The notes beneath the pieces were generated by a model, which saw only the letters and a list, made by a program, of their open reading frames with translations, made no database searches and was not told the origin of the DNA. The position numbers and the translations under genes were made by a program. 64,000 bases of DNA from an uncultured Poribacteria bacterium (GTDB taxonomy: Bacteria > Poribacteria > WGA-4E > WGA-3G), in NCBI GenBank assembly GCA_951828385.1, contig OX639973.1, positions 5,075,200 to 5,139,199 on the forward strand, given 5' to 3'. Positions 1 through 64,000 of the stretch are shown here, piece by piece; the stretch's first letter is position 1, and every line of letters starts with the position of its first letter.

Positions 1-187
1 CATCGGCAAGCCTATTGAACGCCATAGCGCAGCTCCGCGCCCCTACCATCGCTACGAGGATCCACCCAAACTTATCCAGCGAAGGCAACCCATCCGCGGC
101 GATAAAGGCACTCATCACCGCAAACGGAAGTGCGAAGACGGTATGTTCAAATTTGATCATCTCTAAGATAATTCTGAGTTTCCGCAT
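1..187 (-). CDS. ubiA: UbiA-family prenyltransferase, N-terminal part (MqnP/UbiA-like), cut by window edge
   Basis: The reverse strand from an ATG at 187-185 reads 62 codons without a stop and runs off the window. The product contains [17 protein letters not shown] and then [16 protein letters not shown]. These are typical of the first membrane segments of UbiA-superfamily prenyltransferases; the GARS-AMAFNRL-D stretch leads into the first Asp-rich prenyl-diphosphate site. The family attaches polyprenyl chains to aromatic acids in quinone synthesis at the inner membrane. MqnP of the futalosine menaquinone route is the closest match I recall, but the subfamily cannot be fixed from 62 residues. 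It lies 69 bases downstream of the LarA-like gene in the same direction, so cotranscription is plausible. Confidence 0.75.
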
Positions 188-211
188 TCTCCATCCCCAT
201 TAGCCCAACGC

Positions 212-237
212 GGTAGGTGCAGTTTCCAACCGCACCG
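212..237. repeat. short palindromic repeat (GGTGCGGTT/AACCGCACC type)
   Basis: GGTGCAGTT-TCC-AACCGCACC forms a 9-base stem with one mismatch and a 3-base loop between two leftward genes. The same unit recurs at 21921-21948, and an expanded GGTTCGGTT/AACCGAACC version recurs at 1656-1765, 44542-44680 and 44740-44805. It is a dispersed REP-like element; it could also fold in the mRNA between the two genes. Confidence 0.7.
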
Positions 238-256
238 AGTAATCTATAAAAACCTC

Positions 257-1510
257 TTAAAACGGCAAAAGATTACCCACAGCGTCAAACGCAAACGGCT
301 GCGTTTCGCCGATAACCTCTAACCTTGAATGCAGTTTCGCATCTTCAAGCAGCACCTCAGAGATATCGAGCTCCGTCAATCTCAACGTGCTCTCAATACG
401 GAGGACCCGTGCATCTTCGGGTTCCGTGAGACCGATAGTGTCCAATGCCACTTCGATCGCTTCGCGGTCGGTATCGTAGTAGAACGGGATTTTCGACTTC
501 TGCGGTCCAAGCGCGGTGATGCCGTTCATGTAGGTCGAGTGCCGGTCAATCTTGTCTACAAGGCGGGTCGTTGTGAAATCAGCAAGTCCGATACCCGTGG
601 CATTGCCATCGCTCTCTTCAGTGAGATCCCGGACGAATATACGGAGGATCGCCGGTTTCGCAGGTTCAGGTTCAAAGTTCTGCATCATCCTACCGATGAC
701 GTTCGTATCCATACCGGTACCACTGATATTTTTGCCTGTCCAATCCACGATCAACAGATCGAGTTCATCGAACGGGAGTCGCCCCATCAGCGATTTCGCC
801 TCAACGAGCAGTTCACGTTCGCCTTGAAGAAGTTGCGCAGCGGGCATCGCTACTGCTTTCGCGGTATTTTCGTGTGCGTTCTCAATTAATCCCAAACCGA
901 AGGCGATTTTTCCGGTGTCGAGAATAAACCCACCGACTGCCATGATGACGTGTTCAAAGCTGTACTGGAAGAAGGCGCGATGATAGAGGTTTGCACCCTG
1001 CTGTTTGCCGAGTCCGATCACCATCATCTTCATCAAGCCGCTCTCAATAGATCCATTGAAATCTGTGTGTGCCTTGATACGATTGAGCGGAACGACGTGG
1101 TCTGCTTCAGCGGCATATCGATCAAAGAAAACCGGTAAACCGTCCGCCGTTTTGCCGAGTTCCACGACCTCCATTGTCGCTTTCACCGGTGCACCGACGG
1201 TTTCTTCGGTGATACCGTAATGCTCTAATACGCTTCGTTGTCCTTCAGCGGTTGCACCACCGTGGCTTCCCATCGCTGGAACCACAAACGGTTTTGCGCC
1301 GAGTCCTTTGAGATAATCAACCGTTGCCTTGACGGCGATATCAACATTTGCGACACCGCGGCTGCCAGCGGTAATCGCGACAGTCTCGCCCGGTTTGACA
1401 ATAGTCGCGGCGTTAATCCGATCTAATTCTGTGTGGATTGCTGCAGGAAGATCCGTAAGCACAGGTGCCTCAAACTGCTGTTGAATCCGTGTCATTTTTG
1501 GAAGTGCCAT
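257..1510 (-). CDS. LarA-like (DUF2088) protein, nickel-pincer racemase family homologue
   Basis: This 417-residue protein resembles the LarA/DUF2088 family, whose founder is lactate racemase with a nickel pincer nucleotide cofactor. Visible are an N-terminal Rossmann-like region with TAGSRGVAN (about 47-55), the family's His-containing turn PAMGSHGGATAEG (about 78-90), and NRIKAHTDFNGSIESGLMKM (about 142-161), which supplies further polar and His residues. Length matches the family (about 400-430). No signal peptide or membrane segment is seen, so it should be cytoplasmic. The ATG at 1510 has the ribosome site AAAGGACGG six bases upstream. Substrate cannot be told: many family members are not lactate racemases, and no larB, larC or larE lies in the window. 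The prenyltransferase gene follows 69 bases downstream. Confidence 0.72.
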   Translation of the reverse strand: MALPKMTRIQQQFEAPVLTDLPAAIHTELDRINAATIVKPGETVAITAGSRGVANVDIAVKATVDYLKGLGAKPFVVPAMGSHGGATAEGQRSVLEHYGITEETVGAPVKATMEVVELGKTADGLPVFFDRYAAEADHVVPLNRIKAHTDFNGSIESGLMKMMVIGLGKQQGANLYHRAFFQYSFEHVIMAVGGFILDTGKIAFGLGLIENAHENTAKAVAMPAAQLLQGERELLVEAKSLMGRLPFDELDLLIVDWTGKNISGTGMDTNVIGRMMQNFEPEPAKPAILRIFVRDLTEESDGNATGIGLADFTTTRLVDKIDRHSTYMNGITALGPQKSKIPFYYDTDREAIEVALDTIGLTEPEDARVLRIESTLRLTELDISEVLLEDAKLHSRLEVIGETQPFAFDAVGNLLPF

Positions 1511-1655
1511 GCGTTTCCGTCCTTTATATTTTACCTATGGGTGGAATTTAAAGGCAATTTTACCAGAAACAGGATAAGAATGCAAGAGAAATATGGGAGG
1601 GTGACAGAGCCATTCAGTTTTCGGTTTTTCGTCCAATTTTAGACCCCCCAGGTCT

Positions 1656-1765
1656 GGTAGGTTCGGTTTTGCGGTGTACACACCCAAATTTGGTTTCCCA
1701 CACGCGGAGACCAAATTTGTCTTAGCTTTACATTTGCGATCTGCATTCCTAACCGAACCGGATCC
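1656..1765. repeat. expanded palindromic repeat (GGTTCGGTT ... AACCGAACC)
   Basis: The arms GGTAGGTTCGGTT and CCTAACCGAACCGGATCC enclose about 75 bases that contain a second inverted pair around CCCAAATTTGG and ACCAAATTTGTC. Almost the same text, with the same flank (GAAGACTTCAAACNCNTCTT), is present twice at 44516-44850. The surrounding 1511-1908 holds no gene that I can support. Confidence 0.75.
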
Positions 1766-1801
1766 TACGCGGAAACACTGAAGACTTCAAACCCCTCTTC
1801 A

Positions 1802-1875
1802 GTCGCGTAGCGACGGCATGTTTATAGCAGCGTGTGCCCAGAAAGATCTAAGCCCTGTAAGGGCGGCATGTATAG
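1802..1875. repeat. two copies of a hairpin plus GGCATGTTTATAG motif
   Basis: GTCGCGTAGCGAC followed by GGCATGTTTATAG (1802-1827) and GCCCTGTAAGGGC followed by GGCATGTATAG (1852-1875) are two versions of one unit: a perfect 4-6 base stem whose sequence changes, with a fixed downstream tail. Further copies are at 16345-16370, 16392-16423 (degenerate), 44842-44866 and 54322-54347. Confidence 0.6.
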
Positions 1876-1908
1876 AGAGACTGTTACTGTGGAAAAATCC
1901 GAGATTGC

Positions 1909-1937
1909 TTGATAGCAATACAGATGTGTGCTAAACT
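1909..1937 (+). promoter_or_regulatory. probable sigma70-type promoter of the first WD40 gene
   Basis: TTGATA (1909-1914), a 17-base spacer and TAAACT (1932-1937) precede the WD40 gene start at 2010 by about 70 bases. The match is moderate. Confidence 0.45.
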
Positions 1938-2009
1938 TTGAACATCAAAAATACCACTCTTACAGGATTGAGATTTCTTTCGAGACAACCAATCAGCCAA
2001 AAGGAAACG

Positions 2010-3893
2010 ATGAAAACAGTAAGATTTTTTAACATTACCTTTATTCTCTTGTTAATCGCTGGCTTCTTGCAATCCAACGGTCTCGCGCAAGAGTATACCC
2101 GATGGCAGCTGCCACAAGGTGCCATCGCACGTTTGGGAAAAGGGAAAATAAATGAAGTTAAATATTCACCCGATGGCAACACAATCGCAGTAGCGAGCAG
2201 CATCGGAATCTGGCTTTACAACGCGCACACTGGGGCAGAATTAGCACTGATGACGGGACACACACGCAACGTCTACTGTGTCGCCTTCAGCCCAGACGGA
2301 CAAACGTTGGCAAGCGGGAGTAGCGACAACACGATTCGATTGTGGGATATACAGACCCGAAGGCGGAAGGCGACCCTCGCTGGACACAGAAACCGGGTGA
2401 GAGCCGTTGCCTTCAGCCCAGACGGGAACACGCTTGCAAGTACAGGTGCAGATGATACAGTTCGTTTATGGAGTCTTCGCCTCAAAAGGCTTAAGAAGAT
2501 ACTCACTGGACATACAGGCGTTGGACGGACAGTCGCGTTCAGTCCAGATGGCAAGGTGCTTGCGAGTGGCGGTGAGGATAGCACAATTCGGTTATGGGAT
2601 GCCCACACCGGACAACCTTTGAAAACCGTGACAGGTCACAAACGAGCCGTAACTTCTATCGCGTTCAGTCCAGATGGACAAACCTTCGTTAGCGGTTGTG
2701 ACGATAGCACAATTGCGGTATGGGACACACGTACTGGAGAACAATTACAACACCTCCTCGGACACACCTGGTATATTGCATCGGTGGCCTTTTTACCAGA
2801 CGGAGAGACAATCGTCAGTGCAAGTTGGGATAACGCTATTCATCTGTGGAATCCCTACACCGGCAAACTCCTGCGAAGACTTAAGGAGCACACAGGCCCT
2901 GTCATCTCAGCGACGTATTCTCCGAACGGAGAGACGCTCATAAGTGGCAGTCACGATGGGACAATTCGTTTGTGGGATACACAGACGTGGGCAGCGAAAA
3001 ATACCATCTCTGGACATACAGGCGATGTCAAGGCAGTCGCGTTTTCGCCAGATGGACAGACAATTGCGAGTGGGAATACAAGACACACGATCGACTTGTG
3101 GGATGCTAAAACCGGTGAACACAAAAACACACTCACCGGACACGGTTGGACGGTTGCTGCTGTCGCCTTTAGTCCTGATGGCAGCACGCTTGCGAGTGGC
3201 AGTTGGGACAATAATATCTACTTGTGGGACCCAGAGACAGGGGAACACAAGCAGACACTGAATGGTCACTGGGATTACGTTGTCGCTTTGGCTTATTCGC
3301 CGGATGGCAGCAGACTCGCGAGTGGCAGTAATGATGATACCGCCCGGTTGTGGGACGCGAAAACCGGCACCCCCTTGCGTATCCTCAAAGGACATACAGG
3401 TGATGTCAGAGCCGTCGCGTTTTCACCCGATGGCAGGACACTCGCAAGTGGAGATGGAAATGCTAACGAGATCCGTTTATGGGATGGACGCGCGGGCAGA
3501 CACAAACGAACGCTTGAAGGACATAGTAACGATATTACGGGACTTGTTTTTAGTCCCGATGGCAGCACGCTTGCGAGTGCTTGTGATGATAGAACAGTCG
3601 GGTTATGGAACGCATATACCGGACGGAATATACAGATGCTCAGCGGGCACACGACGTACGTTTTAACGGTAGCGTACGCGCCGGATGGTGGCACGCTCGC
3701 CAGCGCAAGTTGGGACATGATGGTTCGCTTGTGGGATACCAAAACCGGAAGACCTAAGTCAGGCTTGATTGGACATACAGGGTACGTTTTATCGGTTGCG
3801 TATTCACCCGATGGGCGGACGCTTGCAAGTGGTAGCACCGATGGCACAGTGCTATTATGGGATATGACCCCGTTCCGTCCTAAAACCGATTAA
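2010..3893 (+). CDS. secreted WD40 protein with 14 repeats (two seven-blade propellers)
   Basis: The ATG at 2010 is chosen over an in-frame start at 1938 because it follows the ribosome site AAAGGA and opens a clean signal peptide (MKTVRFFNITFILLLIAGFL, cleavage probably after LAQ). The mature protein begins EYTRWQLPQGAIARLGKGK, a cap shared with three other proteins of this window, and then holds 14 WD40 repeats of about 42 residues. Each has the pattern (V/I)AFSPDG-TLASGS-D-TIRLWD-TG-LTGH. Fourteen blades fit two seven-blade beta-propellers. The structure is known as a protein-binding scaffold; no enzyme motif is visible. It is predicted to act outside the cytoplasm. It is the first of three similar genes in a row, which suggests tandem duplication. 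The partner is unknown. Confidence 0.9.
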   Translation: MKTVRFFNITFILLLIAGFLQSNGLAQEYTRWQLPQGAIARLGKGKINEVKYSPDGNTIAVASSIGIWLYNAHTGAELALMTGHTRNVYCVAFSPDGQTLASGSSDNTIRLWDIQTRRRKATLAGHRNRVRAVAFSPDGNTLASTGADDTVRLWSLRLKRLKKILTGHTGVGRTVAFSPDGKVLASGGEDSTIRLWDAHTGQPLKTVTGHKRAVTSIAFSPDGQTFVSGCDDSTIAVWDTRTGEQLQHLLGHTWYIASVAFLPDGETIVSASWDNAIHLWNPYTGKLLRRLKEHTGPVISATYSPNGETLISGSHDGTIRLWDTQTWAAKNTISGHTGDVKAVAFSPDGQTIASGNTRHTIDLWDAKTGEHKNTLTGHGWTVAAVAFSPDGSTLASGSWDNNIYLWDPETGEHKQTLNGHWDYVVALAYSPDGSRLASGSNDDTARLWDAKTGTPLRILKGHTGDVRAVAFSPDGRTLASGDGNANEIRLWDGRAGRHKRTLEGHSNDITGLVFSPDGSTLASACDDRTVGLWNAYTGRNIQMLSGHTTYVLTVAYAPDGGTLASASWDMMVRLWDTKTGRPKSGLIGHTGYVLSVAYSPDGRTLASGSTDGTVLLWDMTPFRPKTD

Positions 3894-3905
3894 AGCATTT
3901 ATAGA

Positions 3906-4019
3906 ACTTACGCATTCCCTCTTAAAGTCCCCCTGATAAGGGGGATTTAGGGGGTTTAAAGGACAGAAATTACCGGTTTTTACGTCTAAATTCTTGATAT
4001 TTGCTCAATTTGCGTAAGT
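3906..4019. mobile_element. MITE-like element with ACTTACGCA termini
   Basis: ACTTACGCA at the left and TGCGTAAGT at the right form a perfect 9-base terminal inverted repeat around about 95 bases with no coding potential. A second element with the same termini is at 25857-25987. The interior has its own hairpin, TCCCCCTGATAAGGGGGA. Confidence 0.6.
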
Positions 4020-4026
4020 CTTGATT

Positions 4027-4226
4027 TATAGTGGAACTCAGAATTGATCCTACATATTTGTAGCACAAACTTTTAGTTTGTGGCACTCTTTCTGTAGCAT
4101 AGGAGACCGTTAGTTTCCTGTGGCACTCTTTCTGTAGCATAGGCTGTTAGCCTGTGGCACTTTCAAGGACGATCAAAGCACTAAGAATTGTTTGAGAGTG
4201 CCCTCTTAATTCTAAAATCTACTATA
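4027..4226. mobile_element. MITE-like element with TATAGT termini, copy 1
   Basis: The element begins TATAGTGGAACTCAGAA and its reverse complement begins TATAGTAGATTTTAGAA, an imperfect terminal inverted repeat of about 17 bases. Inside are three tandem, diverged units of the type GTAGCATAGGCTGTTAGCCTGTGGCACT. Other copies with the same ends lie at 28184-28332, 51424-51549 and 63830-63955. No transposase is encoded. Confidence 0.65.
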
Positions 4227-4306
4227 GTTATCAGTTGTCAGTGGTCAGTGAGTATCGCTCTTACAAGAGAAGTTCACGGTTAGAAATCGAAATCATAGGA
4301 GAACTG

Positions 4307-6193
4307 ATGAAAAACCTTAACCTGCTTCCCATCTTGATAACTCCCATCTTTCTGTTATCATTCTCAAGCAGTTTCGCCCAAGAATACACCCGATGGAAGC
4401 TGCCTGAAGGGGCTATAGCACGCTTTGGGAAAGGAGCGATTGACGATATTGCATATTTCCCAGAGGGTACCCGCCTCGCCGCAGCGAGTAGTATCGGCAT
4501 TTGGATCTATGATACACGGACAGACGAGGAACTTGATTTGCTCACGGCGCAGAAGGACCAAATCATTTCTATAGCATTTAGTCCTGATGGAAAAACATTT
4601 GCCAGTGGAGGTTGGGGAACCATTTACTTGTGGGATACACAAACTGGGAGACATAAAAATACGCTTACAATGCCCGCAGGGACCAGTATTTATGATCTTG
4701 TGTTCGATTCGCGCGGTAACACACTTGTGAGTGGAAATCGAGAACGCATTCATTTGTGGAACGTCCAGACAGGAAAACTATTGAAAACGCTCACCGGTCA
4801 TACGAAAGATGTCACTGATATAGTATATTCACCTGAAGGCACGACGTTCGCGAGTAACAGCTGGGATCGGACAATTCGTTTGTGGGATGCGGACACCGGC
4901 AAACTTCTACAAACTATTACTGATCATTCAATGGACATCTCATATTCACCGGACGGAAGGACACTTGCCAGTGGAGGTCAGGATTCCAAGATTCGGTTGT
5001 GGGATGTTGACACCGGGGAACTCCTGAAAACAATTACAGGACACACAGAATCTGTTACCTCCGTCGTATATTCCGCTGATGGTGAAACAATTGTGAGCGG
5101 CAGTTGGGACAATACAATCCGGTTGTGGAAGGCAGATAATGGGACACTTTTAAGAACCCTTACCACGCATGCCCACTCTGTTAGCACTTTAAGGTATTCA
5201 CCAAACGGAGAGACGCTGGCGGGAGTATGCAGCAATGGCAGTATCTGCTTCTGGGATGCAGATACCGGAAAACTTTTGAAAACGATCGGGGGGCACACGT
5301 TTTTAGCCAGATCGGTAGCATTTTCGCCGAATGGCAAAACACTTGCCAGTAGTGAAATGGCAGACTACATAATACCACTGCGAGATGTCCAGACCGGAAA
5401 ACTTTTGAAAACCTTGATTGGACACACAGATCACGCATGCTCTGTGGTATATTCACCGGATGGTCGCACGCTTGCGAGTGGAAGTTGGAGTGGTCCGATT
5501 TGTGTGTGGGATGTGCATACTGGTGAACTTTTGAAAACACTTGCCGGACATACGAAAGGAGTTCCTTCCATCACATATTCACCGGACGGTACTGCACTTA
5601 TTAGCGGAAGTTGGGACAATACAATTCGGTTTTGGGATGTACACACCGGCAAACTCTTGAAAGCTCTCACCGGGAACATCACAGAATCGGATCCGACTAA
5701 GATACGCGGCGTAACATCTATTTCACTCAGTCGTGATGGACACACGCTTGCAGCAGCAACAGTTGAGAAAACGATTCGGTTATGGAATGCACACACCGGT
5801 GAGGTCAATACTACCTTTACTGGAACTCTCAGTCCAGTAACTTCTGTCGCGTTTTCCCCAAGTAGGTACGTGCTGGCGAGTGGCGGTTACGATCGGACAA
5901 TACGACTCTGGGATGTTGCCACCAACGAACTCTTACAAACCTTCCCAGAGCAGCTGGACGGTATCATATCCATCGCATTCAGCCCTGATGGACAGACAAT
6001 TGCAAGCGGAACTACGAGGGATGTCTACGTCTCAGATGTAGCCACAAGCAAGCACATAGCAACGTTTAGTGGACATAGGGGCCCGGTCCGATCCGTGGCG
6101 TTTAGTCCTGATGGCAAGATACTCGTAAGCGGCAGCGATGATTGCACAGTGCTGTTATGGGACTTGACGCAAATCCGACTTCAAAACGATTAG
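4307..6193 (+). CDS. secreted WD40 protein with 14 repeats, paralogue 2
   Basis: The start at 4307 follows the ribosome site AGGAG (4297-4301) and gives a signal peptide (MKNLNLLPILITPIFLLSF, cleavage after SFAQ). The cap EYTRWKLPEGAIARFGKG is followed by 14 WD40 repeats. Several blades are degenerate: one reads IPLRDVQTGKLLKTLIGH where WD is expected, and the thirteenth reads VSDVATSKH. The repeats are more alike within this gene (TGKLLKTL, TGELLKTL) than to those of the first paralogue, which suggests repeat turnover after gene duplication. Predicted location is periplasm or outside. The sigma factor-WD40 fusion starts 89 bases downstream in the same direction, so the two may be cotranscribed. 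Binding partner unknown. Confidence 0.9.
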   Translation: MKNLNLLPILITPIFLLSFSSSFAQEYTRWKLPEGAIARFGKGAIDDIAYFPEGTRLAAASSIGIWIYDTRTDEELDLLTAQKDQIISIAFSPDGKTFASGGWGTIYLWDTQTGRHKNTLTMPAGTSIYDLVFDSRGNTLVSGNRERIHLWNVQTGKLLKTLTGHTKDVTDIVYSPEGTTFASNSWDRTIRLWDADTGKLLQTITDHSMDISYSPDGRTLASGGQDSKIRLWDVDTGELLKTITGHTESVTSVVYSADGETIVSGSWDNTIRLWKADNGTLLRTLTTHAHSVSTLRYSPNGETLAGVCSNGSICFWDADTGKLLKTIGGHTFLARSVAFSPNGKTLASSEMADYIIPLRDVQTGKLLKTLIGHTDHACSVVYSPDGRTLASGSWSGPICVWDVHTGELLKTLAGHTKGVPSITYSPDGTALISGSWDNTIRFWDVHTGKLLKALTGNITESDPTKIRGVTSISLSRDGHTLAAATVEKTIRLWNAHTGEVNTTFTGTLSPVTSVAFSPSRYVLASGGYDRTIRLWDVATNELLQTFPEQLDGIISIAFSPDGQTIASGTTRDVYVSDVATSKHIATFSGHRGPVRSVAFSPDGKILVSGSDDCTVLLWDLTQIRLQND

Positions 6194-6282
6194 CACCTAT
6201 CTTGTAGGCGCGCCCGCACCTATTTAAACCTTTCCTCCAAAAGCTCTCCTCTTTATATTAAAACCTAATTGGATTAGAGATT

Positions 6283-8883
6283 ATGCAATACGATCTTGAA
6301 AGTCTCAAGCGTCTAACAGACGAAAAACTCATACGATTGGTACAAAACCGGGATGAAGCAGCATTCGCGGAGCTGATGTCGCGCTATAGTCCTCGTATTT
6401 GGCGCGTCGTTATCGCAAATTCGAGGCAACGTCGTGATGCCGAAGAAATCCTGATGGACACCTGGATGGCAGTGTGGGAAAACATCAATGGACTGCGGAA
6501 AATAGACAGTTTTAGTGGCTGGTTGCGGCGGATCGCTTATAACGCTTGCAACAGATACTACGCCTCCAACCATCAGGCACAGCGCGAAACCGCAGAAAGC
6601 ACCCCGGAGTTGGTTGCGCATATTGACCAGAACGCAGCCTCGCGTTTTCGGGAGGCACAACTAAACGCAGATGTGAGAGAAGCTGTGCGACACCTTCCAG
6701 AGCGGATACGCCGTGTCGCGGTACTGTACTACTTAGGATCGTGGCGTATCAAGGAAATCGCGAAAGAACTTGACTTACCGATAGGCACCGTCAAGACAAA
6801 ACTCAGGGAAACACGAGAACTTTTGCGTAGGGAATTTGCGGTGGAAACTGAAGGAGGAGGAATTATGTCACAAAAGTCTGCTGATTTACACAACAGATAT
6901 GGCATGTCGGACGGCACGTGTCGTGTGCCAGCAATGGGGCAGGTGGAAAGCGACCGGGAAGCAGCCCTATGGATGCTCCCTGAAGATGCCCGCGCCCGAT
7001 TTGGACGTGGAACTATCAACACGATGGTGTTGTCCCCGGACGGTGAATATCTTGCTGTTGGTACTTACATAGGATTGTGGTGGTATGAAGTTGCGACGCT
7101 ATCGCCTATTGCGCTATGGCGTACCGACTGTGAGAATGTTCTGGCACTGGCTTTCTCACCATCCGGCGAATGGATTGCCACGGGACATGAGGATGGAAGT
7201 GTCAAGGTATGGGATGTGCAGCACGGAAACTGCATCACACAAGTGGCACGAGCGGCACGAGTTCATTTCATGAAAAGGATTAACCAGCTCGCCTTTTCGC
7301 CTGATAGCCAGTGTTTAGCTGCAAGTGGTACAGATGATTATGTTATTGATGTCTGGAATCCAGAGACCGGCATCCATCTTACGAGGCTTGGTAATCCAGA
7401 ACTCAGGTTCCGGGGCTGCTCATTTGCTGGAGCTGTCGCTTTTTCCCAAGACAGTCGTTTGCTCGCTTGTGCAAATCCGCCCGACGACGTGGAGCGACTT
7501 ACCAGTGGCTATTGGACGATTGAGCCAGAAAGAGACGTTATCGCCGTCTGGGATGTCTCTCGTGGGGAACGTATCACTCAACTCACGGATTATACGAAAT
7601 ATTTGTCCGCGCTCTCCTTTTCCGCTTGTGGCAATTTTCTTGTCGCCAGTAGCGATGGAGATGCGTTATCGGCGTTGACAGTATGGGACACGGAGCATTG
7701 GCAGGTCGAAAAAGCGGAACAGACTTATGGCGGTCATCAGTTGACTCCTGCTTATTCCACAGCAGGAACGATGCGGGTTGCGGCGGTTTCTGATACGCAT
7801 GTCACCCTCTGGGATGCGGTGTGCCATGAAAAACTTAATACCTACCAGACACCCTATGGAGACGAAACCCGAAGATGGTCTTTTAGCGGGTCAGAGTTTG
7901 CCCTCGCGACAACTCATGAACTCAGCGTGTGGACAGTTGGAAACCACCGACCTCACACTGTTGCCTACAATTCGCATCCCGATTATCTATCATCATTAGC
8001 ATTTTCGGCGGATGGGGAAACCCTTGTCGCTGAGTATCCGTTTCCTGAGGGAACGTTTCGGTGCTGGGATGTTGTCACGCATTCACAAACGCCGCGCGTT
8101 TTTAAGTTACCGGGTGAAAAACATTGCCTTTACGCGTCAGGTTCAGGACAGCTGCACACTACCAGCGTTGAAGGAAACAGTATAAAAGTACGGGAATTCG
8201 GGAACGACATGCCTATTGCTGAGTGCGGTATTAAGGAGCGTCCACGATATTTGGCTGTGGCGTTCTCGGACACAGCACAACAGATCACGTACGGGGACTC
8301 CGATAAAAATCTATATGTATGGGATATCGCGCGTGAGGAGATAATCAGGACCTTCACGGTGTCTGAATCCAACGTTGCGTTCATAACCTTCAGTCCCAAC
8401 GGTAAATATCTCGCAAGCGGTCAAGAGATAGGGTACTATCGCCTATGGGATATTGCGCGTGGCGAAGAGATACAGGCGTTTCATAGTCATCAGATAGAGC
8501 ACATCGCTTTTGCGCCGTGTGGCAATGTTATTGGTGCGGAGGCAGAAAAAAAATTTATTTTGTGGGATATCGAAAGTTCTAAAATCCTGCTTACAATCCC
8601 GAAACCAGACGGATACGTCTATTGGTGGCAAGGCGGTATCGCATTTTCACCGTGTGGCGGGTATCTAGCTACGGGTTTGGAGCGAGTGGCAGGGATGGCA
8701 AGCGCGCCTATCAAACTGTGGAACACTGCCACAGGTGAAAATGTTGCCACCTTTGAAGGACACCTCACCCATATCCTTTCGCTTGCCTTTTCACCGGATG
8801 GCACGTTTTTGGCGAGCGGAAGTTATGATGGCACTATCCTTCTCTGGAATACAAAATCCGTTATCGGTTCTTATGGTAGTTAA
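6283..8883 (+). CDS. ECF sigma factor fused to a cytoplasmic WD40 propeller
   Basis: One 866-codon frame joins two parts. Residues 1-185 are an ECF sigma factor: region 2 (about 25-95, with RRDAEEILMDTWMAVWENI and FSGWLRRIAYN) and region 4 (about 130-182, with LPERIRRVAVLYYLGSWRIK and a helix-turn-helix ending LPIGTVKTKLRETRELL). From about residue 225 the protein reads LWMLPEDARARFGRG and continues with WD40-like repeats to the end. That cap is the one found at the mature N-terminus of the neighbouring secreted WD40 proteins. No signal peptide or membrane segment is seen, so the propeller should be cytoplasmic. Inference: the propeller senses something and controls the sigma part, or tethers it. 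An internal ATG (6865-6867) with a very strong ribosome site AAGGAGGAGG four bases before it could also yield a WD40-only product. ECF-WD40 fusions are known from Planctomycetes (ECF01-Gob type). Confidence 0.9.
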   Translation: MQYDLESLKRLTDEKLIRLVQNRDEAAFAELMSRYSPRIWRVVIANSRQRRDAEEILMDTWMAVWENINGLRKIDSFSGWLRRIAYNACNRYYASNHQAQRETAESTPELVAHIDQNAASRFREAQLNADVREAVRHLPERIRRVAVLYYLGSWRIKEIAKELDLPIGTVKTKLRETRELLRREFAVETEGGGIMSQKSADLHNRYGMSDGTCRVPAMGQVESDREAALWMLPEDARARFGRGTINTMVLSPDGEYLAVGTYIGLWWYEVATLSPIALWRTDCENVLALAFSPSGEWIATGHEDGSVKVWDVQHGNCITQVARAARVHFMKRINQLAFSPDSQCLAASGTDDYVIDVWNPETGIHLTRLGNPELRFRGCSFAGAVAFSQDSRLLACANPPDDVERLTSGYWTIEPERDVIAVWDVSRGERITQLTDYTKYLSALSFSACGNFLVASSDGDALSALTVWDTEHWQVEKAEQTYGGHQLTPAYSTAGTMRVAAVSDTHVTLWDAVCHEKLNTYQTPYGDETRRWSFSGSEFALATTHELSVWTVGNHRPHTVAYNSHPDYLSSLAFSADGETLVAEYPFPEGTFRCWDVVTHSQTPRVFKLPGEKHCLYASGSGQLHTTSVEGNSIKVREFGNDMPIAECGIKERPRYLAVAFSDTAQQITYGDSDKNLYVWDIAREEIIRTFTVSESNVAFITFSPNGKYLASGQEIGYYRLWDIARGEEIQAFHSHQIEHIAFAPCGNVIGAEAEKKFILWDIESSKILLTIPKPDGYVYWWQGGIAFSPCGGYLATGLERVAGMASAPIKLWNTATGENVATFEGHLTHILSLAFSPDGTFLASGSYDGTILLWNTKSVIGSYGS
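6851..6867 (+). promoter_or_regulatory. internal Shine-Dalgarno and start codon inside the sigma-WD40 gene
   Basis: AAGGAGGAGG (6851-6860) lies four bases before the in-frame ATG (6865-6867, codon 195), exactly between the sigma and propeller parts. Initiation here would give a 672-residue WD40 protein without the sigma domain. It may also be the relic of two once-separate overlapping genes. Confidence 0.55.
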
Positions 8884-9297
8884 CTATCAGCCACCGGCAG
8901 TTAGTTATCAGAAGCAAGTTGAATTTTTTGGCAAAATATGTTACCATATATTGTAAGTATGAAACGAAACTCTCTCAAAGTTTCATAGAAACCAGCACCT
9001 GAAAACTCTACAGTTAACTATCAGGTGTTTCTCCTCAATACGAAATGCCTATGAGGGCAATTCCTCACTGGGTTCGCAAGCATTTCAGCGAACATTTCAA
9101 AGCCTATTTCTTAGGTGTTCGTCCAACCCACAAGTGCCTGCGAAGCCGGTTCCCTACTGAATCCCCAACAAAACCGACAGAAATACGCTTACAAGAAATT
9201 TGTCACGCTATCGTGACTTTTTAAAAATTATCTCCTAAATATTATTTTGTCGGATGCTATCTCCGGGCAAAATATCTTACAATCTATTTATGAGTTG
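8884..9297. other. intergenic region without a supported gene
   Basis: The stretch starts with TCAGTTATCAG-type heptamer repeats (8884-8915). A frame of 59 codons (9045-9224) exists, but it has no ribosome site and matches nothing I know. An imperfect inverted repeat, GAAATGCCTATGAGG / CCTCA...GCATTTC (about 9042-9094), could fold into a hairpin. Confidence 0.5.
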
Positions 9298-9666
9298 ACC
9301 GCTCCCCCAGCTGAAGCTTGGGGGGATTCTTCTGAAAGAACTCCCAAGCGAGTTTCTCAACCTTTACCATCACTTCCACATGAGGTTTAACGGTATGGGG
9401 CCATCTGACTACCTTATAGGTAGCTTGCTCAAGACAATTATGAGCCAACACGAGTACAATCTCGCGGTGCGGGTCATGCGGGCAACTCTCTTGAATGGAA
9501 ATATGCCCATTTAGCACACTACGGATACTTCCTGAAACTTGTCGGAAGCGACCGATACTTTTGACTGCTACATGCAGTGCCAAAACTTGAACTATTTCGT
9601 CTACGATATACAATCAAAGTTGCATAGTTTATGAGACTTTTCATTCGTTTTTTATGGTGATTAGCC

Positions 9667-9747
9667 ATAGTCATTCTACCCATACAAAAGGGTGATTGAG
9701 ACCAACGGCAAGGTTGCCGAAGTTTGTATGTCTCAATCAATGACTAT
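9667..9747 (-). ncRNA. structured RNA: three-way junction with a kissing interaction
   Basis: Read on the reverse strand, the RNA has an outer 9-base perfect stem (ATAGTCATT at 9747-9739 with AATGACTAT at 9675-9667). Inside is a 9-base perfect stem (GATTGAGAC 9738-9730 with GTCTCAATC 9702-9694) topped by CGGCAA-CC-TTGCCG (9719-9706), and a small hairpin ACCC-TTTTGTAT-GGGT (9693-9678). ATACAAA (9729-9723) in the second stem can pair with TTTGTAT (9688-9682) in the loop of the third, a 7-base kissing contact. A consensus promoter starts transcription at the first base of the outer stem. It may be a cis-regulatory leader, a small RNA, or part of the surrounding IS-like remnant. It matches no riboswitch class I can name. 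Confidence 0.55.
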
Positions 9748-9751
9748 AGTA

Positions 9752-9780
9752 ATTATACAACATTTTAGACCGAAAGTCAA
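9752..9780 (-). promoter_or_regulatory. near-consensus sigma70 promoter
   Basis: On the reverse strand TTGACT (9780-9775), a 17-base spacer and TATAAT (9757-9752) are near-perfect. The predicted transcript starts near 9745, at the base of the structured RNA. Confidence 0.75.
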
Positions 9781-9891
9781 ATCTATTTTCAAACGTTTGG
9801 TCTAATTAGCATAGGCGGTGTCTATATTCCCCAGCTAAAGCAAGGGGGTTTTGACACCGAAGAATTTGATAACTTGCAAGGAGAATTGATC

Positions 9892-11778
9892 ATGACACAC
9901 CTAAGTCTGCTTACAATTCTGATAATCCTCTGTGCTCTGCTGGGGTTATCAAATAGTTTTGCCGAAGATTATACCCGCTGGAAACTCCCTCAGGGGGCTA
10001 TAGCGCGCTTTGGGAAAGGCAGCATCAGAGAATTGGTATATTTCCCAGATGGTACCCGACTCGCTGTCAAGAGTTCAATCGGTATCTGGATATATGACGC
10101 ACACACAGGAAAAGAAGTTGAGCTGCTCACACGGGATGAGCTGCTCGCAGGGGATGCATGGGATGTTAATGCGCTGGCGTTCAGTCCTGATGGAAGAACA
10201 CTTGCTGTCACGAGTGACAAAAACATTCGTCTATTGGATTCACACACGAGAACTCAAATAGGTGTTCTCGCGGGACACACAGGGGGGGTGTATTCAGTAG
10301 CCTTCAGTCCAACTGGCGAAACCCTCGCAAGCGGGAGCAGTGATACCACAATTAGATTGTGGGATGCACACACCAACAAGCTGCTGCGAACCTTCACGGG
10401 ACATACTGGCAACGTCAAGTCGTTAGCATATTCACCCAATGGAAAGATGCTTGCGAGTATTGGAGGCAAAGATGCTAATACGATTTACCTATGGGACCTA
10501 CAAACGGGTGCCTTACGCCAAACCATTACTGAGCATCCAGAAACCATTTACAGCATCGCCTACGCACCGGATAGTTTGACACTTGCAAGTGGCGGACAGG
10601 ACAGCAAAATTCGGCTTTGGGATGTCCGTACTGGACGGCTCTTAAAAACGCTCGTCGGGCATACAGGGATCGTTTTTTCGCTCGCGTATTCAATAGATGG
10701 TGCAACGCTTGCCAGTGGCGGTTTGGACAACACAATCCGACTTTGGGATGTACACACCGGCAAACCCCTAAAAACGCTTAGTGGGCATAGGAATTACGTC
10801 CGATCTATAAAATACTCACCCGATGGCAAAACGCTTGCCAGTGGGAGTCATGACAGAACCATTCGTTTCTGGGAGGCACACACCGGCGAACTCCTGCGAA
10901 CCATCACCGGACATACAACCTACATAAGTTCCGTGACATATTCACCTGATGGAAAGACGCTTGCTGCCGGAAGTGCAAAGGGTAAGATTCGCTTGTGGAA
11001 TATCCAAACAGGAGAACTTCTGAAAACCCTCATAGGAACAGACCACATCGGTGCTATGGCGTATTCGCCAGATGGCGAAACGCTTGCTGCAGGAGATAGT
11101 GAGATCTACTTGTGGGATGTCCAGACAGGAGAACTCCTGAGAACGCTCACAGGACATAAAGAAGGACTCTCTTTTCTTGCTTATTTTCCGGATGGTGAAA
11201 TACTTGTGAGCAGCAGTCGGGACAATACAATCCGTCTCTGGGATGCAAGCACGGGAAAACTTCTGCGAACTTTCACCGAGAGGCTTCCGAAAAAACCGAG
11301 TATCTCACTCAGTCCAGACGGGTATACCCTCGCTGCCGCAACGGATGAAAACGTGATTCGGTTATGGGATACGCGCACAGGCAAGGTCAAAACCCCCCTT
11401 ATAGGACATGCACATTCAGTGAATTCCGTCGCTTTTTCGCCAAATAGGTCGGTGCTTGCGAGTGCCGGTAGTGACGCAAAAATCCGGCTGTGGAATGTTG
11501 CTACAGGCGAACTCTTGCTAACCTTTCCAGAGCGTCTGAGGCGGATCAGTTCCATCGCATTTAGTCCGGATGGCCAAACAATTGCGAGCGGGAGTTGGAT
11601 GGAGGTCTATATATTAGACATAACCACTGGCACACATACGGCTATCCGTACGGGACACACGCGCGTTGTTAATTGCGTAGCATTTAGTCCAGATGGGCGG
11701 ACACTTGCCAGCGGCAGCAATGATAGTACGGTTCTTCTGTGGAAGGTGCCGGGTGAAGTTCTCCCCGATAATAGATAG
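9892..11778 (+). CDS. secreted WD40 protein with 14 repeats, paralogue 3
   Basis: The start at 9892 follows the ribosome site AAGGAG (9878-9883) and opens a signal peptide (MTHLSLLTILIILCALLGLS, cleavage probably after SFA). The cap DYTRWKLPQGAIARFGKG and 14 WD40 repeats follow. Blade for blade it is closest to the second paralogue: both have the odd eleventh blade with an LSRDG or LSPDG start and AAAT, and a thirteenth blade that lacks WD (VYILDITTG). This one therefore probably arose by duplication of the 4307 gene, with the sigma-WD40 fusion caught between them. Predicted to be exported. No catalytic residues are recognised. Confidence 0.9.
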   Translation: MTHLSLLTILIILCALLGLSNSFAEDYTRWKLPQGAIARFGKGSIRELVYFPDGTRLAVKSSIGIWIYDAHTGKEVELLTRDELLAGDAWDVNALAFSPDGRTLAVTSDKNIRLLDSHTRTQIGVLAGHTGGVYSVAFSPTGETLASGSSDTTIRLWDAHTNKLLRTFTGHTGNVKSLAYSPNGKMLASIGGKDANTIYLWDLQTGALRQTITEHPETIYSIAYAPDSLTLASGGQDSKIRLWDVRTGRLLKTLVGHTGIVFSLAYSIDGATLASGGLDNTIRLWDVHTGKPLKTLSGHRNYVRSIKYSPDGKTLASGSHDRTIRFWEAHTGELLRTITGHTTYISSVTYSPDGKTLAAGSAKGKIRLWNIQTGELLKTLIGTDHIGAMAYSPDGETLAAGDSEIYLWDVQTGELLRTLTGHKEGLSFLAYFPDGEILVSSSRDNTIRLWDASTGKLLRTFTERLPKKPSISLSPDGYTLAAATDENVIRLWDTRTGKVKTPLIGHAHSVNSVAFSPNRSVLASAGSDAKIRLWNVATGELLLTFPERLRRISSIAFSPDGQTIASGSWMEVYILDITTGTHTAIRTGHTRVVNCVAFSPDGRTLASGSNDSTVLLWKVPGEVLPDNR

Positions 11779-11789
11779 ACTGTCCGAAA

Positions 11790-11826
11790 CGCGCTCGTTA
11801 CGTTTTGAAGTTTCGTAACGAGCGCG
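11790..11826. terminator. hairpin between convergent genes
   Basis: CGCGCTCGTTACG (11790-11802) and CGTAACGAGCGCG (11814-11826) form a perfect 13-base stem with an 11-base loop, 11 bases after the WD40 stop and 20 bases before the end of the leftward PhyH gene. There is no T-tract on either side. It may end transcription from both directions or only protect 3' ends. Confidence 0.6.
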
Positions 11827-11846
11827 CTTGGCATAACAAATATTCT

Positions 11847-13256
11847 CTAAAAGGGTGTGCCGCGCGTTGTGAGCGCACACCAGCGCGAAGTAAACAAGTG
11901 ATTGAAAAGTGCGTCCTGCGCCTCCGATGTGTTAATCTGCTTTAACGCTAATGCTGCGTGAAACCGAACATATCGGTCTTCATCTCCTAACTGCGCGACA
12001 AGCGCAGGCATCGCCGGTTCAGCAAGCGTTCCGAATTTCGCTAAGGCACGGGCAGCGTTATCGCGAACAGGCAAATAGTCATCACTCAACTGAGTTGCCA
12101 AGACCCGCACAGTCTCGGACACATCCATCTCGTCAGACACCAGTTGTCCGATGAGTCCCAACCCCTCTGTAGCGTGTCGGCGGACCGATTCGGAGGGATC
12201 TTGTGCAGCGCGTATCAACGCAGGCAGTGCTTCTTGCGCGGCTTTTCCCATATCTGCCAAGGCGAACGCTGCGCTTGCCCGCACTGAAGCGTCTGTCGCT
12301 TGCAAGGCATCAATAAGCGTCGGAACAGCAGGTGCACCAGTGAGACTCAAAGCATACCCCGCATATTCGCGGATGGCATTAGATTCACTATGTAACATCT
12401 GCTTCAAAACAGGCACAGCAGCCTCACCGACCCGCCCCAAGCGATACGCGGCATTTAGCCTCTCTTTTTCATTATCGCTATCCAAGGTTTCGATGAGGGC
12501 ATCCACTTCCGCGTGCGGAACACCGTTGGCAGGGTTTCCGTTCTGTTTCCCGCAGTACCAGTCCCATACCGACTCCCACAGTTCTGGATGCTCAGATTCT
12601 TTACCATCACCGAGCGTATGCCAGTCGGCAGTATGACTCTGCCATAAAGGGGCTTGTGGTTCATCAAGTCGGATAAAGAGAAACTTCAACATATACCGCT
12701 TTTTGTCGCTTTGATTCGGGGTTGCACGGTGCCACAAATCGTAGTGGACGATCGTCACCGTGCCTGCCTCGCCACAGAGTACGGCTTCTGGCTGTTCGTG
12801 AGCACTTTCACCCGTCTCGTAATACTGGGAACCCGGTAGGACAGCCGTCGCTCCCATATCTTCTGTGACATCCTGTGGATAATAGAACGCCATCGTCCAA
12901 CGGCACCGGTGCCGACGGATCTGTTCGTCGCCTGCGTAGCTATCTTTATGAAAATTCTGACCTTCGCTGCCCTGTTGATTAAAATGGCAGTATCGGTGTG
13001 GATGCATCACATAGTCCGAACCGAGTACACCTTGCATCGCACCGTGAACAACCGGATGGTCAAAAACTTCTTGAATTTCTGGGATGGCTGGCAGCAGATT
13101 GTTCCCCAAATTCCCGGTTTCCTCAAACATTGTGTCCAATTGCTGGCAAATATTCTCATGAAAGCTCGGCGGGAAATCGGGCTGGACCTTGACGTAGCCG
13201 TTGATGATGAAATCCCGCATCTCTTCATCGGTAAGTTGCAGTGTCGGTCTGTCCAT
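11847..13256 (-). CDS. PhyH-family Fe(II)/2-oxoglutarate dioxygenase fused to HEAT repeats, copy 1
   Basis: The ATG at 13256 is chosen because AGGAGG lies about nine bases upstream and because it aligns with the start of the tandem paralogue. Residues 1 to about 235 form a phytanoyl-CoA-dioxygenase-like double-stranded beta-helix. The iron ligands are visible as H103 and D105 in NFHKDSY and H176 in DLWHRATPNQ, with R177 next to it as the usual 2-oxoglutarate contact. From about residue 255 to 455 come HEAT or PBS-lyase-like repeats (DALQATDASVRASAAFALADMG and relatives). The family hydroxylates lipids or small secondary metabolites; the HEAT part may bind a protein partner. No signal peptide. 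The hydroxylated substrate cannot be inferred. Confidence 0.88.
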   Translation of the reverse strand: MDRPTLQLTDEEMRDFIINGYVKVQPDFPPSFHENICQQLDTMFEETGNLGNNLLPAIPEIQEVFDHPVVHGAMQGVLGSDYVMHPHRYCHFNQQGSEGQNFHKDSYAGDEQIRRHRCRWTMAFYYPQDVTEDMGATAVLPGSQYYETGESAHEQPEAVLCGEAGTVTIVHYDLWHRATPNQSDKKRYMLKFLFIRLDEPQAPLWQSHTADWHTLGDGKESEHPELWESVWDWYCGKQNGNPANGVPHAEVDALIETLDSDNEKERLNAAYRLGRVGEAAVPVLKQMLHSESNAIREYAGYALSLTGAPAVPTLIDALQATDASVRASAAFALADMGKAAQEALPALIRAAQDPSESVRRHATEGLGLIGQLVSDEMDVSETVRVLATQLSDDYLPVRDNAARALAKFGTLAEPAMPALVAQLGDEDRYVRFHAALALKQINTSEAQDALFNHLFTSRWCALTTRGTPF

Positions 13257-13329
13257 TTTGTGCGTCCTCCTCTGTTTCATACGATTGCGATAGGCAGCCA
13301 AAGTCTATTAGGCATTTAAGGGATATGCT

Positions 13330-14730
13330 CTAATAGGGCGTTTCGCGTGTTGTTAACTCACACCAGCGCGAAGCAAACAGATGATTGAAGAGCGCGTCCT
13401 GCGCTTCCGGGGTCTTAATCTGCTTTAGTGCCAACGCTGCATGGAAACGGACGTATCGGTTCTCATCTTCAAGTTGTGCGACGAGCGTAGGAATCGCTGG
13501 CTCAGCGCGTGTGCCTAATTTCGCTAAGGCACGGGCAGCATTATCGCGAATCCAGTAATGGTCGTCCCGTAATTTGTTTGTTAAGACCTGTACAGTCTCA
13601 GACAAATCCATCTCCTCGGAAACCTGTTGTCCGATGAGTCCCAACCCTTCTGTCGCGTGTCGGCGAACCCATTCGGAAGAATCTTGTGCAGCGCGAGTTA
13701 AGACAGGTATCGCTTCTTGCGCGGTTTTCCCCATATCCGCCAAGGTATACGCAGCGGTTGCCCGGACCGACTCATCTGTCGCTTGCAAGGCATCAATAAG
13801 CGTCGGAACAGCGGGCGCGCCTGTGAGGCTCAAGGCATATCCTGCGTAGTTGCGGATAGCATCGGATGTGCCGTGTAACGCCTGTTTCAGGGTAGGTACA
13901 GCAGCGGCACCAACCCGTCCTAAGCGATACGCGGCATTTAGCCTTTCTCTCTCATTATCGCTGTCTAAAGTCTCGATGAGGGTATCCATCTCAGTGCGCG
14001 AAATACCGTTGGCAGGGTTTCCGTTCTGTTTCCCGTAATACCAGTCCCACAACGCTTCCCACATTTCCGGATGCTCAGGTTTTTCGCCGCTGTGCCAATC
14101 AGCAGTATCGCTCTTCCACGAAGGGGCTTGTGGTTCACCGAGTCGGGAAAAGAGGAATTTCAACATGTAGCGTTTCTTGTCGCTTTGATTCGGGGTTGCG
14201 CGGTGCCATAGATCGTAGTGGACGATTGTCACTGTGCCTGCCTCACCACAGAGCGAAAGGTCCGGCTGTTCGTGTGCGCTTTCACCGGTCTCGTAATACT
14301 GGGAACCGGGCAGGACAGCTGTCGGTCCCATATCTTCTGTGACATCCTGAGGGTAATAGAACGCCATCGTCCAACGGCACCGATGCCGCCGAATCTGCTC
14401 ATCGCCTTCGTATGTATCCTTATGGAAACCCTGTCCATCGCTCCCTTCGGGATTGTAGTGGCAGAACCGGTGTGAATGCATCACATAGTCTGAACCGAGT
14501 ACACCCTGCATGGCACCGTGGACGGTAGGATGGTCAAAAATCTCCTGAATTTCTGGGATGAGTGGCAGGACATTGTTGCCCAAGTTGCCGGTTTGTTCAA
14601 ACATTGCTTCGAGTTGTTCGTAAACATTTTGATGAAAACTCGGCGGGAAATCGGTCTGGACCTTGACGTACCCATTAACAATAAAATCCCGCATCTCTTC
14701 ATCGGTGAGTTGCAGTGCTGGTCTACTCAT
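13330..14730 (-). CDS. PhyH-family dioxygenase fused to HEAT repeats, copy 2
   Basis: This 466-residue protein is a close tandem paralogue of the gene 74 bases downstream: it aligns nearly without gaps, and the iron ligands sit at the same positions (H103, D105, H176 in GFHKDTY and DLWHRATPNQ). The HEAT part has the same register. The start has GGAGG eight bases before ATG. The intact active sites of both copies suggest both are functional, perhaps with different substrates. Being first in the leftward pair, it may be cotranscribed with copy 1. The methyltransferase-HNH gene ends about 30 bases... upstream of it, in the same direction. Confidence 0.88.
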   Translation of the reverse strand: MSRPALQLTDEEMRDFIVNGYVKVQTDFPPSFHQNVYEQLEAMFEQTGNLGNNVLPLIPEIQEIFDHPTVHGAMQGVLGSDYVMHSHRFCHYNPEGSDGQGFHKDTYEGDEQIRRHRCRWTMAFYYPQDVTEDMGPTAVLPGSQYYETGESAHEQPDLSLCGEAGTVTIVHYDLWHRATPNQSDKKRYMLKFLFSRLGEPQAPSWKSDTADWHSGEKPEHPEMWEALWDWYYGKQNGNPANGISRTEMDTLIETLDSDNERERLNAAYRLGRVGAAAVPTLKQALHGTSDAIRNYAGYALSLTGAPAVPTLIDALQATDESVRATAAYTLADMGKTAQEAIPVLTRAAQDSSEWVRRHATEGLGLIGQQVSEEMDLSETVQVLTNKLRDDHYWIRDNAARALAKLGTRAEPAIPTLVAQLEDENRYVRFHAALALKQIKTPEAQDALFNHLFASRWCELTTRETPY

Positions 14731-14759
14731 TGAGGAACCTCCATAATTTTGGGTTAGTC

Positions 14760-16124
14760 CTATAAAATGCCTGTATTTTTCAAACGTGCGATGAGTTCGG
14801 CTTGTGTGCCGTTTCCTTTAGTGGAGTTGCACGCCCCGCAAAGGAGTTGTAGGTTTTCTGCGTGGTCTGTGCCACCTTTGGATCGAGGTACGAGGTGGTC
14901 AATCGTCATATTCCGAAACGGGAAATGCCCTTTACAGCCATTGCAGTAGCCTTCCTGTTTGCCATAGACAGTATGCTTATGGGTGCGATAGTTCGGTAGT
15001 TTCTCACTGCGTCTGGGTATATCCTTACGCTGGATAATCTCGCCCAAGAAACCCACTTCCCGCTCTAAACGCAGATTCACCAATTGAATTGCCTTCGGTG
15101 ATATGTCTATACCGATCCAGTGCCGGTTGTGACGCTCGGCGGCTACACAGGTGGTCGCACACCCACAGAACGGGTCAAGGACTATATCGCCTTCGTTAGA
15201 TGAGGCTTTGATAATGCGTTCTAATAAGGCGGTCGGTTTTTGTGTCGGGTACCCGACATACTCTTTAGCTTGAGAATTGAGCGCGCCAATGTCCGTCCAA
15301 TTGTCTAATGCGGGTCTGCCTTTGGATTCGTCAGCATAGCGTTTATAGCCTGGAATCTTGACTCGGGAGCCTGGGGTAATACTTTGGTGGACGATACGTC
15401 CTTCCTTCAACCATTGACGCGCTTGTGCTTCTGTCATACGCCAATTTTTCGTAACGCCTAAAAATTCGTAGTGATGCCCGCTACCTCCTGGAGCGTTTAG
15501 GTTGTCAGCCCGAAACCTACGTCCATTCTCATCTTTGTAAACGTAATGGGATTTTAGATATGCCTCACTCAACGGTGTATACTGCATATTGAATTGAGAT
15601 TTAGGCATCCCGTAAAACAGGATAATATCGTGACCTCTGCCGAAGCGAGTTCTAACGTTATTTTTCACGCCTGTGGCTGAATTCCATACGATTTCATTTT
15701 TAAAATTATTTTTTCCAAACACACTGTCCATAAGCACTTTCAAGTAATGACTGGCAGTGGGATCGCAGTGTAAGTAAACACTCCCTGTATTTTTTAAGAC
15801 GCGTTTCATTTCGAGCATACGCACCGCCATCATAATCAGATAGGACTTCATGGATTTGCCGTGTGTGAGCTCAGCGGTATGAATGGCTTGATAAAGCACG
15901 GGTTCACGTTCTGCGATTTCGCCGTGCCAAGCTTTATCTATATCTGATAGTGTCCACGTGTCTGTGAATGCAGCACCTGCAGCTTTACTTCCGATAGGGG
16001 CAGCGTAATTGCGATTAGAGTTGAACGGCGGGTCCAGGTAAATTAAATCTACAGACTCGGAGTCCAGTCCGCGTAGGATATGCAGGTTATCCCCTTCAAA
16101 GATTGTGCGGTTTTGGACGTTCAT
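14760..16124 (-). CDS. beta-class DNA methyltransferase fused to a C-terminal HNH domain
   Basis: The protein (454 residues) has the methyltransferase catalytic motif IV, YLDPPFNSN (about 30-38), well before the AdoMet motif I, VLDPFCGCATT (about 315-325). This is the order of beta-class amino-methyltransferases that modify adenine-N6 or cytosine-N4. Residues about 394-440 form an HNH domain: CNGCKGHFPF, then TIDHLVPRSKGG with the catalytic His, then LLCGACNSTKG. Two CxxC pairs should bind zinc. Methylase and nuclease-type domains in one chain could be a self-contained modification and cleavage enzyme, but there is no specificity subunit, helicase or separate restriction gene nearby. The HNH part might instead be a DNA-binding zinc module. 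The target sequence is unknown. Confidence 0.85.
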   Translation of the reverse strand: MNVQNRTIFEGDNLHILRGLDSESVDLIYLDPPFNSNRNYAAPIGSKAAGAAFTDTWTLSDIDKAWHGEIAEREPVLYQAIHTAELTHGKSMKSYLIMMAVRMLEMKRVLKNTGSVYLHCDPTASHYLKVLMDSVFGKNNFKNEIVWNSATGVKNNVRTRFGRGHDIILFYGMPKSQFNMQYTPLSEAYLKSHYVYKDENGRRFRADNLNAPGGSGHHYEFLGVTKNWRMTEAQARQWLKEGRIVHQSITPGSRVKIPGYKRYADESKGRPALDNWTDIGALNSQAKEYVGYPTQKPTALLERIIKASSNEGDIVLDPFCGCATTCVAAERHNRHWIGIDISPKAIQLVNLRLEREVGFLGEIIQRKDIPRRSEKLPNYRTHKHTVYGKQEGYCNGCKGHFPFRNMTIDHLVPRSKGGTDHAENLQLLCGACNSTKGNGTQAELIARLKNTGIL

Positions 16125-16627
16125 TTGATACTGCCTTTCTGGATGCCTACCCGACTTTCACAGACGCTTACGGAATCGGGGTTACAAACCCCTCCTACAA
16201 CATACCCATTTTTTCCGTATCAAATAGAGAGATAGCAATCTTCCTATTTCACTATCTAATACCCTAAGTTGCTACTAACGGATTTTGGGGTTTTTGCTTG
16301 GGTATTTCTGCGTATCTCAACACAGTTTTTCAGACACTTTCCCCACCCCAGAGGGGTACTATGTCTATAGAAAAAGGTATACCAACGTCTTGCACTCCAG
16401 CGGAGTGCTATGTCCGTAAATAGGTGGCTTGCGTTATCTAATAGTATCCCATATTCCAACAACAAAATCAAGTAGAAGGTCAGTCCGCATGTGAGTCATT
16501 CAATTGTCAGAACTGTGATTTTTTGGATTTGGAGATTATCAAGATAAGGTTTGTTCCGCTTCAGTTAAGGGATTTTCGTTTAGGAGCAACCTCTTATGAC
16601 TGACAACTGATAACTGACAACTATTCC
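16125..16627. other. intergenic repeat field
   Basis: No gene is supported. It contains a repeat of about 115 bases (16256-16371) shared with 54258-54352, two hairpin-plus-tail units (16345-16370 and 16392-16423), and a run of TCAGTTGTCAGTTATCAGT heptamers in reverse orientation (16597-16622). Confidence 0.6.
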
Positions 16628-17845
16628 TCACTTTTTCACTGCGCCAAATGTAACGCCTCTGAGTAGATGCCCACGCATGAGGAAGGTAAAGACAGCGACG
16701 GGAAGCAGAAAAACAAAGGTCGATGCAGCGATTTTTCCCCAATCCATCCCAGCAGAACCCGTCGCGCTTGTAATTGAGGGCGGCGCGGTCACCGCTTTGC
16801 CACCGACCTCCGTGAGCACCAAAGCAAAAGCGAACTCGTTCCACGCGGTAATGAGACAGAATACCGCAGTCGCGGCGATACCCGTAACAGACTGCGGTAG
16901 GATCACCTTCACAAAGGTTTGGAACCGTGAGTAGCCGTCAACAAGCGCAGCATCTTCATACTCCTTCGGAATTTCGTCAATAAACCCTTTCATGAGCCAC
17001 ACCGCAAACGAAACATTAAAGGTGGTATAGAGCAAAATCAACCCAAAGTGTGTATCGCGCAACCCAAGCGCGCTATACATCAGATAGATTGGAATGACGA
17101 CCACAACAGGCGGCAACATCCGCGTACTGAGAATAAAAAAGAGGAGGTCATCTTTACCCGCTACGTCGAATCGGGAAAAGGCATAAGCTGCGAGCGTTCC
17201 GAGCCCTACAGCGAGAATTGTGCTACCGCCACCAATAATAATGCTATTGAGCAGTTGGTAGAAATACTTGGATCCGCCGTTCGCCAATGCCACACAAATC
17301 GCGATCGTTCCAAAGACACTCGGTAAAACAAGCGTCAGGCGCAGTTTCTTCTCGGTTTGTAAGACGATGCCGCCCGTTTTCTTTAAAGGGACCATCAAAA
17401 GATAGGCGAGAATTGTGCAGACGATCAGTAGTAGGAAATTGAATCGGGCATCCGTTTGGAGACGACTTTGCAGCGGCGGTAGACTTATAAAGCTATAGAG
17501 ACAGGTTAAAACGAAAATGCTATTCCAGATTAAGCCAAGATTTCGGAACGACAAGACACGGGGTAACTTCACCTTAAACAGAGAAAAAACGCCGAACAGT
17601 AGCAGCCCTATAAATACCTCCGCCAAAAAGAGATATGTTACACCCGGTACCCCCTCTGAAGGCATCAACTTCTGATAGTTTTCCAGCGAAACCTTAAAAA
17701 CGAACTTCGGAAGTTTCGTGGTAATATCTGCGAAACCTTTCAGCGAAGTAGCCAAAATCCAGTAAATCGGGGTGATGTAGACAATCACAGCAACGGCAAT
17801 CAATGCTATTATGAGGTAGTGCACAAAATTTTTCCGATTCCGCAT
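16628..17845 (-). CDS. sugar ABC transporter permease (MalG-like) with an extra membrane insert
   Basis: This is the inner-membrane permease of a carbohydrate ABC importer. After a first membrane segment (about 10-32) comes the binding-protein-dependent permease domain (about 210-400). It includes the EAA loop that contacts the ATPase, visible as EYEDAALVDGYSRFQTFVKVILP. It is about 120 residues longer than typical MalG-like permeases (about 280). The extra part, roughly residues 80-200, adds three or four hydrophobic segments (VFIGLLLFGVFSLF, LIWNSIFVLTCLYSFISL, FLLLIVCTILAYLLMV). The ribosome site AAGGAAA precedes the ATG closely. The partner permease gene ends six bases upstream, so the two are surely cotranscribed. 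No ATPase gene is in the window, so one must be shared from elsewhere. Confidence 0.88.
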   Translation of the reverse strand: MRNRKNFVHYLIIALIAVAVIVYITPIYWILATSLKGFADITTKLPKFVFKVSLENYQKLMPSEGVPGVTYLFLAEVFIGLLLFGVFSLFKVKLPRVLSFRNLGLIWNSIFVLTCLYSFISLPPLQSRLQTDARFNFLLLIVCTILAYLLMVPLKKTGGIVLQTEKKLRLTLVLPSVFGTIAICVALANGGSKYFYQLLNSIIIGGGSTILAVGLGTLAAYAFSRFDVAGKDDLLFFILSTRMLPPVVVVIPIYLMYSALGLRDTHFGLILLYTTFNVSFAVWLMKGFIDEIPKEYEDAALVDGYSRFQTFVKVILPQSVTGIAATAVFCLITAWNEFAFALVLTEVGGKAVTAPPSITSATGSAGMDWGKIAASTFVFLLPVAVFTFLMRGHLLRGVTFGAVKK

Positions 17846-17850
17846 TTTCC

Positions 17851-18768
17851 TTAGGTTTCTCCCTTAACGCTATTCAGGTATTTCACGTAGATATTGCTCA
17901 GTGCAACGATAATGATGAGCAAAATATATGCCATCGCGCACGCTTTGCCGGTGTTATAGTTCCGAAAGGCGAGTTTATAAAGGTTCATGGATACAGTCTC
18001 TGTGGCGGTGCCGGGCCCCCCCTCACGGGTTAGGACATAGACGATGTCGAACATTTTGAAGGCATCCATCGTTCGGAACAGGAGCGCAATGAGTAGAAGG
18101 GGGGATACCAGTGGCAGCGTAATTGATCGAAACTTGAACCAAGCGGAGGCTCTATCAACATCGGCGGCTTCATAGAGATATTTCGGAACAGCACTTAAGC
18201 CCGCCAAAGCGATCAGCATCATGAATGGCGACCACATCCACGTATCCACAATAACAACAGCCAACATCGCCACTTTCGGATTGGTGGTCCAGCCGATAGG
18301 TGATTTCAGAACAGGCGTGAGCGTAAGGAAAAAGTTTAGCAACCCAGAATTATCTGAGTAAAGAATAAACCGCCAGAAGAGTCCGACGACCACGGGCGAT
18401 AGCATCATCGGCAGCAGGAGGAGTGTTGTAATAAAGCCTTTATATCGGAACTCGCGATTCAGGAGCAGTGCTAACCCGAACCCGATAAAGAATTGTGCCG
18501 CCACCGCAAGTAATACAAAGTAAGCAGTGGTTTGAAAATAACCCCAGATTTCTGGATCTTCAAGCAGGCGTGCATAATTACGAACACCGATGAATCTTGG
18601 GGCTGCGGGCATTGAGGCTTTGTAGCGATGGAAACTCAGATACAGCGACCAGAGCAGCGGAAAGATGTTCATTAAGATGAGCAAAATCATGGTCGGCATG
18701 ATAAATGCCATCTTCAATTGGTAGTCGCTCATCCCACGCGACGCTTTAAACGGATGGTTGGTTTGCAT
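17851..18768 (-). CDS. sugar ABC transporter permease (MalF/UgpA-like)
   Basis: The 305-residue protein has six predicted membrane segments and the EAA motif near residue 200 (YEAADVDRASAWFKFRSITL). Length and pattern fit the MalF/UgpA-type first permease of carbohydrate ABC importers. It lies between the solute-binding protein gene and the second permease gene, six bases from the latter. The ATG at 18768 has only a weak ribosome site, so translation may be coupled to upstream genes or start elsewhere. Substrate unknown; the family takes up disaccharides, glycerol-3-phosphate or similar compounds. Confidence 0.9.
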   Translation of the reverse strand: MQTNHPFKASRGMSDYQLKMAFIMPTMILLILMNIFPLLWSLYLSFHRYKASMPAAPRFIGVRNYARLLEDPEIWGYFQTTAYFVLLAVAAQFFIGFGLALLLNREFRYKGFITTLLLLPMMLSPVVVGLFWRFILYSDNSGLLNFFLTLTPVLKSPIGWTTNPKVAMLAVVIVDTWMWSPFMMLIALAGLSAVPKYLYEAADVDRASAWFKFRSITLPLVSPLLLIALLFRTMDAFKMFDIVYVLTREGGPGTATETVSMNLYKLAFRNYNTGKACAMAYILLIIIVALSNIYVKYLNSVKGET

Positions 18769-18802
18769 GTTGTCTAAGAATTAGAGAGTGCCATTAGAAT
18801 AG

Positions 18803-18842
18803 AAGGGCGAAAGAAATAGAAATGTTCTTCCGCCCTTTCAAT
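18803..18842 (-). terminator. hairpin between binding-protein and permease genes
   Basis: On the reverse strand AAAGGGCGGAAGAA and TTCTTTCGCCCTT form a stem with a short AT-rich loop just after the binding-protein stop. There is no strong T-run. Such a hairpin commonly stabilises the binding-protein mRNA and lowers expression of the permease genes. Confidence 0.5.
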
Positions 18843-18844
18843 CT

Positions 18845-20182
18845 TTACTCGTCGTAGTAGCCCGCGTCCTCGAAGATTTCTTCGTGTTTGCGTGCGATCG
18901 CGTCGAGCGCTTCCTTTGGGGACTTGATTTCGGAGATAACTTCGCTCCAATTCGTCTGGCAAGCCTCTAAGAGTTCTGCATATTCCGGCACTGCCCAGAA
19001 ATCGCGAAGGTATGGGAAACTTGCGGCGAAGGCTTCGTTAAAGGGTGTTGCCATCTTGAAGGTATCTGACTGTAATACCTCTTTGTGGGGTGTGAAACCG
19101 CCGAGTGCCGCCCATTTTTCTTGAACCGGTTTCTGCATAAACCATTTCATGTACTGTTTGGCAAGATCCTTGTTTTTAGAATAGGAAGAGATAGACATCC
19201 CTTGTCCACCGATACTAATGTAGTGTCCTTTCGGACCAGCAGGAGCAATAAAGAAACCGCTCTTATCATGAGAGATCTTATTCACTTCTGGATTAATCAC
19301 CCCAGGGAAAAAGGCGAAGTAATTCATTGCCATCGCGACCTTACCAGAGTTGTAAGCATTCAACGTTTCTGACCAATAGTAGTTCGGCGCATCCGGGGGC
19401 GCGAACTGGAGCAGATCGGTATAAAATTCGAGGGCTTTCGCAGCGTCTTCGGAGTTAAGGTGCCCAGCGACCTTATAGGTCTCGGCATCACCATAAGTAC
19501 CGCCAAAGCTCCACATCACCTGTTGGAACCCCATCGTGATACCGTCGTATTCCTTGCTATACCACGTCGCGATACCGTAGAGATCATCGTCCGGGCGCGT
19601 AAAGAATTCGGCGATATCGCGGAGTTGATCGTAGGTTTTCGGGGGGGCGAGTGCGTAGCCGTACTTCTTCTCAAAAGCAGCCATTTCCTTCGGATCTTCA
19701 AACAGGTCTTTCCGATAGACGTATCCAGCAGCGTCCACCTCGGCGGGCAATGCCCAATATGTGCCACTGCCTTTCGGATATTCAGCAAACGCTGTCATCG
19801 CGGGTCCATAGATAGAATCTACATCAATATTTTCATTAATCCAATCTGTTAGATTGATATAGTTTTCGCCTTGAGAGTTCCTGCCGAGCCATTGACTATC
19901 GCCAATGACGATGTCGTAAAGATCACTTTTCCCGACAAAAGCTGTGAAGACCTTATCTTGAAAATTGGGCCACGGAATCTGGATAACATCAACCTCAATT
20001 CCGGTTTCAGCGGTAAAGTCCTTTGAGAGTTCCTGCAAATAATTAGCCGGATCCCATTCTGCCCAGACAATAGTTAAGGCTTTCTGCGTTGGCTGGCATG
20101 CTACGAACCCGAGCGCGACGATCAGCACTACTATCAACAGCAAACTTCGGCTTGCAAAACGACTTATGTGAACACTTTTCAT
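18845..20182 (-). CDS. extracellular sugar-binding lipoprotein of an ABC importer (SBP_bac_1 family)
   Basis: The ATG at 20182 is preferred because GGAGG (20195-20191) lies eight bases upstream and a lipoprotein signal follows: hydrophobic SLLLIVVLIVALGFVAC with the Cys as probable lipid anchor. The mature part begins KALTIVWAEWDPANYLQEL and shows the two-lobed solute-binding protein pattern, including GGQGMSISSYSKNKDLAKQY near residue 340 and KWFMQKPVQEKWAALGG. It should capture a sugar outside the inner membrane and deliver it to the two permeases encoded downstream. Its own promoter is at 20266-20294. Confidence 0.9.
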   Translation of the reverse strand: MKSVHISRFASRSLLLIVVLIVALGFVACQPTQKALTIVWAEWDPANYLQELSKDFTAETGIEVDVIQIPWPNFQDKVFTAFVGKSDLYDIVIGDSQWLGRNSQGENYINLTDWINENIDVDSIYGPAMTAFAEYPKGSGTYWALPAEVDAAGYVYRKDLFEDPKEMAAFEKKYGYALAPPKTYDQLRDIAEFFTRPDDDLYGIATWYSKEYDGITMGFQQVMWSFGGTYGDAETYKVAGHLNSEDAAKALEFYTDLLQFAPPDAPNYYWSETLNAYNSGKVAMAMNYFAFFPGVINPEVNKISHDKSGFFIAPAGPKGHYISIGGQGMSISSYSKNKDLAKQYMKWFMQKPVQEKWAALGGFTPHKEVLQSDTFKMATPFNEAFAASFPYLRDFWAVPEYAELLEACQTNWSEVISEIKSPKEALDAIARKHEEIFEDAGYYDE

Positions 20183-20265
20183 ATTTCTGTCCTCCATATA
20201 GAGATCATGCGAGTTGTTATCAACACCGGTTAAAATCTGACATACGGTTCGGTGCTTTACCAAGC

Positions 20266-20294
20266 ATTATAAGCAAACAGAAAAATTTTTGCAA
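20266..20294 (-). promoter_or_regulatory. sigma70-type promoter of the sugar ABC operon
   Basis: On the reverse strand TTGCAA (20294-20289), 17 bases, TATAAT (20271-20266). The start would be near 20259, about 77 bases before the binding-protein ATG. It is divergent from the promoter at 20328. Confidence 0.7.
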
Positions 20295-20327
20295 GAAAAA
20301 TCGTTTGGGTGAGAGCGTATAAAAATC

Positions 20328-20356
20328 TTGACACCTGCCCGTAACTACGCTATAAT
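20328..20356 (+). promoter_or_regulatory. perfect-consensus sigma70 promoter of the Uma2 gene
   Basis: TTGACA (20328-20333), 17-base spacer, TATAAT (20351-20356). This is the strongest promoter match in the window. The leader is only about 23 bases long. Confidence 0.85.
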
Positions 20357-20386
20357 AGAATCACTAAAAATTCCTGGAGGAAAATC

Positions 20387-20977
20387 ATGGCAACGCGAGG
20401 GGCCCAAACACACCTCACACCAGAAGAATACATCACTTTAGAACGCAAAGCGATACCTGATGCCGAAACAGTTAGAAGCGAATACATTAATGGAGAGATT
20501 ATCAACATGTCCGGGGCAAGTTTCGCGCACAATCTTATTACAAGTAATATCATTAGTGAACTTCACACGCGCTTGAAGGGCGGTACGTGTGCTGTTTTCG
20601 CGAGTGATATGCGTATCAGTATTCCCACAGCAAAATCTTATTTTTATCCTGATGTCGGCGTTGTCTGTGAAGAGCCCCGTTTTGAAGACGATGTCTTTGA
20701 CTCGCTCCTGAACCCGATTGTCATTGTAGAGGTGCTTTCCCCATCAACCGAGGCGTATGATAGAGGTGAAAAATTCGCTTATTATCGTCAACTCACATCG
20801 TTGCAGGAATACGTTCTCGTTTCCCAAAATCAGATTCGTGTTGATCACTACCGCCGCCAAGAAAGGCTGTGGATTTTTACCGATGTTGAAAAACATGATG
20901 AGATCCTGCAGCTGCCTTCCATCCAATGCGAATTACCCTTACAGGAAATCTATGCCCGCGTCACATTCCCTGATTAG
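20387..20977 (+). CDS. Uma2-family (DUF820) PD-(D/E)XK nuclease-like protein
   Basis: The 196-residue protein has the full Uma2 pattern: YINGEIINMSGASFAHNLI (about 43-61), the catalytic core SYFYPDVGVVCEEP (Asp near residue 88) and IVIVEVLSPSTEAYDRGEKF (about 111-130, with Glu and later Lys). The family has the PD-(D/E)XK nuclease fold and is greatly expanded in cyanobacteria and Poribacteria-like genomes; its biological role is unsettled. GGAGG lies six bases before ATG and a consensus promoter lies just upstream, so it is probably transcribed alone. No toxin or immunity partner is adjacent. Confidence 0.9.
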   Translation: MATRGAQTHLTPEEYITLERKAIPDAETVRSEYINGEIINMSGASFAHNLITSNIISELHTRLKGGTCAVFASDMRISIPTAKSYFYPDVGVVCEEPRFEDDVFDSLLNPIVIVEVLSPSTEAYDRGEKFAYYRQLTSLQEYVLVSQNQIRVDHYRRQERLWIFTDVEKHDEILQLPSIQCELPLQEIYARVTFPD

Positions 20978-21057
20978 GATTTCGGAGGCCGATAAACCGA
21001 AAAAGAAAACGATCGGATGCTGGCAAAATCCCTAAATTGACACCTATGGAGTGTCTG

Positions 21058-21780
21058 TTAAAGTTCACCAATGCAGAACACGGTATTCTTTGCTTCTAAA
21101 CTCCGAATTTCGGAATAGTGGTAAACTTGAGCAACTTCCGCTCCATTTTCAACGATGGCAGTAGGGCGTTCGATAACGAAGTCAGCAAAGTGCGGTGCGT
21201 TGAAAGCAACGTAAGCGAGGCTGAACATCTCAATCTGTGGATCGTATCGCTTTGACAGATCTGGGAATAGCACAATCCCTGTATCAACTTGGTAGATGCC
21301 CGCGTTTTCATCTATATTCATCGTTTTAACCGGACACTCGATAATTGCCCGCTGCTGTGTATCGGTATCCCATATTTCTGTGTGCGTTACGATGGGTAGA
21401 CATTTTTGTGTCGCCTCAAAAATGGCTGCGTTGCTATCAAGGACCCGGACCGGCGATGCCTCTTGAACATCAAACAGCGTGCCCCCCCAATACTCCCGCG
21501 CCGGTCTATGCTCGACGTAGGTATCGTTGCAGGAAGCATGCCTTCTGAATACGGCTGTATGTTCTTTGCCAAAAACAGGGAGGAAGTCATAGTTTGGATT
21601 CATGAAGAGATTTTTCTCCGCAAAGGTGTGTTCACTCTTACACGAGCCACATTGGTAATAATCGCTGAAACTTCCATCTGTGTCATCTATGATGCGGCAT
21701 CGAGATTCGACCCAAAAACGCGGCGCATTCCCGTTGCCAACAGTGTTGATAAAAGAGAGTCCATAATCAAGACAATTCAT
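21058..21780 (-). CDS. conserved-looking protein of unknown function (240 residues)
   Basis: I do not recognise this protein. It starts MNCLDYGLSFINTVGNG after the ribosome site AAAAGGAAAATCA. It contains several Cys residues, with CGSCKSEH (about 44-51) suggestive of a metal site, and reads as a soluble alpha/beta protein rich in aromatics (PNYDFLPVFGKEHTAVFRRH). It has no signal peptide or membrane segment. Codon use and the good ribosome site support a real gene. It faces the Uma2 gene tail to tail, 80 bases away. Confidence 0.7.
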   Translation of the reverse strand: MNCLDYGLSFINTVGNGNAPRFWVESRCRIIDDTDGSFSDYYQCGSCKSEHTFAEKNLFMNPNYDFLPVFGKEHTAVFRRHASCNDTYVEHRPAREYWGGTLFDVQEASPVRVLDSNAAIFEATQKCLPIVTHTEIWDTDTQQRAIIECPVKTMNIDENAGIYQVDTGIVLFPDLSKRYDPQIEMFSLAYVAFNAPHFADFVIERPTAIVENGAEVAQVYHYSEIRSLEAKNTVFCIGEL

Positions 21781-22160
21781 TGATTTTCCTTTTGATGTGG
21801 TATATTATCCGTTAGACCCATTTTATCCCAACAGTATTCACTTGTCAATCGGAATCTCTACTATAAATCACCCTGCCATCATCTGATTTCCTTGATATTG
21901 TGTTCAGCCTTCCCAGGCCCGGTAGGTGCGGTTTCCTAACCGCACCGGATCGTTAAAAAAAGACATGAAATCCAATAATTTCTTAAAATTGAATGGCTCT
22001 GGCCATCATCTGGTTTCCTTGACATTGTGTTCAGCCTTATGTTAGACTTATGAGCATTGAATGAGGATGGGACAAAAGGATTACGAAGAATCTCTATCTC
22101 ATCATTGTTAACCGAAAACCCTTAATAAGATAATGGATCAGGTCAAGTAGGAGTCAAAAA
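21781..22160. repeat. intergenic region with a 37-base direct repeat and a palindromic element
   Basis: GCCATCATCTGATTTCCTTG and what follows (21875-21911) recurs at 22002-22038 with two mismatches. The two copies flank the palindrome GGTAGGTGCGGTTTCCTAACCGCACC (21921-21946). No gene is seen. Confidence 0.65.
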
Positions 22161-22940
22161 ATGAAAACTGTAACTGTCACATCTGCTTTACTATTACTCA
22201 TTGGACTCACCGCGCAACCTGTACTATCCCAGAATGTTACTGATGGAATAGTCGCGTATTGGGCATTCAATGAAAAAGCTGGCGATACTGCAACCGACTC
22301 AAGTGGCAATGGACATGATGGTAAACTCATGGGAGACCCACAATGGACGGATGATGGATACTTCGGCGGCGCACTTGAATTTGATCAAGATGGCGATGAG
22401 GTGAACGTTCCTTATCATGAGGATCTTAATCAAGAGACCTTCACGATATGTGCATGGGCAAACGTGGAACCGGGGAGCGCAAACCATCGGGCTGTTGTCT
22501 CTTCGCGTGCTGACTTCCCGCAACGCGGGTATATCTTCTATGCTGAACCCGGCAATACGTGGGAGTTTTGGATTGGTGCCGGAGCGGATCATTGGAAACC
22601 GGTTCGGGGCCCAGCTGTGAATCTCGGCGAATGGGATCACCTCGCTGGCACTTATGCTGATGGTAACCATAAGTTCTACGTAAACGGCGAATTTATAGGA
22701 GAAGAGAACTTTGAAATTGATGTTAATCCCAGTGAGGAATTCCTCATAGGGGCAGGCGGGAATGAACGTCCGACGCATACTTACCTTTTCCAAGGTATAA
22801 TTGATGAAGTACGCCTTTATGATCGTGTGCTGGACGAAGACGAAATTGCAGCGGTAATGGAAAGTGATTCATTAGCTGTTGAAGCCGTTGGTAAGCTTGC
22901 AACGATGTGGGGAAAACTCAAAACTGACTTTTTAAAGTAA
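22161..22940 (+). CDS. secreted LamG/concanavalin-like protein
   Basis: A signal peptide (MKTVTVTSALLLLIGLTAQP, cleavage after VLSQ) is followed by one LamG-like jelly-roll domain of about 200 residues. Typical signatures are VAYWAFNEKAGDTATDSSGN (start of the domain), QETFTICAWANVEP, GEWDHLAGTYADGNHKFYVN and the closing GIIDEVRLYDRVLDEDEI. Such domains bind sugars or proteins outside the cell. A short tail, VGKLATMWGKLK, follows the domain. The ribosome site TAGGAG precedes the ATG. It is transcribed alone; a hairpin lies directly after the stop. Confidence 0.88.
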   Translation: MKTVTVTSALLLLIGLTAQPVLSQNVTDGIVAYWAFNEKAGDTATDSSGNGHDGKLMGDPQWTDDGYFGGALEFDQDGDEVNVPYHEDLNQETFTICAWANVEPGSANHRAVVSSRADFPQRGYIFYAEPGNTWEFWIGAGADHWKPVRGPAVNLGEWDHLAGTYADGNHKFYVNGEFIGEENFEIDVNPSEEFLIGAGGNERPTHTYLFQGIIDEVRLYDRVLDEDEIAAVMESDSLAVEAVGKLATMWGKLKTDFLK

Positions 22941-22951
22941 GGTGAGATTCG

Positions 22952-22973
22952 GCGCGGTTTTCAACCGCGCCTA
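22952..22973. terminator. hairpin after the LamG gene
   Basis: GGCGCGGTT-TT-CAACCGCGCC gives a strong GC stem 11 bases after the stop, without a T-tract. It resembles the dispersed GGTGCGGTT palindromes and may be one of them serving as a 3' end. Confidence 0.5.
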
Positions 22974-23030
22974 CCCTATCCAAAATAACTTGATACGGTC
23001 GGGAAACTTTATCTGAAGCCAATCGGCAAT

Positions 23031-23282
23031 CTAAAAAATGCCGAAGCCTATGACGAGTCGGATGGCACCTATGAGAATGGCTGCGGCACAAAGGAGACAC
23101 CCCGCAATGGCGAGTTCTTTTTTTGATGATAAAACAATAACCAAGATGCTGAAAAGCAAGCCGAGGACTGCGAACGGAATGTTAAGGTAATTAAGGGAGC
23201 CAAAGCATGGAATGATGCCGACTGCCATGCCAATAATCGCTAATATCCCCCAAACTAAACTCAAGATTGATAGTAAACCCAT
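23031..23282 (-). CDS. small membrane protein (83 residues, DUF4190-like)
   Basis: The protein is almost wholly hydrophobic, with two or three membrane segments: LLSILSLVWGILAIIGMAVG, LNIPFAVLGLLFSILVIVLS and AIAGCLLCAAAILIGAIRLV. The alternating Gly-rich pattern resembles DUF4190-type small proteins of unknown function. The ribosome site GGAGAATCATC precedes ATG. It is the last gene of a leftward run of four starting with an ECF sigma factor. Confidence 0.72.
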   Translation of the reverse strand: MGLLSILSLVWGILAIIGMAVGIIPCFGSLNYLNIPFAVLGLLFSILVIVLSSKKELAIAGCLLCAAAILIGAIRLVIGFGIF

Positions 23283-23296
23283 GATGATTCTCCAAA

Positions 23297-23665
23297 CTAT
23301 GACAATACATTATCGCTATGAAGCATTGTACCTATATTTTTTACAAGACGCGCGTTTCGCTTTAAAGTGATTAGTGCACAGAGTGTATTTAGCAGAAAGG
23401 TGAAGTAGATGTAGAGGCTGAGCGGATTCAAGTGATGTGCTTGGACGAAATCGCCGCGCGAGATAGCGTAGAACGCGGTACTCATCCCACAAAAAGCGCA
23501 CGGTTTGTGAAATTGGGATTGCCAAGCGCATTCGGGGATAAATTCCGCTAACTGGTGTTGTGGCACAATAAACGGGAGCAGAAGTATCATAAAAATACCT
23601 ACGCTCAGGATGTACCACACAAACACGCCAGCTAACGTCAACTCGCTTCGCCTGCTTTTTAACAC
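23297..23665 (-). CDS. DUF2752 membrane protein
   Basis: The 122-residue protein carries the DUF2752 signature: KPCAFCGMSTAFYAISRGDF followed by QAHHLNPLSLYIYFTFLL, with membrane segments on both sides. Function of the family is unknown. Translation starts at GTG (23665), two bases after the stop of the DUF4097 gene, with GGAAGAGG just upstream; translational coupling is likely. Confidence 0.82.
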   Translation of the reverse strand: MLKSRRSELTLAGVFVWYILSVGIFMILLLPFIVPQHQLAEFIPECAWQSQFHKPCAFCGMSTAFYAISRGDFVQAHHLNPLSLYIYFTFLLNTLCALITLKRNARLVKNIGTMLHSDNVLS

Positions 23666-23666
23666 G

Positions 23667-25079
23667 TTACACCTCTTCCGGTTGATCCGCTTCTATCTTT
23701 CTTAGAATGATATTTCCACCGACAGAACGGAGTTTTAACAGCGGACCGCCACCATTAATAGTCCCCTGCAACTGATCAGGTTTTACAGTACCCGATGCTT
23801 CTACGGTTACCGGAAATTCCGTCGTTACTGAGCCACCAAGGACTTTAGCCTCGACCATCGCAGCGATATCCGGGACGAGTGAGACATTAAGACCGCCACC
23901 CGTTGTCTCCAAATCCAGCAGTAAACTCTGGTTTGCAGACACCTCTTGTAGGTGGCAACGGATAGAACCGCCAGCATTTTTCGCAAGGACGGGCCCGTCG
24001 TTTTCTACCTCTATACTCCCACCAGCGTTTTTCAGGTCTGCCCCGCCTTTGCAACCGCGTAGGATAATATTACCACCAGAGGTTCGTCCATTGACCGCAC
24101 CTATGACCTCAACCACTTGGAGGTTCCCCCCTGATGTTTTGGTTTTGACATCGCCAGTACCGTCCGCGATCCCAATATTCCCAGCAGTCGTTTGAAGCAC
24201 TGCATCTCCATGAAACGCCTTAAGATCAATGCTCCCCAAAGATGTAACGCCATCGATACGTCCGGTAATCTCTTGAAGACGGAGCCCCCCGCGGAATGTC
24301 TCTACGCTCACATCCCCTGTAACATTCACGACGGAAATGTCGTCACATGCGGTTTTCAAATCAAGGTTATAGCACCGTGGCACGCGGATATCAAACTGAA
24401 CATCAAGATCATTTTTCCGCTTCTGCCAGCGTTTCGCGCTGCCTATGAACTTCGCCTCAATTTTAACATCGGCTGCCTCGTGTATTATCTGAACATCAAG
24501 ATTTTTGAGGATTTCCGCTGCCCGCCGATTCGCTTTTATCTGCGCAGCCCGTTGAACGCGGATAGAAAGGGTGTCATCGTCTGTGCTTTGTACATCAATC
24601 CCGCCACAGTCGGCATCAATCGTTAATTTCCCGCCTGCTGCAACCGGAAAAGTTTCGGCGATGTCTTCTAACGTTGTCTCGGTCAAGAAATCTGGAACAG
24701 CCTTTCGGATCATATCGCCAAGAGGTTTATCTGTTGCCTCTTCTTTCAGATTCTCCATGAACCGTTCGCCGAAAAAGCTGGCGAACCATCCTTTGGAATC
24801 CGCAGTCGTATCTAACCCTTCATTAAGGTAAGCTGCGAGTTGGTGGCAGGCAATCCCGATCTGCCCAAAAGACGCTTCAGCATGAAGTTCGTCGAACAGT
24901 CCGTCAGGGACAGCGTTGAGTTCCTTCAAGCGCGCGAGGGTGTTGTTGAATTGCGTGATGCATCGTGTCTCGCCGCCACTAAAGGCACCTGTTAACGATG
25001 CATCCTCTGCGATCTTTGCGGTGTGATCCAACATCTGGAAAAGACCTCTGAGTTCCTGTTGTTGTTCTTGTTGTTCCAT
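23667..25079 (-). CDS. DUF4097-type beta-solenoid protein encoded next to an ECF sigma factor
   Basis: The ATG at 25079 is chosen over a start 30 bases upstream because AGGGAGGTGGAAACT precedes it. Residues 1 to about 140 are helical with a Gln-rich start (MEQQEQQQELRGL). From about residue 150 the protein reads GGKLTIDADCGGIDVQSTDD and then many short strands rich in GGSI, GGNI and GDV (TSGGNLQVVEV, TSGGNIILRG, NAGGSIEVEND), the DUF4097 right-handed beta-repeat. No signal peptide or membrane helix is seen, which is unusual for a putative adhesin. The sigma factor gene ends 45 bases upstream in the same direction, so this may be its regulator or target. That is inference. Confidence 0.75.
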   Translation of the reverse strand: MEQQEQQQELRGLFQMLDHTAKIAEDASLTGAFSGGETRCITQFNNTLARLKELNAVPDGLFDELHAEASFGQIGIACHQLAAYLNEGLDTTADSKGWFASFFGERFMENLKEEATDKPLGDMIRKAVPDFLTETTLEDIAETFPVAAGGKLTIDADCGGIDVQSTDDDTLSIRVQRAAQIKANRRAAEILKNLDVQIIHEAADVKIEAKFIGSAKRWQKRKNDLDVQFDIRVPRCYNLDLKTACDDISVVNVTGDVSVETFRGGLRLQEITGRIDGVTSLGSIDLKAFHGDAVLQTTAGNIGIADGTGDVKTKTSGGNLQVVEVIGAVNGRTSGGNIILRGCKGGADLKNAGGSIEVENDGPVLAKNAGGSIRCHLQEVSANQSLLLDLETTGGGLNVSLVPDIAAMVEAKVLGGSVTTEFPVTVEASGTVKPDQLQGTINGGGPLLKLRSVGGNIILRKIEADQPEEV

Positions 25080-25124
25080 AGTTTCCACCTCCCTATGAGT
25101 CATAAACAAGTGCTATAAGGATTG

Positions 25125-25709
25125 TCATACATCTTCGCCATAGCCGCGCTTTTCTAAGACTGTTTTGAGCAGTTCCTTCGCCTTACGGAGCCGCCACTTG
25201 ACAGTCGTCAGTGGCAAAGATAGAAATTCTGCCATCCGTTGTTGAGGCATCTCTGCCCAATAATAGAGTTCAATAACCGCCTGATAGTCAGCCGGAAGGC
25301 TTTGAATCGCGTCTCTAATGCCCTGCTGCGTTAATTCGCTTTCCACAATCTGAGCGGGATCCATCGCCGATGTATCCGAGACCGTGTTCAAATAGGGTTC
25401 CATATCCTCTTGTGGTTGATAGCGACTGGCGTTTTTGTAATAACGTAAGGCACGGTTCCGAGTGATAGAATGGAGCCACGCCCCAAACCGATTCAGATCC
25501 GTAAGTTGCGGCAGTGCTTCAAAAGCCCGCAAAAACGCTTCCTGTACGACATCTTCTGCGTCCGTGGCGTTTCGGACAATTTGTTGCGCGACTGTCAACA
25601 TCGCGCGGCGGTAGCGGTTCACTAACACATCAAAGGCTTGTGTATTACCCGCAAGTGCGACGACGACTAACTCCGCATCACTCGCGTCAATTAATTCTTC
25701 GGAATGCAT
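25125..25709 (-). CDS. ECF RNA polymerase sigma factor
   Basis: Standard two-domain ECF sigma factor of 194 residues from the ATG at 25709 (AGGAG seven bases upstream). Region 2 shows TDAEDVVQEAFLRAFEAL and FGAWLHSITRNRALRYYKN. Region 4 shows LPADYQAVIELYYWAEMPQQ and the helix-turn-helix LSLPLTTVKWRLRKAKELL. It heads a run of four leftward genes. No obvious membrane anti-sigma factor follows; the second gene is a DUF4097 protein, which may take that place. Unlike the other two sigma genes in this window it has no fused propeller. Confidence 0.93.
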   Translation of the reverse strand: MHSEELIDASDAELVVVALAGNTQAFDVLVNRYRRAMLTVAQQIVRNATDAEDVVQEAFLRAFEALPQLTDLNRFGAWLHSITRNRALRYYKNASRYQPQEDMEPYLNTVSDTSAMDPAQIVESELTQQGIRDAIQSLPADYQAVIELYYWAEMPQQRMAEFLSLPLTTVKWRLRKAKELLKTVLEKRGYGEDV

Positions 25710-25856
25710 GACAATTCTCCTCTTCTTGCTTATTAGAGACATGTCACGTGAAAAGGATAGTAAAAAATGCGTTTTGTGGCAAAATAATTGAGCGAGTGGA
25801 GTCAGGAAAGGAGGTGAAAGTGTTCAGACGCTTTTCCCAGTAAGAATGTCCTTTAG

Positions 25857-25987
25857 GGCTTACGCAAAACCCCTTCCTTTGCTTGAAGGATCGGAAGATT
25901 GGAAGGATAGAAGGCTGGAAGGGGCTTCCATCCTTCCGTTTCATCTTCCATCCTTTCATCCGCAATACAGGCTTTGTGCGTAAGTCC
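25857..25987. mobile_element. MITE-like element with GGCTTACGCA termini
   Basis: GGCTTACGCAAAA and TTGTGCGTAAGTCC form an inverted pair around about 105 bases of purine-rich and pyrimidine-rich tracts (GGAAGGATAGAAGG versus CCATCCTTCC), which can themselves fold back. The ends match the element at 3906-4019. Confidence 0.6.
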
Positions 25988-26026
25988 TGTACGCATATAT
26001 AGGTCCAGCGACTTTCTTTCGAGGGG

Positions 26027-26512
26027 CTACGAAGTCGGTCTATACAGCATCACTAAACAGCCACCCAACGCAGCGAGCAGGATACCTGCCACAAACTGCC
26101 ATCGGACTGCGCCCCAACCTCCGGCAGGTGGATGCGAGAGCGTCGCAACGATAGCGTTCACAATTGGCGCGCCTGCAAAAACAATGGACATCACGACAGC
26201 CGGTCTACCCCCTGCACCAAAGGCGAGTAGAACGCCAAAGGCGCCAATAGCACCGACAAGTCCGGCAACAAACGACCAAGAGACACCGCTGCCTGTAAAT
26301 TGCCAGTCGGACCCATTAATGACGAGCATCAGCGCGGAACCGATGACGGCTGCGAGAAGGTAGGCGATACCCACAAAGAGGAACGCTTTGTAGCGCACAT
26401 TAGGATCCACCTTAAGGTCTCCCATAGAGACCTGTCCCTGATGTAGAAATACCCCGTAAAGCCCCCATGCTGAGACAGTCATAAAAACAAAAATCAGCCA
26501 TGTTTTAGACAT
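26027..26512 (-). CDS. small EamA-like membrane protein (half of a DMT-type transporter)
   Basis: The 161-residue protein has four to five membrane segments (LIFVFMTVSAWGLYGVFLH, AFLFVGIAYLLAAVIGSALM, SWSFVAGLVGAIGAFGVLLA, FVAGILLAALGGCLVML). The Ala/Gly-rich pattern with ending GGCLVMLYRP is like one EamA repeat of drug/metabolite transporters. Full members have ten segments, so this would act as a dimer or is a shortened relative. AAGGAATGAATT precedes the ATG. It stands alone between repeats and the glycosyltransferase gene. Confidence 0.7.
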   Translation of the reverse strand: MSKTWLIFVFMTVSAWGLYGVFLHQGQVSMGDLKVDPNVRYKAFLFVGIAYLLAAVIGSALMLVINGSDWQFTGSGVSWSFVAGLVGAIGAFGVLLAFGAGGRPAVVMSIVFAGAPIVNAIVATLSHPPAGGWGAVRWQFVAGILLAALGGCLVMLYRPTS

Positions 26513-26526
26513 AATTCATTCCTTGA

Positions 26527-26638
26527 AATTAGTTGTCAGTCGTCAGTTGTCAGTTGTCAGTTAAGAGCCTTTGTGTAGAAGTTACAGTCAAATGGGCTGC
26601 CACAAGAAGTTAACTGAAAACTGGTAACCGATAACTAC
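26527..26638. repeat. heptamer repeat (TCAGTTG/TCAGTTA type)
   Basis: AGTTGTCAGTCGTCAGTTGTCAGTTGTCAGTTA is a run of 7-base units; a second run (TAACTGAAAACTGGTAACCGATAACTA) closes the gap. Similar runs are at 4228-4250, 8884-8915, 16597-16622, 27974-28018 and 56124-56146, always between genes. Confidence 0.65.
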
Positions 26639-26639
26639 A

Positions 26640-27929
26640 TTAGGTATACCTTTCAAACACTTTCAAGAGTTGTTCTGCTACGATTGCATCGTTAAACTTC
26701 TCATGGACGTTCATTTTCCCCGTTGCTCCGAGGTGTTCACGCTGCTCAGTATCGTTAAGAAGTGCTATGATGCCCGCTGCTATTGCCTCAGCAGATTCGG
26801 GTTCCACGAGGATTCCACCCTCAGTCGCGCCGATCATTTCTGGAAATGTACCGTGCTGAGGTTGGACGACCGGTACACCGTTAGCGAGCGACTCTATAAT
26901 GGATAGACCTTTGGATTCGCGGTAAACAGTCGGAACAGAAAAGACATGTAGACGGTTGAGAAAATCAATTTTTTCGGTACGCGTGACTTCTCCGTGATGT
27001 ACAAAACTGTCTGCCAAACCAGATACCTGAATCTGATTAATGAGTTCCTCGAGATACGGCTCATCTTTCTTACCGAGGTACCCTGCTACATGCAGTTGAA
27101 CGTTATTGGCCCCCAACGTTTCCGCCACTGTGTGGAAAGCATCTACTAAGATGTGAAGCCCCTTTTCTGGACAGATGCGCGCTAAATAACCGATAATAAA
27201 GGGGGGCGGGTCCGGTTTTTCGACAAGTAAACCGTGTCCGTCCATGTTTAATCCGAGCGGTACGACATCAATCTTATCAACAGGCACGTCAAGATATGCG
27301 TCTGCCATAAATCGGGCATAGTAGTCACAGGGTGCCACGAAGCCGTCCGGGTCTTTCGCCCGTTCTTGGAGGAGTGCTAACGCTTCTGTCTTATACGGTT
27401 CAATTAGATCTCGTAGAAAGATGTCTTCGCCTTGCAGGGCACAGATAACCGGCACATCCAAGGCCTTCTTTATTTCTCTCGTGAAACCTACGAGCATGGA
27501 ATTCGTGAGATAGACGATATCGGGTTTATCCTCCTCAGCGAGCCATTTGACTAACTTCGCTAATTCCTTCTTTTGATACCCTTGCTCGGCATGGAGCATA
27601 GATACAGTGAGTTGTCCAAGGTCGCGAGCGTCTGTTGAGCCGCTGAACCGTGCCAATCCGTTTAACAGTGCTGGACGGTCGAGGAGTTTGTCAAACGTCC
27701 ACGGGGTGTGCCTAAAGATAGAGAGTTTCTGCTGAAGATAAACGTTAACGCCACCAAAAAAGACGCGGTTCATGCTAACATTTGCCTCATCTGTTCGGGT
27801 AGGGGTATAGGTAGGAATTAGCGAAACGTTATGTCCCTGCTTCTTCAGGACAGTGGCGACCATATTGTCGTGGATACAAGTTCCGCAGTACATGCCAGCA
27901 GCACCTGCGGTAATATAAGCAACTTTCAT
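26640..27929 (-). CDS. GT4-family glycosyltransferase
   Basis: From the ATG at 27929 the protein (429 residues) has the GT-B plan. The N-terminal Rossmann part begins MKVAYITAGAAGMYCGTCIH, with the Gly-rich loop for the acceptor side. The C-terminal donor domain has IIGYLARICPEKGLHILVDA (about 235) and FSVPTVYRESKGLSIIESLA with the EX7E region (Glu residues around KGLSIIESLANGVPVV). It should transfer a sugar from an NDP-sugar to an unknown acceptor. No ribosome site precedes the ATG. Instead a promoter with TATACT ends seven bases before it, so the mRNA is probably leaderless. Confidence 0.88.
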   Translation of the reverse strand: MKVAYITAGAAGMYCGTCIHDNMVATVLKKQGHNVSLIPTYTPTRTDEANVSMNRVFFGGVNVYLQQKLSIFRHTPWTFDKLLDRPALLNGLARFSGSTDARDLGQLTVSMLHAEQGYQKKELAKLVKWLAEEDKPDIVYLTNSMLVGFTREIKKALDVPVICALQGEDIFLRDLIEPYKTEALALLQERAKDPDGFVAPCDYYARFMADAYLDVPVDKIDVVPLGLNMDGHGLLVEKPDPPPFIIGYLARICPEKGLHILVDAFHTVAETLGANNVQLHVAGYLGKKDEPYLEELINQIQVSGLADSFVHHGEVTRTEKIDFLNRLHVFSVPTVYRESKGLSIIESLANGVPVVQPQHGTFPEMIGATEGGILVEPESAEAIAAGIIALLNDTEQREHLGATGKMNVHEKFNDAIVAEQLLKVFERYT

Positions 27930-27936
27930 AGTGCAT

Positions 27937-27965
27937 AGTATACCAGATTCTTCCGAAAAAGTCAC
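27937..27965 (-). promoter_or_regulatory. promoter giving a leaderless glycosyltransferase mRNA
   Basis: On the reverse strand GTGACT (27965-27960), 17 bases, TATACT (27942-27937). The predicted first base falls at or next to the ATG (27929). Confidence 0.55.
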
Positions 27966-28183
27966 ATCTATTTTCAGTTATCGGTTTGCCTCGCAGTGAG
28001 AGTCGTCAGTTATCAGTTAATGCTTTGGGGCAGTCACTTTATTTGTTATTGCCACAACACCTCTCTTAGCTGAAGCCTGAGCTGGTGTGAAAAAACGTCC
28101 TGAAAAAAGAGGCGTGATGGCATTCGGCAAAAGCCTACTCACCATCACACCTTGAATTGTATCCTCGGCTCACTCAGAGAGAT

Positions 28184-28332
28184 TATAGTAAATTCCGAAA
28201 ATATGTGTGTACGCCGCGATAGGCACACCACACGCCACGCTCGTAGGGGTTGGGTTACCCTAGAAGAAACACCCCAGCAAAAACCCCCTACGGTTCCCTC
28301 CGCGTGTGCAAATAATTACGGGTTCTACTATA
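28184..28332. mobile_element. MITE-like element with TATAGT termini, copy 2
   Basis: TATAGTAAATTCCGAAAA at the left and the complement of TATAGTAGAACCCGTAA at the right. The interior contains CGCTCGTAGGGGTTGGGTTACCCTA and no gene. It directly abuts the 3' end of the fourth WD40 gene. Confidence 0.55.
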
Positions 28333-28339
28333 ACACAAG

Positions 28340-30523
28340 TTACTTAACATTCTTCCACAGCAGCACTGTACCATCCTCACTGCCACTCGCCAGCGTCTGA
28401 CCATCTGGACTGAAGGACACGCTATTGATGCTACCCGCATGCCCTGTGAAGGTGCGGAACTGTTTGCCTGTATCTACATCCCACAAACGGATAATTCCGT
28501 CCATACTACCACTCGCCAGTGTCCGGCCATTTGGACTGAACGCTACGCTACGGACACCACCACCTTCATGCCAAGTGAAGGTGTAGATATGTTTGCCCGT
28601 ATTTACATCCCACAAACGGATAGTGCCGTCATCCCAACTGCTCGCCAATGTTTTACCATCTGGGCTGAACGCCACGAGATGGCCCGGCGAAAGCCCTATG
28701 AGGGTGTGGAGATGTTTACCCGTGGTCACATCCCACAAACGGATAGTTTTGTCCCAAAGGTCACGTTGCCCCTCGGGATCGTAACTACAGGAACTTGCCA
28801 GCGTTTTACCATCCGGGCTGAACGCCACGCGAGCGACCATAGACGTATGCCCTGTGAAGGTGCGGAGTTGTTTACCCGTGTCTATATCCCACAAACGGAT
28901 CGTATTGCCCGTACCGCCACTTGCCAGTGTTTTACCATCCGGGCTGAACGACACGCTGGTGACCAAACCCCTGTGTTTTGTGAGGATGTCGAGTTGTTTA
29001 CCCGTGTCTATATCCCACAAACGGATCGCCGTGTCCGTACCGCTACTTGCCAGTGTTTTACCATCCGGGCTGAACGACACGTTGACAGAACTCCAAAACC
29101 CTGTGAGAGTGCGGCGCTGTTTGCCCGTGTTTACATCCCATAAATAGATAGTTACGGGTCTAGACATAATATGCATGCCCGGCGGCTGTAAAATATCCTT
29201 GACACTACTACTTGCCAGTGTTTTACCATCTGGGCTGAACGACACGCGAGCGACCATAGACGTATGCCCTGTGAAGGTGCGGAGCTGCTGACCCGTATTC
29301 ACATCCCACAAACGGATCGTATTGTCCATGCTGACACTCGCCAAGGTCCGACCATCCGCACTGAACGACACACTATTGACACTCTTCTCATGCTCTGTGA
29401 GGGCGTGGAGCTGTTGACCCGTATCTATATCCCATAAACAGATAATTCCGTCCCAACTGCCACTTGCCAGTATTTGGCCATCTGGACTGAGCGACACGCT
29501 AGTGATACTACTCTTATGCCCAGTGAAGGTGCGGAGATGTTTGCCCGTATTCACATCCCACAAATGGATAGTATCGTCCTTCGTTCTATCACTCATCAGC
29601 GTTTGACCATTTGGACTGAACGCCACGCTCCAGACCCAACTCTCATGCCCCGTGAGCGTGTAGAGTTGTTTACCCGTGGCCACGTCCCACAAACGGATAG
29701 TAGTTCTGTCCCTAATGCCACTTGATGGAAGGCTGGTATCGGACCCACCGACACTTGCGAGCGTTTGACCATCTGGACTGAACGACACGCTACTGAACGA
29801 CACGCTACTGACACTCTTCTCATGTGCCTTGAAGGTGCGGAGATGTTCGCCCGTGCTTACATCCCACAAACGGATAGTTTCGTCTTCACTACCACTTGCG
29901 AGTGTTTGACCATCTGGACTGAACGACATGCTATTGACCCGATACGTATGCCTTGTGAGGGTGTGGAGATGTTTACCCGTGGTCACATCCCACAAACGGA
30001 TGGTTCTGTCATTCCAAACGCCGCCGCTACTCGCCAGCGTTTGACCATCCGGACTGAATAACATGTTATTGACCCAATCCTCATGCCCTGACATGTTATT
30101 GACACTATTCTCATGCCTTGTGAGGGTGTGGAGATGTTTACCTGTATCCATGTCCCACAAGCGGATGGTAGTCCCTCCACTATTACTCGCCAAGGTTTGA
30201 CCATCCGGACTGAACACAAAATTCTCATCGCCTGCAAGCAGGTTGAGGGCTATACCTGTCCGCGCATCGTATATCCAGATACCGATATTACCCGTTACTG
30301 CCAAACGCGCACCATCTGGAGAATACGCGAGATTATTATAAACCGTGCCTCTGCCCTGGGCTTTACGATGCGCGTGATTATTATACACCATGCCTTTGCC
30401 GAGACGGGTTTTTGCTCCCTCGGGTAAACTCAACGTTGCGGCATCTTGCCCGAAAGTAATCGGTAGATACACACTTGAAATAACAAATAACATCGAAAAA
30501 ATAGAAAACAACCTTTTCATCAT
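28340..30523 (-). CDS. secreted WD40 protein with about 15 repeats, paralogue 4
   Basis: AAGGAG lies three bases before a double ATG (30523 and 30520); the second has the better spacing. A signal peptide ([20 protein letters not shown], cleavage after TFG or so) is followed by the cap [15 protein letters not shown] and about 15 WD40 repeats, here with the pattern [34 protein letters not shown]. Several blades carry loop insertions of 10-15 residues ([40 protein letters not shown]). Short internal duplications (VYNN twice, VNNM twice, VSFSS twice) mark recent slippage. Predicted to be exported. Likely a protein-binding scaffold like the three relatives at 2010-11778, from which it is diverged. 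Confidence 0.9.
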   Translation of the reverse strand: [727 protein letters not shown]

Positions 30524-31053
30524 AAACTCCTTCTAACCCGGATTCCTAAGTGCTTTCACGTAAACTAATAGTCTGTCAACTTTCAAATGAAGGGTAAACT
30601 TGGTTTGTAGTAGTGCGATTCATCGCACGTCTCAAGGCGCAATAATGCACGTTGCATTTGGGGATTTGCTGAGTGTCTTTGCTCGGGTATTTCTGCGGAT
30701 TTCTTCAAGTACGCCGCAGAATTGCGCCACTACGAACCGCCTCTTAGTTTGGATGTGACAAACTACCAGTGTATTGTTACTACACATGAATTGAAAAAAA
30801 GTTGCACTTTTTTTGAAGTTGGATGGTAACTGCATGTTTTGGGGTTAAAGGTTCTTTCAAAGGAGGGTATTGTTTTGGAGCTTACGTTGTCTTCTTTTCT
30901 GGCGAGGTTTCAAACCGCACCGACGAACACAGATGATATGTCTATAATTTCCGGCGGTGTTTCCAAAGAAAATTTGCTTTTTCCGCCTAATTGTGGTATC
31001 ATTAATATTTAGGTTTGACCAACACTTTCATAGAGAAAAAAGGAGAGATCAAG
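30524..31053. other. intergenic region with hairpins
   Basis: No gene is supported before rpmB. GTGCGATTCATCGCAC (30615-30630) is a strong palindrome. 30638-30715 repeats parts of the element at 16256-16371 (CTTTGCTCGGGTATTTCTGCG). GGTTTCAAACCGCACC near 30906 is a decayed copy of the GGTGCGGTT palindrome. Confidence 0.5.
30974..31002 (+). promoter_or_regulatory. probable promoter of rpmB
   Basis: TTGCTT (30974-30979), 17-base spacer, TATCAT (30997-31002), about 50 bases before the rpmB start. Confidence 0.55.
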
Positions 31054-31266
31054 ATGTCACGCGTCTGTACCATCTGTAGTAAACGCCCGATGACGGGTAA
31101 CCAGATTAGTAAATCATTTCGGCATACAAAGCGGCGTTGGCTTCCAAATCTTCAGCGGGTTCGGGTTCAAACAGAGGAAGGAACGCGGCGGATTCGCGTT
31201 TGCACGAGATGTCTGAAGAGTGGAAGAGTGTCCAAAGTTATATCAAGAATGCTTAACCCTGTATAG
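31054..31266 (+). CDS. rpmB: 50S ribosomal protein bL28
   Basis: The 70-residue protein starts MSRVCTICSKRPMTGNQISK and contains HTKRRWLPNLQRVRV and RIRVCTRCLKSGRV. This is the classic bL28 pattern with both CxxC pairs kept (C+ form, zinc-binding). AAAGGAGAG lies a few bases before the ATG at 31054; an upstream in-frame start at 31015 would add an unlikely tail. It is a part of the large ribosomal subunit. It stands alone and faces rel tail to tail. Confidence 0.96.
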   Translation: MSRVCTICSKRPMTGNQISKSFRHTKRRWLPNLQRVRVQTEEGTRRIRVCTRCLKSGRVSKVISRMLNPV

Positions 31267-31328
31267 CGCAGCACAATCCGTAGCGCGTTTCCCCAATATC
31301 ATGACATCGAGATGACGATAGGTTGGAT

Positions 31329-33533
31329 TTAGGAGAGGCGGAGAACGCGTTGTACGCCTTTTAGCCGCCGAATCGCTTCCATGACTTTATCCAGCTGCTC
31401 AGCACCTGTTACGTCTATTGTGAGGTTGTCAGCAGCGGTAGCATCAAGATGGACGGTAGAGGGTTGGAAGGTGCCACAGCGGATGTTCACTTTGTATTGT
31501 GCGATGGCAGTTGTGATTTCACCGAGCATTCCGGGACGATCACTGCATTCGACGAGAATTTTGACAGGGTAGACATCCGGCGGGTGGTCCCCGTTTTCGG
31601 ACATCGACTTTTCGAGCCATTTGACTGCCAAGAGCCGTTCCGGCTCCTCGAGGATACGGATGCATCCGGCTCTGTGGACAGAAACGCCGCGGCCGCGAGT
31701 CAGGTAACCGACAACTGGATCGCCAGGGATCGGGTTACAGCATTTCATGATCCGCATCATACCTAAGTCAATATTGTTTTCAAGTTGGATAGCAGCTGAC
31801 TCGGGTTTCCGTTCGGGTTTAACCGCTTCTGTCGTTTCCGTTTCAGGTTTCGGCATCTCAGGTTTCAAGAGATTGACGACCTGGATAGCCGATTCATCCC
31901 CGTTGCCGATGCGGACAAAAAGTTCTTCAAGGCTCTTGAGTTTGAGCTGTTTGGCGATATTCAGCAGCTCCGGAGAGTTGAGGTAATCACGAGCGTTAAG
32001 ATAGAAGGCACGCAACTCCCCTTCGAGAAATTTCTTACCTAATTCCAGGGCATCCGCCCTATCCTTTTCACGGAACCAGTGCCTAATCTTACCCCGCGCC
32101 GTAGCCGTTTTCACATGCGGTAACCAGCTTCGACTCGGTTTGCCATTGGATTGCGTCCGAATATTAACTTGGTCGCCATTCTCAAGTACCCGCCGGATCG
32201 GGGCGATAGACCCATTGACCTCTGCACCGACACATGTATGCCCGATGTCCGTATGGATTTTATAGGCGAAATCGATAACAGTCGCACCTGCCGGTAGCTT
32301 AAAAAGGTCGCCTTTCGGCGAAAAAACGTATACTTCATCTTGGAAGAGCTCCAACTTCATCGATTCCACAAACTGATGCGGGCTATCCTGTGTCTCCTGT
32401 ATGTCTTCAAGTATCTGCTTATAACTCGCGAAAATAGAGCGTCCCTGTCTACTCGTTGGCACGCCCTCCTTATAGCTCCAATGCGCAGCAATACCATCCT
32501 CTGCGACTTTATGCATCTGATAACTGCGGATTTGTACCTCAACGGGTTTACCGTCATCTAAAATCGTGGTATGGAGTGACTGATACCCGTTTTTCTTAGG
32601 TTGTCCGATCCAATCTCGAAGCCGATCCGGATGGTAATTCCATTTGTGGTGGAGGGCACCGAGGGCTGTGTAGCAGTCAGGTTCGGTTTTAACGAGCACT
32701 CTGAGACCGACGAGGTCTCGGATCTCGCTGAACGGCGTACCTTTCTGCTGCATCTTCTGGTAGATACTATAGATATGCTTTGTTCTGCCGTGGACATCGG
32801 CATAGACACCACGTTTTTCAAGGACCCCGCGAATCTGCTTCACCATTTTATCACAGTACGCCTCGCGCTCCGTGAGCTTCTGGTTCAGGAGATCCGCAAT
32901 TTTTCGGTATTCCGCAGGATAAAGATGTTTGAACGCCAAATCTTCAAGACGACCCATGATACGCCAAATTCCCAACCGGTGCGCGATCGGTGCGTAAATC
33001 TCCAAGGTCTCCTTGGCAATGCGTTGACATTTCTCGCTGGTGAGGAACTTCAACGTCTCCATGTTATGAAGTCGATCCGCGAGCTTAATCAGGATGACCC
33101 GCATATCTTCTGCGGTTGCTAAGAGGAGTTTCCGGTAGGTTTCGGCTTGCCGTTTCCGATGGACGCGATCCTCAACCGTAATGGGTGTGTTGGTAGTCGG
33201 GGAACCGACACTCGGTCTATATTGCCCAATTTTCGTTACACCTTCAACAAGATTCGCGATGTTCGCACCGAAGCGGACCTGCAGCTCCTCACGAGTGATG
33301 CCTGTATCTTCAAGCACATCGTGCATGAGACCGGCACAGATCGTGTGGGTATCAAGGTGGAGTTCTACGAGGATCGCAGCGGTTTTGACGCAGTGCGTGA
33401 AATAGGGTTCGCCAGATTTGCGTTTTTGGCCTTCATGCGCTTCTTGCGCGAAACGGTAGCAACGCTCCAGAAGTTCAACTTCTGCGTCCGGATTATAAGC
33501 TTGAATCTGACGTATTAGCGATTTGACACTCAT
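31329..33533 (-). CDS. rel: bifunctional (p)ppGpp synthetase/hydrolase (RelA/SpoT family)
   Basis: A full-length RSH enzyme of 734 residues. The HD hydrolase domain shows GEPYFTHCVKTAAILVELH and MHDVLEDTGIT, so the hydrolase site is intact. The synthetase domain shows EIRDLVGLRVLV and QPKKNGYQSLHTTI. Then come TGS (VYVFSPKGDLFKLPAGATV), a zinc-finger or CC region (IMKCCNPIPGDPVVGYLTRG) and a C-terminal ACT domain (VECSDRPGMLGEITTAIAQY). It sets the level of the alarmone (p)ppGpp in starvation. The start codon lies inside the end of recJ (41-base overlap), so rel translation is probably coupled to recJ. Confidence 0.96.
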   Translation of the reverse strand: MSVKSLIRQIQAYNPDAEVELLERCYRFAQEAHEGQKRKSGEPYFTHCVKTAAILVELHLDTHTICAGLMHDVLEDTGITREELQVRFGANIANLVEGVTKIGQYRPSVGSPTTNTPITVEDRVHRKRQAETYRKLLLATAEDMRVILIKLADRLHNMETLKFLTSEKCQRIAKETLEIYAPIAHRLGIWRIMGRLEDLAFKHLYPAEYRKIADLLNQKLTEREAYCDKMVKQIRGVLEKRGVYADVHGRTKHIYSIYQKMQQKGTPFSEIRDLVGLRVLVKTEPDCYTALGALHHKWNYHPDRLRDWIGQPKKNGYQSLHTTILDDGKPVEVQIRSYQMHKVAEDGIAAHWSYKEGVPTSRQGRSIFASYKQILEDIQETQDSPHQFVESMKLELFQDEVYVFSPKGDLFKLPAGATVIDFAYKIHTDIGHTCVGAEVNGSIAPIRRVLENGDQVNIRTQSNGKPSRSWLPHVKTATARGKIRHWFREKDRADALELGKKFLEGELRAFYLNARDYLNSPELLNIAKQLKLKSLEELFVRIGNGDESAIQVVNLLKPEMPKPETETTEAVKPERKPESAAIQLENNIDLGMMRIMKCCNPIPGDPVVGYLTRGRGVSVHRAGCIRILEEPERLLAVKWLEKSMSENGDHPPDVYPVKILVECSDRPGMLGEITTAIAQYKVNIRCGTFQPSTVHLDATAADNLTIDVTGAEQLDKVMEAIRRLKGVQRVLRLS

Positions 33534-36075
33534 TTTCTATGCGCTCCCACATAGATTCAATGTTCTCTTTCAACTGAAACTCAATAAAAGACGGACTCGT
33601 CTGCTTAATCCATTCGCCTCTCAAGTAAGTTGGTGAACGAGATAAATCACTCTTCTGAGCAGGACGGAGTTTCACAAGTCTCTGTCCGGATGCCCCATAC
33701 CGCTCAATAAAATCCAATTCTTCAAAGATAGTCAGTCCGGTTTCAACTGTCGAGGGGGCTCCGAGCGTGCCATTCAGTATTGCTGCCTCAGCGTATCCCT
33801 CCGCACCGTTGGACTGTATGGCTTCACGGATGCCGCCGTACAATTGCTGTAATTCGGCTTTCTCAGGATATTTTTTACTGACCCAATTCCGCATCTCCGT
33901 TCCATCTGTATCACCGTAGATCAGATGCAGACAGGAGGTCTCTTCGGTTGCGAAAGCAGGCGCGCATCGCTTGAAAAAGAGGTCCGGACTCGGCGTGAGA
34001 TGGCAAAAGACAACGTGCTTCACGAACGGAAACGCTTCATGGCTTGATAAACTGCTACTTGAGGCGATTGTCCTGAGCTCCCCACGCGCCAACTGCTGCA
34101 ACAACGCTGCTTCCGCTTCACGGGATGTTGTCTCATCGTGTGCCGCAATACCCTCAATGCTCTCCGGTAGAAGCCTTGTAAGCAAAAACGCCAGCATTTC
34201 TTCATCTCGTACATAAATTATACAAGATTCTTCTCGCGCAAGCAACTTTAAAAGATAATTCTTTTTCTGCGTGTTGCGCCTGTCGGCAATCTTTACGGAA
34301 GATTCATCATCAAGTCGGGGAAATACATCCCAGTTCATGTCCCTGCCTTCAGCGTGCACCTCCCAATCTCTAAGGATAAGTTGCACAGATTGCCTACCCT
34401 GCCACTCGTTGATCTGTGGTGAAAAAGCGACATCCAGGGAGACATTCGGACGATTGAAAGTGACGAGTTGGTCGCCAGCCCCCCATGCGATGGCACACTG
34501 TTTTGCCCCACCGTCGCTGACGAACATTTTCAGGTGTTTTCCATCGCTCATTGTTCGAGGTGTGCCATCAGCAACTTTGATGTGCCGTTTGCCAAAAAGC
34601 GGCGATGGATTCTCCTGTCCAAAGGGTTCAAATTTTTCAAGTTCCTTTAGGGTGTCTAACGTCAAGAGCGAAAGATGCGTTTCAAATTCGAGATCCAGCT
34701 TCGGTTGGAGTTCTTCTTCTGTCAGGTGTTCAGAAGCGTATGCGTTGAAAGCGTCCTTGAATTTCGGAATATTTCTGGTTTTGATCGTTAATCCTGCTGC
34801 CGCCGCGTGTCCGCCGTGTTTCACGAGCAGATCTGTGCAGGCGACAAGACTGTCGGCGAGGTTCATATCCTTACTCTCAATGCAACGCCCGGATCCAGTC
34901 GCTTCATCACCGTTAATTGCAAGCACAATGACAGGTTTGTAATAGATTTCTTTTAAACGTCCGGCAACGATACCGACCACACCTTGTGCCTTTTCGTCCC
35001 ACTTATCACTGGCAACAACAATCCCTACGGTGTCATCATCAACCTCTTTTTCAATTAGCTCCACTGCTTCATCTTGGATCTGTTTTTCCAAATCTTGCCG
35101 ATCCCGATTTGTTTCATTGAGTTGGGAGGCGATCCGGGTTGCGACATCCTCGGAATCGGTAGTAAGTAGCTGAACCACTGTGTTCGCGGTGCCCATTCTG
35201 CCTGCGGCGTTGATGCGGGGTCCCAATTTAAAAGAGATTGCGTATCCGTCAATCGGTGTATCAATTTTATGACCGGCTGCTTCGCATAAAGCATGAATGC
35301 CAGGACGTTCCCGTTTATCAAGTTCCGCCAATCCTAAACGGCTCAAAATGCGATTCTCACCCGTTAACGATGCTATGTCCCCGACAGTGCCCAATGCAAC
35401 CAGATCTAAGAGTGATTCAAGAAACTTTCTATCGTCTATTAAGCCTTGTGCCAATTTGAAGGCTAAACCGACACCCGCGAGTTCTTTGTAAGGGTATTCA
35501 TTCCCCGGAATCTTAGGTGAAATGAGCGCGTGTGCTGGGGGATGTTCCTGCTCGGGTTGGTGGTGGTCGGTGACAATAACATCCATACCGAGTTGATTGG
35601 CTAACGCGACCTCTTTCACCGATGTGATACCACAGTCTACAGTAATTATCAATTGTGCCTTGTTTTTTTTGTGGATCTTTCTGATGGTAGCTTCACTGAG
35701 TCCGTAGCCTTCATCAAATCGATTTGGGATATAGTAGTCCGCCGGGACATCCATCTGTCGGAATGTATGGAGCAATAGCGAAGTTGCGGTGGTGCCGTCG
35801 ATATCATAATCGCCATAGATACAAATTTTCTCGCCGCGCGAAATCGCCGTGTGTATCCGTTCCACGGCTTTGTCCATATCGGCTAATTCAAAAGGGGAGT
35901 GGAGTTCATCAAAAGTTGGGAAAAGGTAGGCGCGCGCTTCGGCAGCGGTTTCTATCCCGCGATTGATCAGTAGTTGGGCAGCGAACGGAGAGACACCCGC
36001 TTCGGATGCCAATGCTAAACTACTGTCGATATCTGAATTTCTAAACTGCCACTTTTTGCCGATGGGCTTTTTCAT
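33493..36075 (-). CDS. recJ: single-stranded-DNA-specific exonuclease RecJ
   Basis: RecJ degrades single-stranded DNA 5' to 3' in recombination and mismatch repair. The DHH phosphoesterase motifs are visible: ICIYGDYDIDGTTATSLLL (about 83), IITVDCGITS (about 142) and VIVTDHHQPE (about 165). The DHHA1 motif LVKHGGHAAAAGLTIKTRN is near residue 430. The total of 860 residues is longer than E. coli RecJ (577) because of a C-terminal region from about 560 (DDESSVKIADRRNTQKKNYL onward), as found in several non-proteobacterial RecJ. The ATG at 36075 follows GGTAGGAACATA. Confidence 0.95.
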   Translation of the reverse strand: MKKPIGKKWQFRNSDIDSSLALASEAGVSPFAAQLLINRGIETAAEARAYLFPTFDELHSPFELADMDKAVERIHTAISRGEKICIYGDYDIDGTTATSLLLHTFRQMDVPADYYIPNRFDEGYGLSEATIRKIHKKNKAQLIITVDCGITSVKEVALANQLGMDVIVTDHHQPEQEHPPAHALISPKIPGNEYPYKELAGVGLAFKLAQGLIDDRKFLESLLDLVALGTVGDIASLTGENRILSRLGLAELDKRERPGIHALCEAAGHKIDTPIDGYAISFKLGPRINAAGRMGTANTVVQLLTTDSEDVATRIASQLNETNRDRQDLEKQIQDEAVELIEKEVDDDTVGIVVASDKWDEKAQGVVGIVAGRLKEIYYKPVIVLAINGDEATGSGRCIESKDMNLADSLVACTDLLVKHGGHAAAAGLTIKTRNIPKFKDAFNAYASEHLTEEELQPKLDLEFETHLSLLTLDTLKELEKFEPFGQENPSPLFGKRHIKVADGTPRTMSDGKHLKMFVSDGGAKQCAIAWGAGDQLVTFNRPNVSLDVAFSPQINEWQGRQSVQLILRDWEVHAEGRDMNWDVFPRLDDESSVKIADRRNTQKKNYLLKLLAREESCIIYVRDEEMLAFLLTRLLPESIEGIAAHDETTSREAEAALLQQLARGELRTIASSSSLSSHEAFPFVKHVVFCHLTPSPDLFFKRCAPAFATEETSCLHLIYGDTDGTEMRNWVSKKYPEKAELQQLYGGIREAIQSNGAEGYAEAAILNGTLGAPSTVETGLTIFEELDFIERYGASGQRLVKLRPAQKSDLSRSPTYLRGEWIKQTSPSFIEFQLKENIESMWERIENECQIANTSDSSL

Positions 36076-36260
36076 TATGTTCCTACCATTGTTGAGATGA
36101 GAAACCTGCATTTTGCAATACAGCGGACTTACAAACGACACTTTACAACTATTGACATATTACCACAAAAACTTTGGATTTGTCAAATATTTTGCGATGT
36201 CGTCCAATTTTCGTTGATCGGTAGGAAATTTTGCTTGTGTAACGAACGATAAGCACTGCG

Positions 36261-36395
36261 TTAATCTGAAAAACGTAGGTCTTCTTCTGCAATCCGGATA
36301 TTGAAGGCAGCACGGTGTACTTGCACAATTACCTTTCTCCATGGCCATGTAAGTTTATCTTCTCGGAACGATTGAGGGATAAGTGCCTCGCTCAT
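36261..36395 (-). CDS. small ORF (44 codons) overlapping the preceding LamG gene by ATGA
   Basis: The ATG (36395-36393) shares four bases with the stop of the 36392-38026 gene (ATGA), the usual layout for translational coupling. The peptide begins MSEALIPQSFREDKLTWPWR and ends AEEDLRFSD; it is basic in the middle and acidic at the end. No equivalent follows the paralogous gene at 38197. I know no relative. It may be a real small protein or a chance frame. Confidence 0.4.
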   Translation of the reverse strand: MSEALIPQSFREDKLTWPWRKVIVQVHRAAFNIRIAEEDLRFSD

Positions 36396-38026
36396 TTGTT
36401 GTTCTCCGCTGGGACTTCAAAATTTTCTTGGGTTCGACTATCAACCACTGTTGCTCCGGGGGGCGGTTCAATGGAGAACCGGGATTCAGGGATCGGTTCG
36501 TTAATCCGAATGTTTGTGAATTGGATCGTTGTGGTCCTGATCTCGGTTTTCGTGCCGGTCTTCATATCGCTTATAGTATCAACCCACTTGGCGGATTCCG
36601 GGAACCAGAGATCTGGTGCGACCTCTTTGAACTTGAAATCCTTTGTCATTGAAAGCATTAAATCAGAAACTATGAAGCGTTCGGGTCGGTAACTTTTCTG
36701 CGGGTTCAACCACAATTCCATGGTGCCACCTAAAAACTTCGCTTTGATATGATAGACATCACTGTCGTTAAAACGCACTTCTTTAATGCTTTCAACGTCA
36801 AGCCCATCAATGCTCATCATGAGGGATCGATCCCTACCACCGAGATTCCAGCCCCAGAAGCGTGGATCATTAAATGTGTCATCAACGATTTCGCTTCTGC
36901 GACTCAGTATAATACCGTTAAATGTTTCCCAGAGTCTCTCAAAGGTTTCGCCATCATAAGCGTATTGCTCTGTCCCTTTAAGTTCAATGTTCCTGTCAGT
37001 CTCGTACTGAATAGCATCTTCTGTCACAACGCATCTCATCTTGCGTCCCGAAAACTCGAAAGTCCCTTTCCAAGTACCACTTGGAAAACGTCCCAGTCCA
37101 GGGAGTCCATCAAATGCAACACTAATAGTCTCCCGAAAAAAGTCAACGCGTCCGGTTTTAAGAAGGCTATCGTAATAGGTAATCCCTTCGCGGATGAGTT
37201 GCAGCAGCTCTTGTTCGCTTTTTGGCAGCACGGGCGAGGCTGTCGCTTTTTCATTTTCAGCAAGCACCTCAGGAGCTATCTCACTTCGGATTAAGGGAAT
37301 CTCGGAATCTGAACTATCTTCATAGCGTTGATCCGACTCGTCATCGAAATGATAGAGTCCTATGGTGTCGGTATCTGCGGTGAACGCTTGTGTCGGTACG
37401 TCGTAGTTGCCTTTATACCGGACGACGCTGCTGATTCTCAGTTCATCAATATAGACACCTGAAGCGAAACGCATTTTGTCCCGTATTGGCATTTTCGTCA
37501 AAGTTGGGATGCCCCCAAGCACAAGACGATTCTCATTTGGAATTGGCAGTTCGCTCCCATCAGGTCCTCCTCTAATTAGACCGTCGCTGCCGATGGCGGC
37601 ACCTTGGTCGATCGTCGCCACGTAATGTATCCACTGACGAATCGGTAGATGTTCTGTTTCCGTCAGATGTGAAGGTTTTTCGGTACCATTGGAAAAGACA
37701 CCGATCCGAGTATCCATAATATTATCTCTATTTTCGTCCGTAGGTACCCCAACCATAAAGCAGCCGAATCGGTCCGTTTGACCAACGAGTGAGAAGGTGA
37801 CTTGCTTGGGTAACGTTTCGTCTACGTAGATCCACGCTTCAATGGTGAGTTCACCGGTCAGTTCGGGAAACCAAGGCGCATCCGTTTGGACTTGCCCCAG
37901 TTTAGGATTCAGTTCAAGCCAACCACCACCCGCAGGAGAGGGTTCGTGAGGTATTGCGAATAGTATAATTGGAGTCATTAAAATGCCAATGAGAATTATT
38001 AGAAATGTACCTCTGAGATATTGCAT
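36392..38026 (-). CDS. secreted LamG plus LolA/RseB-like protein, copy 1
   Basis: After a signal peptide (MQYLRGTFLIILIGILMTPI, cleavage after LFA) a LamG-like domain spans about residues 35-250 (GELTIEAWIYVDETLPKQV, RQWIHYVATIDQGAAIGSDG, GVYIDELRISSVVRYKGNYD). A second part from about 275 to 525 starts LIREGITYYDSLLKTGRVDF and contains YAYDGETFERLWE and MELWLNPQKSYRPERFIVSD. This is the look of outer-membrane lipoprotein-sorting or RseB-like antiparallel sheets, which bind lipids or lipoproteins in the periplasm. AAGGAG precedes the ATG. It follows a near-identical paralogue and belongs to the leftward cluster headed by the membrane-tethered sigma factor. Confidence 0.8.
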   Translation of the reverse strand: MQYLRGTFLIILIGILMTPIILFAIPHEPSPAGGGWLELNPKLGQVQTDAPWFPELTGELTIEAWIYVDETLPKQVTFSLVGQTDRFGCFMVGVPTDENRDNIMDTRIGVFSNGTEKPSHLTETEHLPIRQWIHYVATIDQGAAIGSDGLIRGGPDGSELPIPNENRLVLGGIPTLTKMPIRDKMRFASGVYIDELRISSVVRYKGNYDVPTQAFTADTDTIGLYHFDDESDQRYEDSSDSEIPLIRSEIAPEVLAENEKATASPVLPKSEQELLQLIREGITYYDSLLKTGRVDFFRETISVAFDGLPGLGRFPSGTWKGTFEFSGRKMRCVVTEDAIQYETDRNIELKGTEQYAYDGETFERLWETFNGIILSRRSEIVDDTFNDPRFWGWNLGGRDRSLMMSIDGLDVESIKEVRFNDSDVYHIKAKFLGGTMELWLNPQKSYRPERFIVSDLMLSMTKDFKFKEVAPDLWFPESAKWVDTISDMKTGTKTEIRTTTIQFTNIRINEPIPESRFSIEPPPGATVVDSRTQENFEVPAENNK

Positions 38027-38196
38027 GGAATAGCTCCTTACCTGTTGTCAGAACGTTCAGGTCTGAACGCTCCTACCTTCTACTTTGTAACGAAAGCAAA
38101 AACCGGAATCTTGATAAGACGCATCAACATTAATTATCGGTTTCAAAATGGAGTTAGGTGCTTGTTAGGAAGTCTCTTGGTCGTGTCTGAAATACA

Positions 38197-39834
38197 TCAT
38201 TTACTGTTCTCCTGCGGGACTTCAAAACTTTCTCGGGTCCGCATGTCATACCCTCTCGCCCCAGGAGGTGGTTCAATAGAAAATCGGGATTCAGGAATAG
38301 GTTCGTTAACCTGAATGTTTGTGAATTGGATCGTTGTGGTCGTGATGTCGGTTTTCGTGCCGGTCTTCATATCGGTTACAGTCGTAACCCACTTAGCAGA
38401 TTCCGGGAACCAGAGATCGGGTGCAACCTCTTTGAACTTGAAATCCCTTGTCATTAAGAACATAGGGTTAGAGACTACATAGCGTTCAGGCCGGTAGCTT
38501 TTCTTTGGATTTAGCCACAATTCTATTGCGACACCGAACATATTCCCTTTAACGTGATACACATCACTATCGTTGAAACGTACCTCTTTAATACTTTCGA
38601 TATCAAGTCCATCAATAAGCATTGTGAGAGAATCTTTCCCACCACTAAGATCCCATCCCCAGGAGCGTGGATCATTGGATGGGTCATCGACGATTTCGCT
38701 TCTGCGACTCAGCATAATACCGTTAAATGTTTCCCGGAGCGTCTCAAAGGTTTCGCCATCATAAGCGTATTGCTCTGTTCCCTTAATTGGAATGTTTCGA
38801 TCAGGTTCGTACTGAATAGCATCTCGTGTCACAAGGCATCTCATTTTGCGTCCCGAAAACTCGAAAGTTCCCTTCCAGGTACCACTGGGGGCGCGTCCCA
38901 TAGGGTTCCCAGCAGACGCAACACTAATAGTTTCCCGAAGAAAGTCAACGCGTCCGCTTTCAAGCAGGCTATCGTAGTAAGCAATCCCTTCGCGGATAAG
39001 CCGAAGCGACTCTGCTTCACTTTTTGGCAGCACAGGCGAGGTTGTCGCCGCCTCAATCTTCGCAAGAGTCTCAGGATCTATCTCACTGCGGATTAAGGGA
39101 ATCTGGGAATTTGAACTATCTTCATAACGTTGTTTTGACCCTTCATCAAAATGGTAGAGTCCTATGGTATCAGTATCTGTGTTGAACGCGTTTGTGGGTA
39201 CATCGTAATTGCCTTTATAACGGACGACGCTGCTGATTCTTAGTTCGTCAATATAGACTCCCGAAGCAAAACGCATTTTGTCCCCCAGAGGTGCTGGCAG
39301 GTTCGTCAAAATTGGCATACCGCCAACCACAAGACGATTCTCATTTGGCACTGGCAGTTCGCTCCCATCAGGTCCTCCTCTAATTAGACCGTCGCTGCCA
39401 ATAGCAGCACCGCGGTCGATCGTCGCTACATAATGCACCCACTGACGAATCGGCAGACTTTCCATTTTCGTCACCATTGAAGGTTCTTTAGTCCCATTGG
39501 AAAGGATACCGAGCCGAGTATCCATCACATTATCTCTATCTTCGTCCACAGGCATTCCAGTCATAAAACAGCTAAATCGGTCCGTTTGACCGACGAGGGA
39601 AAATCGGACTTGCTTGGGCAATGTCTCGTCTACATAGATCCACGCTTCAATCGTAAGCGTCCCAGTGAGTTCGGGAAACCAAGGCGCATCCGTTTGGACC
39701 TGCCCGAGTTTAGGATTCAGTTCGAGCCAGTTACCGCCAGCCGGAGACGGTTCGTGCGGTGCTGCAAACAATAGAGTCGGTGTCAGTAAAAAGACAATTA
39801 GGATTGTTAGAAATGTCTCTCTGAGGTATTTCAT
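38197..39834 (-). CDS. secreted LamG plus LolA/RseB-like protein, copy 2
   Basis: This 545-residue paralogue aligns end to end with the downstream copy, with the same signal peptide plan (MKYLRETFLTILIVFLLTPT), the LamG region and the C-terminal LolA/RseB-like region (YAYDGETFETLRETFNGIML, IELWLNPKKSYRPERYVVSN). The ribosome site is GGAGACTATCCG. The two copies differ by a few percent to a few tens of percent in different segments and seem to result from tandem duplication. Function unknown; RseB-like domains sense envelope stress and relay it to sigma factors, which makes the nearby sigma gene of interest. Confidence 0.8.
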   Translation of the reverse strand: MKYLRETFLTILIVFLLTPTLLFAAPHEPSPAGGNWLELNPKLGQVQTDAPWFPELTGTLTIEAWIYVDETLPKQVRFSLVGQTDRFSCFMTGMPVDEDRDNVMDTRLGILSNGTKEPSMVTKMESLPIRQWVHYVATIDRGAAIGSDGLIRGGPDGSELPVPNENRLVVGGMPILTNLPAPLGDKMRFASGVYIDELRISSVVRYKGNYDVPTNAFNTDTDTIGLYHFDEGSKQRYEDSSNSQIPLIRSEIDPETLAKIEAATTSPVLPKSEAESLRLIREGIAYYDSLLESGRVDFLRETISVASAGNPMGRAPSGTWKGTFEFSGRKMRCLVTRDAIQYEPDRNIPIKGTEQYAYDGETFETLRETFNGIMLSRRSEIVDDPSNDPRSWGWDLSGGKDSLTMLIDGLDIESIKEVRFNDSDVYHVKGNMFGVAIELWLNPKKSYRPERYVVSNPMFLMTRDFKFKEVAPDLWFPESAKWVTTVTDMKTGTKTDITTTTIQFTNIQVNEPIPESRFSIEPPPGARGYDMRTRESFEVPQENSK

Positions 39835-39881
39835 CGGATAGTCTCCAATCTGTTTTGAGTGTATTTGGATGTGAAGTACTC

Positions 39882-41345
39882 CTACTTTGCGACGAAAGCA
39901 AAAATCGGAATCTTGATAAGACGCATCTTTGAGTGGTTCGTCCGAAGGAGAACTTCGCCTTTCAGAACACCTGTTGCTAAAACTGATGGTAACGTTAACG
40001 TCAATTGATAGTTGTTGCTGTTCTCTTGTCTTTTGACTGTGATTGTTCCAATATCAGTTTCGGCTTTTTCAATCTGGAACTCAGTGCTCGTATGATTGCT
40101 AAGCACTAACACTTTCGTATTTTCCGCGCCGGAATTAACTTGTCCGAAGAAAAAACGTTCGGGCGCGAGCGTATAGACTTGACTTCCGTCCCCAGATATC
40201 GGTAACTTGATGGTCCTTATTTCGCCTTTGTGGTCAATGTATTCAACTATGAGTTTCTCATTAAACCGTCCTTTGGGCATCTGATCTGTTGCAAAATTCA
40301 GTTCAATGTCGGCGGCGCGCCACGGATAAACGACGTTATCGCTACGAAGCACAGGCTGAATCCACGCCTGTGAACTTTTAATATTCTGAATCATCAGGGC
40401 AGCCTCACGCGGGTTTTTTAGCGCAACAGTTTTCTGGGATTGTAATGTGTTAGTACTTTCCACATAGACCCTCTCAGGGACAAAGACGACGGGAAATTCC
40501 CGAGCGCGCCCGAAAGAGATAAAAGCGGATGGACGTTGCGGTGTATCCGTTTGAATATGGACAGTCATAAAAGAAGTGCTATAGGCTGCAACTGCAGTCG
40601 AACCGATCCCTAAAACAGCATCTTTCCCGGCAGGAATGACACCTGTCTTAGGCTTGGCGATAGCTATATGTCACGTATTGCCTGCGACAGAGACGATTTG
40701 TATCGGCGCATCACTCCGATTTTTAAGGCGGACAGGAAATTGGTATCCCACTAAGTCCTGATCTCCGAGGCCGCGCTGCAGTGTGATTAAGGCATCTAAA
40801 TCCAGCAACGTGGGTGAGACATTTAAAACCGGTTGCCTTTGCTGACGTTGGCTTTCCGAGAGGGCGAGCACACGTCCCGTCCAGAGATCCAAAAAGCGAT
40901 CACGAGACACAACAGTCGCCGCCTGATATAGAAACCTGCTGGGTGTATCAAAGAAGCGCACCCACTTTTTATTCGTGTATTCAACAACGATGAAATGGCC
41001 AGCGGTAAAGTCGGCATTTGCAGGGTTTACGTCCTCAAATGTGGTCCTGAGATGAGCAATGACCGGCGTTTTAAACTTTCGGAGCTCTTCATAAGTGAGA
41101 TCGAGCTCTCGCAATTCGAGTCCGATTTCCTTGGCAGCGGCAATGAGATGCGCAAAATCGGCGACACGATGCCCCTCCGTTTTCTCAATAAGCCTGTTTT
41201 CGATGCGCGCCAGCGATACTTGAATACCTAAAATGGTAGCGAGGTGGTAAAGACTGGTAACATCAGAAGTCTGTTTGTCTTCTGCCGCGAAAGCGAGCGG
41301 GAGAACAAGTAGGACGATAAGAAGGGAGATGACTAAGACTTTCAT
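39882..41345 (-). CDS. secreted C39-like/DUF1573 protein with an in-frame UGA (selenocysteine or nonsense)
   Basis: One frame of 487 codons runs from the ATG at 41345 (AAAGGAGAACT upstream) to a stop at 39882 but has a TGA at 40673-40671 (codon 225). Before it: a signal peptide (MKVLVISLLIVLLVLPLAFA) and a C39-peptidase-like domain (SLYHLATILGIQVSL, TAGHFIVVEY with the His, VRFFDTP with the Asp) whose catalytic Cys region has no Cys. Then FPVRLKNRSDAPIQIVSVAG opens a DUF1573-like beta domain, and the TGA falls about where that family has the second Cys of its SCGCT motif. The frame continues HIAIAKPKTGVIPAGKDAVL without a break. The downstream part has no ribosome site of its own. Either UGA is read as selenocysteine or the gene carries a nonsense mutation. 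The 999-residue sigma gene ends 30 bases upstream. Confidence 0.65.
40671..40673 (-). other. in-frame UGA codon, candidate selenocysteine site
   Basis: The codon is followed at +26 by CAGG-TGTCATT-CCTG, a 4-base stem with a 7-base loop that has G in its second position and starts about 30 bases after the UGA. This fits the spacing and loop rule of bacterial SECIS elements, though the stem is short. No sel genes are in the window. Confidence 0.4.
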
Positions 41346-41375
41346 AGTTCTCCTTTTACTTGTAAAAAGTGGAGG

Positions 41376-44375
41376 TTATTTCATCACGCCTACCCACGCT
41401 TCTTCTTCAAGCGAGATGTGAAATAGACCGCGCTGTTCGGTAGCAATATAAAGTCTGTCGTTGCTAACGATGAGAGATATAACTTTACCCGGGACTTCTG
41501 GAGAAATCTGTTGCCATCCGCCTTCTAAACGATATACACCCGTATCCCCGGCACCGTAAACTGTGGTGCCATTCACAGCGAATCTATCTATGACGATAGG
41601 TGTACCGGTTTTATCTGTTATTAAGTGCCAGTGTTCTCCGGTCTCTGAGGATAAAACGCCTTTATCCGTTGCGACGTAAACCGTTGCGTCTACAAAGACG
41701 ATCTCGTTGAAATGTGTAAAGCGAAGCGGAAGACTTGATGTAACGTCTCTCCAACTGTCTCCACCATCCAGCGATTGAAAGAGTGTACCATCGCGCTTAC
41801 CGACGTAAACAGTTTCTGCTGAAACCGCTAACTTGAACCCCTTATCCAATTCGCTATCAGGTTGTTCGCTGGCATCTATCAGTCCTGTGTTTCGCCATTC
41901 CTGCCTACCGGGTTCCCAACTGAAAAGTCTTCGCCTGCATTCTATGTAGAAGGTTTCGTCACTGACAGCAAACCCGCCAGCGCCCCAATGTTTTTTCATA
42001 AAGTACAATGTAACAGGTACGCTATCGCTTTCTTCATGACCATCAGACGAGTGAACCTGTTCTACCTCTTCGACGCTGGTCCACAACTCAATGGGTAAGG
42101 CTTCTTTTGTCCATAGATTGAAAGATTGCGCTCGCTCTGCAAAAGAGGGGACCCTATGAATCGGGGCGAACGCATCACTACTTATAGGTAAATGAAAAAC
42201 GCGTAGGTCATCTTCCGCCGGTACAATGCCATAAAGCGTGTTGTCTGAGACGACTAATCTTGAATCAAGCGAGAAATCGCCTTGGGACTGTCCTTTTTTT
42301 ACTGACCTAAGCGTAACGCCGCCTGCATTAACCGGAACGTTTTCCCACGACGTACCCCCGTCGGTCGATTGGAAAACGTCGCTGCCGGTATGCATGTAGA
42401 GCCTGTCATTGAACGCCACTAAATCCTGTATTCTGGTCCCTGCTATCCCGCTCATAAAGGGTTGCCACGATTCACCACCATCGGTTGTCCGATGGACACC
42501 GGAGGTGCCAACGTTGTAAAATGTATGCTCATCTATCGCTACAGTTGAAAAGCTGCCCAACGTAAATAAATTTCTATCGAATCCGAGGTCTGTCCAAGTT
42601 TGCCCGCCGTCCGTTGAGCGTAATTCAGCAACACCCAATAGTAAGAGCGTCTCACCGGCAACCACAAGTTTTATACCCGTTGGTGTCCTCACAAATGGAG
42701 ACTTATTTTTCGGTGTTATCTCAATCCACGACGCTCCCAAATCAGCTGAGTGGAAAATACTACTTGAACTTGCATTGTGGCCGCGTATTATTTGCCCGTT
42801 ATCCTTAAGCCTTGATTCAAGCAATCCCAAAGTAAAAAGAGTGTGACCTGTTACGACATAGAGATTGTTTTCAGAGGCCACTAACGAATGAATAACTTCG
42901 GAGGTAGCCACAGGCAATTGATCCCAAACATCTGAATTGAGGCGGTAAAGTCCCATGTTTGTACCGGCAAATATCGTGTTTCCGATCGCAGCCACTGCAG
43001 AAACGCTTTTACCCGTCAATCCATCGTTAAGGAGGGTCCACTGGGCACCAGCATCGGTAGATCGGAAAACACCTTTATCTTCAAGGGTAAGATACATTAC
43101 AGGATGTGCTTGTGCCGCATCCGTGACGATAAATCCAATAGCGCGTCCCTTTGGTCGGCGGCAAAATGCGCGCCATGTCTCACCCGCATCGGTTGAAGCG
43201 GACACTTCATTCGCAGAGACGATATAGAGCGTGTCTTCATACACTGCCATAGGCATTTGTGACGCATCAATTGGGACACTGGTATCAATGAGTGTCCACA
43301 CAGTTTCATCTGCTGCCAATCTATAGATACCTGAGTGTGTAACAGCATAAAGCGTCTTTTCAGATGTAGCAAAGATGTTAAGGGCGGTGCCACCCTGAGG
43401 GCCATCTGTCTGGGTCCACTCTGAAGTAGAAAACTTAGGGGAAATTTCCAGCGTATCGGTCGGTGAGGTTGTTTCAGAAACTTGTGAACCGTTCCCATTG
43501 TCTTTACTCGGTGTAAAAGCACGACCCGCCTGATTTCGGACAGCGGGTTTAGCGTCACTATCAAGCGTAATAGGGGCATCAACGATTTCAATCGTCGGTT
43601 CAGATTGTGCTTCAAAACTATAGGGCTGCTGAAAACGGGCGAGGTATTGATTGCTAACACCGAGCAATAACATAACCAAAACCGCAGCTGCACCAAAAGC
43701 CGCCCACGGTAGCAGCGGATTCCCAACCGAAGTGGATGTCTGTTTTATGTTGGCAACTTGTCGCATGATGCTCTCGGTTAGGTTGGCAGGTAATTGAACA
43801 CTTCCAAGCGTTTTGCTAATTAAAAGCTCTTCTTCATTTCGTAAACGTTCTCGCGCTCGGCGAATGCGACTTTTAATTGTGTTTACGGATACCCCTAAGA
43901 ACTTAGCAATTTCCTTCGCTGTCATTTCACCGAGATAGTAGAGGGTCACAACTGTACGTTCACTCTCCGGCAATTTCTGAAGAAGTTTTTGGACGATTTC
44001 GCTGTGGCGATCAGAGGCTTTTACCTCGCATTGTTCTGATAGATAATGCGTATAAGCAGATTTCTCTATTTCTTCCATAGGTGTGTCTTCCAAGGATTGC
44101 ATCACTGGACTGTTTTTTTGGCTCCAATTAATGCAAAGCCGATTTGCGATGACATAAAGCCATCCAGCAAATAGATTGGGATTTTTCAGCGTTGCGAGGC
44201 TTTTGTAGACTCGGAGAAAGGTGTCCTGCGTAATTTCTTCAGCAATATGAAAATCGCCAATCTTCCGCCACACAAGCGCATGGACGTTCTTTTGGTATTT
44301 CTGGACTAAAATACTGAATGCCGCGTCATCGCCTGATAAAATTCTGCGAATCAGTTGAACATCGCTTTCTACCAT
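41376..44375 (-). CDS. membrane-tethered ECF sigma factor with an extracytoplasmic Asp-box propeller
   Basis: A single 999-codon gene encodes three parts. Residues 1-185 are an ECF sigma factor: region 2 with IAEEITQDTFLRVYKSLATL and FAGWLYVIANRLCINW, region 4 with LPESERTVVTLYYLGEMTAK and LGVSVNTIKSRIRRARERL. Residues 221-240 (LLPWAAFGAAAVLVMLLLGV) are one membrane helix. After a Ser/Thr-rich linker, about 320-999 are BNR/Ycf48-like repeats with many Asp-boxes: STDAGETW, STDAGAQW, SADLGASW, STDGGQTW, TTDGGESW, STDGGTSW, SLDGGDSW. With the sigma part inside, the propeller lies outside, so one protein could sense outside and transcribe inside, perhaps after proteolytic release. GGAGA precedes the ATG. 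It heads the cluster of secreted proteins down to 36261. Confidence 0.92.
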   Translation of the reverse strand: MVESDVQLIRRILSGDDAAFSILVQKYQKNVHALVWRKIGDFHIAEEITQDTFLRVYKSLATLKNPNLFAGWLYVIANRLCINWSQKNSPVMQSLEDTPMEEIEKSAYTHYLSEQCEVKASDRHSEIVQKLLQKLPESERTVVTLYYLGEMTAKEIAKFLGVSVNTIKSRIRRARERLRNEEELLISKTLGSVQLPANLTESIMRQVANIKQTSTSVGNPLLPWAAFGAAAVLVMLLLGVSNQYLARFQQPYSFEAQSEPTIEIVDAPITLDSDAKPAVRNQAGRAFTPSKDNGNGSQVSETTSPTDTLEISPKFSTSEWTQTDGPQGGTALNIFATSEKTLYAVTHSGIYRLAADETVWTLIDTSVPIDASQMPMAVYEDTLYIVSANEVSASTDAGETWRAFCRRPKGRAIGFIVTDAAQAHPVMYLTLEDKGVFRSTDAGAQWTLLNDGLTGKSVSAVAAIGNTIFAGTNMGLYRLNSDVWDQLPVATSEVIHSLVASENNLYVVTGHTLFTLGLLESRLKDNGQIIRGHNASSSSIFHSADLGASWIEITPKNKSPFVRTPTGIKLVVAGETLLLLGVAELRSTDGGQTWTDLGFDRNLFTLGSFSTVAIDEHTFYNVGTSGVHRTTDGGESWQPFMSGIAGTRIQDLVAFNDRLYMHTGSDVFQSTDGGTSWENVPVNAGGVTLRSVKKGQSQGDFSLDSRLVVSDNTLYGIVPAEDDLRVFHLPISSDAFAPIHRVPSFAERAQSFNLWTKEALPIELWTSVEEVEQVHSSDGHEESDSVPVTLYFMKKHWGAGGFAVSDETFYIECRRRLFSWEPGRQEWRNTGLIDASEQPDSELDKGFKLAVSAETVYVGKRDGTLFQSLDGGDSWRDVTSSLPLRFTHFNEIVFVDATVYVATDKGVLSSETGEHWHLITDKTGTPIVIDRFAVNGTTVYGAGDTGVYRLEGGWQQISPEVPGKVISLIVSNDRLYIATEQRGLFHISLEEEAWVGVMK

Positions 44376-44515
44376 TGGGGGTCTCCATAATTTGGTGAAA
44401 ATTTTGTATATCCTTTAATAATTAAAGACCTCATTTTCGGTTGGAAAGGGTGCATAAAATGGAAAAAATCGTAAAAATCTGAACACTAATCTAAAAATTA
44501 TGCAAGTTGCCACTC

Positions 44516-44866
44516 AAAAAACCGTCTCGGTTCTCCAGGACCAGTAGGTTCGGTTTTTGCGGCGTACTCGCCCAGATGCGACGTGCATCGCGGTGTACAC
44601 ACCCAAATTTGGTTTCCCACACGCGGCAAAATTTGTCTTAGCTTTACATTTGCGATCTGCATTCCCAACCGAACCGGATTCTCCGCGAAGACCTTGAAGA
44701 CTTCAAACACTTCTTGAATACCGTCTCAGTTCCCCAGGCCCGGTAGGTTCGGTTTTGCGGCGTACACGCCCAAATGCGATCTGCATTCCCAACCGAACCG
44801 GATTCTCCGCGAAGACCTTGAAGACTTCAAACACCTCTTCAACCCTGTAAGGGTGGCATGTTTATA
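44516..44866. repeat. two tandem copies of the expanded palindromic repeat
   Basis: GTAGGTTCGGTTTTTGCGGCGTAC ... AACCGAACCGGATTCTCC with the flank GAAGACCTTGAAGACTTCAA occurs twice (about 44516-44718 and 44721-44845), followed by ACCCTGTAAGGGTGGCATGTTTATA (44842-44866). The first copy contains the longer interior also seen at 1656-1765; the second has lost most of it. The rest of 44376-45127 holds only the ferredoxin promoter. Confidence 0.75.
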
Positions 44867-44951
44867 TCATGTATGCTAAAACGCTACAGAATTGAAGCAA
44901 TCCGATAATTTATTTAAAACTAAATAGTCCTGCGCGCGTTTCAAATATAAC

Positions 44952-44980
44952 TTGACAAAACAGACTGCATGTGGTATTAT
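44952..44980 (+). promoter_or_regulatory. sigma70-type promoter of the ferredoxin gene
   Basis: TTGACA (44952-44957), 17-base spacer, TATTAT (44975-44980). This leaves a leader of about 140 bases before the ATG. Confidence 0.7.
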
Positions 44981-45127
44981 TATTATGTCTTGAGCGCAAC
45001 TCAGCAGACATAACAAAAAAATCCGCCATATATGACGATGTTTTTTACGCCTTCTTCATCAAAGCGGCTAACCTCGCCTATTGAGTGAAGTTGTTACTAT
45101 AAATTAAGCGGAAAGGAGTTTTCCAAC

Positions 45128-45385
45128 ATGACGTATGTGATTTGCGAACCCTGCGTTGACGTTAAGGATAGTTCGTGCGTTGATGTATGCCCAGTGGACT
45201 GCATCCATCCCCTACCGGATGCTGACGAGTTTGAAGAAGCCAATATGCTTTACATCGACCCAGAAGAGTGTATCGATTGTGGTGTATGCGAACCCGAATG
45301 CCCCGTCGAAGCTATCTTCATGGAAGAAGACGTTCCTGAAGAATGGGAAGAGTTCATCGATATCAACGCGGAGTACTTTGAATAA
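45128..45385 (+). CDS. fdxA: ferredoxin with two iron-sulfur clusters (7Fe/8Fe FdxA type)
   Basis: The 85-residue acidic protein has two cluster-binding runs: CEPCVDVKDSSCVDVCPVDC (about 6-25) and CIDCGVCEPECPVEAI (about 48-63). The second is a standard CxxCxxCxxxCP. The first, with its longer Cys spacing, is like seven-iron ferredoxins, in which one site is 3Fe-4S. The Glu-rich tail VPEEWEEFIDINAEYFE is typical of FdxA. It carries electrons in the cytoplasm; the partners are not evident here. AAAGGAG precedes the ATG, with a consensus-like promoter upstream and a strong terminator downstream. Confidence 0.93.
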   Translation: MTYVICEPCVDVKDSSCVDVCPVDCIHPLPDADEFEEANMLYIDPEECIDCGVCEPECPVEAIFMEEDVPEEWEEFIDINAEYFE

Positions 45386-45424
45386 CGGATAGCAGGAGCA
45401 ATCCTTAGATCCGCAACTCCCTGA

Positions 45425-45482
45425 ACGGTTGTCGATTTGCGAGACTGCTTGCGGTCAGACAAATTGGCAACCGTTTTTTTTT
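45425..45482 (+). terminator. rho-independent terminator after the ferredoxin gene
   Basis: ACGGTTGTCGATTTG and CAAATTGGCAACCGT form a long stem closed by a small inner hairpin, followed by a run of eight T. It ends 11 bases before the ATG of the DUF971 gene, so that gene depends on read-through or on a promoter inside the stem. Confidence 0.8.
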
Positions 45483-45493
45483 GAGGGGTTATC

Positions 45494-45805
45494 ATGGAAA
45501 AATTTCAACCGACTCGCATTGAAAGAGGCAACACAAGTTTGGCAATTCAATGGAAAGATGCGTACAGGAGCGAACTCTCCTATCGCCTCCTACGCGAAAA
45601 ATGCCCATGCGCCCATTGCGATGCAGTACGTTTCGGAAAAGACCCCTTCCGTATTTTACCGCCTGATGACTTTTTTCAAAACTTACGCCTTGTCGATATT
45701 CAGCGAGTCGGACGCTATGCAGTGCGTTTGGGGTGGAGCGATGGACACCATACAGGGATTTATACCTTCGAGTTTTTGCGCGAATTAAGTGAGGGTGTTC
45801 CATAA
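45494..45805 (+). CDS. DUF971 (GBBH-like N-terminal domain) protein
   Basis: The 103-residue protein matches DUF971: PTRIERGNTSLAIQWKDAYR at the start, then SYRLLREKCPCAHCDAVRFG and RVGRYAVRLGWSDGHHTGIY with the closing FEFLREL. The CPCAHC motif is the likely metal or iron-sulfur site. Family members are often linked to Fe-S protein assembly or fused to Mrp/ApbC ATPases, in keeping with the ferredoxin gene just upstream. The ribosome site is GAGGGG. Confidence 0.88.
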   Translation: MEKFQPTRIERGNTSLAIQWKDAYRSELSYRLLREKCPCAHCDAVRFGKDPFRILPPDDFFQNLRLVDIQRVGRYAVRLGWSDGHHTGIYTFEFLRELSEGVP

Positions 45806-45878
45806 TACCCAAAACACTTCCTTGACACTACCAGAAAAAACATTCCTAAGATGATTCTCGCGCTATAGTGGCGGTTCG

Positions 45879-47474
45879 TTAGTCTGAAGGACGTTCTTGT
45901 ATCACAGGAATCACGTAACTCCGAATCGTAGACCCGTCTAATGTCTCAGTCTCAACGCGAGGTTCTGGATCTTTGCGGTGATCAAACACGACGTAGTAGC
46001 CTGCCGCAGCTGCTTCCAGTCTCACGTACGCAGCGAGTTGTGCTTTGCCTGCCTCATAGCGCATATTCCCGCCCCATATCTTGGTTTCTACAATATATTT
46101 TCTCTGATTATGGAGAATGAGGATGTCGATCCTGCCGCGTCCTGTTCGTACCTCCAAATACATCGTCCCGCCTATGATCTGAACGAACTGCTGAAGATAG
46201 GCAAAAAGGAGATGTTGACCAACATATTCTTGCGGTGTTTCTGGCACTTGTAGGATCCTGAAACCTGCGCGTGCGATAAAGTCACGGAAGTTATCAAGGA
46301 GTGCCGCCATGTGAATCTGTCCGTCCGGTGTGAGGTAATCCTTAAATCCGGCACGAGTGTCTTCAGGGAAATAGTCTTGCTCTAAACCATTGACAGCAGG
46401 TTTAAATGCTTGCATGACACGGTACTGATAAATCGGATTGACGATTTCACACAGCCCGTCAGCACCTTCACCGATAACGCCGTACGTCGCGAGTTCATTA
46501 ATGATTTCATTGTCCAGGTTGAATTCTACACCCTCATCATAAGAAGCGATTTTCATCAGGAGTGCCTCAAATCGGCGATCCCGACGGATATTGGTTACCA
46601 GATGCGCCGTATGCGTGTTCCGTTCGCGCAGGAGCTGCGCGTGGGCTTTTGAAAAGTGTTCCATTGTGATCGGCTCAGTTTTCGGGATGTCCATCTCCTC
46701 CGTAAGAATCTGTGCGAACCGGTTGACGAGCACAGGCTGCCCCGCGGTCTGTTTGTAGATAGATTCAATGACCACGGGGACAAAGGGCTGCCCAACTTCC
46801 TCTGTGTATTGGGAAAGGAGCTCGCGTACCTGAGCAAGCGTGAAGTTCGGCAATTTGAACTCGTCTTGGATATTAAAAGGCGAAATAGAGCGATCGTAGT
46901 TGAGTTGCGCAATGCTCTTCACCCCAACGATACCGACGCTGTGCGGGCAGCGATCTCGACCAGAGAGATAGATGTGGCGGAGTGAATACAGAAAATCGCT
47001 GAGCACGGTTCGCGGGATACCGTCAAATTCGTCAATGATAAGCACAACTTTCTGTCCATTATGATGGTGTTCAAGAAAGTTTGAGAAGCGTCGAAAGAAT
47101 CTTCTCATGGAGAGATGATCGGTTATCTTGGTGTTATCCAGAAATTCTGTTAAAGCCGCAGAAGATGCGCTGCCACGTTTTTGGAGAACTGCTTCTATTT
47201 CCTCACAAATATCTTCGTAGACACCTTGGTAAAACACAGCAGGTTCAAGGTTGTTGGATGCTTGGAAATCGATTCGGATTGGGAAATATACGTCGGGTAG
47301 AAGTGTCTCTAAAGCACGATGGAAGAACGTGGTTTTACCGGTCTGTCGCGGTGCGAAGAGGACGACGTATCGACCCTTTTCGAGTCGATCAATGAAATCC
47401 GAAAGTTCATCTGTCCGGGCAACGATGTAATTATCTTCAGGGTAGACAGGACCGCGGGTCTCAAAACTTCGCAT
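45879..47474 (-). CDS. AAA-like ATPase with C-terminal PD-(D/E)XK nuclease-like domain
   Basis: The 531-residue protein has a Walker A loop, VVLFAPRQTGKTTFFHRALE (about 37-56), and a Walker B, KVVLIIDEFDGIPRTVLSDF (about 141-160), in the layout of the AAA-ATPase-like/DUF1703 family. The C-terminal 130 residues contain TGRGRIDILILHNQRKYIVE followed by TKIWGG, a PD-(D/E)XK-type active site (D, E-x-K). The family is common in Bacteroidota and poribacterial genomes in many copies; a defence or mobile-element role has been suggested but not shown. No partner gene is visible. Confidence 0.85.
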   Translation of the reverse strand: MRSFETRGPVYPEDNYIVARTDELSDFIDRLEKGRYVVLFAPRQTGKTTFFHRALETLLPDVYFPIRIDFQASNNLEPAVFYQGVYEDICEEIEAVLQKRGSASSAALTEFLDNTKITDHLSMRRFFRRFSNFLEHHHNGQKVVLIIDEFDGIPRTVLSDFLYSLRHIYLSGRDRCPHSVGIVGVKSIAQLNYDRSISPFNIQDEFKLPNFTLAQVRELLSQYTEEVGQPFVPVVIESIYKQTAGQPVLVNRFAQILTEEMDIPKTEPITMEHFSKAHAQLLRERNTHTAHLVTNIRRDRRFEALLMKIASYDEGVEFNLDNEIINELATYGVIGEGADGLCEIVNPIYQYRVMQAFKPAVNGLEQDYFPEDTRAGFKDYLTPDGQIHMAALLDNFRDFIARAGFRILQVPETPQEYVGQHLLFAYLQQFVQIIGGTMYLEVRTGRGRIDILILHNQRKYIVETKIWGGNMRYEAGKAQLAAYVRLEAAAAGYYVVFDHRKDPEPRVETETLDGSTIRSYVIPVIQERPSD

Positions 47475-47516
47475 CTACGCATTTTCCTTTCGGGACATGT
47501 TTCTATTTGACGTGTG

Positions 47517-48545
47517 CTAATCATCGCCCCATTTTATGTTATAGAATGATATGCCTGCTGCGCGTGCCGCTCGGTATTTTTTCAAGATTTGTAGCGGTTC
47601 ATCCGCCACAATAGGTTGGATCTGGTCCACTGCTTCAAACGTAGCATAGTATTCATAGCGTGATCCGAAATCATCAGAATCAACGTAGAGGGTGTTGTAC
47701 GCCTTAAGATAGGTGTGGCATTCCTCGTCTGTTCTGGGTAGATTTAGTTCCATTTTTCGTAGAAAATTGGCAATCGTATCAACTTCTGGAATATCTCCAT
47801 GTTCTTTAATAAGAAAGGCACGCATGCCTTTTATCCAAGCTTGGGGATCTTCTATTCTGAGCTGCTCCAAGGAACGAAATTCTTCTTCTAATAAACGACG
47901 TTCTTCCTGTTCTATTACTTGTTCTATTATACGTTTTAACTGCTTCATATCGTCTTCAAGCAAACGCCTATGGGCTTCAGTCGGAACAAGAAAATAGGTT
48001 GCTGCGGCATATCCAACGAGGTACTTAGCAAACTCAGGTGTTACAAGTATAAACCCATCTTTCCCCGCCATCTTCCGAGAATTTCGCCTAAATTCTACAT
48101 CATAGCGAACCTGTGGGATGTCTCCAAACTTTTGGAAGAAAGCTGCCGTGCCAAATTTTTCGCGTAACGCCTCGTCTTTCTCCTCAAAGACCCAGCGTTT
48201 TGGAATCTCAAGGTTCATGAGTTTTCTAACTTCCGCGTTTGTTAACCTGACCCAATCTTTGCCTTTCAATTTTTCCCAATCTTTGTCTTTTAAATTTACC
48301 CAGTCTTCAACTGTCAAGTGTATCCATTGTTCAGCGTCTTTCAACTTTTTCCAGTCTTCGTCTGTCAGCCATCGCTGTTGTTCAGCGGGTTGTAGCGATG
48401 GTTCATCAGGTGCGTCGAGGAACGTATTGTTGGTAAGATTAGTTGTCTCTTGCTCGTCCTCGGTGTCTCCACAACCAAAACAGAACAGGAGACTCAGGAT
48501 GGATGTAAGATAAAAAAAATGGGAAAGGATCAATCTGTTTTTCAT
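47517..48545 (-). CDS. lipoprotein with W-x-L repeats, copy 1
   Basis: The ATG at 48545 starts the signal MKNRLILSHFFYLTSILSLL with FCFGC as lipobox. The mature N-terminal part contains a repeated motif of about 9-13 residues around DW--LKD (DEDWKKLKDAEQW, VEDWVNLKDKDWEKLKGKDW), then a helical region rich in Glu and Arg (IEQVIEQEERRLLEEEFRSL). I know no family for it. It is a tandem paralogue of the next gene upstream and probably sits at a membrane facing the periplasm. Confidence 0.78.
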   Translation of the reverse strand: MKNRLILSHFFYLTSILSLLFCFGCGDTEDEQETTNLTNNTFLDAPDEPSLQPAEQQRWLTDEDWKKLKDAEQWIHLTVEDWVNLKDKDWEKLKGKDWVRLTNAEVRKLMNLEIPKRWVFEEKDEALREKFGTAAFFQKFGDIPQVRYDVEFRRNSRKMAGKDGFILVTPEFAKYLVGYAAATYFLVPTEAHRRLLEDDMKQLKRIIEQVIEQEERRLLEEEFRSLEQLRIEDPQAWIKGMRAFLIKEHGDIPEVDTIANFLRKMELNLPRTDEECHTYLKAYNTLYVDSDDFGSRYEYYATFEAVDQIQPIVADEPLQILKKYRAARAAGISFYNIKWGDD

Positions 48546-48612
48546 CGTGATTCCACAGGTCCAAAAGTTGTAAGTTAGCACTTTCTTGTGCGATTAAATC
48601 ATTTGACGTGTG

Positions 48613-49602
48613 CTAATTATCGTCCCAATTTATATCATAAAATGAGATACCTTCTGCTCTCGCCTCTCGAAATTTTTTCAGGACGCGTAGCGGGCCCTCC
48701 TCTACGATAGGCCAGACCTGATCCACTGCTTCAAACATAGCATAGTATTCGTATTCATAAGTTGAGAGGACCTTAAAGGCAGTATAGAGCGCATCGTATG
48801 CCGTAAGATAGGAACGGCATTCCTCGTCTGCTCTTGGTAAATCCAGTTCCAATTTCCTCAAAAATTCGATAATCGTGTTAACTTCCGGGATATTACCATG
48901 TTTGCCAATAAGAAAGGCGCGCATGCTTTTTACCCAAGCTTCAGGGTCTTCTATTCTGAGCTGCTCTAAGCGGCGAAGTTCGTCTTTTTCGAGACTGCGT
49001 TCTTCTTGTTCTATTATACTCTGTAGCAGGTTTCTTATTTTTTTAAATGTTTGTTGATTGTCAGCACTCGGAAAGAGAAAATACATTGCTGCCGAATTAG
49101 CAACGAGTTGCTTAGCGAACTCAAGGGTTACAATGCCACTTCGCGACATTCGATCAGACTCTACGATGTAACGCACCTGTGGGATGTCTCCGAACTGTTG
49201 GAAGAGCGTAGCTTCGTGATGTTTTTTGCGTAACGCTTCGTTTCCTTCCTCAAATGCCCAACCGTTTGGAATCTTGAGGTCCATGAGTTCTTTAACTTCC
49301 GCGTCTGTTAAGCTGATCCAATCTGCATCTTTCAACTTTTCCCAATCTTCGTCTTTTAAATTTCCCCAGTCTTTGAGCGTTAAGTGTAGCCACTGTTTAG
49401 CGTCTTTCAAGTCTATGTCTGTCAATGGTGGTGATTGATCATCAGATTGGAGGGGATATTCATCAGGTGCGTCGAGGAACGTATTATAGGTCGGGGGAAT
49501 CACTTCTTGCTCGTCTTCTGTGTCTCCACAACCGAAACAGAACAGGAGACTCAGGATAGATGTAAGATAAAAAAAATGGGAAAGGATCAATCTGTTTTTC
49601 AT
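48613..49602 (-). CDS. lipoprotein with W-x-L repeats, copy 2
   Basis: The signal peptide is identical to that of the downstream copy (MKNRLILSHFFYLTSILSLL then FCFGC), with a good GGAGG ribosome site. The DW-LKD repeats are fewer (LKDWGNLKDEDWEKLKDADW). The C-terminal parts align through DIPQVRYIVESDRMS, LRIEDPEAWVKSMRAFLIGK and LDLPRADEECRSYLTAYDAL. Nearly identical first 90 bases with more diverged remainders suggest recent gene conversion at the 5' end. Function unknown. Confidence 0.78.
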   Translation of the reverse strand: MKNRLILSHFFYLTSILSLLFCFGCGDTEDEQEVIPPTYNTFLDAPDEYPLQSDDQSPPLTDIDLKDAKQWLHLTLKDWGNLKDEDWEKLKDADWISLTDAEVKELMDLKIPNGWAFEEGNEALRKKHHEATLFQQFGDIPQVRYIVESDRMSRSGIVTLEFAKQLVANSAAMYFLFPSADNQQTFKKIRNLLQSIIEQEERSLEKDELRRLEQLRIEDPEAWVKSMRAFLIGKHGNIPEVNTIIEFLRKLELDLPRADEECRSYLTAYDALYTAFKVLSTYEYEYYAMFEAVDQVWPIVEEGPLRVLKKFREARAEGISFYDINWDDN

Positions 49603-49638
49603 GATACCTCCATTGGTGCAAAAACGATGTGTTATGCT

Positions 49639-50208
49639 TTATTCCGATAGCAGCCGGAAGACCAGATAACAGTTCGGCGTTTTTTGCGTGGCACCCAATT
49701 CGGTGCTAAGGTTCTGACACGTCTTCCAATAGTGGTTATAATTGAGGGGTTGGAAGCGATTACGTTTACCGAGGAAAGTTTTGTGGCAGCAGGCTAACTC
49801 ATTGCCGTTATGAATTGGATAGCCCCAGACCCGGCAGATGACCGGACGGTGTTCATAAACAGAACAGACACCACCGATGAGCATAGGGCACTCACCCTCA
49901 GGTGTGCCTTTTATCACGTCAACCGCTTTCATACCAGTATCCGGCATGATGCTTTCAATATTGTGACCGCGTGCTTCCAATTTTTTGATGCTGCGTTCCG
50001 CTTTACTACGGATGTGCGTGCGGAGCTCCGCTGGCAGTGCCGCCAAACCGATTTTTAGGTCCCGAGCTTCAACCTCACTGATCGCCATTGTCGCCGTGTT
50101 ATGGCAGCAGGCGAAGCAGGTAGACGGACACGGCACACCCCCCGATGCTTCGCGTAAGCGTTTCACATCCCGCTCAATCTCACCAAGAAGTTCATAATAT
50201 GCCTGCAT
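49639..50208 (-). CDS. YkgJ-like zinc/iron-chelating CxxC protein
   Basis: Cys-rich protein of about 189 residues with GVPCPSTCFACCHNTATMAI (about 24-43), EGECPMLIGGVCSVYEHRPV (about 105-124) and ICRVWGYPIH, followed by CC and a C-terminal Cys. This spacing is the YkgJ/UPF0153 metal-chelating pattern. The first C-cluster differs slightly from the usual CCxxC form. The role is unknown, perhaps metal or Fe-S binding. The ATG at 50208 has AGGTG upstream; a GTG nine bases earlier is also possible. It follows the cold-shock gene in the same direction, just after a 36-base duplication. Confidence 0.82.
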   Translation of the reverse strand: MQAYYELLGEIERDVKRLREASGGVPCPSTCFACCHNTATMAISEVEARDLKIGLAALPAELRTHIRSKAERSIKKLEARGHNIESIMPDTGMKAVDVIKGTPEGECPMLIGGVCSVYEHRPVICRVWGYPIHNGNELACCHKTFLGKRNRFQPLNYNHYWKTCQNLSTELGATQKTPNCYLVFRLLSE

Positions 50209-50210
50209 AG

Positions 50211-50320
50211 GAAGCACCTAATCGACTGAAAGGTTGTAGACAGCAGCATCAGGTACAGCACCACCGCCCTCGATGTTCTCTGAGGAAGCACCTAATCGAC
50301 TGAAAGGTTGTAGACAGCAG
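50211..50320. repeat. 36-base direct duplication of the end of the cold-shock gene
   Basis: GAAGCACCTAATCGACTGAA and the next 16 bases occur at 50211-50246 and 50285-50320. The second copy is the true 3' end of the cold-shock gene, the first a detached copy just before the YkgJ-like gene. Confidence 0.75.
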
Positions 50321-51236
50321 GGCGGAAGATAACGACCTTCGCGCCATTCTCTAAAATGAGTTTAATTTCATAAGGACTCACCCAGTCTACAGTACCCCGG
50401 AAGATTTCGCCTTCTCGGAGCGTAATCTCAATTGCGGATCCATTCTTTCGGGCATTCCGCACGGCTTCCGTATCGATTTCACACGGCTGCGTATCGGGTG
50501 GCAATTGCGTCAATCCTTGTGCTTTAACAGCTTCGTCAATTGTAATCGCTGCCTGAACTTTTTCGGCATCAAAGTCTTTGTAGCAATATTTAACATCCGT
50601 TTTAGCGATCTGCTGTTCTTTCCCATTGCTATTGAGTGTCAAACTCGACAGCGTCATCTCAAGGACAGTCGCGGGAAGTTGTATAGCGTTGTACAACGCG
50701 AAAAACATTGATGTTTCAAAGTTAATCTGCTTAAGGATATAGAGGTCACCGAAGCTGAGTTGCTTTGAAGATTGCTCTTGCCTGTCTTGGGTGTCGCTTC
50801 GATCTTTTGTTGAGGCGGGTGGATTGCGGGGTTTCGATGTAGGTTTTGAGGGGGGTACGGCGACATCACGGTTTCTGCTGTCTCGAATCGGCTCTGATTT
50901 GTGCGTTTTGTAATCAGAGGTAGACGCTGACTCGTCAGCAACAAGTGGTCCTTGATTTTGACCGGGGAACCCAGCGTACCCGCGTGGGATAATCGCTTTG
51001 CCTTGCCGCAGCCAGCGGCGTTCCGTCGGTGTCAATAAGACTTCAACGTTTTGGGCAACGAGCCCCTTCTCACCTTCAACGACACTATACTTGACCCGCT
51101 GTCCGACGCGGAGTTCTTCATATTCGGGCTGCTTAATCGCAGAACTGTGCAAGAAAACATCCGCATCACTGCTATCTTGCGCAATAAATCCGAAACCTTT
51201 ATCAAAATTGTAGTACTTAATCCGTCCTGTAGGCAT
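50292..51236 (-). CDS. cold-shock domain protein with C-terminal Sm/Hfq-like domain
   Basis: Residues 1-66 form a cold-shock domain: GRIKYYNFDKGFGFIAQD with RNP1, SDADVFLHSSAI with RNP2, then LRVGQRVKYSVVEGEKG. A linker of about 100 residues is rich in Pro, Ser and charged residues. The last 60 residues, ITLREGEIFRGTVDWVSPYE then IKLILENGAKVVIFRPAVYN, have the strand pattern of an Sm or Hfq-like fold (G-I--W-S-Y-I-L-L--G----I-R-A). A two-module RNA chaperone is the simplest reading; the cold-shock part is secure, the Sm-like part is by eye. AGGAG precedes the ATG. Confidence 0.82.
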   Translation of the reverse strand: MPTGRIKYYNFDKGFGFIAQDSSDADVFLHSSAIKQPEYEELRVGQRVKYSVVEGEKGLVAQNVEVLLTPTERRWLRQGKAIIPRGYAGFPGQNQGPLVADESASTSDYKTHKSEPIRDSRNRDVAVPPSKPTSKPRNPPASTKDRSDTQDRQEQSSKQLSFGDLYILKQINFETSMFFALYNAIQLPATVLEMTLSSLTLNSNGKEQQIAKTDVKYCYKDFDAEKVQAAITIDEAVKAQGLTQLPPDTQPCEIDTEAVRNARKNGSAIEITLREGEIFRGTVDWVSPYEIKLILENGAKVVIFRPAVYNLSVD

Positions 51237-51787
51237 TGTATGCTCCTGTGGTTTGGTCCCTCATCAAGAAGGCGACTGTAAACCATTCGCGTTCCTGCGC
51301 GAGCATTCCTTTTTCTTCAGGGAGCCTGTGGGTGAGTCTCCCGAATTTGTCAGAGCTGTTCAACTGTCGTAACCTCAGTACACTTCGTGGTGCACGAGCA
51401 ACCGTTGGATCGTAAACTTCACTTATAGTGAAGCCCATAAATAAGTGGACATCTTTGTAGCATAAACTTCCAGTTTGTGCCAGTCTGAATGCCTGTTATA
51501 GGTATTCAGACTGTTTGAGAGTACCCAATTAACTATAGGTTTTACTATAAAAGCAGCAGAAAATTGTAAACTCAATAGTTCTGCGAAATGTAAGGTTTTT
51601 CTTGACACGACCGCCCTGCTCTTTTATAATAGAGCGAACCTTGCTTTTCTTTGTAGTAAATTCCGTCCTATAAGACCGAAAAGAGCGGTAAAATGCCAAG
51701 ACATTATATATTAAACCATAATTCAAACACATTTGTCAAGTACGAGACTATAGACAGTCCGTTTCAACTTTTTAAAGGAGACCCTGT
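51237..51787. other. intergenic region with a TATAGT element
   Basis: It holds the TATAGT element (51424-51549). Near 51650 is a second, partial GTAGTAAATTCCGTCCTATA end. No gene is supported. Confidence 0.5.
51424..51549. mobile_element. MITE-like element with TATAGT termini, copy 3
   Basis: A 126-base element whose core, AACTTCCAGTTTGTGCCAGT then CTGAATGCCTGTTATAGG and TATTCAGACTG, is nearly identical to that at 63830-63955. CAGTCTGAAT/ATTCAGACTG and AAACT/AGTTT form internal hairpins. The ends TATAGTGAAG and TTTTACTATA are inverted. Confidence 0.75.
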
Positions 51788-53080
51788 ATGGCAACCACCG
51801 ATTTAACACATCACATTCAATCTATTCGCCTTGTGGATACACACGAACACATGAGGCGCGAAACTGAATGGGTTGAAAATGGACCCGATATCCTCCAAGA
51901 TCTGTTCCAAAACTATGTCCCAGCAGACTTGGTGACAGCCGGTGCCTCCCCCAAAGCGATGCAAAACCTAATGGATGCTTCTCAAGACATCGCATCACGG
52001 TTTGAAGGTATCCAAGACGCGTGGGAAGCGACGCAATTTACTGGGTACGGCGAGGCGGTCAGCCTCATCGCGAAACACATCTATGGACTCGACGAACTGA
52101 CCGGTGATGCGCTCGCGCACGCACAAGATAAAGTGAAGACGATCCGTACCCCAGGGAAACGCCACCACATCTTACACGATCTCGCGAATCTTGACCATAT
52201 TCAAACGGACGATTTCAGTTGGCAGTGCACACCGGACACCTCCGGTCCCGATTTCTTTCTCTACGATCTTTCGTGGGCAACCTTCTGTAACGGACAAGTG
52301 GATCCGAGTACGATCCACGCCGAAACCGGTATTGAAGTCAAGGACCTCGCTTCTCTTAAACACAGTATGGATGCACTTTTCGCGAAACATGCCCCGTGCG
52401 CTATCGCCGTAAAATCACAACATGCTTACAACCGCACACTCGACTGGCGCAAAAGGAGCGATGCCGATGCCGCCGCCGCGCTGAATACTGTGCTGACACA
52501 ACCCGCGGCAGACCTGGATGAAGCGACACGTCTGTGTCTCGGCGATTGGTGCTGGGCACGCGGCGTTGAACTCACCATTGAACACAACCTCCCCTTCAAA
52601 ATCCACACCGGTTACTATGCAGGCAACAACCGGATGCCCGTGCGACGTATCCCCGCCGGGAATATGTGTGCCTTGTTCTCAGAGTATCTTGACGCGAAGT
52701 TTGTGCTGATGCACATCGCTTACCCTTACAATGATGAACTCGTCGCGCTTGCGAAACATTACCGCAACATCTGGGTCGACTTCTGCTGGGCATGGAGCAT
52801 TGATCCGTATAGTTCGCGCGATTTTCTTCGCCGGTGCATTCACGCTGTCCCGTCAAATAAGCTGTTCGCTTTCGGTGGCGATACAGGATGGCCCACCAGC
52901 GCGATGGCTTATGCGATCCAAGCGAGAAACGAAATTCGCCGTGCGCTTGAAGCCGAAATCTCGGACGGTTATCTCACCGAAAAACAGGCGATGGCGTTTG
53001 CGACTCGGATCATGAACACGAACCAGTACGACTGCTTTGACATAAGCGGCACCCGCGCGAATATAGCGAAAGCAGCGTAA
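51788..53080 (+). CDS. amidohydrolase-family metal-dependent hydrolase
   Basis: The 430-residue protein fits the amidohydrolase-2/uronate-isomerase-like superfamily of TIM-barrel metalloenzymes. Metal ligands in order: VDTHEHMRRE (the HxH of strand 1, about 16-25), Lys in IAVKSQHAYN, His in FKIHTGYYAGN (about 277), His in VLMHIAYPYN (about 311) and the final Asp in FAFGGDTGWP (about 363). Substrate cannot be named. AAAGGAG precedes the ATG. The gene stands alone and faces mtnA tail to tail. No signal peptide. Confidence 0.87.
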   Translation: MATTDLTHHIQSIRLVDTHEHMRRETEWVENGPDILQDLFQNYVPADLVTAGASPKAMQNLMDASQDIASRFEGIQDAWEATQFTGYGEAVSLIAKHIYGLDELTGDALAHAQDKVKTIRTPGKRHHILHDLANLDHIQTDDFSWQCTPDTSGPDFFLYDLSWATFCNGQVDPSTIHAETGIEVKDLASLKHSMDALFAKHAPCAIAVKSQHAYNRTLDWRKRSDADAAAALNTVLTQPAADLDEATRLCLGDWCWARGVELTIEHNLPFKIHTGYYAGNNRMPVRRIPAGNMCALFSEYLDAKFVLMHIAYPYNDELVALAKHYRNIWVDFCWAWSIDPYSSRDFLRRCIHAVPSNKLFAFGGDTGWPTSAMAYAIQARNEIRRALEAEISDGYLTEKQAMAFATRIMNTNQYDCFDISGTRANIAKAA

Positions 53081-53104
53081 CACATCAAATCGGTTGACCG
53101 AAGT

Positions 53105-54145
53105 TTATGCGTCGCGTAAAGCCGCCAGATTCTCTGTGTACGGTGCGCGTGCTACGCCTTTTTCGGTAATAATCGCTGTGACTAATTCCGCAGGTGTGAC
53201 ATCAAATGCAGGACTATAGACCTTCACACCTTCAGGCGCGGTCAGCCTTCCAAAGCCTTCTGTTACCTCTTCCGCCGCCCGTTGTTCAATAGGAATTTCT
53301 GCCCCGGTTTCAAGGGCGAAGTCCAGCGTCGAAGTCGGCGCAGCAACATAAAAGGGGATGCCGTGTGCCTCCGCGAGGATAGCAACGTTATAGGTACCGA
53401 TTTTGTTAGCAGTGTCGCCATTTGCGGCAATCCGATCCGCACCGACAATCACGCATTGAATCTTGCCCTCTTTCATGACCTGTGCTGCCATGTTATCACA
53501 GATAAGGGTTACATCAATGCCAGCTTGCATGAGTTCCCAAGTCGTGAGGCGTGCGCCTTGTAACAGCGGGCGCGTCTCATCGGCATAAACTTGGATCTGC
53601 TTACCGGCTTCGTGTGCGCTAAACATCACAGCCAACGCCGTACCATAGTCCGATGTGGCTAATCCACCCGCGTTACAGTGCGTCAAAATGGTGTCATCTT
53701 CGTTCAGCAATGCCATGCCGTGTTGCCCGATAGCCCGACACATCGCTTTGTCTTCATTGATAATCTCCAGAGCCTCAGCGAGCAGCACCTCTTTGAGTTC
53801 AGGAATTTGGAGGTGCTTGTTTTCTTCCGCAGTGCGGGTGATTCTATCGAGTGCCCAAAACAGATTAACGGCTGTCGGTCGCGATGTTGCGAGATAATCA
53901 GTCGCGGATTTGAGTTCGGCAGCAAATGCGTCGTAGGTTTTCGCGGTAGAATTCCAAATGCCGAGTACCGCACCCAAGGCACCAGCGATGCCGATAGCAG
54001 GCGCGCCACGGACGCGCAAAGATTTAATTGCCTCCCACGTTGACGGAAGGTCATCGCAATAAATGTGTTTGAATTCGTTGGGCAACAGCGTCTGGTCAAT
54101 CATCCGAATTCTGCCATCTGCCCACTCAATTGTTGAAACTGCCAT
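53105..54145 (-). CDS. mtnA: S-methyl-5-thioribose-1-phosphate isomerase
   Basis: MtnA converts methylthioribose-1-phosphate to methylthioribulose-1-phosphate in methionine salvage. The motifs are complete: SLRVRGAPAIGIAGALGAVL (about 45), THCNAGGLATSDYGTAL with the catalytic Cys (about 155) and VIVGADRIAANGDTANKIGT with the catalytic Asp (about 235). Length (about 346) matches the family. The start is uncertain: GGAGG touches an ATG at 54160 but lies 15 bases before the ATG at 54145, which aligns better with family starts. No other mtn genes are nearby. Confidence 0.93.
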   Translation of the reverse strand: MAVSTIEWADGRIRMIDQTLLPNEFKHIYCDDLPSTWEAIKSLRVRGAPAIGIAGALGAVLGIWNSTAKTYDAFAAELKSATDYLATSRPTAVNLFWALDRITRTAEENKHLQIPELKEVLLAEALEIINEDKAMCRAIGQHGMALLNEDDTILTHCNAGGLATSDYGTALAVMFSAHEAGKQIQVYADETRPLLQGARLTTWELMQAGIDVTLICDNMAAQVMKEGKIQCVIVGADRIAANGDTANKIGTYNVAILAEAHGIPFYVAAPTSTLDFALETGAEIPIEQRAAEEVTEGFGRLTAPEGVKVYSPAFDVTPAELVTAIITEKGVARAPYTENLAALRDA

Positions 54146-54257
54146 TTTTATGTAGAGCATCCTCCTTTAGAAAAAACGAAGCATATCCGAAAGCAAATAG
54201 ACTAAAACCACGATTAGCGTCTGAATGAAGCGTAAAATATAAAACCAGCAATCATTC

Positions 54258-54352
54258 TATAACCCAAGTTGCTACCAACGGATTTTGGGCATTGTAACAC
54301 AGTTTTTCGGACACTTTCTTCACACCGTAGGGGTGGTATGTCTATAGAAAAC
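54258..54352. repeat. dispersed repeat (copy of 16256-16371)
   Basis: CCAAGTTGCTACCAACGGATTTTGGGC, AACACAGTTTTTCGGACACTTTC and the hairpin-plus-tail ACACCGTAGGGGTGGTATGTCTATAG match the repeat at 16256-16371 apart from a 20-base gap. Confidence 0.7.
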
Positions 54353-54370
54353 TCGCGCCTACAGTAAGAA

Positions 54371-56008
54371 TTAAATCGGGCATGTCAGCTGCCCAAGTTC
54401 ATCCGTCAAGCGTAGGTTCTCTGCGTAGTTGACAGGGCAGTCGATGACCGAGGGCACCTTCTGATTGAACGCGTCATTGAGTATAGGCACCAGTTCGTCA
54501 CTCGCTTCAACTCTATAACCTTTCGCACCGAAGGCTTCGGCGTATTTGACAAAATCGGGGTTAGTGAAATCAATATGTGCCGGTCTGCCAAACCCGTTCA
54601 TCTGCTTCCACTCAATAAGCCCGTAAGCCTCATCATTAAAGATAAGGGTCACAAAAGGCACACCGGTTCGGACAGCGGTTTCGAGCTCCTGTGAGTTCAT
54701 CATAAACCCGCCATCACCGCAGATTGCCAAACATTTACGCTCCGGATAGATAAGTTTAGCGACGAAAGCCCCTGGCAGCGCGATGCCCATCGCAGCGAAC
54801 CCATTGGAGATGATGCACGTATTGGGTTGATGGCACGGATACATGCGCGCAATCCACATTTTGTGCGCGCCGACATCAGAGATAACGATGTCGTCGGCAG
54901 CGAGGACAGAACGGACATCGCTTAAAATTTTTTGAGGTTTCATCGGGAAATCTGCATCATCACGATGTTCGTTGAGTTGGTCGAGTATGATTTTGCGTAG
55001 CGTGTTAGAAGCGTACTCTGCGTCCTTAGGATAAATTTCTTCTGCCATGAGGTGCCTGAGACTCTGTCGAATATTGCCGACCATCTCGACATCAGTAATG
55101 TACGAGGCATCGGTTTCGCTCGGTTGTGTATCAATATGGATGAGTTTTTTGTCTCGGTTCGGGTTCCAGAGGCGTGGATGGTATTCGACGATATCGTAAC
55201 CCATAGCGATGACGAGGTCGGCACGGTCAAACCCGCAGGAGACGAAATCGTTTGCTTGTAACCCGACACTCAGAAGCGAGAGCCGATGGGTCCACGGAAT
55301 ACTGCCTTTGCCCATAAAAGTGTGTGCAACAGGGATATTCGTCATTTCAGCGAATTGGGTGAGCATGCGAGAGGCATTTTGGCGGACAACGCCATTTCCT
55401 GCAAGAATAATAGGCTGTTTTGCGTCGTTAATGAGCTGCGCGGCGCGTTGCAAACAGGAGACGACAGGTTCCGCCTCGCTTTGGAAATCGTGTGCGATAG
55501 GTTCGGCATCGATTTCCATACTCGCAACATCTTCTGGAAAATCGATGTGGGTAGCACCGGGCTTTTCGCCTGTCGCTATTTTGAAGGCTTTACTTATGGA
55601 TTCAGGGATAATTTCGGGCAGGTGGAGCAGCGTATTCCACTTTGTCATCGGTTTGAACACAGAAACGACATCCATGTATTGGTGTGATTCCTTGTGCATC
55701 CTGTCCAAACTCGCTTGTCCGGTGATTGCAACGAGCGGTGCTCTATCCATATTGGCATCAGCAACGCCTGTGACAAGGTTCATGGCACCAGGACCAAGGG
55801 TAGCAAGACACACCCCCGCGCGTCCAGTGAGACGACCGTAGACATCTGCCATGAAGGCGGCACCCCGTTCATCACGCGTCTGAATAAATTGAATATCGGA
55901 TTCTAATAAGGCATCCATGAGATCCAGGTTTTCTTCGCCAGGTATTCCGAATATATAGTCAACGTTTTCGTTTTCCAAACATTTTACGGTGAGTTCTGAT
56001 GCTTTCAT
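54371..56008 (-). CDS. thiamine-diphosphate enzyme of the acetolactate synthase (AlsS/IlvB) type
   Basis: From the ATG at 56008 (AAGGAATACACGC upstream) the protein has 545 residues in three domains. The N-terminal domain has the catalytic Glu in TRDERGAAFMADVYGRLTGR (about 46-65) and TLGPGAMNLVTGVADANMD. The middle domain has IPVAHTFMGKGSIPW. The C-terminal domain has the ThDP motif LAICGDGGFMMNSQELETAV followed by FNDEAYGLIEWKQ. The overall pattern is nearest to catabolic acetolactate synthases, which join two pyruvates to acetolactate. There is no regulatory subunit gene (ilvH) beside it, in keeping with the AlsS type, but a related carboligase is possible. Confidence 0.88.
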   Translation of the reverse strand: MKASELTVKCLENENVDYIFGIPGEENLDLMDALLESDIQFIQTRDERGAAFMADVYGRLTGRAGVCLATLGPGAMNLVTGVADANMDRAPLVAITGQASLDRMHKESHQYMDVVSVFKPMTKWNTLLHLPEIIPESISKAFKIATGEKPGATHIDFPEDVASMEIDAEPIAHDFQSEAEPVVSCLQRAAQLINDAKQPIILAGNGVVRQNASRMLTQFAEMTNIPVAHTFMGKGSIPWTHRLSLLSVGLQANDFVSCGFDRADLVIAMGYDIVEYHPRLWNPNRDKKLIHIDTQPSETDASYITDVEMVGNIRQSLRHLMAEEIYPKDAEYASNTLRKIILDQLNEHRDDADFPMKPQKILSDVRSVLAADDIVISDVGAHKMWIARMYPCHQPNTCIISNGFAAMGIALPGAFVAKLIYPERKCLAICGDGGFMMNSQELETAVRTGVPFVTLIFNDEAYGLIEWKQMNGFGRPAHIDFTNPDFVKYAEAFGAKGYRVEASDELVPILNDAFNQKVPSVIDCPVNYAENLRLTDELGQLTCPI

Positions 56009-56045
56009 GCGTGTATTCCTTATATTTTTACTGTGGACAAAAAAT

Positions 56046-56074
56046 TTGTTTTTTCCGCGTGAATCTCGTACCAT
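56046..56074 (+). promoter_or_regulatory. possible promoter of the subtilase gene
   Basis: TTGTTT (56046-56051), 17-base spacer, TACCAT (56069-56074). The spacer starts TTTCCGC, as in the rpmB promoter. Confidence 0.4.
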
Positions 56075-56189
56075 TAATACTATAGCAGATTGATGTTAGA
56101 ATTGCAATTTTAAATACAAGGTAGTCAATTGTCAGCAGTCAGCAGGTGTTACGCCTACAAGAAAGCACCTGCGCGCGAAAACCGAAATT

Positions 56190-59100
56190 ATGGGAAAACT
56201 CAATGGCACTGACAAAATAACGGAGGGCTCTTCGCAGCTAAACATACAAAAAACTATGATAAAGAAATCTATCTATATCTACATTCTCGTGTTATTTATA
56301 AATACCCAATTCGCCTTTGCACAGAGCAACTCAGACAGTTTTCCCCAAATCACGCACACGCCCGGTGAACTGATTGTACGCTTACGTCCAGACGCTTCTC
56401 CTAAGGAACTCGACGCATTGAGTCGAAAACTCGGTGCGGTGTCCGTTTCGCCCATTTTCTCACCGATGACACCCGCCGGACAACATCCACGTCTCCGTCG
56501 TAACTATCTCATTCGGTTTCCAGCGGAATGGGCATTGGAACCGTTGCAGCGACGGTATGCGAGACATCCATCAGTTGAAGCGGTTGAGATGAACCGTCTC
56601 AATCGACCTTGTGCCGAAATAGTCCCGAACGATCCGAACTATGGCGAACAGTGGAATTTAGCTTTAATGAATATGCCACAAGCGTGGGGGATTGAACAGG
56701 GAAACCCAGAAGTAACGGTGGCTGTTGTAGATGGCGGCGTTGATATGCAGCATCCGGAATTTCGATCGCAGCTTTGGCGAAACATTGGTGAAATTCCTGG
56801 GAACGGTGTTGATGATGATGGGAACGGCTATGTTGACGACCTTAACGGCTGGGATTTCAGCGATGCGCCGACGCTACCGGGTAACGGCGATTCGACGGTG
56901 CGCGATAACGCACCTGAAGATGAAATAGGACACGGCACCCAGGTCTCCGGCATTATCGGCGCGGCAGCAAATAATGGAATCGGGATTGCTGGCATCGCGT
57001 GGCAGTGCCGTCTGATGCCGTTGAGAGCCGACTTCAAATATGGCGGTGGTGCGTATCTCCAGAATGACGATGTCGCTGCAGCTATCGTTTATGCTGCTGA
57101 TAATGGGGCACAGGTGATTAACATGAGTTTGGGAGACACCGTAAACGCTTTCATCATAGAAGACGCTGTAGCATATGCTTACGCTCGTGGATGTGTTATG
57201 GTTGCGGCTGCAGGAAACGCCGGAACCGTCGGATCATGGTACCCTGCCGGACTTAAAACCGTCATCTCGGTTGCCTGGCTTACCAAGGAGCGGCAGCTAG
57301 ACAGCGATTCCAACTTCGGGGCGACAATTGATATTGCCGCGCCCGGTGACGAAATCCTCAGCACAGATCTGAACGGTGGGTATCAAAATTCATCTGGCAC
57401 ATCCATCGCGGCTGCACATGTATCCGGTGTCGCGGCTTTAGTTAGGGCTGCGAATCCTGATTATACCAATGCAGAGGTGCGGGAAACCTTGGTTAGGACC
57501 GCAGATCCACTTTTTATAAGTGGCCTCGTTGGTGCCGGTTCGCTGAATGCATACGCCGCACTCACCGCGCCAACAGCACTTATTGTACAAATTAACACCG
57601 CCCGAATGTTCTCACAAGAGGCAGAACCCAATAATATTGAAAAAATTGAGATTTTTGGCAGTGCTGGAGGGGGCGGATTCACGGAGTACTGGTTAGAATA
57701 TGGCATCGGCGAAGTGCCGGATTTATGGCTTCCCTTAGGAACTGTGAAAACGGAACCTAAATTTAATGTTTGCCTATATAAATGGGACACTTCCACCTTA
57801 GCGGAAGGTAAATACACAGTCCGGCTCAGCGTCAAATCGAAAACCGGTGAAATCAAAAGAGACAGAACTGTTCTTGAAGTGAACCACACCGCACCGCTCA
57901 TTTCTGCGTATGAATCGCAGGCATGGTTCGTTGGAAACAGGCTTACATCAGTAGTGCTGTGGCAAACGGATGAGATTTCTATCGGAGAGATAGAGATTTT
58001 TCAGCCAAACGGGAATATCGTTAGTGCTGCCCGCTCGGATTCAGAGAATCTTCTCCATATCGTGAACTTGTCCGATTTAGGTGTAGCCCCCGGTGTGCAT
58101 AAGTATCGCTTATTCGCAAAAAATCGTGCAGGCGGATTGCGGATTGATGACAATAACGGCAGTTTGTATGAGGTTGACGTACAAGACATGCCGATGAATC
58201 CACTGCACCTTTCGCAAGGCACATCGGCTGAACGCGCGTTGCATGCTGTCGGGACACCGGTAGATCTAAACAAAAATGGAAGATTAGAACTTATCACTGC
58301 GGAAATGGGGACGAACTTGGCACACATTTTTGAGATTGAGGATAACCGCAGCTTCAGGCGAATTTTCTCTTTTACTGAACCGTTCTTGCCGAGAGCCATC
58401 GCGGATACGGATAACGATGGTCTCATGGAAATATTGTGTAACCCACCAGATGTGACGTTCTTGCTCGAACAATCCACACAAGGCGAATTTCCAACCGAAC
58501 GCATCTGGGAAGCACCGGGGAAATGGGGGATAGCAATTGCGGATGCGGATGCAGATGGCACCCCCGAAATTTTCACTCGCGATAACACGACCAACGCTAT
58601 CTCAGTATACGAGGCAGATAGCGATAACACCTATCACAATACCGCTACACTCGAAAACCCGACGTTAGGCGATAACAGAATTAGCGCGAATGTCGCGATC
58701 GGCGATTTTGATGGCGATGCACAGACGGATATTTTAATTGGCGATAGCGACGGCGATATATTTATGTATGAGGCAATTGGAAACAACCAATATAGACGGA
58801 CATGGACAACTACGCTGCCGGACGGTAGCCCAGAACTCTTTGCCGCTGGAGACATGGACGGTGACGGACAGGCAGAGTTCGCTATCTGTGCGAAGGCAGG
58901 GACCAAGGTCGGCACTATAGCATTGGATATTCGCTACCATCACTGGCTTTTAACTGTTTTCAGAGCCGATGGAAACGACACGTATCGACCCGTATGGACG
59001 CAACGCATTCATGAGGTACGCGATGGCGGGAATGGCATGGCTATTGCCGACGCGAACAACGATGGACGCAATGAATTGTGTATTGCCGTCGCACCGAATT

Positions 59101-59891
59101 TCTACCTTGTGCAATATGATGGCGTAGATTACCGTCCGATCTGGCACCATTCGGCGACAAACACTTTCAATCCAATTGTGGCAGATCTCAATGGAGATGG
59201 CGAGAACGCGCTGCTGTTTAATAGCGACAATGCCTTAACTGTCTTCGCGACATCTACACCCTCAAATTTACAATCGGAAAATCAACAATCCACACCAATA
59301 TCCGTTGTTACGCCCCGACAAACGCGGTTGCGTGATGCGATTTATTCACCACCGAACCAACTTTCATTGGTGTTTGACAAACCGATGGGAGTGTCCGCAA
59401 CACACGCTGGACGCTACCGCCTGCACAAATACGGAGATGCGGAAAGCGAGTTAGAGACTTACACACCGCGTTCAGCGATTCTGGACAAGACGCAGCATCG
59501 GGTAATTCTTACATTTCCGCCTGAAGTCTTCCAGACAGGCAACCGCTATCAGATTGAGGCACTACAACTTTCGGATATAGACGGTGCTAACCTCGCGGAT
59601 GACGCGAGAACATTCGCGATAACGCTGCCAGCACCGAAATTAGCAGAAACAATCGTCTATCCGAACCCAGCAACAGCAACATGCGATCAGGTTACATTTG
59701 ATAACCTACCAGCAGGGACGTACATCTACATCTATGATGTCAGTGGCAACTGTATTGCGTCGCTCGCTAAGACGGAACGTGAACGTGAGAAAAAAGTTTG
59801 GGATCTCTCCGGCATCAGTAGCGGTATTTATATCTACGTCCTTTCGTCTGACACAGATCGGAGCGTTGGCAAACTGTCTGTTATCCGCTAA
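56190..59891 (+). CDS. secreted subtilisin-like protease with FG-GAP repeats and a type IX-like sorting domain
   Basis: The signal peptide is MIKKSIYIYILVLFINTQFA at 56256; translation may start there or at the ATG at 56190, as neither has a clear ribosome site. After a propeptide (GELIVRLRPDASPKELDALS) comes an S8 peptidase domain with an intact triad: Asp in VAVVDGGVDMQHPEF, His in EIGHGTQVSGIIG and Ser in SSGTSIAAAHVSGVAAL. Then beta domains, and about 730-1040 FG-GAP/VCBS-like units with Ca-binding-type loops (DTDNDGLMEIL, DFDGDAQTDILIGD, DMDGDGQAEF, DANNDGRNEL). The C-terminus, VYPNPATATCDQVTFDNLPA ... ISSGIYIYVL ... VGKLSVIR, is the pattern of type IX secretion sorting domains. It should be an extracellular or surface protease. 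Confidence 0.9.
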   Translation: MGKLNGTDKITEGSSQLNIQKTMIKKSIYIYILVLFINTQFAFAQSNSDSFPQITHTPGELIVRLRPDASPKELDALSRKLGAVSVSPIFSPMTPAGQHPRLRRNYLIRFPAEWALEPLQRRYARHPSVEAVEMNRLNRPCAEIVPNDPNYGEQWNLALMNMPQAWGIEQGNPEVTVAVVDGGVDMQHPEFRSQLWRNIGEIPGNGVDDDGNGYVDDLNGWDFSDAPTLPGNGDSTVRDNAPEDEIGHGTQVSGIIGAAANNGIGIAGIAWQCRLMPLRADFKYGGGAYLQNDDVAAAIVYAADNGAQVINMSLGDTVNAFIIEDAVAYAYARGCVMVAAAGNAGTVGSWYPAGLKTVISVAWLTKERQLDSDSNFGATIDIAAPGDEILSTDLNGGYQNSSGTSIAAAHVSGVAALVRAANPDYTNAEVRETLVRTADPLFISGLVGAGSLNAYAALTAPTALIVQINTARMFSQEAEPNNIEKIEIFGSAGGGGFTEYWLEYGIGEVPDLWLPLGTVKTEPKFNVCLYKWDTSTLAEGKYTVRLSVKSKTGEIKRDRTVLEVNHTAPLISAYESQAWFVGNRLTSVVLWQTDEISIGEIEIFQPNGNIVSAARSDSENLLHIVNLSDLGVAPGVHKYRLFAKNRAGGLRIDDNNGSLYEVDVQDMPMNPLHLSQGTSAERALHAVGTPVDLNKNGRLELITAEMGTNLAHIFEIEDNRSFRRIFSFTEPFLPRAIADTDNDGLMEILCNPPDVTFLLEQSTQGEFPTERIWEAPGKWGIAIADADADGTPEIFTRDNTTNAISVYEADSDNTYHNTATLENPTLGDNRISANVAIGDFDGDAQTDILIGDSDGDIFMYEAIGNNQYRRTWTTTLPDGSPELFAAGDMDGDGQAEFAICAKAGTKVGTIALDIRYHHWLLTVFRADGNDTYRPVWTQRIHEVRDGGNGMAIADANNDGRNELCIAVAPNFYLVQYDGVDYRPIWHHSATNTFNPIVADLNGDGENALLFNSDNALTVFATSTPSNLQSENQQSTPISVVTPRQTRLRDAIYSPPNQLSLVFDKPMGVSATHAGRYRLHKYGDAESELETYTPRSAILDKTQHRVILTFPPEVFQTGNRYQIEALQLSDIDGANLADDARTFAITLPAPKLAETIVYPNPATATCDQVTFDNLPAGTYIYIYDVSGNCIASLAKTEREREKKVWDLSGISSGIYIYVLSSDTDRSVGKLSVIR

Positions 59892-59928
59892 AGAGAACAG
59901 CCACAAGGGTTGCCCTACAAAACGGTTT

Positions 59929-61914
59929 CTATTTGACCGTGTTGAGGGGCACAAAGGAAGGGTTGAGTTTGAACACGTTACGGATTGCTCTTGCCGCCTT
60001 TTCTCGTTCGTTGGCTGCCAGGGCAACTTGTGCGAGATGGTAGTGCGGTTCAATAGCATCTTTCTGAAGGTTGATAGCACGTTCTAACGTTTTCATTGCC
60101 TTATTCACCTGCCCGCGTTTCGACAAAATCCAACCCAAGGTATCATGATAAGCGGCTACATCTGGATTCAGCGTAACAGCTGTATATGCCAACGCCTCAG
60201 CAAGTCTGAGTTTTGGAGAAATTTCCGGGTTTCCAAGCCCTGCTGTTAAGGGATGCTGGTCGTTGTTCGCGTGGAGGCGTGCAAGGTTATTGTAGGCTTC
60301 GCCATATTTGGGTGCCAGACGGATTGCTTGCTCATAAGCACGTTGCGCGTCTAACACACGTCCAAGTTCGGCGTACGCCGTGCCGAGGATATTGTAGGTT
60401 TCATAGTCACGCGAGGCACCTTCTTCCACTGAAGTGAGTGGGTATACACCCGTAAGCGAGGCTTCAGCGGCAAATACATCGGGGGTCTCGTCATCTCGCA
60501 CCTCTAAAAACAACTCAAACGCGTCAACAGCGAGTGCGTACTGTCCTTCCTTGAAGTATGCGAATCCGAGTTTTCTGTAGAAATTAATAGGGAGTGCCCC
60601 GAGATCTCGACTCAGTTCATAAGCACTAATGGCTTTCCTATAATACCCCTCTTGAATATGGAAATCACCTTCTGCTAAGGAGCGTTTTGCCAATTCTGGC
60701 AGTTCATCGGCGGAGAGCCCAATGCCGGACAGCGAGTTTGATTCTGCTCTGAAGTGCTTCTGATGTTGGATGAATCCGATGACACCCGCAATGAGAACAG
60801 CCCACAATATTAGATAGGCGCGCGTTCTGGACATCCACTGCTTAGAAAAATACCGATGTGGATGCAGCAGCGTCAGGAAAAAATTGGCAGGTGTCGGTTC
60901 AAGGGCGGTTCCCTTCGGATCGTACGGTACAGTCGCAGCATTCGGGGCTAATACGGGGAGGTTAACGGATGAACCCGCAAGCCGAGGGGATCCCGCGATG
61001 GTATCTGATAAATCCTTTATATCTGTATCATCTTCGCGTTGTGGCGACTCCGGAGCTGTGTCTTCCGTTTCATCCGTAGTTTCGACCGCTTCATCAGCAA
61101 GTTGTGTGTCATCTGTCGCTTCACCTACATTTTCCGAATCTGTTAGCGTCTCTTCATCAAGGTTATTAGGTAAACTTGCGGATGTTTCCGCTTCATCAGC
61201 AAGTTGTGTATCATCTGTCGTTTCACCTGCATTTTCGGAATCTGTTAGCGTCTCTTCATCAAGGTTATTAGGTAAACTTGCGGATGTTTCCGCTGCTGTT
61301 GTCGGTCCGGTTTCATCTATAATTTCCGCAGATTTGTCAACCGGCTGTGCTCGATCCGCTGTGTCAGTTATCTCGTCAAGTGCTGCTAAAGTCGGTTCAG
61401 TTGGATTAACGGGTGAGGGCTCCCGGTTCCTAAAACTTACTGTCGGTGGTGGTTCTTCTGTTTCTATCTGTTCCTGACTCGGTTCGGGTTTGGAGGCTTC
61501 TGGAGATGTGACGGCAGCTGCGTCGGGGTAGCGGTCCTGGATGCGAGAGATACTTTTTTTGACCTCTATCCGCGTGAGCATAGAGTCAACATTGAGAAGC
61601 GATTCGAGCGCAGGAAGTACACTAAGGGTTCCCAATTCGCTGATCGCTTCAAGCATTGCCCACAGTGTTAAATCATTCGACTCCGTTTGCAACGCGCGCA
61701 GCAGTGGCTCGATTGCACTTGTGGCATCCAAGTCCTGAAGTGCCTTTGCCGCTTCGCGCCGTATCATTGTGTCTGAGTCCGTAAGTGCGTCAATGAGGAA
61801 CTTTACACTCTGTGGGCTGCCTTGCGCGACAAGTCCCGCGATAGCACTGCTACGCACAATGCTCGGCTGCGTTGTATCTGTTAGATTCTGGATGAGTTGC
61901 TCAAAAGATAGCAT
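59929..61914 (-). CDS. HEAT-repeat, membrane-anchored TPR protein
   Basis: Residues 1-130 are HEAT or PBS-lyase-like repeats (VKFLIDALTDSDTMIRREAA, AIEPLLRALQTESNDLTLWA). Residues about 140-340 are an acidic, Thr/Glu-rich linker with a perfect-register 34-residue duplication (AETSASLPNNLDEETLTDSE). A single membrane helix (AYLILWAVLIAGVIGFI, about 367-383) is followed by five or so TPR units (DFHIQEGYYRKAISAYELSR, YNILGTAYAELGRVLDAQRA, YHDTLGWILSKRGQVNKAMK). HEAT part inside and TPR part outside is the likely topology. It reads as a scaffold joining cytoplasm and envelope; partners unknown. It faces the subtilase gene tail to tail, 37 bases apart. Confidence 0.85.
   Translation of the reverse strand: MLSFEQLIQNLTDTTQPSIVRSSAIAGLVAQGSPQSVKFLIDALTDSDTMIRREAAKALQDLDATSAIEPLLRALQTESNDLTLWAMLEAISELGTLSVLPALESLLNVDSMLTRIEVKKSISRIQDRYPDAAAVTSPEASKPEPSQEQIETEEPPPTVSFRNREPSPVNPTEPTLAALDEITDTADRAQPVDKSAEIIDETGPTTAAETSASLPNNLDEETLTDSENAGETTDDTQLADEAETSASLPNNLDEETLTDSENVGEATDDTQLADEAVETTDETEDTAPESPQREDDTDIKDLSDTIAGSPRLAGSSVNLPVLAPNAATVPYDPKGTALEPTPANFFLTLLHPHRYFSKQWMSRTRAYLILWAVLIAGVIGFIQHQKHFRAESNSLSGIGLSADELPELAKRSLAEGDFHIQEGYYRKAISAYELSRDLGALPINFYRKLGFAYFKEGQYALAVDAFELFLEVRDDETPDVFAAEASLTGVYPLTSVEEGASRDYETYNILGTAYAELGRVLDAQRAYEQAIRLAPKYGEAYNNLARLHANNDQHPLTAGLGNPEISPKLRLAEALAYTAVTLNPDVAAYHDTLGWILSKRGQVNKAMKTLERAINLQKDAIEPHYHLAQVALAANEREKAARAIRNVFKLNPSFVPLNTVK
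61089..61292. repeat. in-gene tandem repeat, 2 x 102 bases
   Basis: 61089-61190 and 61191-61292 are adjacent copies with about five mismatches, in frame, in the linker of the HEAT-TM-TPR gene. Confidence 0.9.
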
Positions 61915-62166
61915 ATTTTCTCGAGACGCTCTATTCGTGGTGAGAGGCTTGCACCGTATTAGTTAAGACATCATCCCCTTTAATAAAACGACTTTTACAG
62001 AACTGAGGTTTCAAATCCCCGCAACGTGGTCCGGGTTTGTATCCAAATAGCAGACGAAAGGACAAATATACCTTTTACAGCACAACGGATATGATGTTGT
62101 TTTTCTACAATACGCCTACGGTGTTGAAGACCGAAAACTGACTGCTTTTGCTAAGAAAAAGACCGC

Positions 62167-62195
62167 TTGACATTTCCCAGAAAAATCTGTATCAT
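62167..62195 (+). promoter_or_regulatory. sigma70-type promoter of the peptide-binding protein gene
   Basis: TTGACA (62167-62172), 17-base spacer, TATCAT (62190-62195), about 37 bases before the ATG. The rest of 61915-62232 shows no gene. Confidence 0.75.
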
Positions 62196-62232
62196 AGAGC
62201 ATATATCTTTTCAATACATATCGGAGAAATTT

Positions 62233-63825
62233 ATGCAAAACAACTTTTTCACACGCGTTTTCTTACTTATTGTCCTGATACTGCCGATTGCCATGTTTTC
62301 GCCTGTCTATGCTGATTCGCATCAGCAGCAGGGCGGCACCCTAATATTTGGACGCGGCGGCGACTCTGTCGGGTTAGACCCAGCACTTGAGGAAGATGGA
62401 GAATCTTTCAAAGTTTGCGACAATATCTACGATACGCTCGTGGCATACAAAGATGGAAGCACTGAACTTGAGGCGGGTCTTGCGACAAGCTGGGAGAGTT
62501 CAGAAGACGGTTTGACCTGGACTTTTCACTTGCGGCAAGGCGTAACCTTCCATGACGGCACCCCTTTCAACGCCGAGGCGGTACTTTTTTCGCTGAACCG
62601 ACAGCACGATGAAACACATCCGTTCCATAAGGTGGGTGGCAGCTACATCTACTGGATAGCCACCGGCTTGGCAGAGATCGTGGATACTATTACTGCCGTT
62701 GATGAATTTACTGTCCAAATTCGGCTTAAAACGGCTTATGCGCCGTTTATCTATACGATTGCCATAACCCCGTTCTCTATTGTCAGCCCAACAGCCGTTC
62801 AAAAATGGGGGGATGCGTTTTCCAACAATCCCGTTGGCACGGGGCCCTTCAAGTTTGGGCAGTGGGATAGAGGCGATAAAATCGTGCTTACGGCAAACGA
62901 CGCTTATTGGGGCGGTCGTCCGATGTTAGATAGGGTCATTTTCCGCTCTATTCCTGACAATTCGGTGCGGCTCATTGAACTTCAGCAAGGCAGCCTTCAC
63001 GCCATGGAGTTCCCAAATCCAGACGATTTGCAACAGATTCGGGATGACGCGACCCTTGAATTACTATCGCAACCTGGGATGAGTATCGGCTATTTGGCGA
63101 TGAACATGGACAAACCGCCGTTTGACAATCTTAAAGTACGGCTCGCTATCAACCATGCCATTAACAAACCGGTGATTATTGAACATCTATATCAAGGTTT
63201 GGGGATCCCAGCGAAGAACCCGATTCCACCGACGCTTTGGAGTTATGACGATTCGATTGAGGCTTATGCATACGATCCTGAACTCGCGAAGCAACTTCTC
63301 ACTGAAGCCGGATACCCTGATGGATTCGAGACGACACTCTGGGCACTCCCCGTACCGCGTCCGTATATTCCTGATGGTCGCGCGCTTGCAGAAGTGCTGC
63401 AATCCGAACTTCGAAACATCGGTATTGAGACAAAAATAGTGACCTTCGACTGGGGCACCTATCTTGAGAAGACCAAAAATGGGGAACACGATATAGCGAT
63501 GTTAGGATGGAGTGCCGACCTCGGTGACCCGGATAACTTCCTCTATTTCCTCTTAAGCAAATCGTCAGCGGAGAAACCTGCTGGAAACATTGCATTTTAC
63601 CGAAGTGATGAGATGCAAGATGTGCTGGAACGGGCGCGGGCAATCAATGATCGAGAAAAACGTGTTTCGCTCTACCAAGAAGCACAGCAGATTTTCCATA
63701 AAGATGTCCCCTGGGTGCCGTTAGCGCACGCAAAACAGATTTTAGTCATAAACAAAAAGGTTAAGGATCTCAAACTGCATCCGTTGAAATGGCGGTACTT
63801 CCGCCACATTTGGCTCGAAAAATAA
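62233..63825 (+). CDS. ABC transporter substrate-binding protein, oligopeptide type (SBP_bac_5)
   Basis: The ATG at 62233 follows GGAGA and opens a signal peptide (MQNNFFTRVFLLIVLILPIA, cleavage after YADS or nearby). The mature protein has the DppA/OppA layout: GGTLIFGRGGDSVGLDPALE, LATSWESSEDGLTWTFHLRQ then GVTFHDGTPFNAEAVLFSLN, the hinge VGTGPFKFGQWDRGDKIVL, and RLAINHAINKPVIIEHLYQG. It delivers di- or oligopeptides, or in some members other solutes, to an ABC importer. Permease genes would be expected downstream, beyond the window edge or not at all. There is no lipobox, so it is a free periplasmic protein or is anchored otherwise. Confidence 0.92.
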   Translation: MQNNFFTRVFLLIVLILPIAMFSPVYADSHQQQGGTLIFGRGGDSVGLDPALEEDGESFKVCDNIYDTLVAYKDGSTELEAGLATSWESSEDGLTWTFHLRQGVTFHDGTPFNAEAVLFSLNRQHDETHPFHKVGGSYIYWIATGLAEIVDTITAVDEFTVQIRLKTAYAPFIYTIAITPFSIVSPTAVQKWGDAFSNNPVGTGPFKFGQWDRGDKIVLTANDAYWGGRPMLDRVIFRSIPDNSVRLIELQQGSLHAMEFPNPDDLQQIRDDATLELLSQPGMSIGYLAMNMDKPPFDNLKVRLAINHAINKPVIIEHLYQGLGIPAKNPIPPTLWSYDDSIEAYAYDPELAKQLLTEAGYPDGFETTLWALPVPRPYIPDGRALAEVLQSELRNIGIETKIVTFDWGTYLEKTKNGEHDIAMLGWSADLGDPDNFLYFLLSKSSAEKPAGNIAFYRSDEMQDVLERARAINDREKRVSLYQEAQQIFHKDVPWVPLAHAKQILVINKKVKDLKLHPLKWRYFRHIWLEK

Positions 63826-63829
63826 GAAT

Positions 63830-63955
63830 TATAGTGAATCCTAAAAATAAATAGACACATTCGTACCACAAACTTCCAGTTTGTGCCAGTCTGAATGCCT
63901 GTTATAGGTATTCAGACTGTTGGAGAGTGCCCAATTAATTCTAAACTTTACTATA
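63830..63955. mobile_element. MITE-like element with TATAGT termini, copy 4
   Basis: A 126-base element; ends TATAGTGAATCCTAAAA and (complement) TATAGTAAAGTTTAGAA. The core is nearly identical to the copy at 51424-51549 and has the same length. Confidence 0.75.
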
Positions 63956-63968
63956 GATAGGAATAACA

Positions 63969-64000
63969 ATGGACAAATCCGTATTTCGCATAGGTATCAC
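63969..64000 (+). CDS. first codons of a further gene, cut by window edge
   Basis: ATG at 63969 with the ribosome site AGGAATAACA directly upstream opens MDKSVFRIGI and runs off the window. It is too short to identify. It follows the peptide-binding protein in the same direction, with a TATAGT element between them. Confidence 0.4.
   Translation, partial: MDKSVFRIGI

Follow-up and report, generated by a model that had tools for sequence, protein, structure and literature searches.

A gene on the minus strand of an uncultured Poribacteria genome (a single contig of 6.66 Mb) raises the question of whether it has been broken by an internal stop codon or is read through that codon to give an intact protein. 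It lies within the window, the stretch of 64,000 nucleotides that was analysed, where it occupies 39882..41345 (-) as one frame of 487 codons that begins at 41345 and ends with a TAG stop at 39884-39882. The sole TGA inside the frame is found at 40673-40671, and the coordinates given in a preliminary description of this DNA prove to be exact. From the analyses presented here, the apparently broken gene is almost certainly intact and the "stop" is most likely a codon for selenocysteine (Sec).

The predicted product begins with a signal-peptide-like N-terminus followed by a C39-peptidase-like domain and three Ig-like domains of the DUF1573/HYDIN type. The C39-like domain (residues 25-165; 40851..41273 (-)) is recognized by PF03412 at 37.2 bits and by alignment with Cys-bearing homologues. 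Its nucleophile Cys is replaced by Ser (T-S-D-V-T-S-L-Y), with His 117 and Asp 133 retained. The in-frame UGA is codon 225 (40671..40673 (-); motif N-T-U-H) and falls in the first DUF1573-type domain, which spans approximately residues 172-280 (40506..40830 (-)). In the window protein this domain is not scored by the Pfam profile PF07610, which matches the third Ig-like domain instead at 28.4 bits against a gathering cut-off of 26.1. A paralogue with Cys in the equivalent loop (L047) reaches 60.7 bits as a whole protein, and there the domain matching the Sec-bearing one is scored. An AlphaFold2 model, built from 17 sequences with the UGA read as Cys and having a mean pLDDT of 68, shows by our own reading an alpha/beta domain of the C39 type and then three regions with a beta-sandwich fold. 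In the first of these regions, strands 215-222 and 227-230 are joined by the loop that contains residue 225. When the predicted structure was compared with the PDB by Foldseek, the matches were mostly Ig-repeat and similar beta-rich proteins of low TM-score, which are uninformative on function.

Conservation of the UGA codon

A search of whole genomes of the order (73 genomes) yielded 15 full-length orthologues including the window gene, leaving out of the count loci L048-L058, which are same-species duplicate records with the same identities. The other orthologues are 73-84% identical to the window protein and syntenic with it, and all 15 belong to one Poribacteria genus. The codon is TGA in 14 of them and GGA, encoding Gly, in the remaining one (L022, genome G056). 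All 14 TGA orthologues share the codon context ACG-UGA, while the true terminal stop varies across the 15 (TAG in 11, TAA in 4). Since the tree of these species has a length of 3.29 substitutions per four-fold site, a neutral codon would rarely survive: about 9.9 changes are expected over the tree compared with the one observed, and the chance of all three bases remaining unchanged at a neutral codon is roughly 5e-5. Purifying selection is evident on both sides of the codon: dN/dS is 0.19 before the UGA and 0.16 after it, and the stretch that leads from it to the next Met has a value of 0.20.

A nonsense mutation, a pseudogene or a sequencing error is one alternative account of the internal stop, and a decayed copy does exist. 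One separate orthologous copy in another species (L034, genome G043) has lost roughly codons 115-330 to an internal deletion and is frame-shifted. The full-length orthologues have no other breaks, however, and the TGA is shared by 14 separately assembled species under a dN/dS of 0.16-0.20. The cross-species comparison of the 14 TGA orthologues thus refutes this account, which we regard as vanishingly improbable.

A second possibility is a split gene, in which the UGA is a true stop and a second protein starts at the downstream ATG at 40568. An open reading frame of 228 residues from this ATG is indeed listed by the ORF finder. Against it, the Met is replaced by Arg, Gln or Ile in 4 of the 15 orthologues, the stretch between the UGA and that Met is itself constrained as protein, and the second half would be without a signal peptide. 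Given the low dN/dS on both sides and the variable Met, a split gene is highly improbable.

Selenocysteine machinery and the residue probably replaced

Decoding of the UGA as Sec would depend on a dedicated apparatus, and the genes that the preliminary description had pointed to (selA, selB, selC for tRNA-Sec, and selD) are all present in the source genome. selB scores 355 bits, above the cut-off, and adjoins the tRNA-Sec gene (76 bits). The SelD gene of this genome (L090; G000 C1:1330118-1331041) has an in-frame TGA of its own (CAGU), and some 17 nt beyond it the sequence may fold into a GC-rich stem-loop. Across the order, tRNA-Sec was detected in 65 of the 73 genomes, among them all 14 TGA carriers, and selA in 13 of these 14, the exception (G037) being an assembly that is 81% complete. 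The species with Gly at the codon retains both tRNA-Sec and selA. SelA and SelB are reported to be common in sponge symbionts (PMC5649159). Elsewhere UGA behaves as a normal stop; it terminates 3 of the 30 long ORFs of the window, and a genome-wide reassignment of the codon was rejected on these grounds.

Homologues outside the orthologue group indicate which residue the Sec may replace. In the same loop, paralogues that are about 50% identical carry CSC (L047) or CNC (L033). In a MAFFT alignment the U is placed on the first Cys of this CxC motif with one extra residue ahead of it, whereas tblastn places it on the middle residue, leaving the register uncertain by one residue. A further branch of proteins, in which a LolA-like region, a C39 domain and a DUF1573 domain are fused, favours the first Cys. 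Two species of this branch have T-U-A-C-T (L078 and L079; genus g4) and the others T-C-A-C-T or a similar motif, so that the first Cys is encoded as TGA in two proteins and as Cys in ten related ones. From these alignments the Sec of the window clade most likely stands in for the first CxC cysteine, give or take one residue, and not for the second as had initially been proposed. The clade would then most likely read U-H-T, having kept the Sec and lost the second Cys. U-H-T is found in most orthologues, U-H-I in the window protein, and U-N-T and U-H-S once each. Because Thr occupies the position of the second Cys in most orthologues and the Cys count is zero in all 15, the Sec would be the protein's sole redox-active group of the selenol or thiol type.

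The initial proposal of a selenoprotein is accordingly well supported: the UGA is conserved, the sequence is constrained as protein before and after it, the Sec machinery is present, and relatives exchange Cys and Sec at this site. The findings that the preliminary description had named as refutations were looked for, and the outcomes speak against the proposal in no case. Counted against it are the Gly, rather than Cys, of the odd species and the confinement of the TGA orthologues to one genus. On balance the gene very probably encodes a selenoprotein, predicted to be exported, in which UGA 225 is decoded as Sec by means of SelB, tRNA-Sec and a hairpin in the downstream mRNA.

RNA structure downstream of the UGA

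Bacterial SECIS elements, as described by Zhang and Gladyshev 2005, are reportedly hairpins with the loop 16-37 nt after the UGA and a G within the first two loop bases. Rules of this type were coded for a scan and are satisfied in 3 of the 15 orthologues, namely the window gene and two others. The preliminary description had drawn attention to a short hairpin, CAGG-TGTCATT-CCTG (40631..40645 (-)). It exists in the window gene and begins 26 nt downstream of the UGA as claimed, but its suggested role as the SECIS is not upheld: just 2 of the 15 orthologues, one of them the window gene, have a hairpin of this type there.

A longer, conserved hairpin of 17 pairs is the better candidate for a SECIS. 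It occupies 40609..40652 (-), with a stem that starts 18 nt past the UGA (18-61 nt downstream), and was assessed with synonymous-codon controls. Over 13 distinct sequences 95.9% of cells are paired, compared with 42-53% when the partner is slid, the structure having been derived from the same sequences that were used to score it. Among these 13 sequences there are no double compensatory changes, and covariation is no higher than in the shuffle control. The long hairpin does not satisfy the coded rules, and Rfam gives zero matches around the gene and its UGA at E up to 5. Of the segments tested along the gene, the one that begins six codons past the UGA folds with the lowest mean energy (-26.9); compared with synonymous shuffles in eight species, its mean z of -1.62 is also the lowest. 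In a second synonymous-shuffle test over codons +6 to +22 in 15 species, the ranks extend from 1/300 to 132/300, the hairpin of the Gly species being the weakest. Synonymous differences are low at codons +10 to +39 (0.15-0.22, compared with about 0.30 overall) and also at codons -10 to -1 (0.18). The folding and synonymous data are compatible with an RNA element, the shape of which they leave unproven.

That the hairpin falls outside the rules used for bacterial SECIS elements could be taken to suggest that selenium is not involved at all. The UGA might instead be a conserved stop subject to programmed readthrough by a near-cognate tRNA, so that a short C39-like protein would be made alongside a longer one. 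The ACG-UGA context kept in 14 of 14 orthologues and the non-Sec sense codon in the Gly species would suit such readthrough. Yet UGA is the only stop codon at the site, never UAA or UAG, homologues have Cys at the aligned residue, UGA appears again in a separate branch, and the machinery for Sec exists, with tRNA-Sec in every TGA genome. We consider selenium-free readthrough very improbable. Under the selenocysteine reading, ribosomes would decode UGA 225 with SelB, tRNA-Sec and the downstream mRNA hairpin, the long hairpin serving as the SECIS. The first of the Ig-like DUF1573-type domains would thereby carry Sec in an inter-strand loop, where Cys-containing homologues most likely have the first cysteine of CxC, and the protein is probably exported. 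More tentatively, and with the odds somewhat against the combination, Sec may be the only thiol- or selenol-type residue of an exported protein with no Cys and no resolving partner, inserted through a SECIS outside the standard bacterial model.

Genomic setting and relation to known selenoproteins

The gene is flanked upstream by an ECF sigma factor fused to a BNR/propeller-type domain (41376..44375 (-)), which is syntenic in most orthologue loci. This fusion is a single frame of 999 residues with a hydrophobic stretch between its two parts that looks like a membrane anchor. Downstream lie a syntenic gene that combines Laminin_G_3 with a weak DUF2092/LolA-like region (38197..39834 (-)) and, from the ORF list and synteny, its tandem paralogue (36392..38026 (-)). 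In most orthologue loci of sufficient length the order is ECF sigma-BNR, selenoprotein, one or more Laminin_G/LolA-like genes, and recJ; the upstream order departs from this in L054 and L057. A general scan for promoters and terminators found no more signals than in shuffled sequence. LolA-like regions also occur elsewhere in fusion with C39-DUF1573 or C39-like domains, which hints at a shared envelope function. The selenoprotein may act in the cell envelope as a lone selenol, in redox chemistry or in binding a soft metal, probably together with the neighbouring Laminin_G/LolA-like proteins and under the control of the adjacent ECF sigma factor. We regard this functional reading as less likely than not.

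If the selenocysteine reading is true, a conserved selenoprotein is added for sponge-associated Poribacteria, for which a search of the available papers found no report on selenoproteins. It also illustrates how an apparent stop can lead annotators to call a gene broken or split. A Sec that stands alone, without a Cys partner, would offer a clean case of what a selenol does beyond the CxC pair, the natural Gly variant provides a contrast to the Sec form, and the hairpin probes the reach of the bacterial SECIS rules.

DUF1573 selenoproteins with a UGC motif have already been listed (PMC9312934, PMC13188914). The window protein resembles them (PF07610) in that its predicted Sec belongs to a DUF1573-type domain and most likely takes the place of the first CxC cysteine. 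It differs in the U-H-T motif of its clade, where the second Cys is absent, in the C39-like domain in front, and in a Sec-bearing domain that Pfam does not score as DUF1573. A DUF1573-type domain is also covered by the NCBIfam profile NF041425 (OS_HP2 (seleno)protein), which L047 matches with 47 bits across the domain that carries CSC; the window protein is below the cut-off of 100 with 24.7 bits, confined to its last Ig-like domain. Closer in build are the LolA-like/C39/DUF1573 fusions of genus g4 in the same family (L078 and L079), which share the pairing of C39-like and DUF1573 domains, a UGA after Thr and the same loop, but keep the second Cys, have a Cys-bearing C39 domain and carry an extra N-terminal domain. 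What looks new is the domain architecture, the U-H-T motif in which the second Cys is missing, and the absence of Cys from the whole protein. Since DUF1573 selenoproteins and NF041425 are known, the finding is best seen as a divergent branch within an already known family of selenoproteins and not as a new kind.
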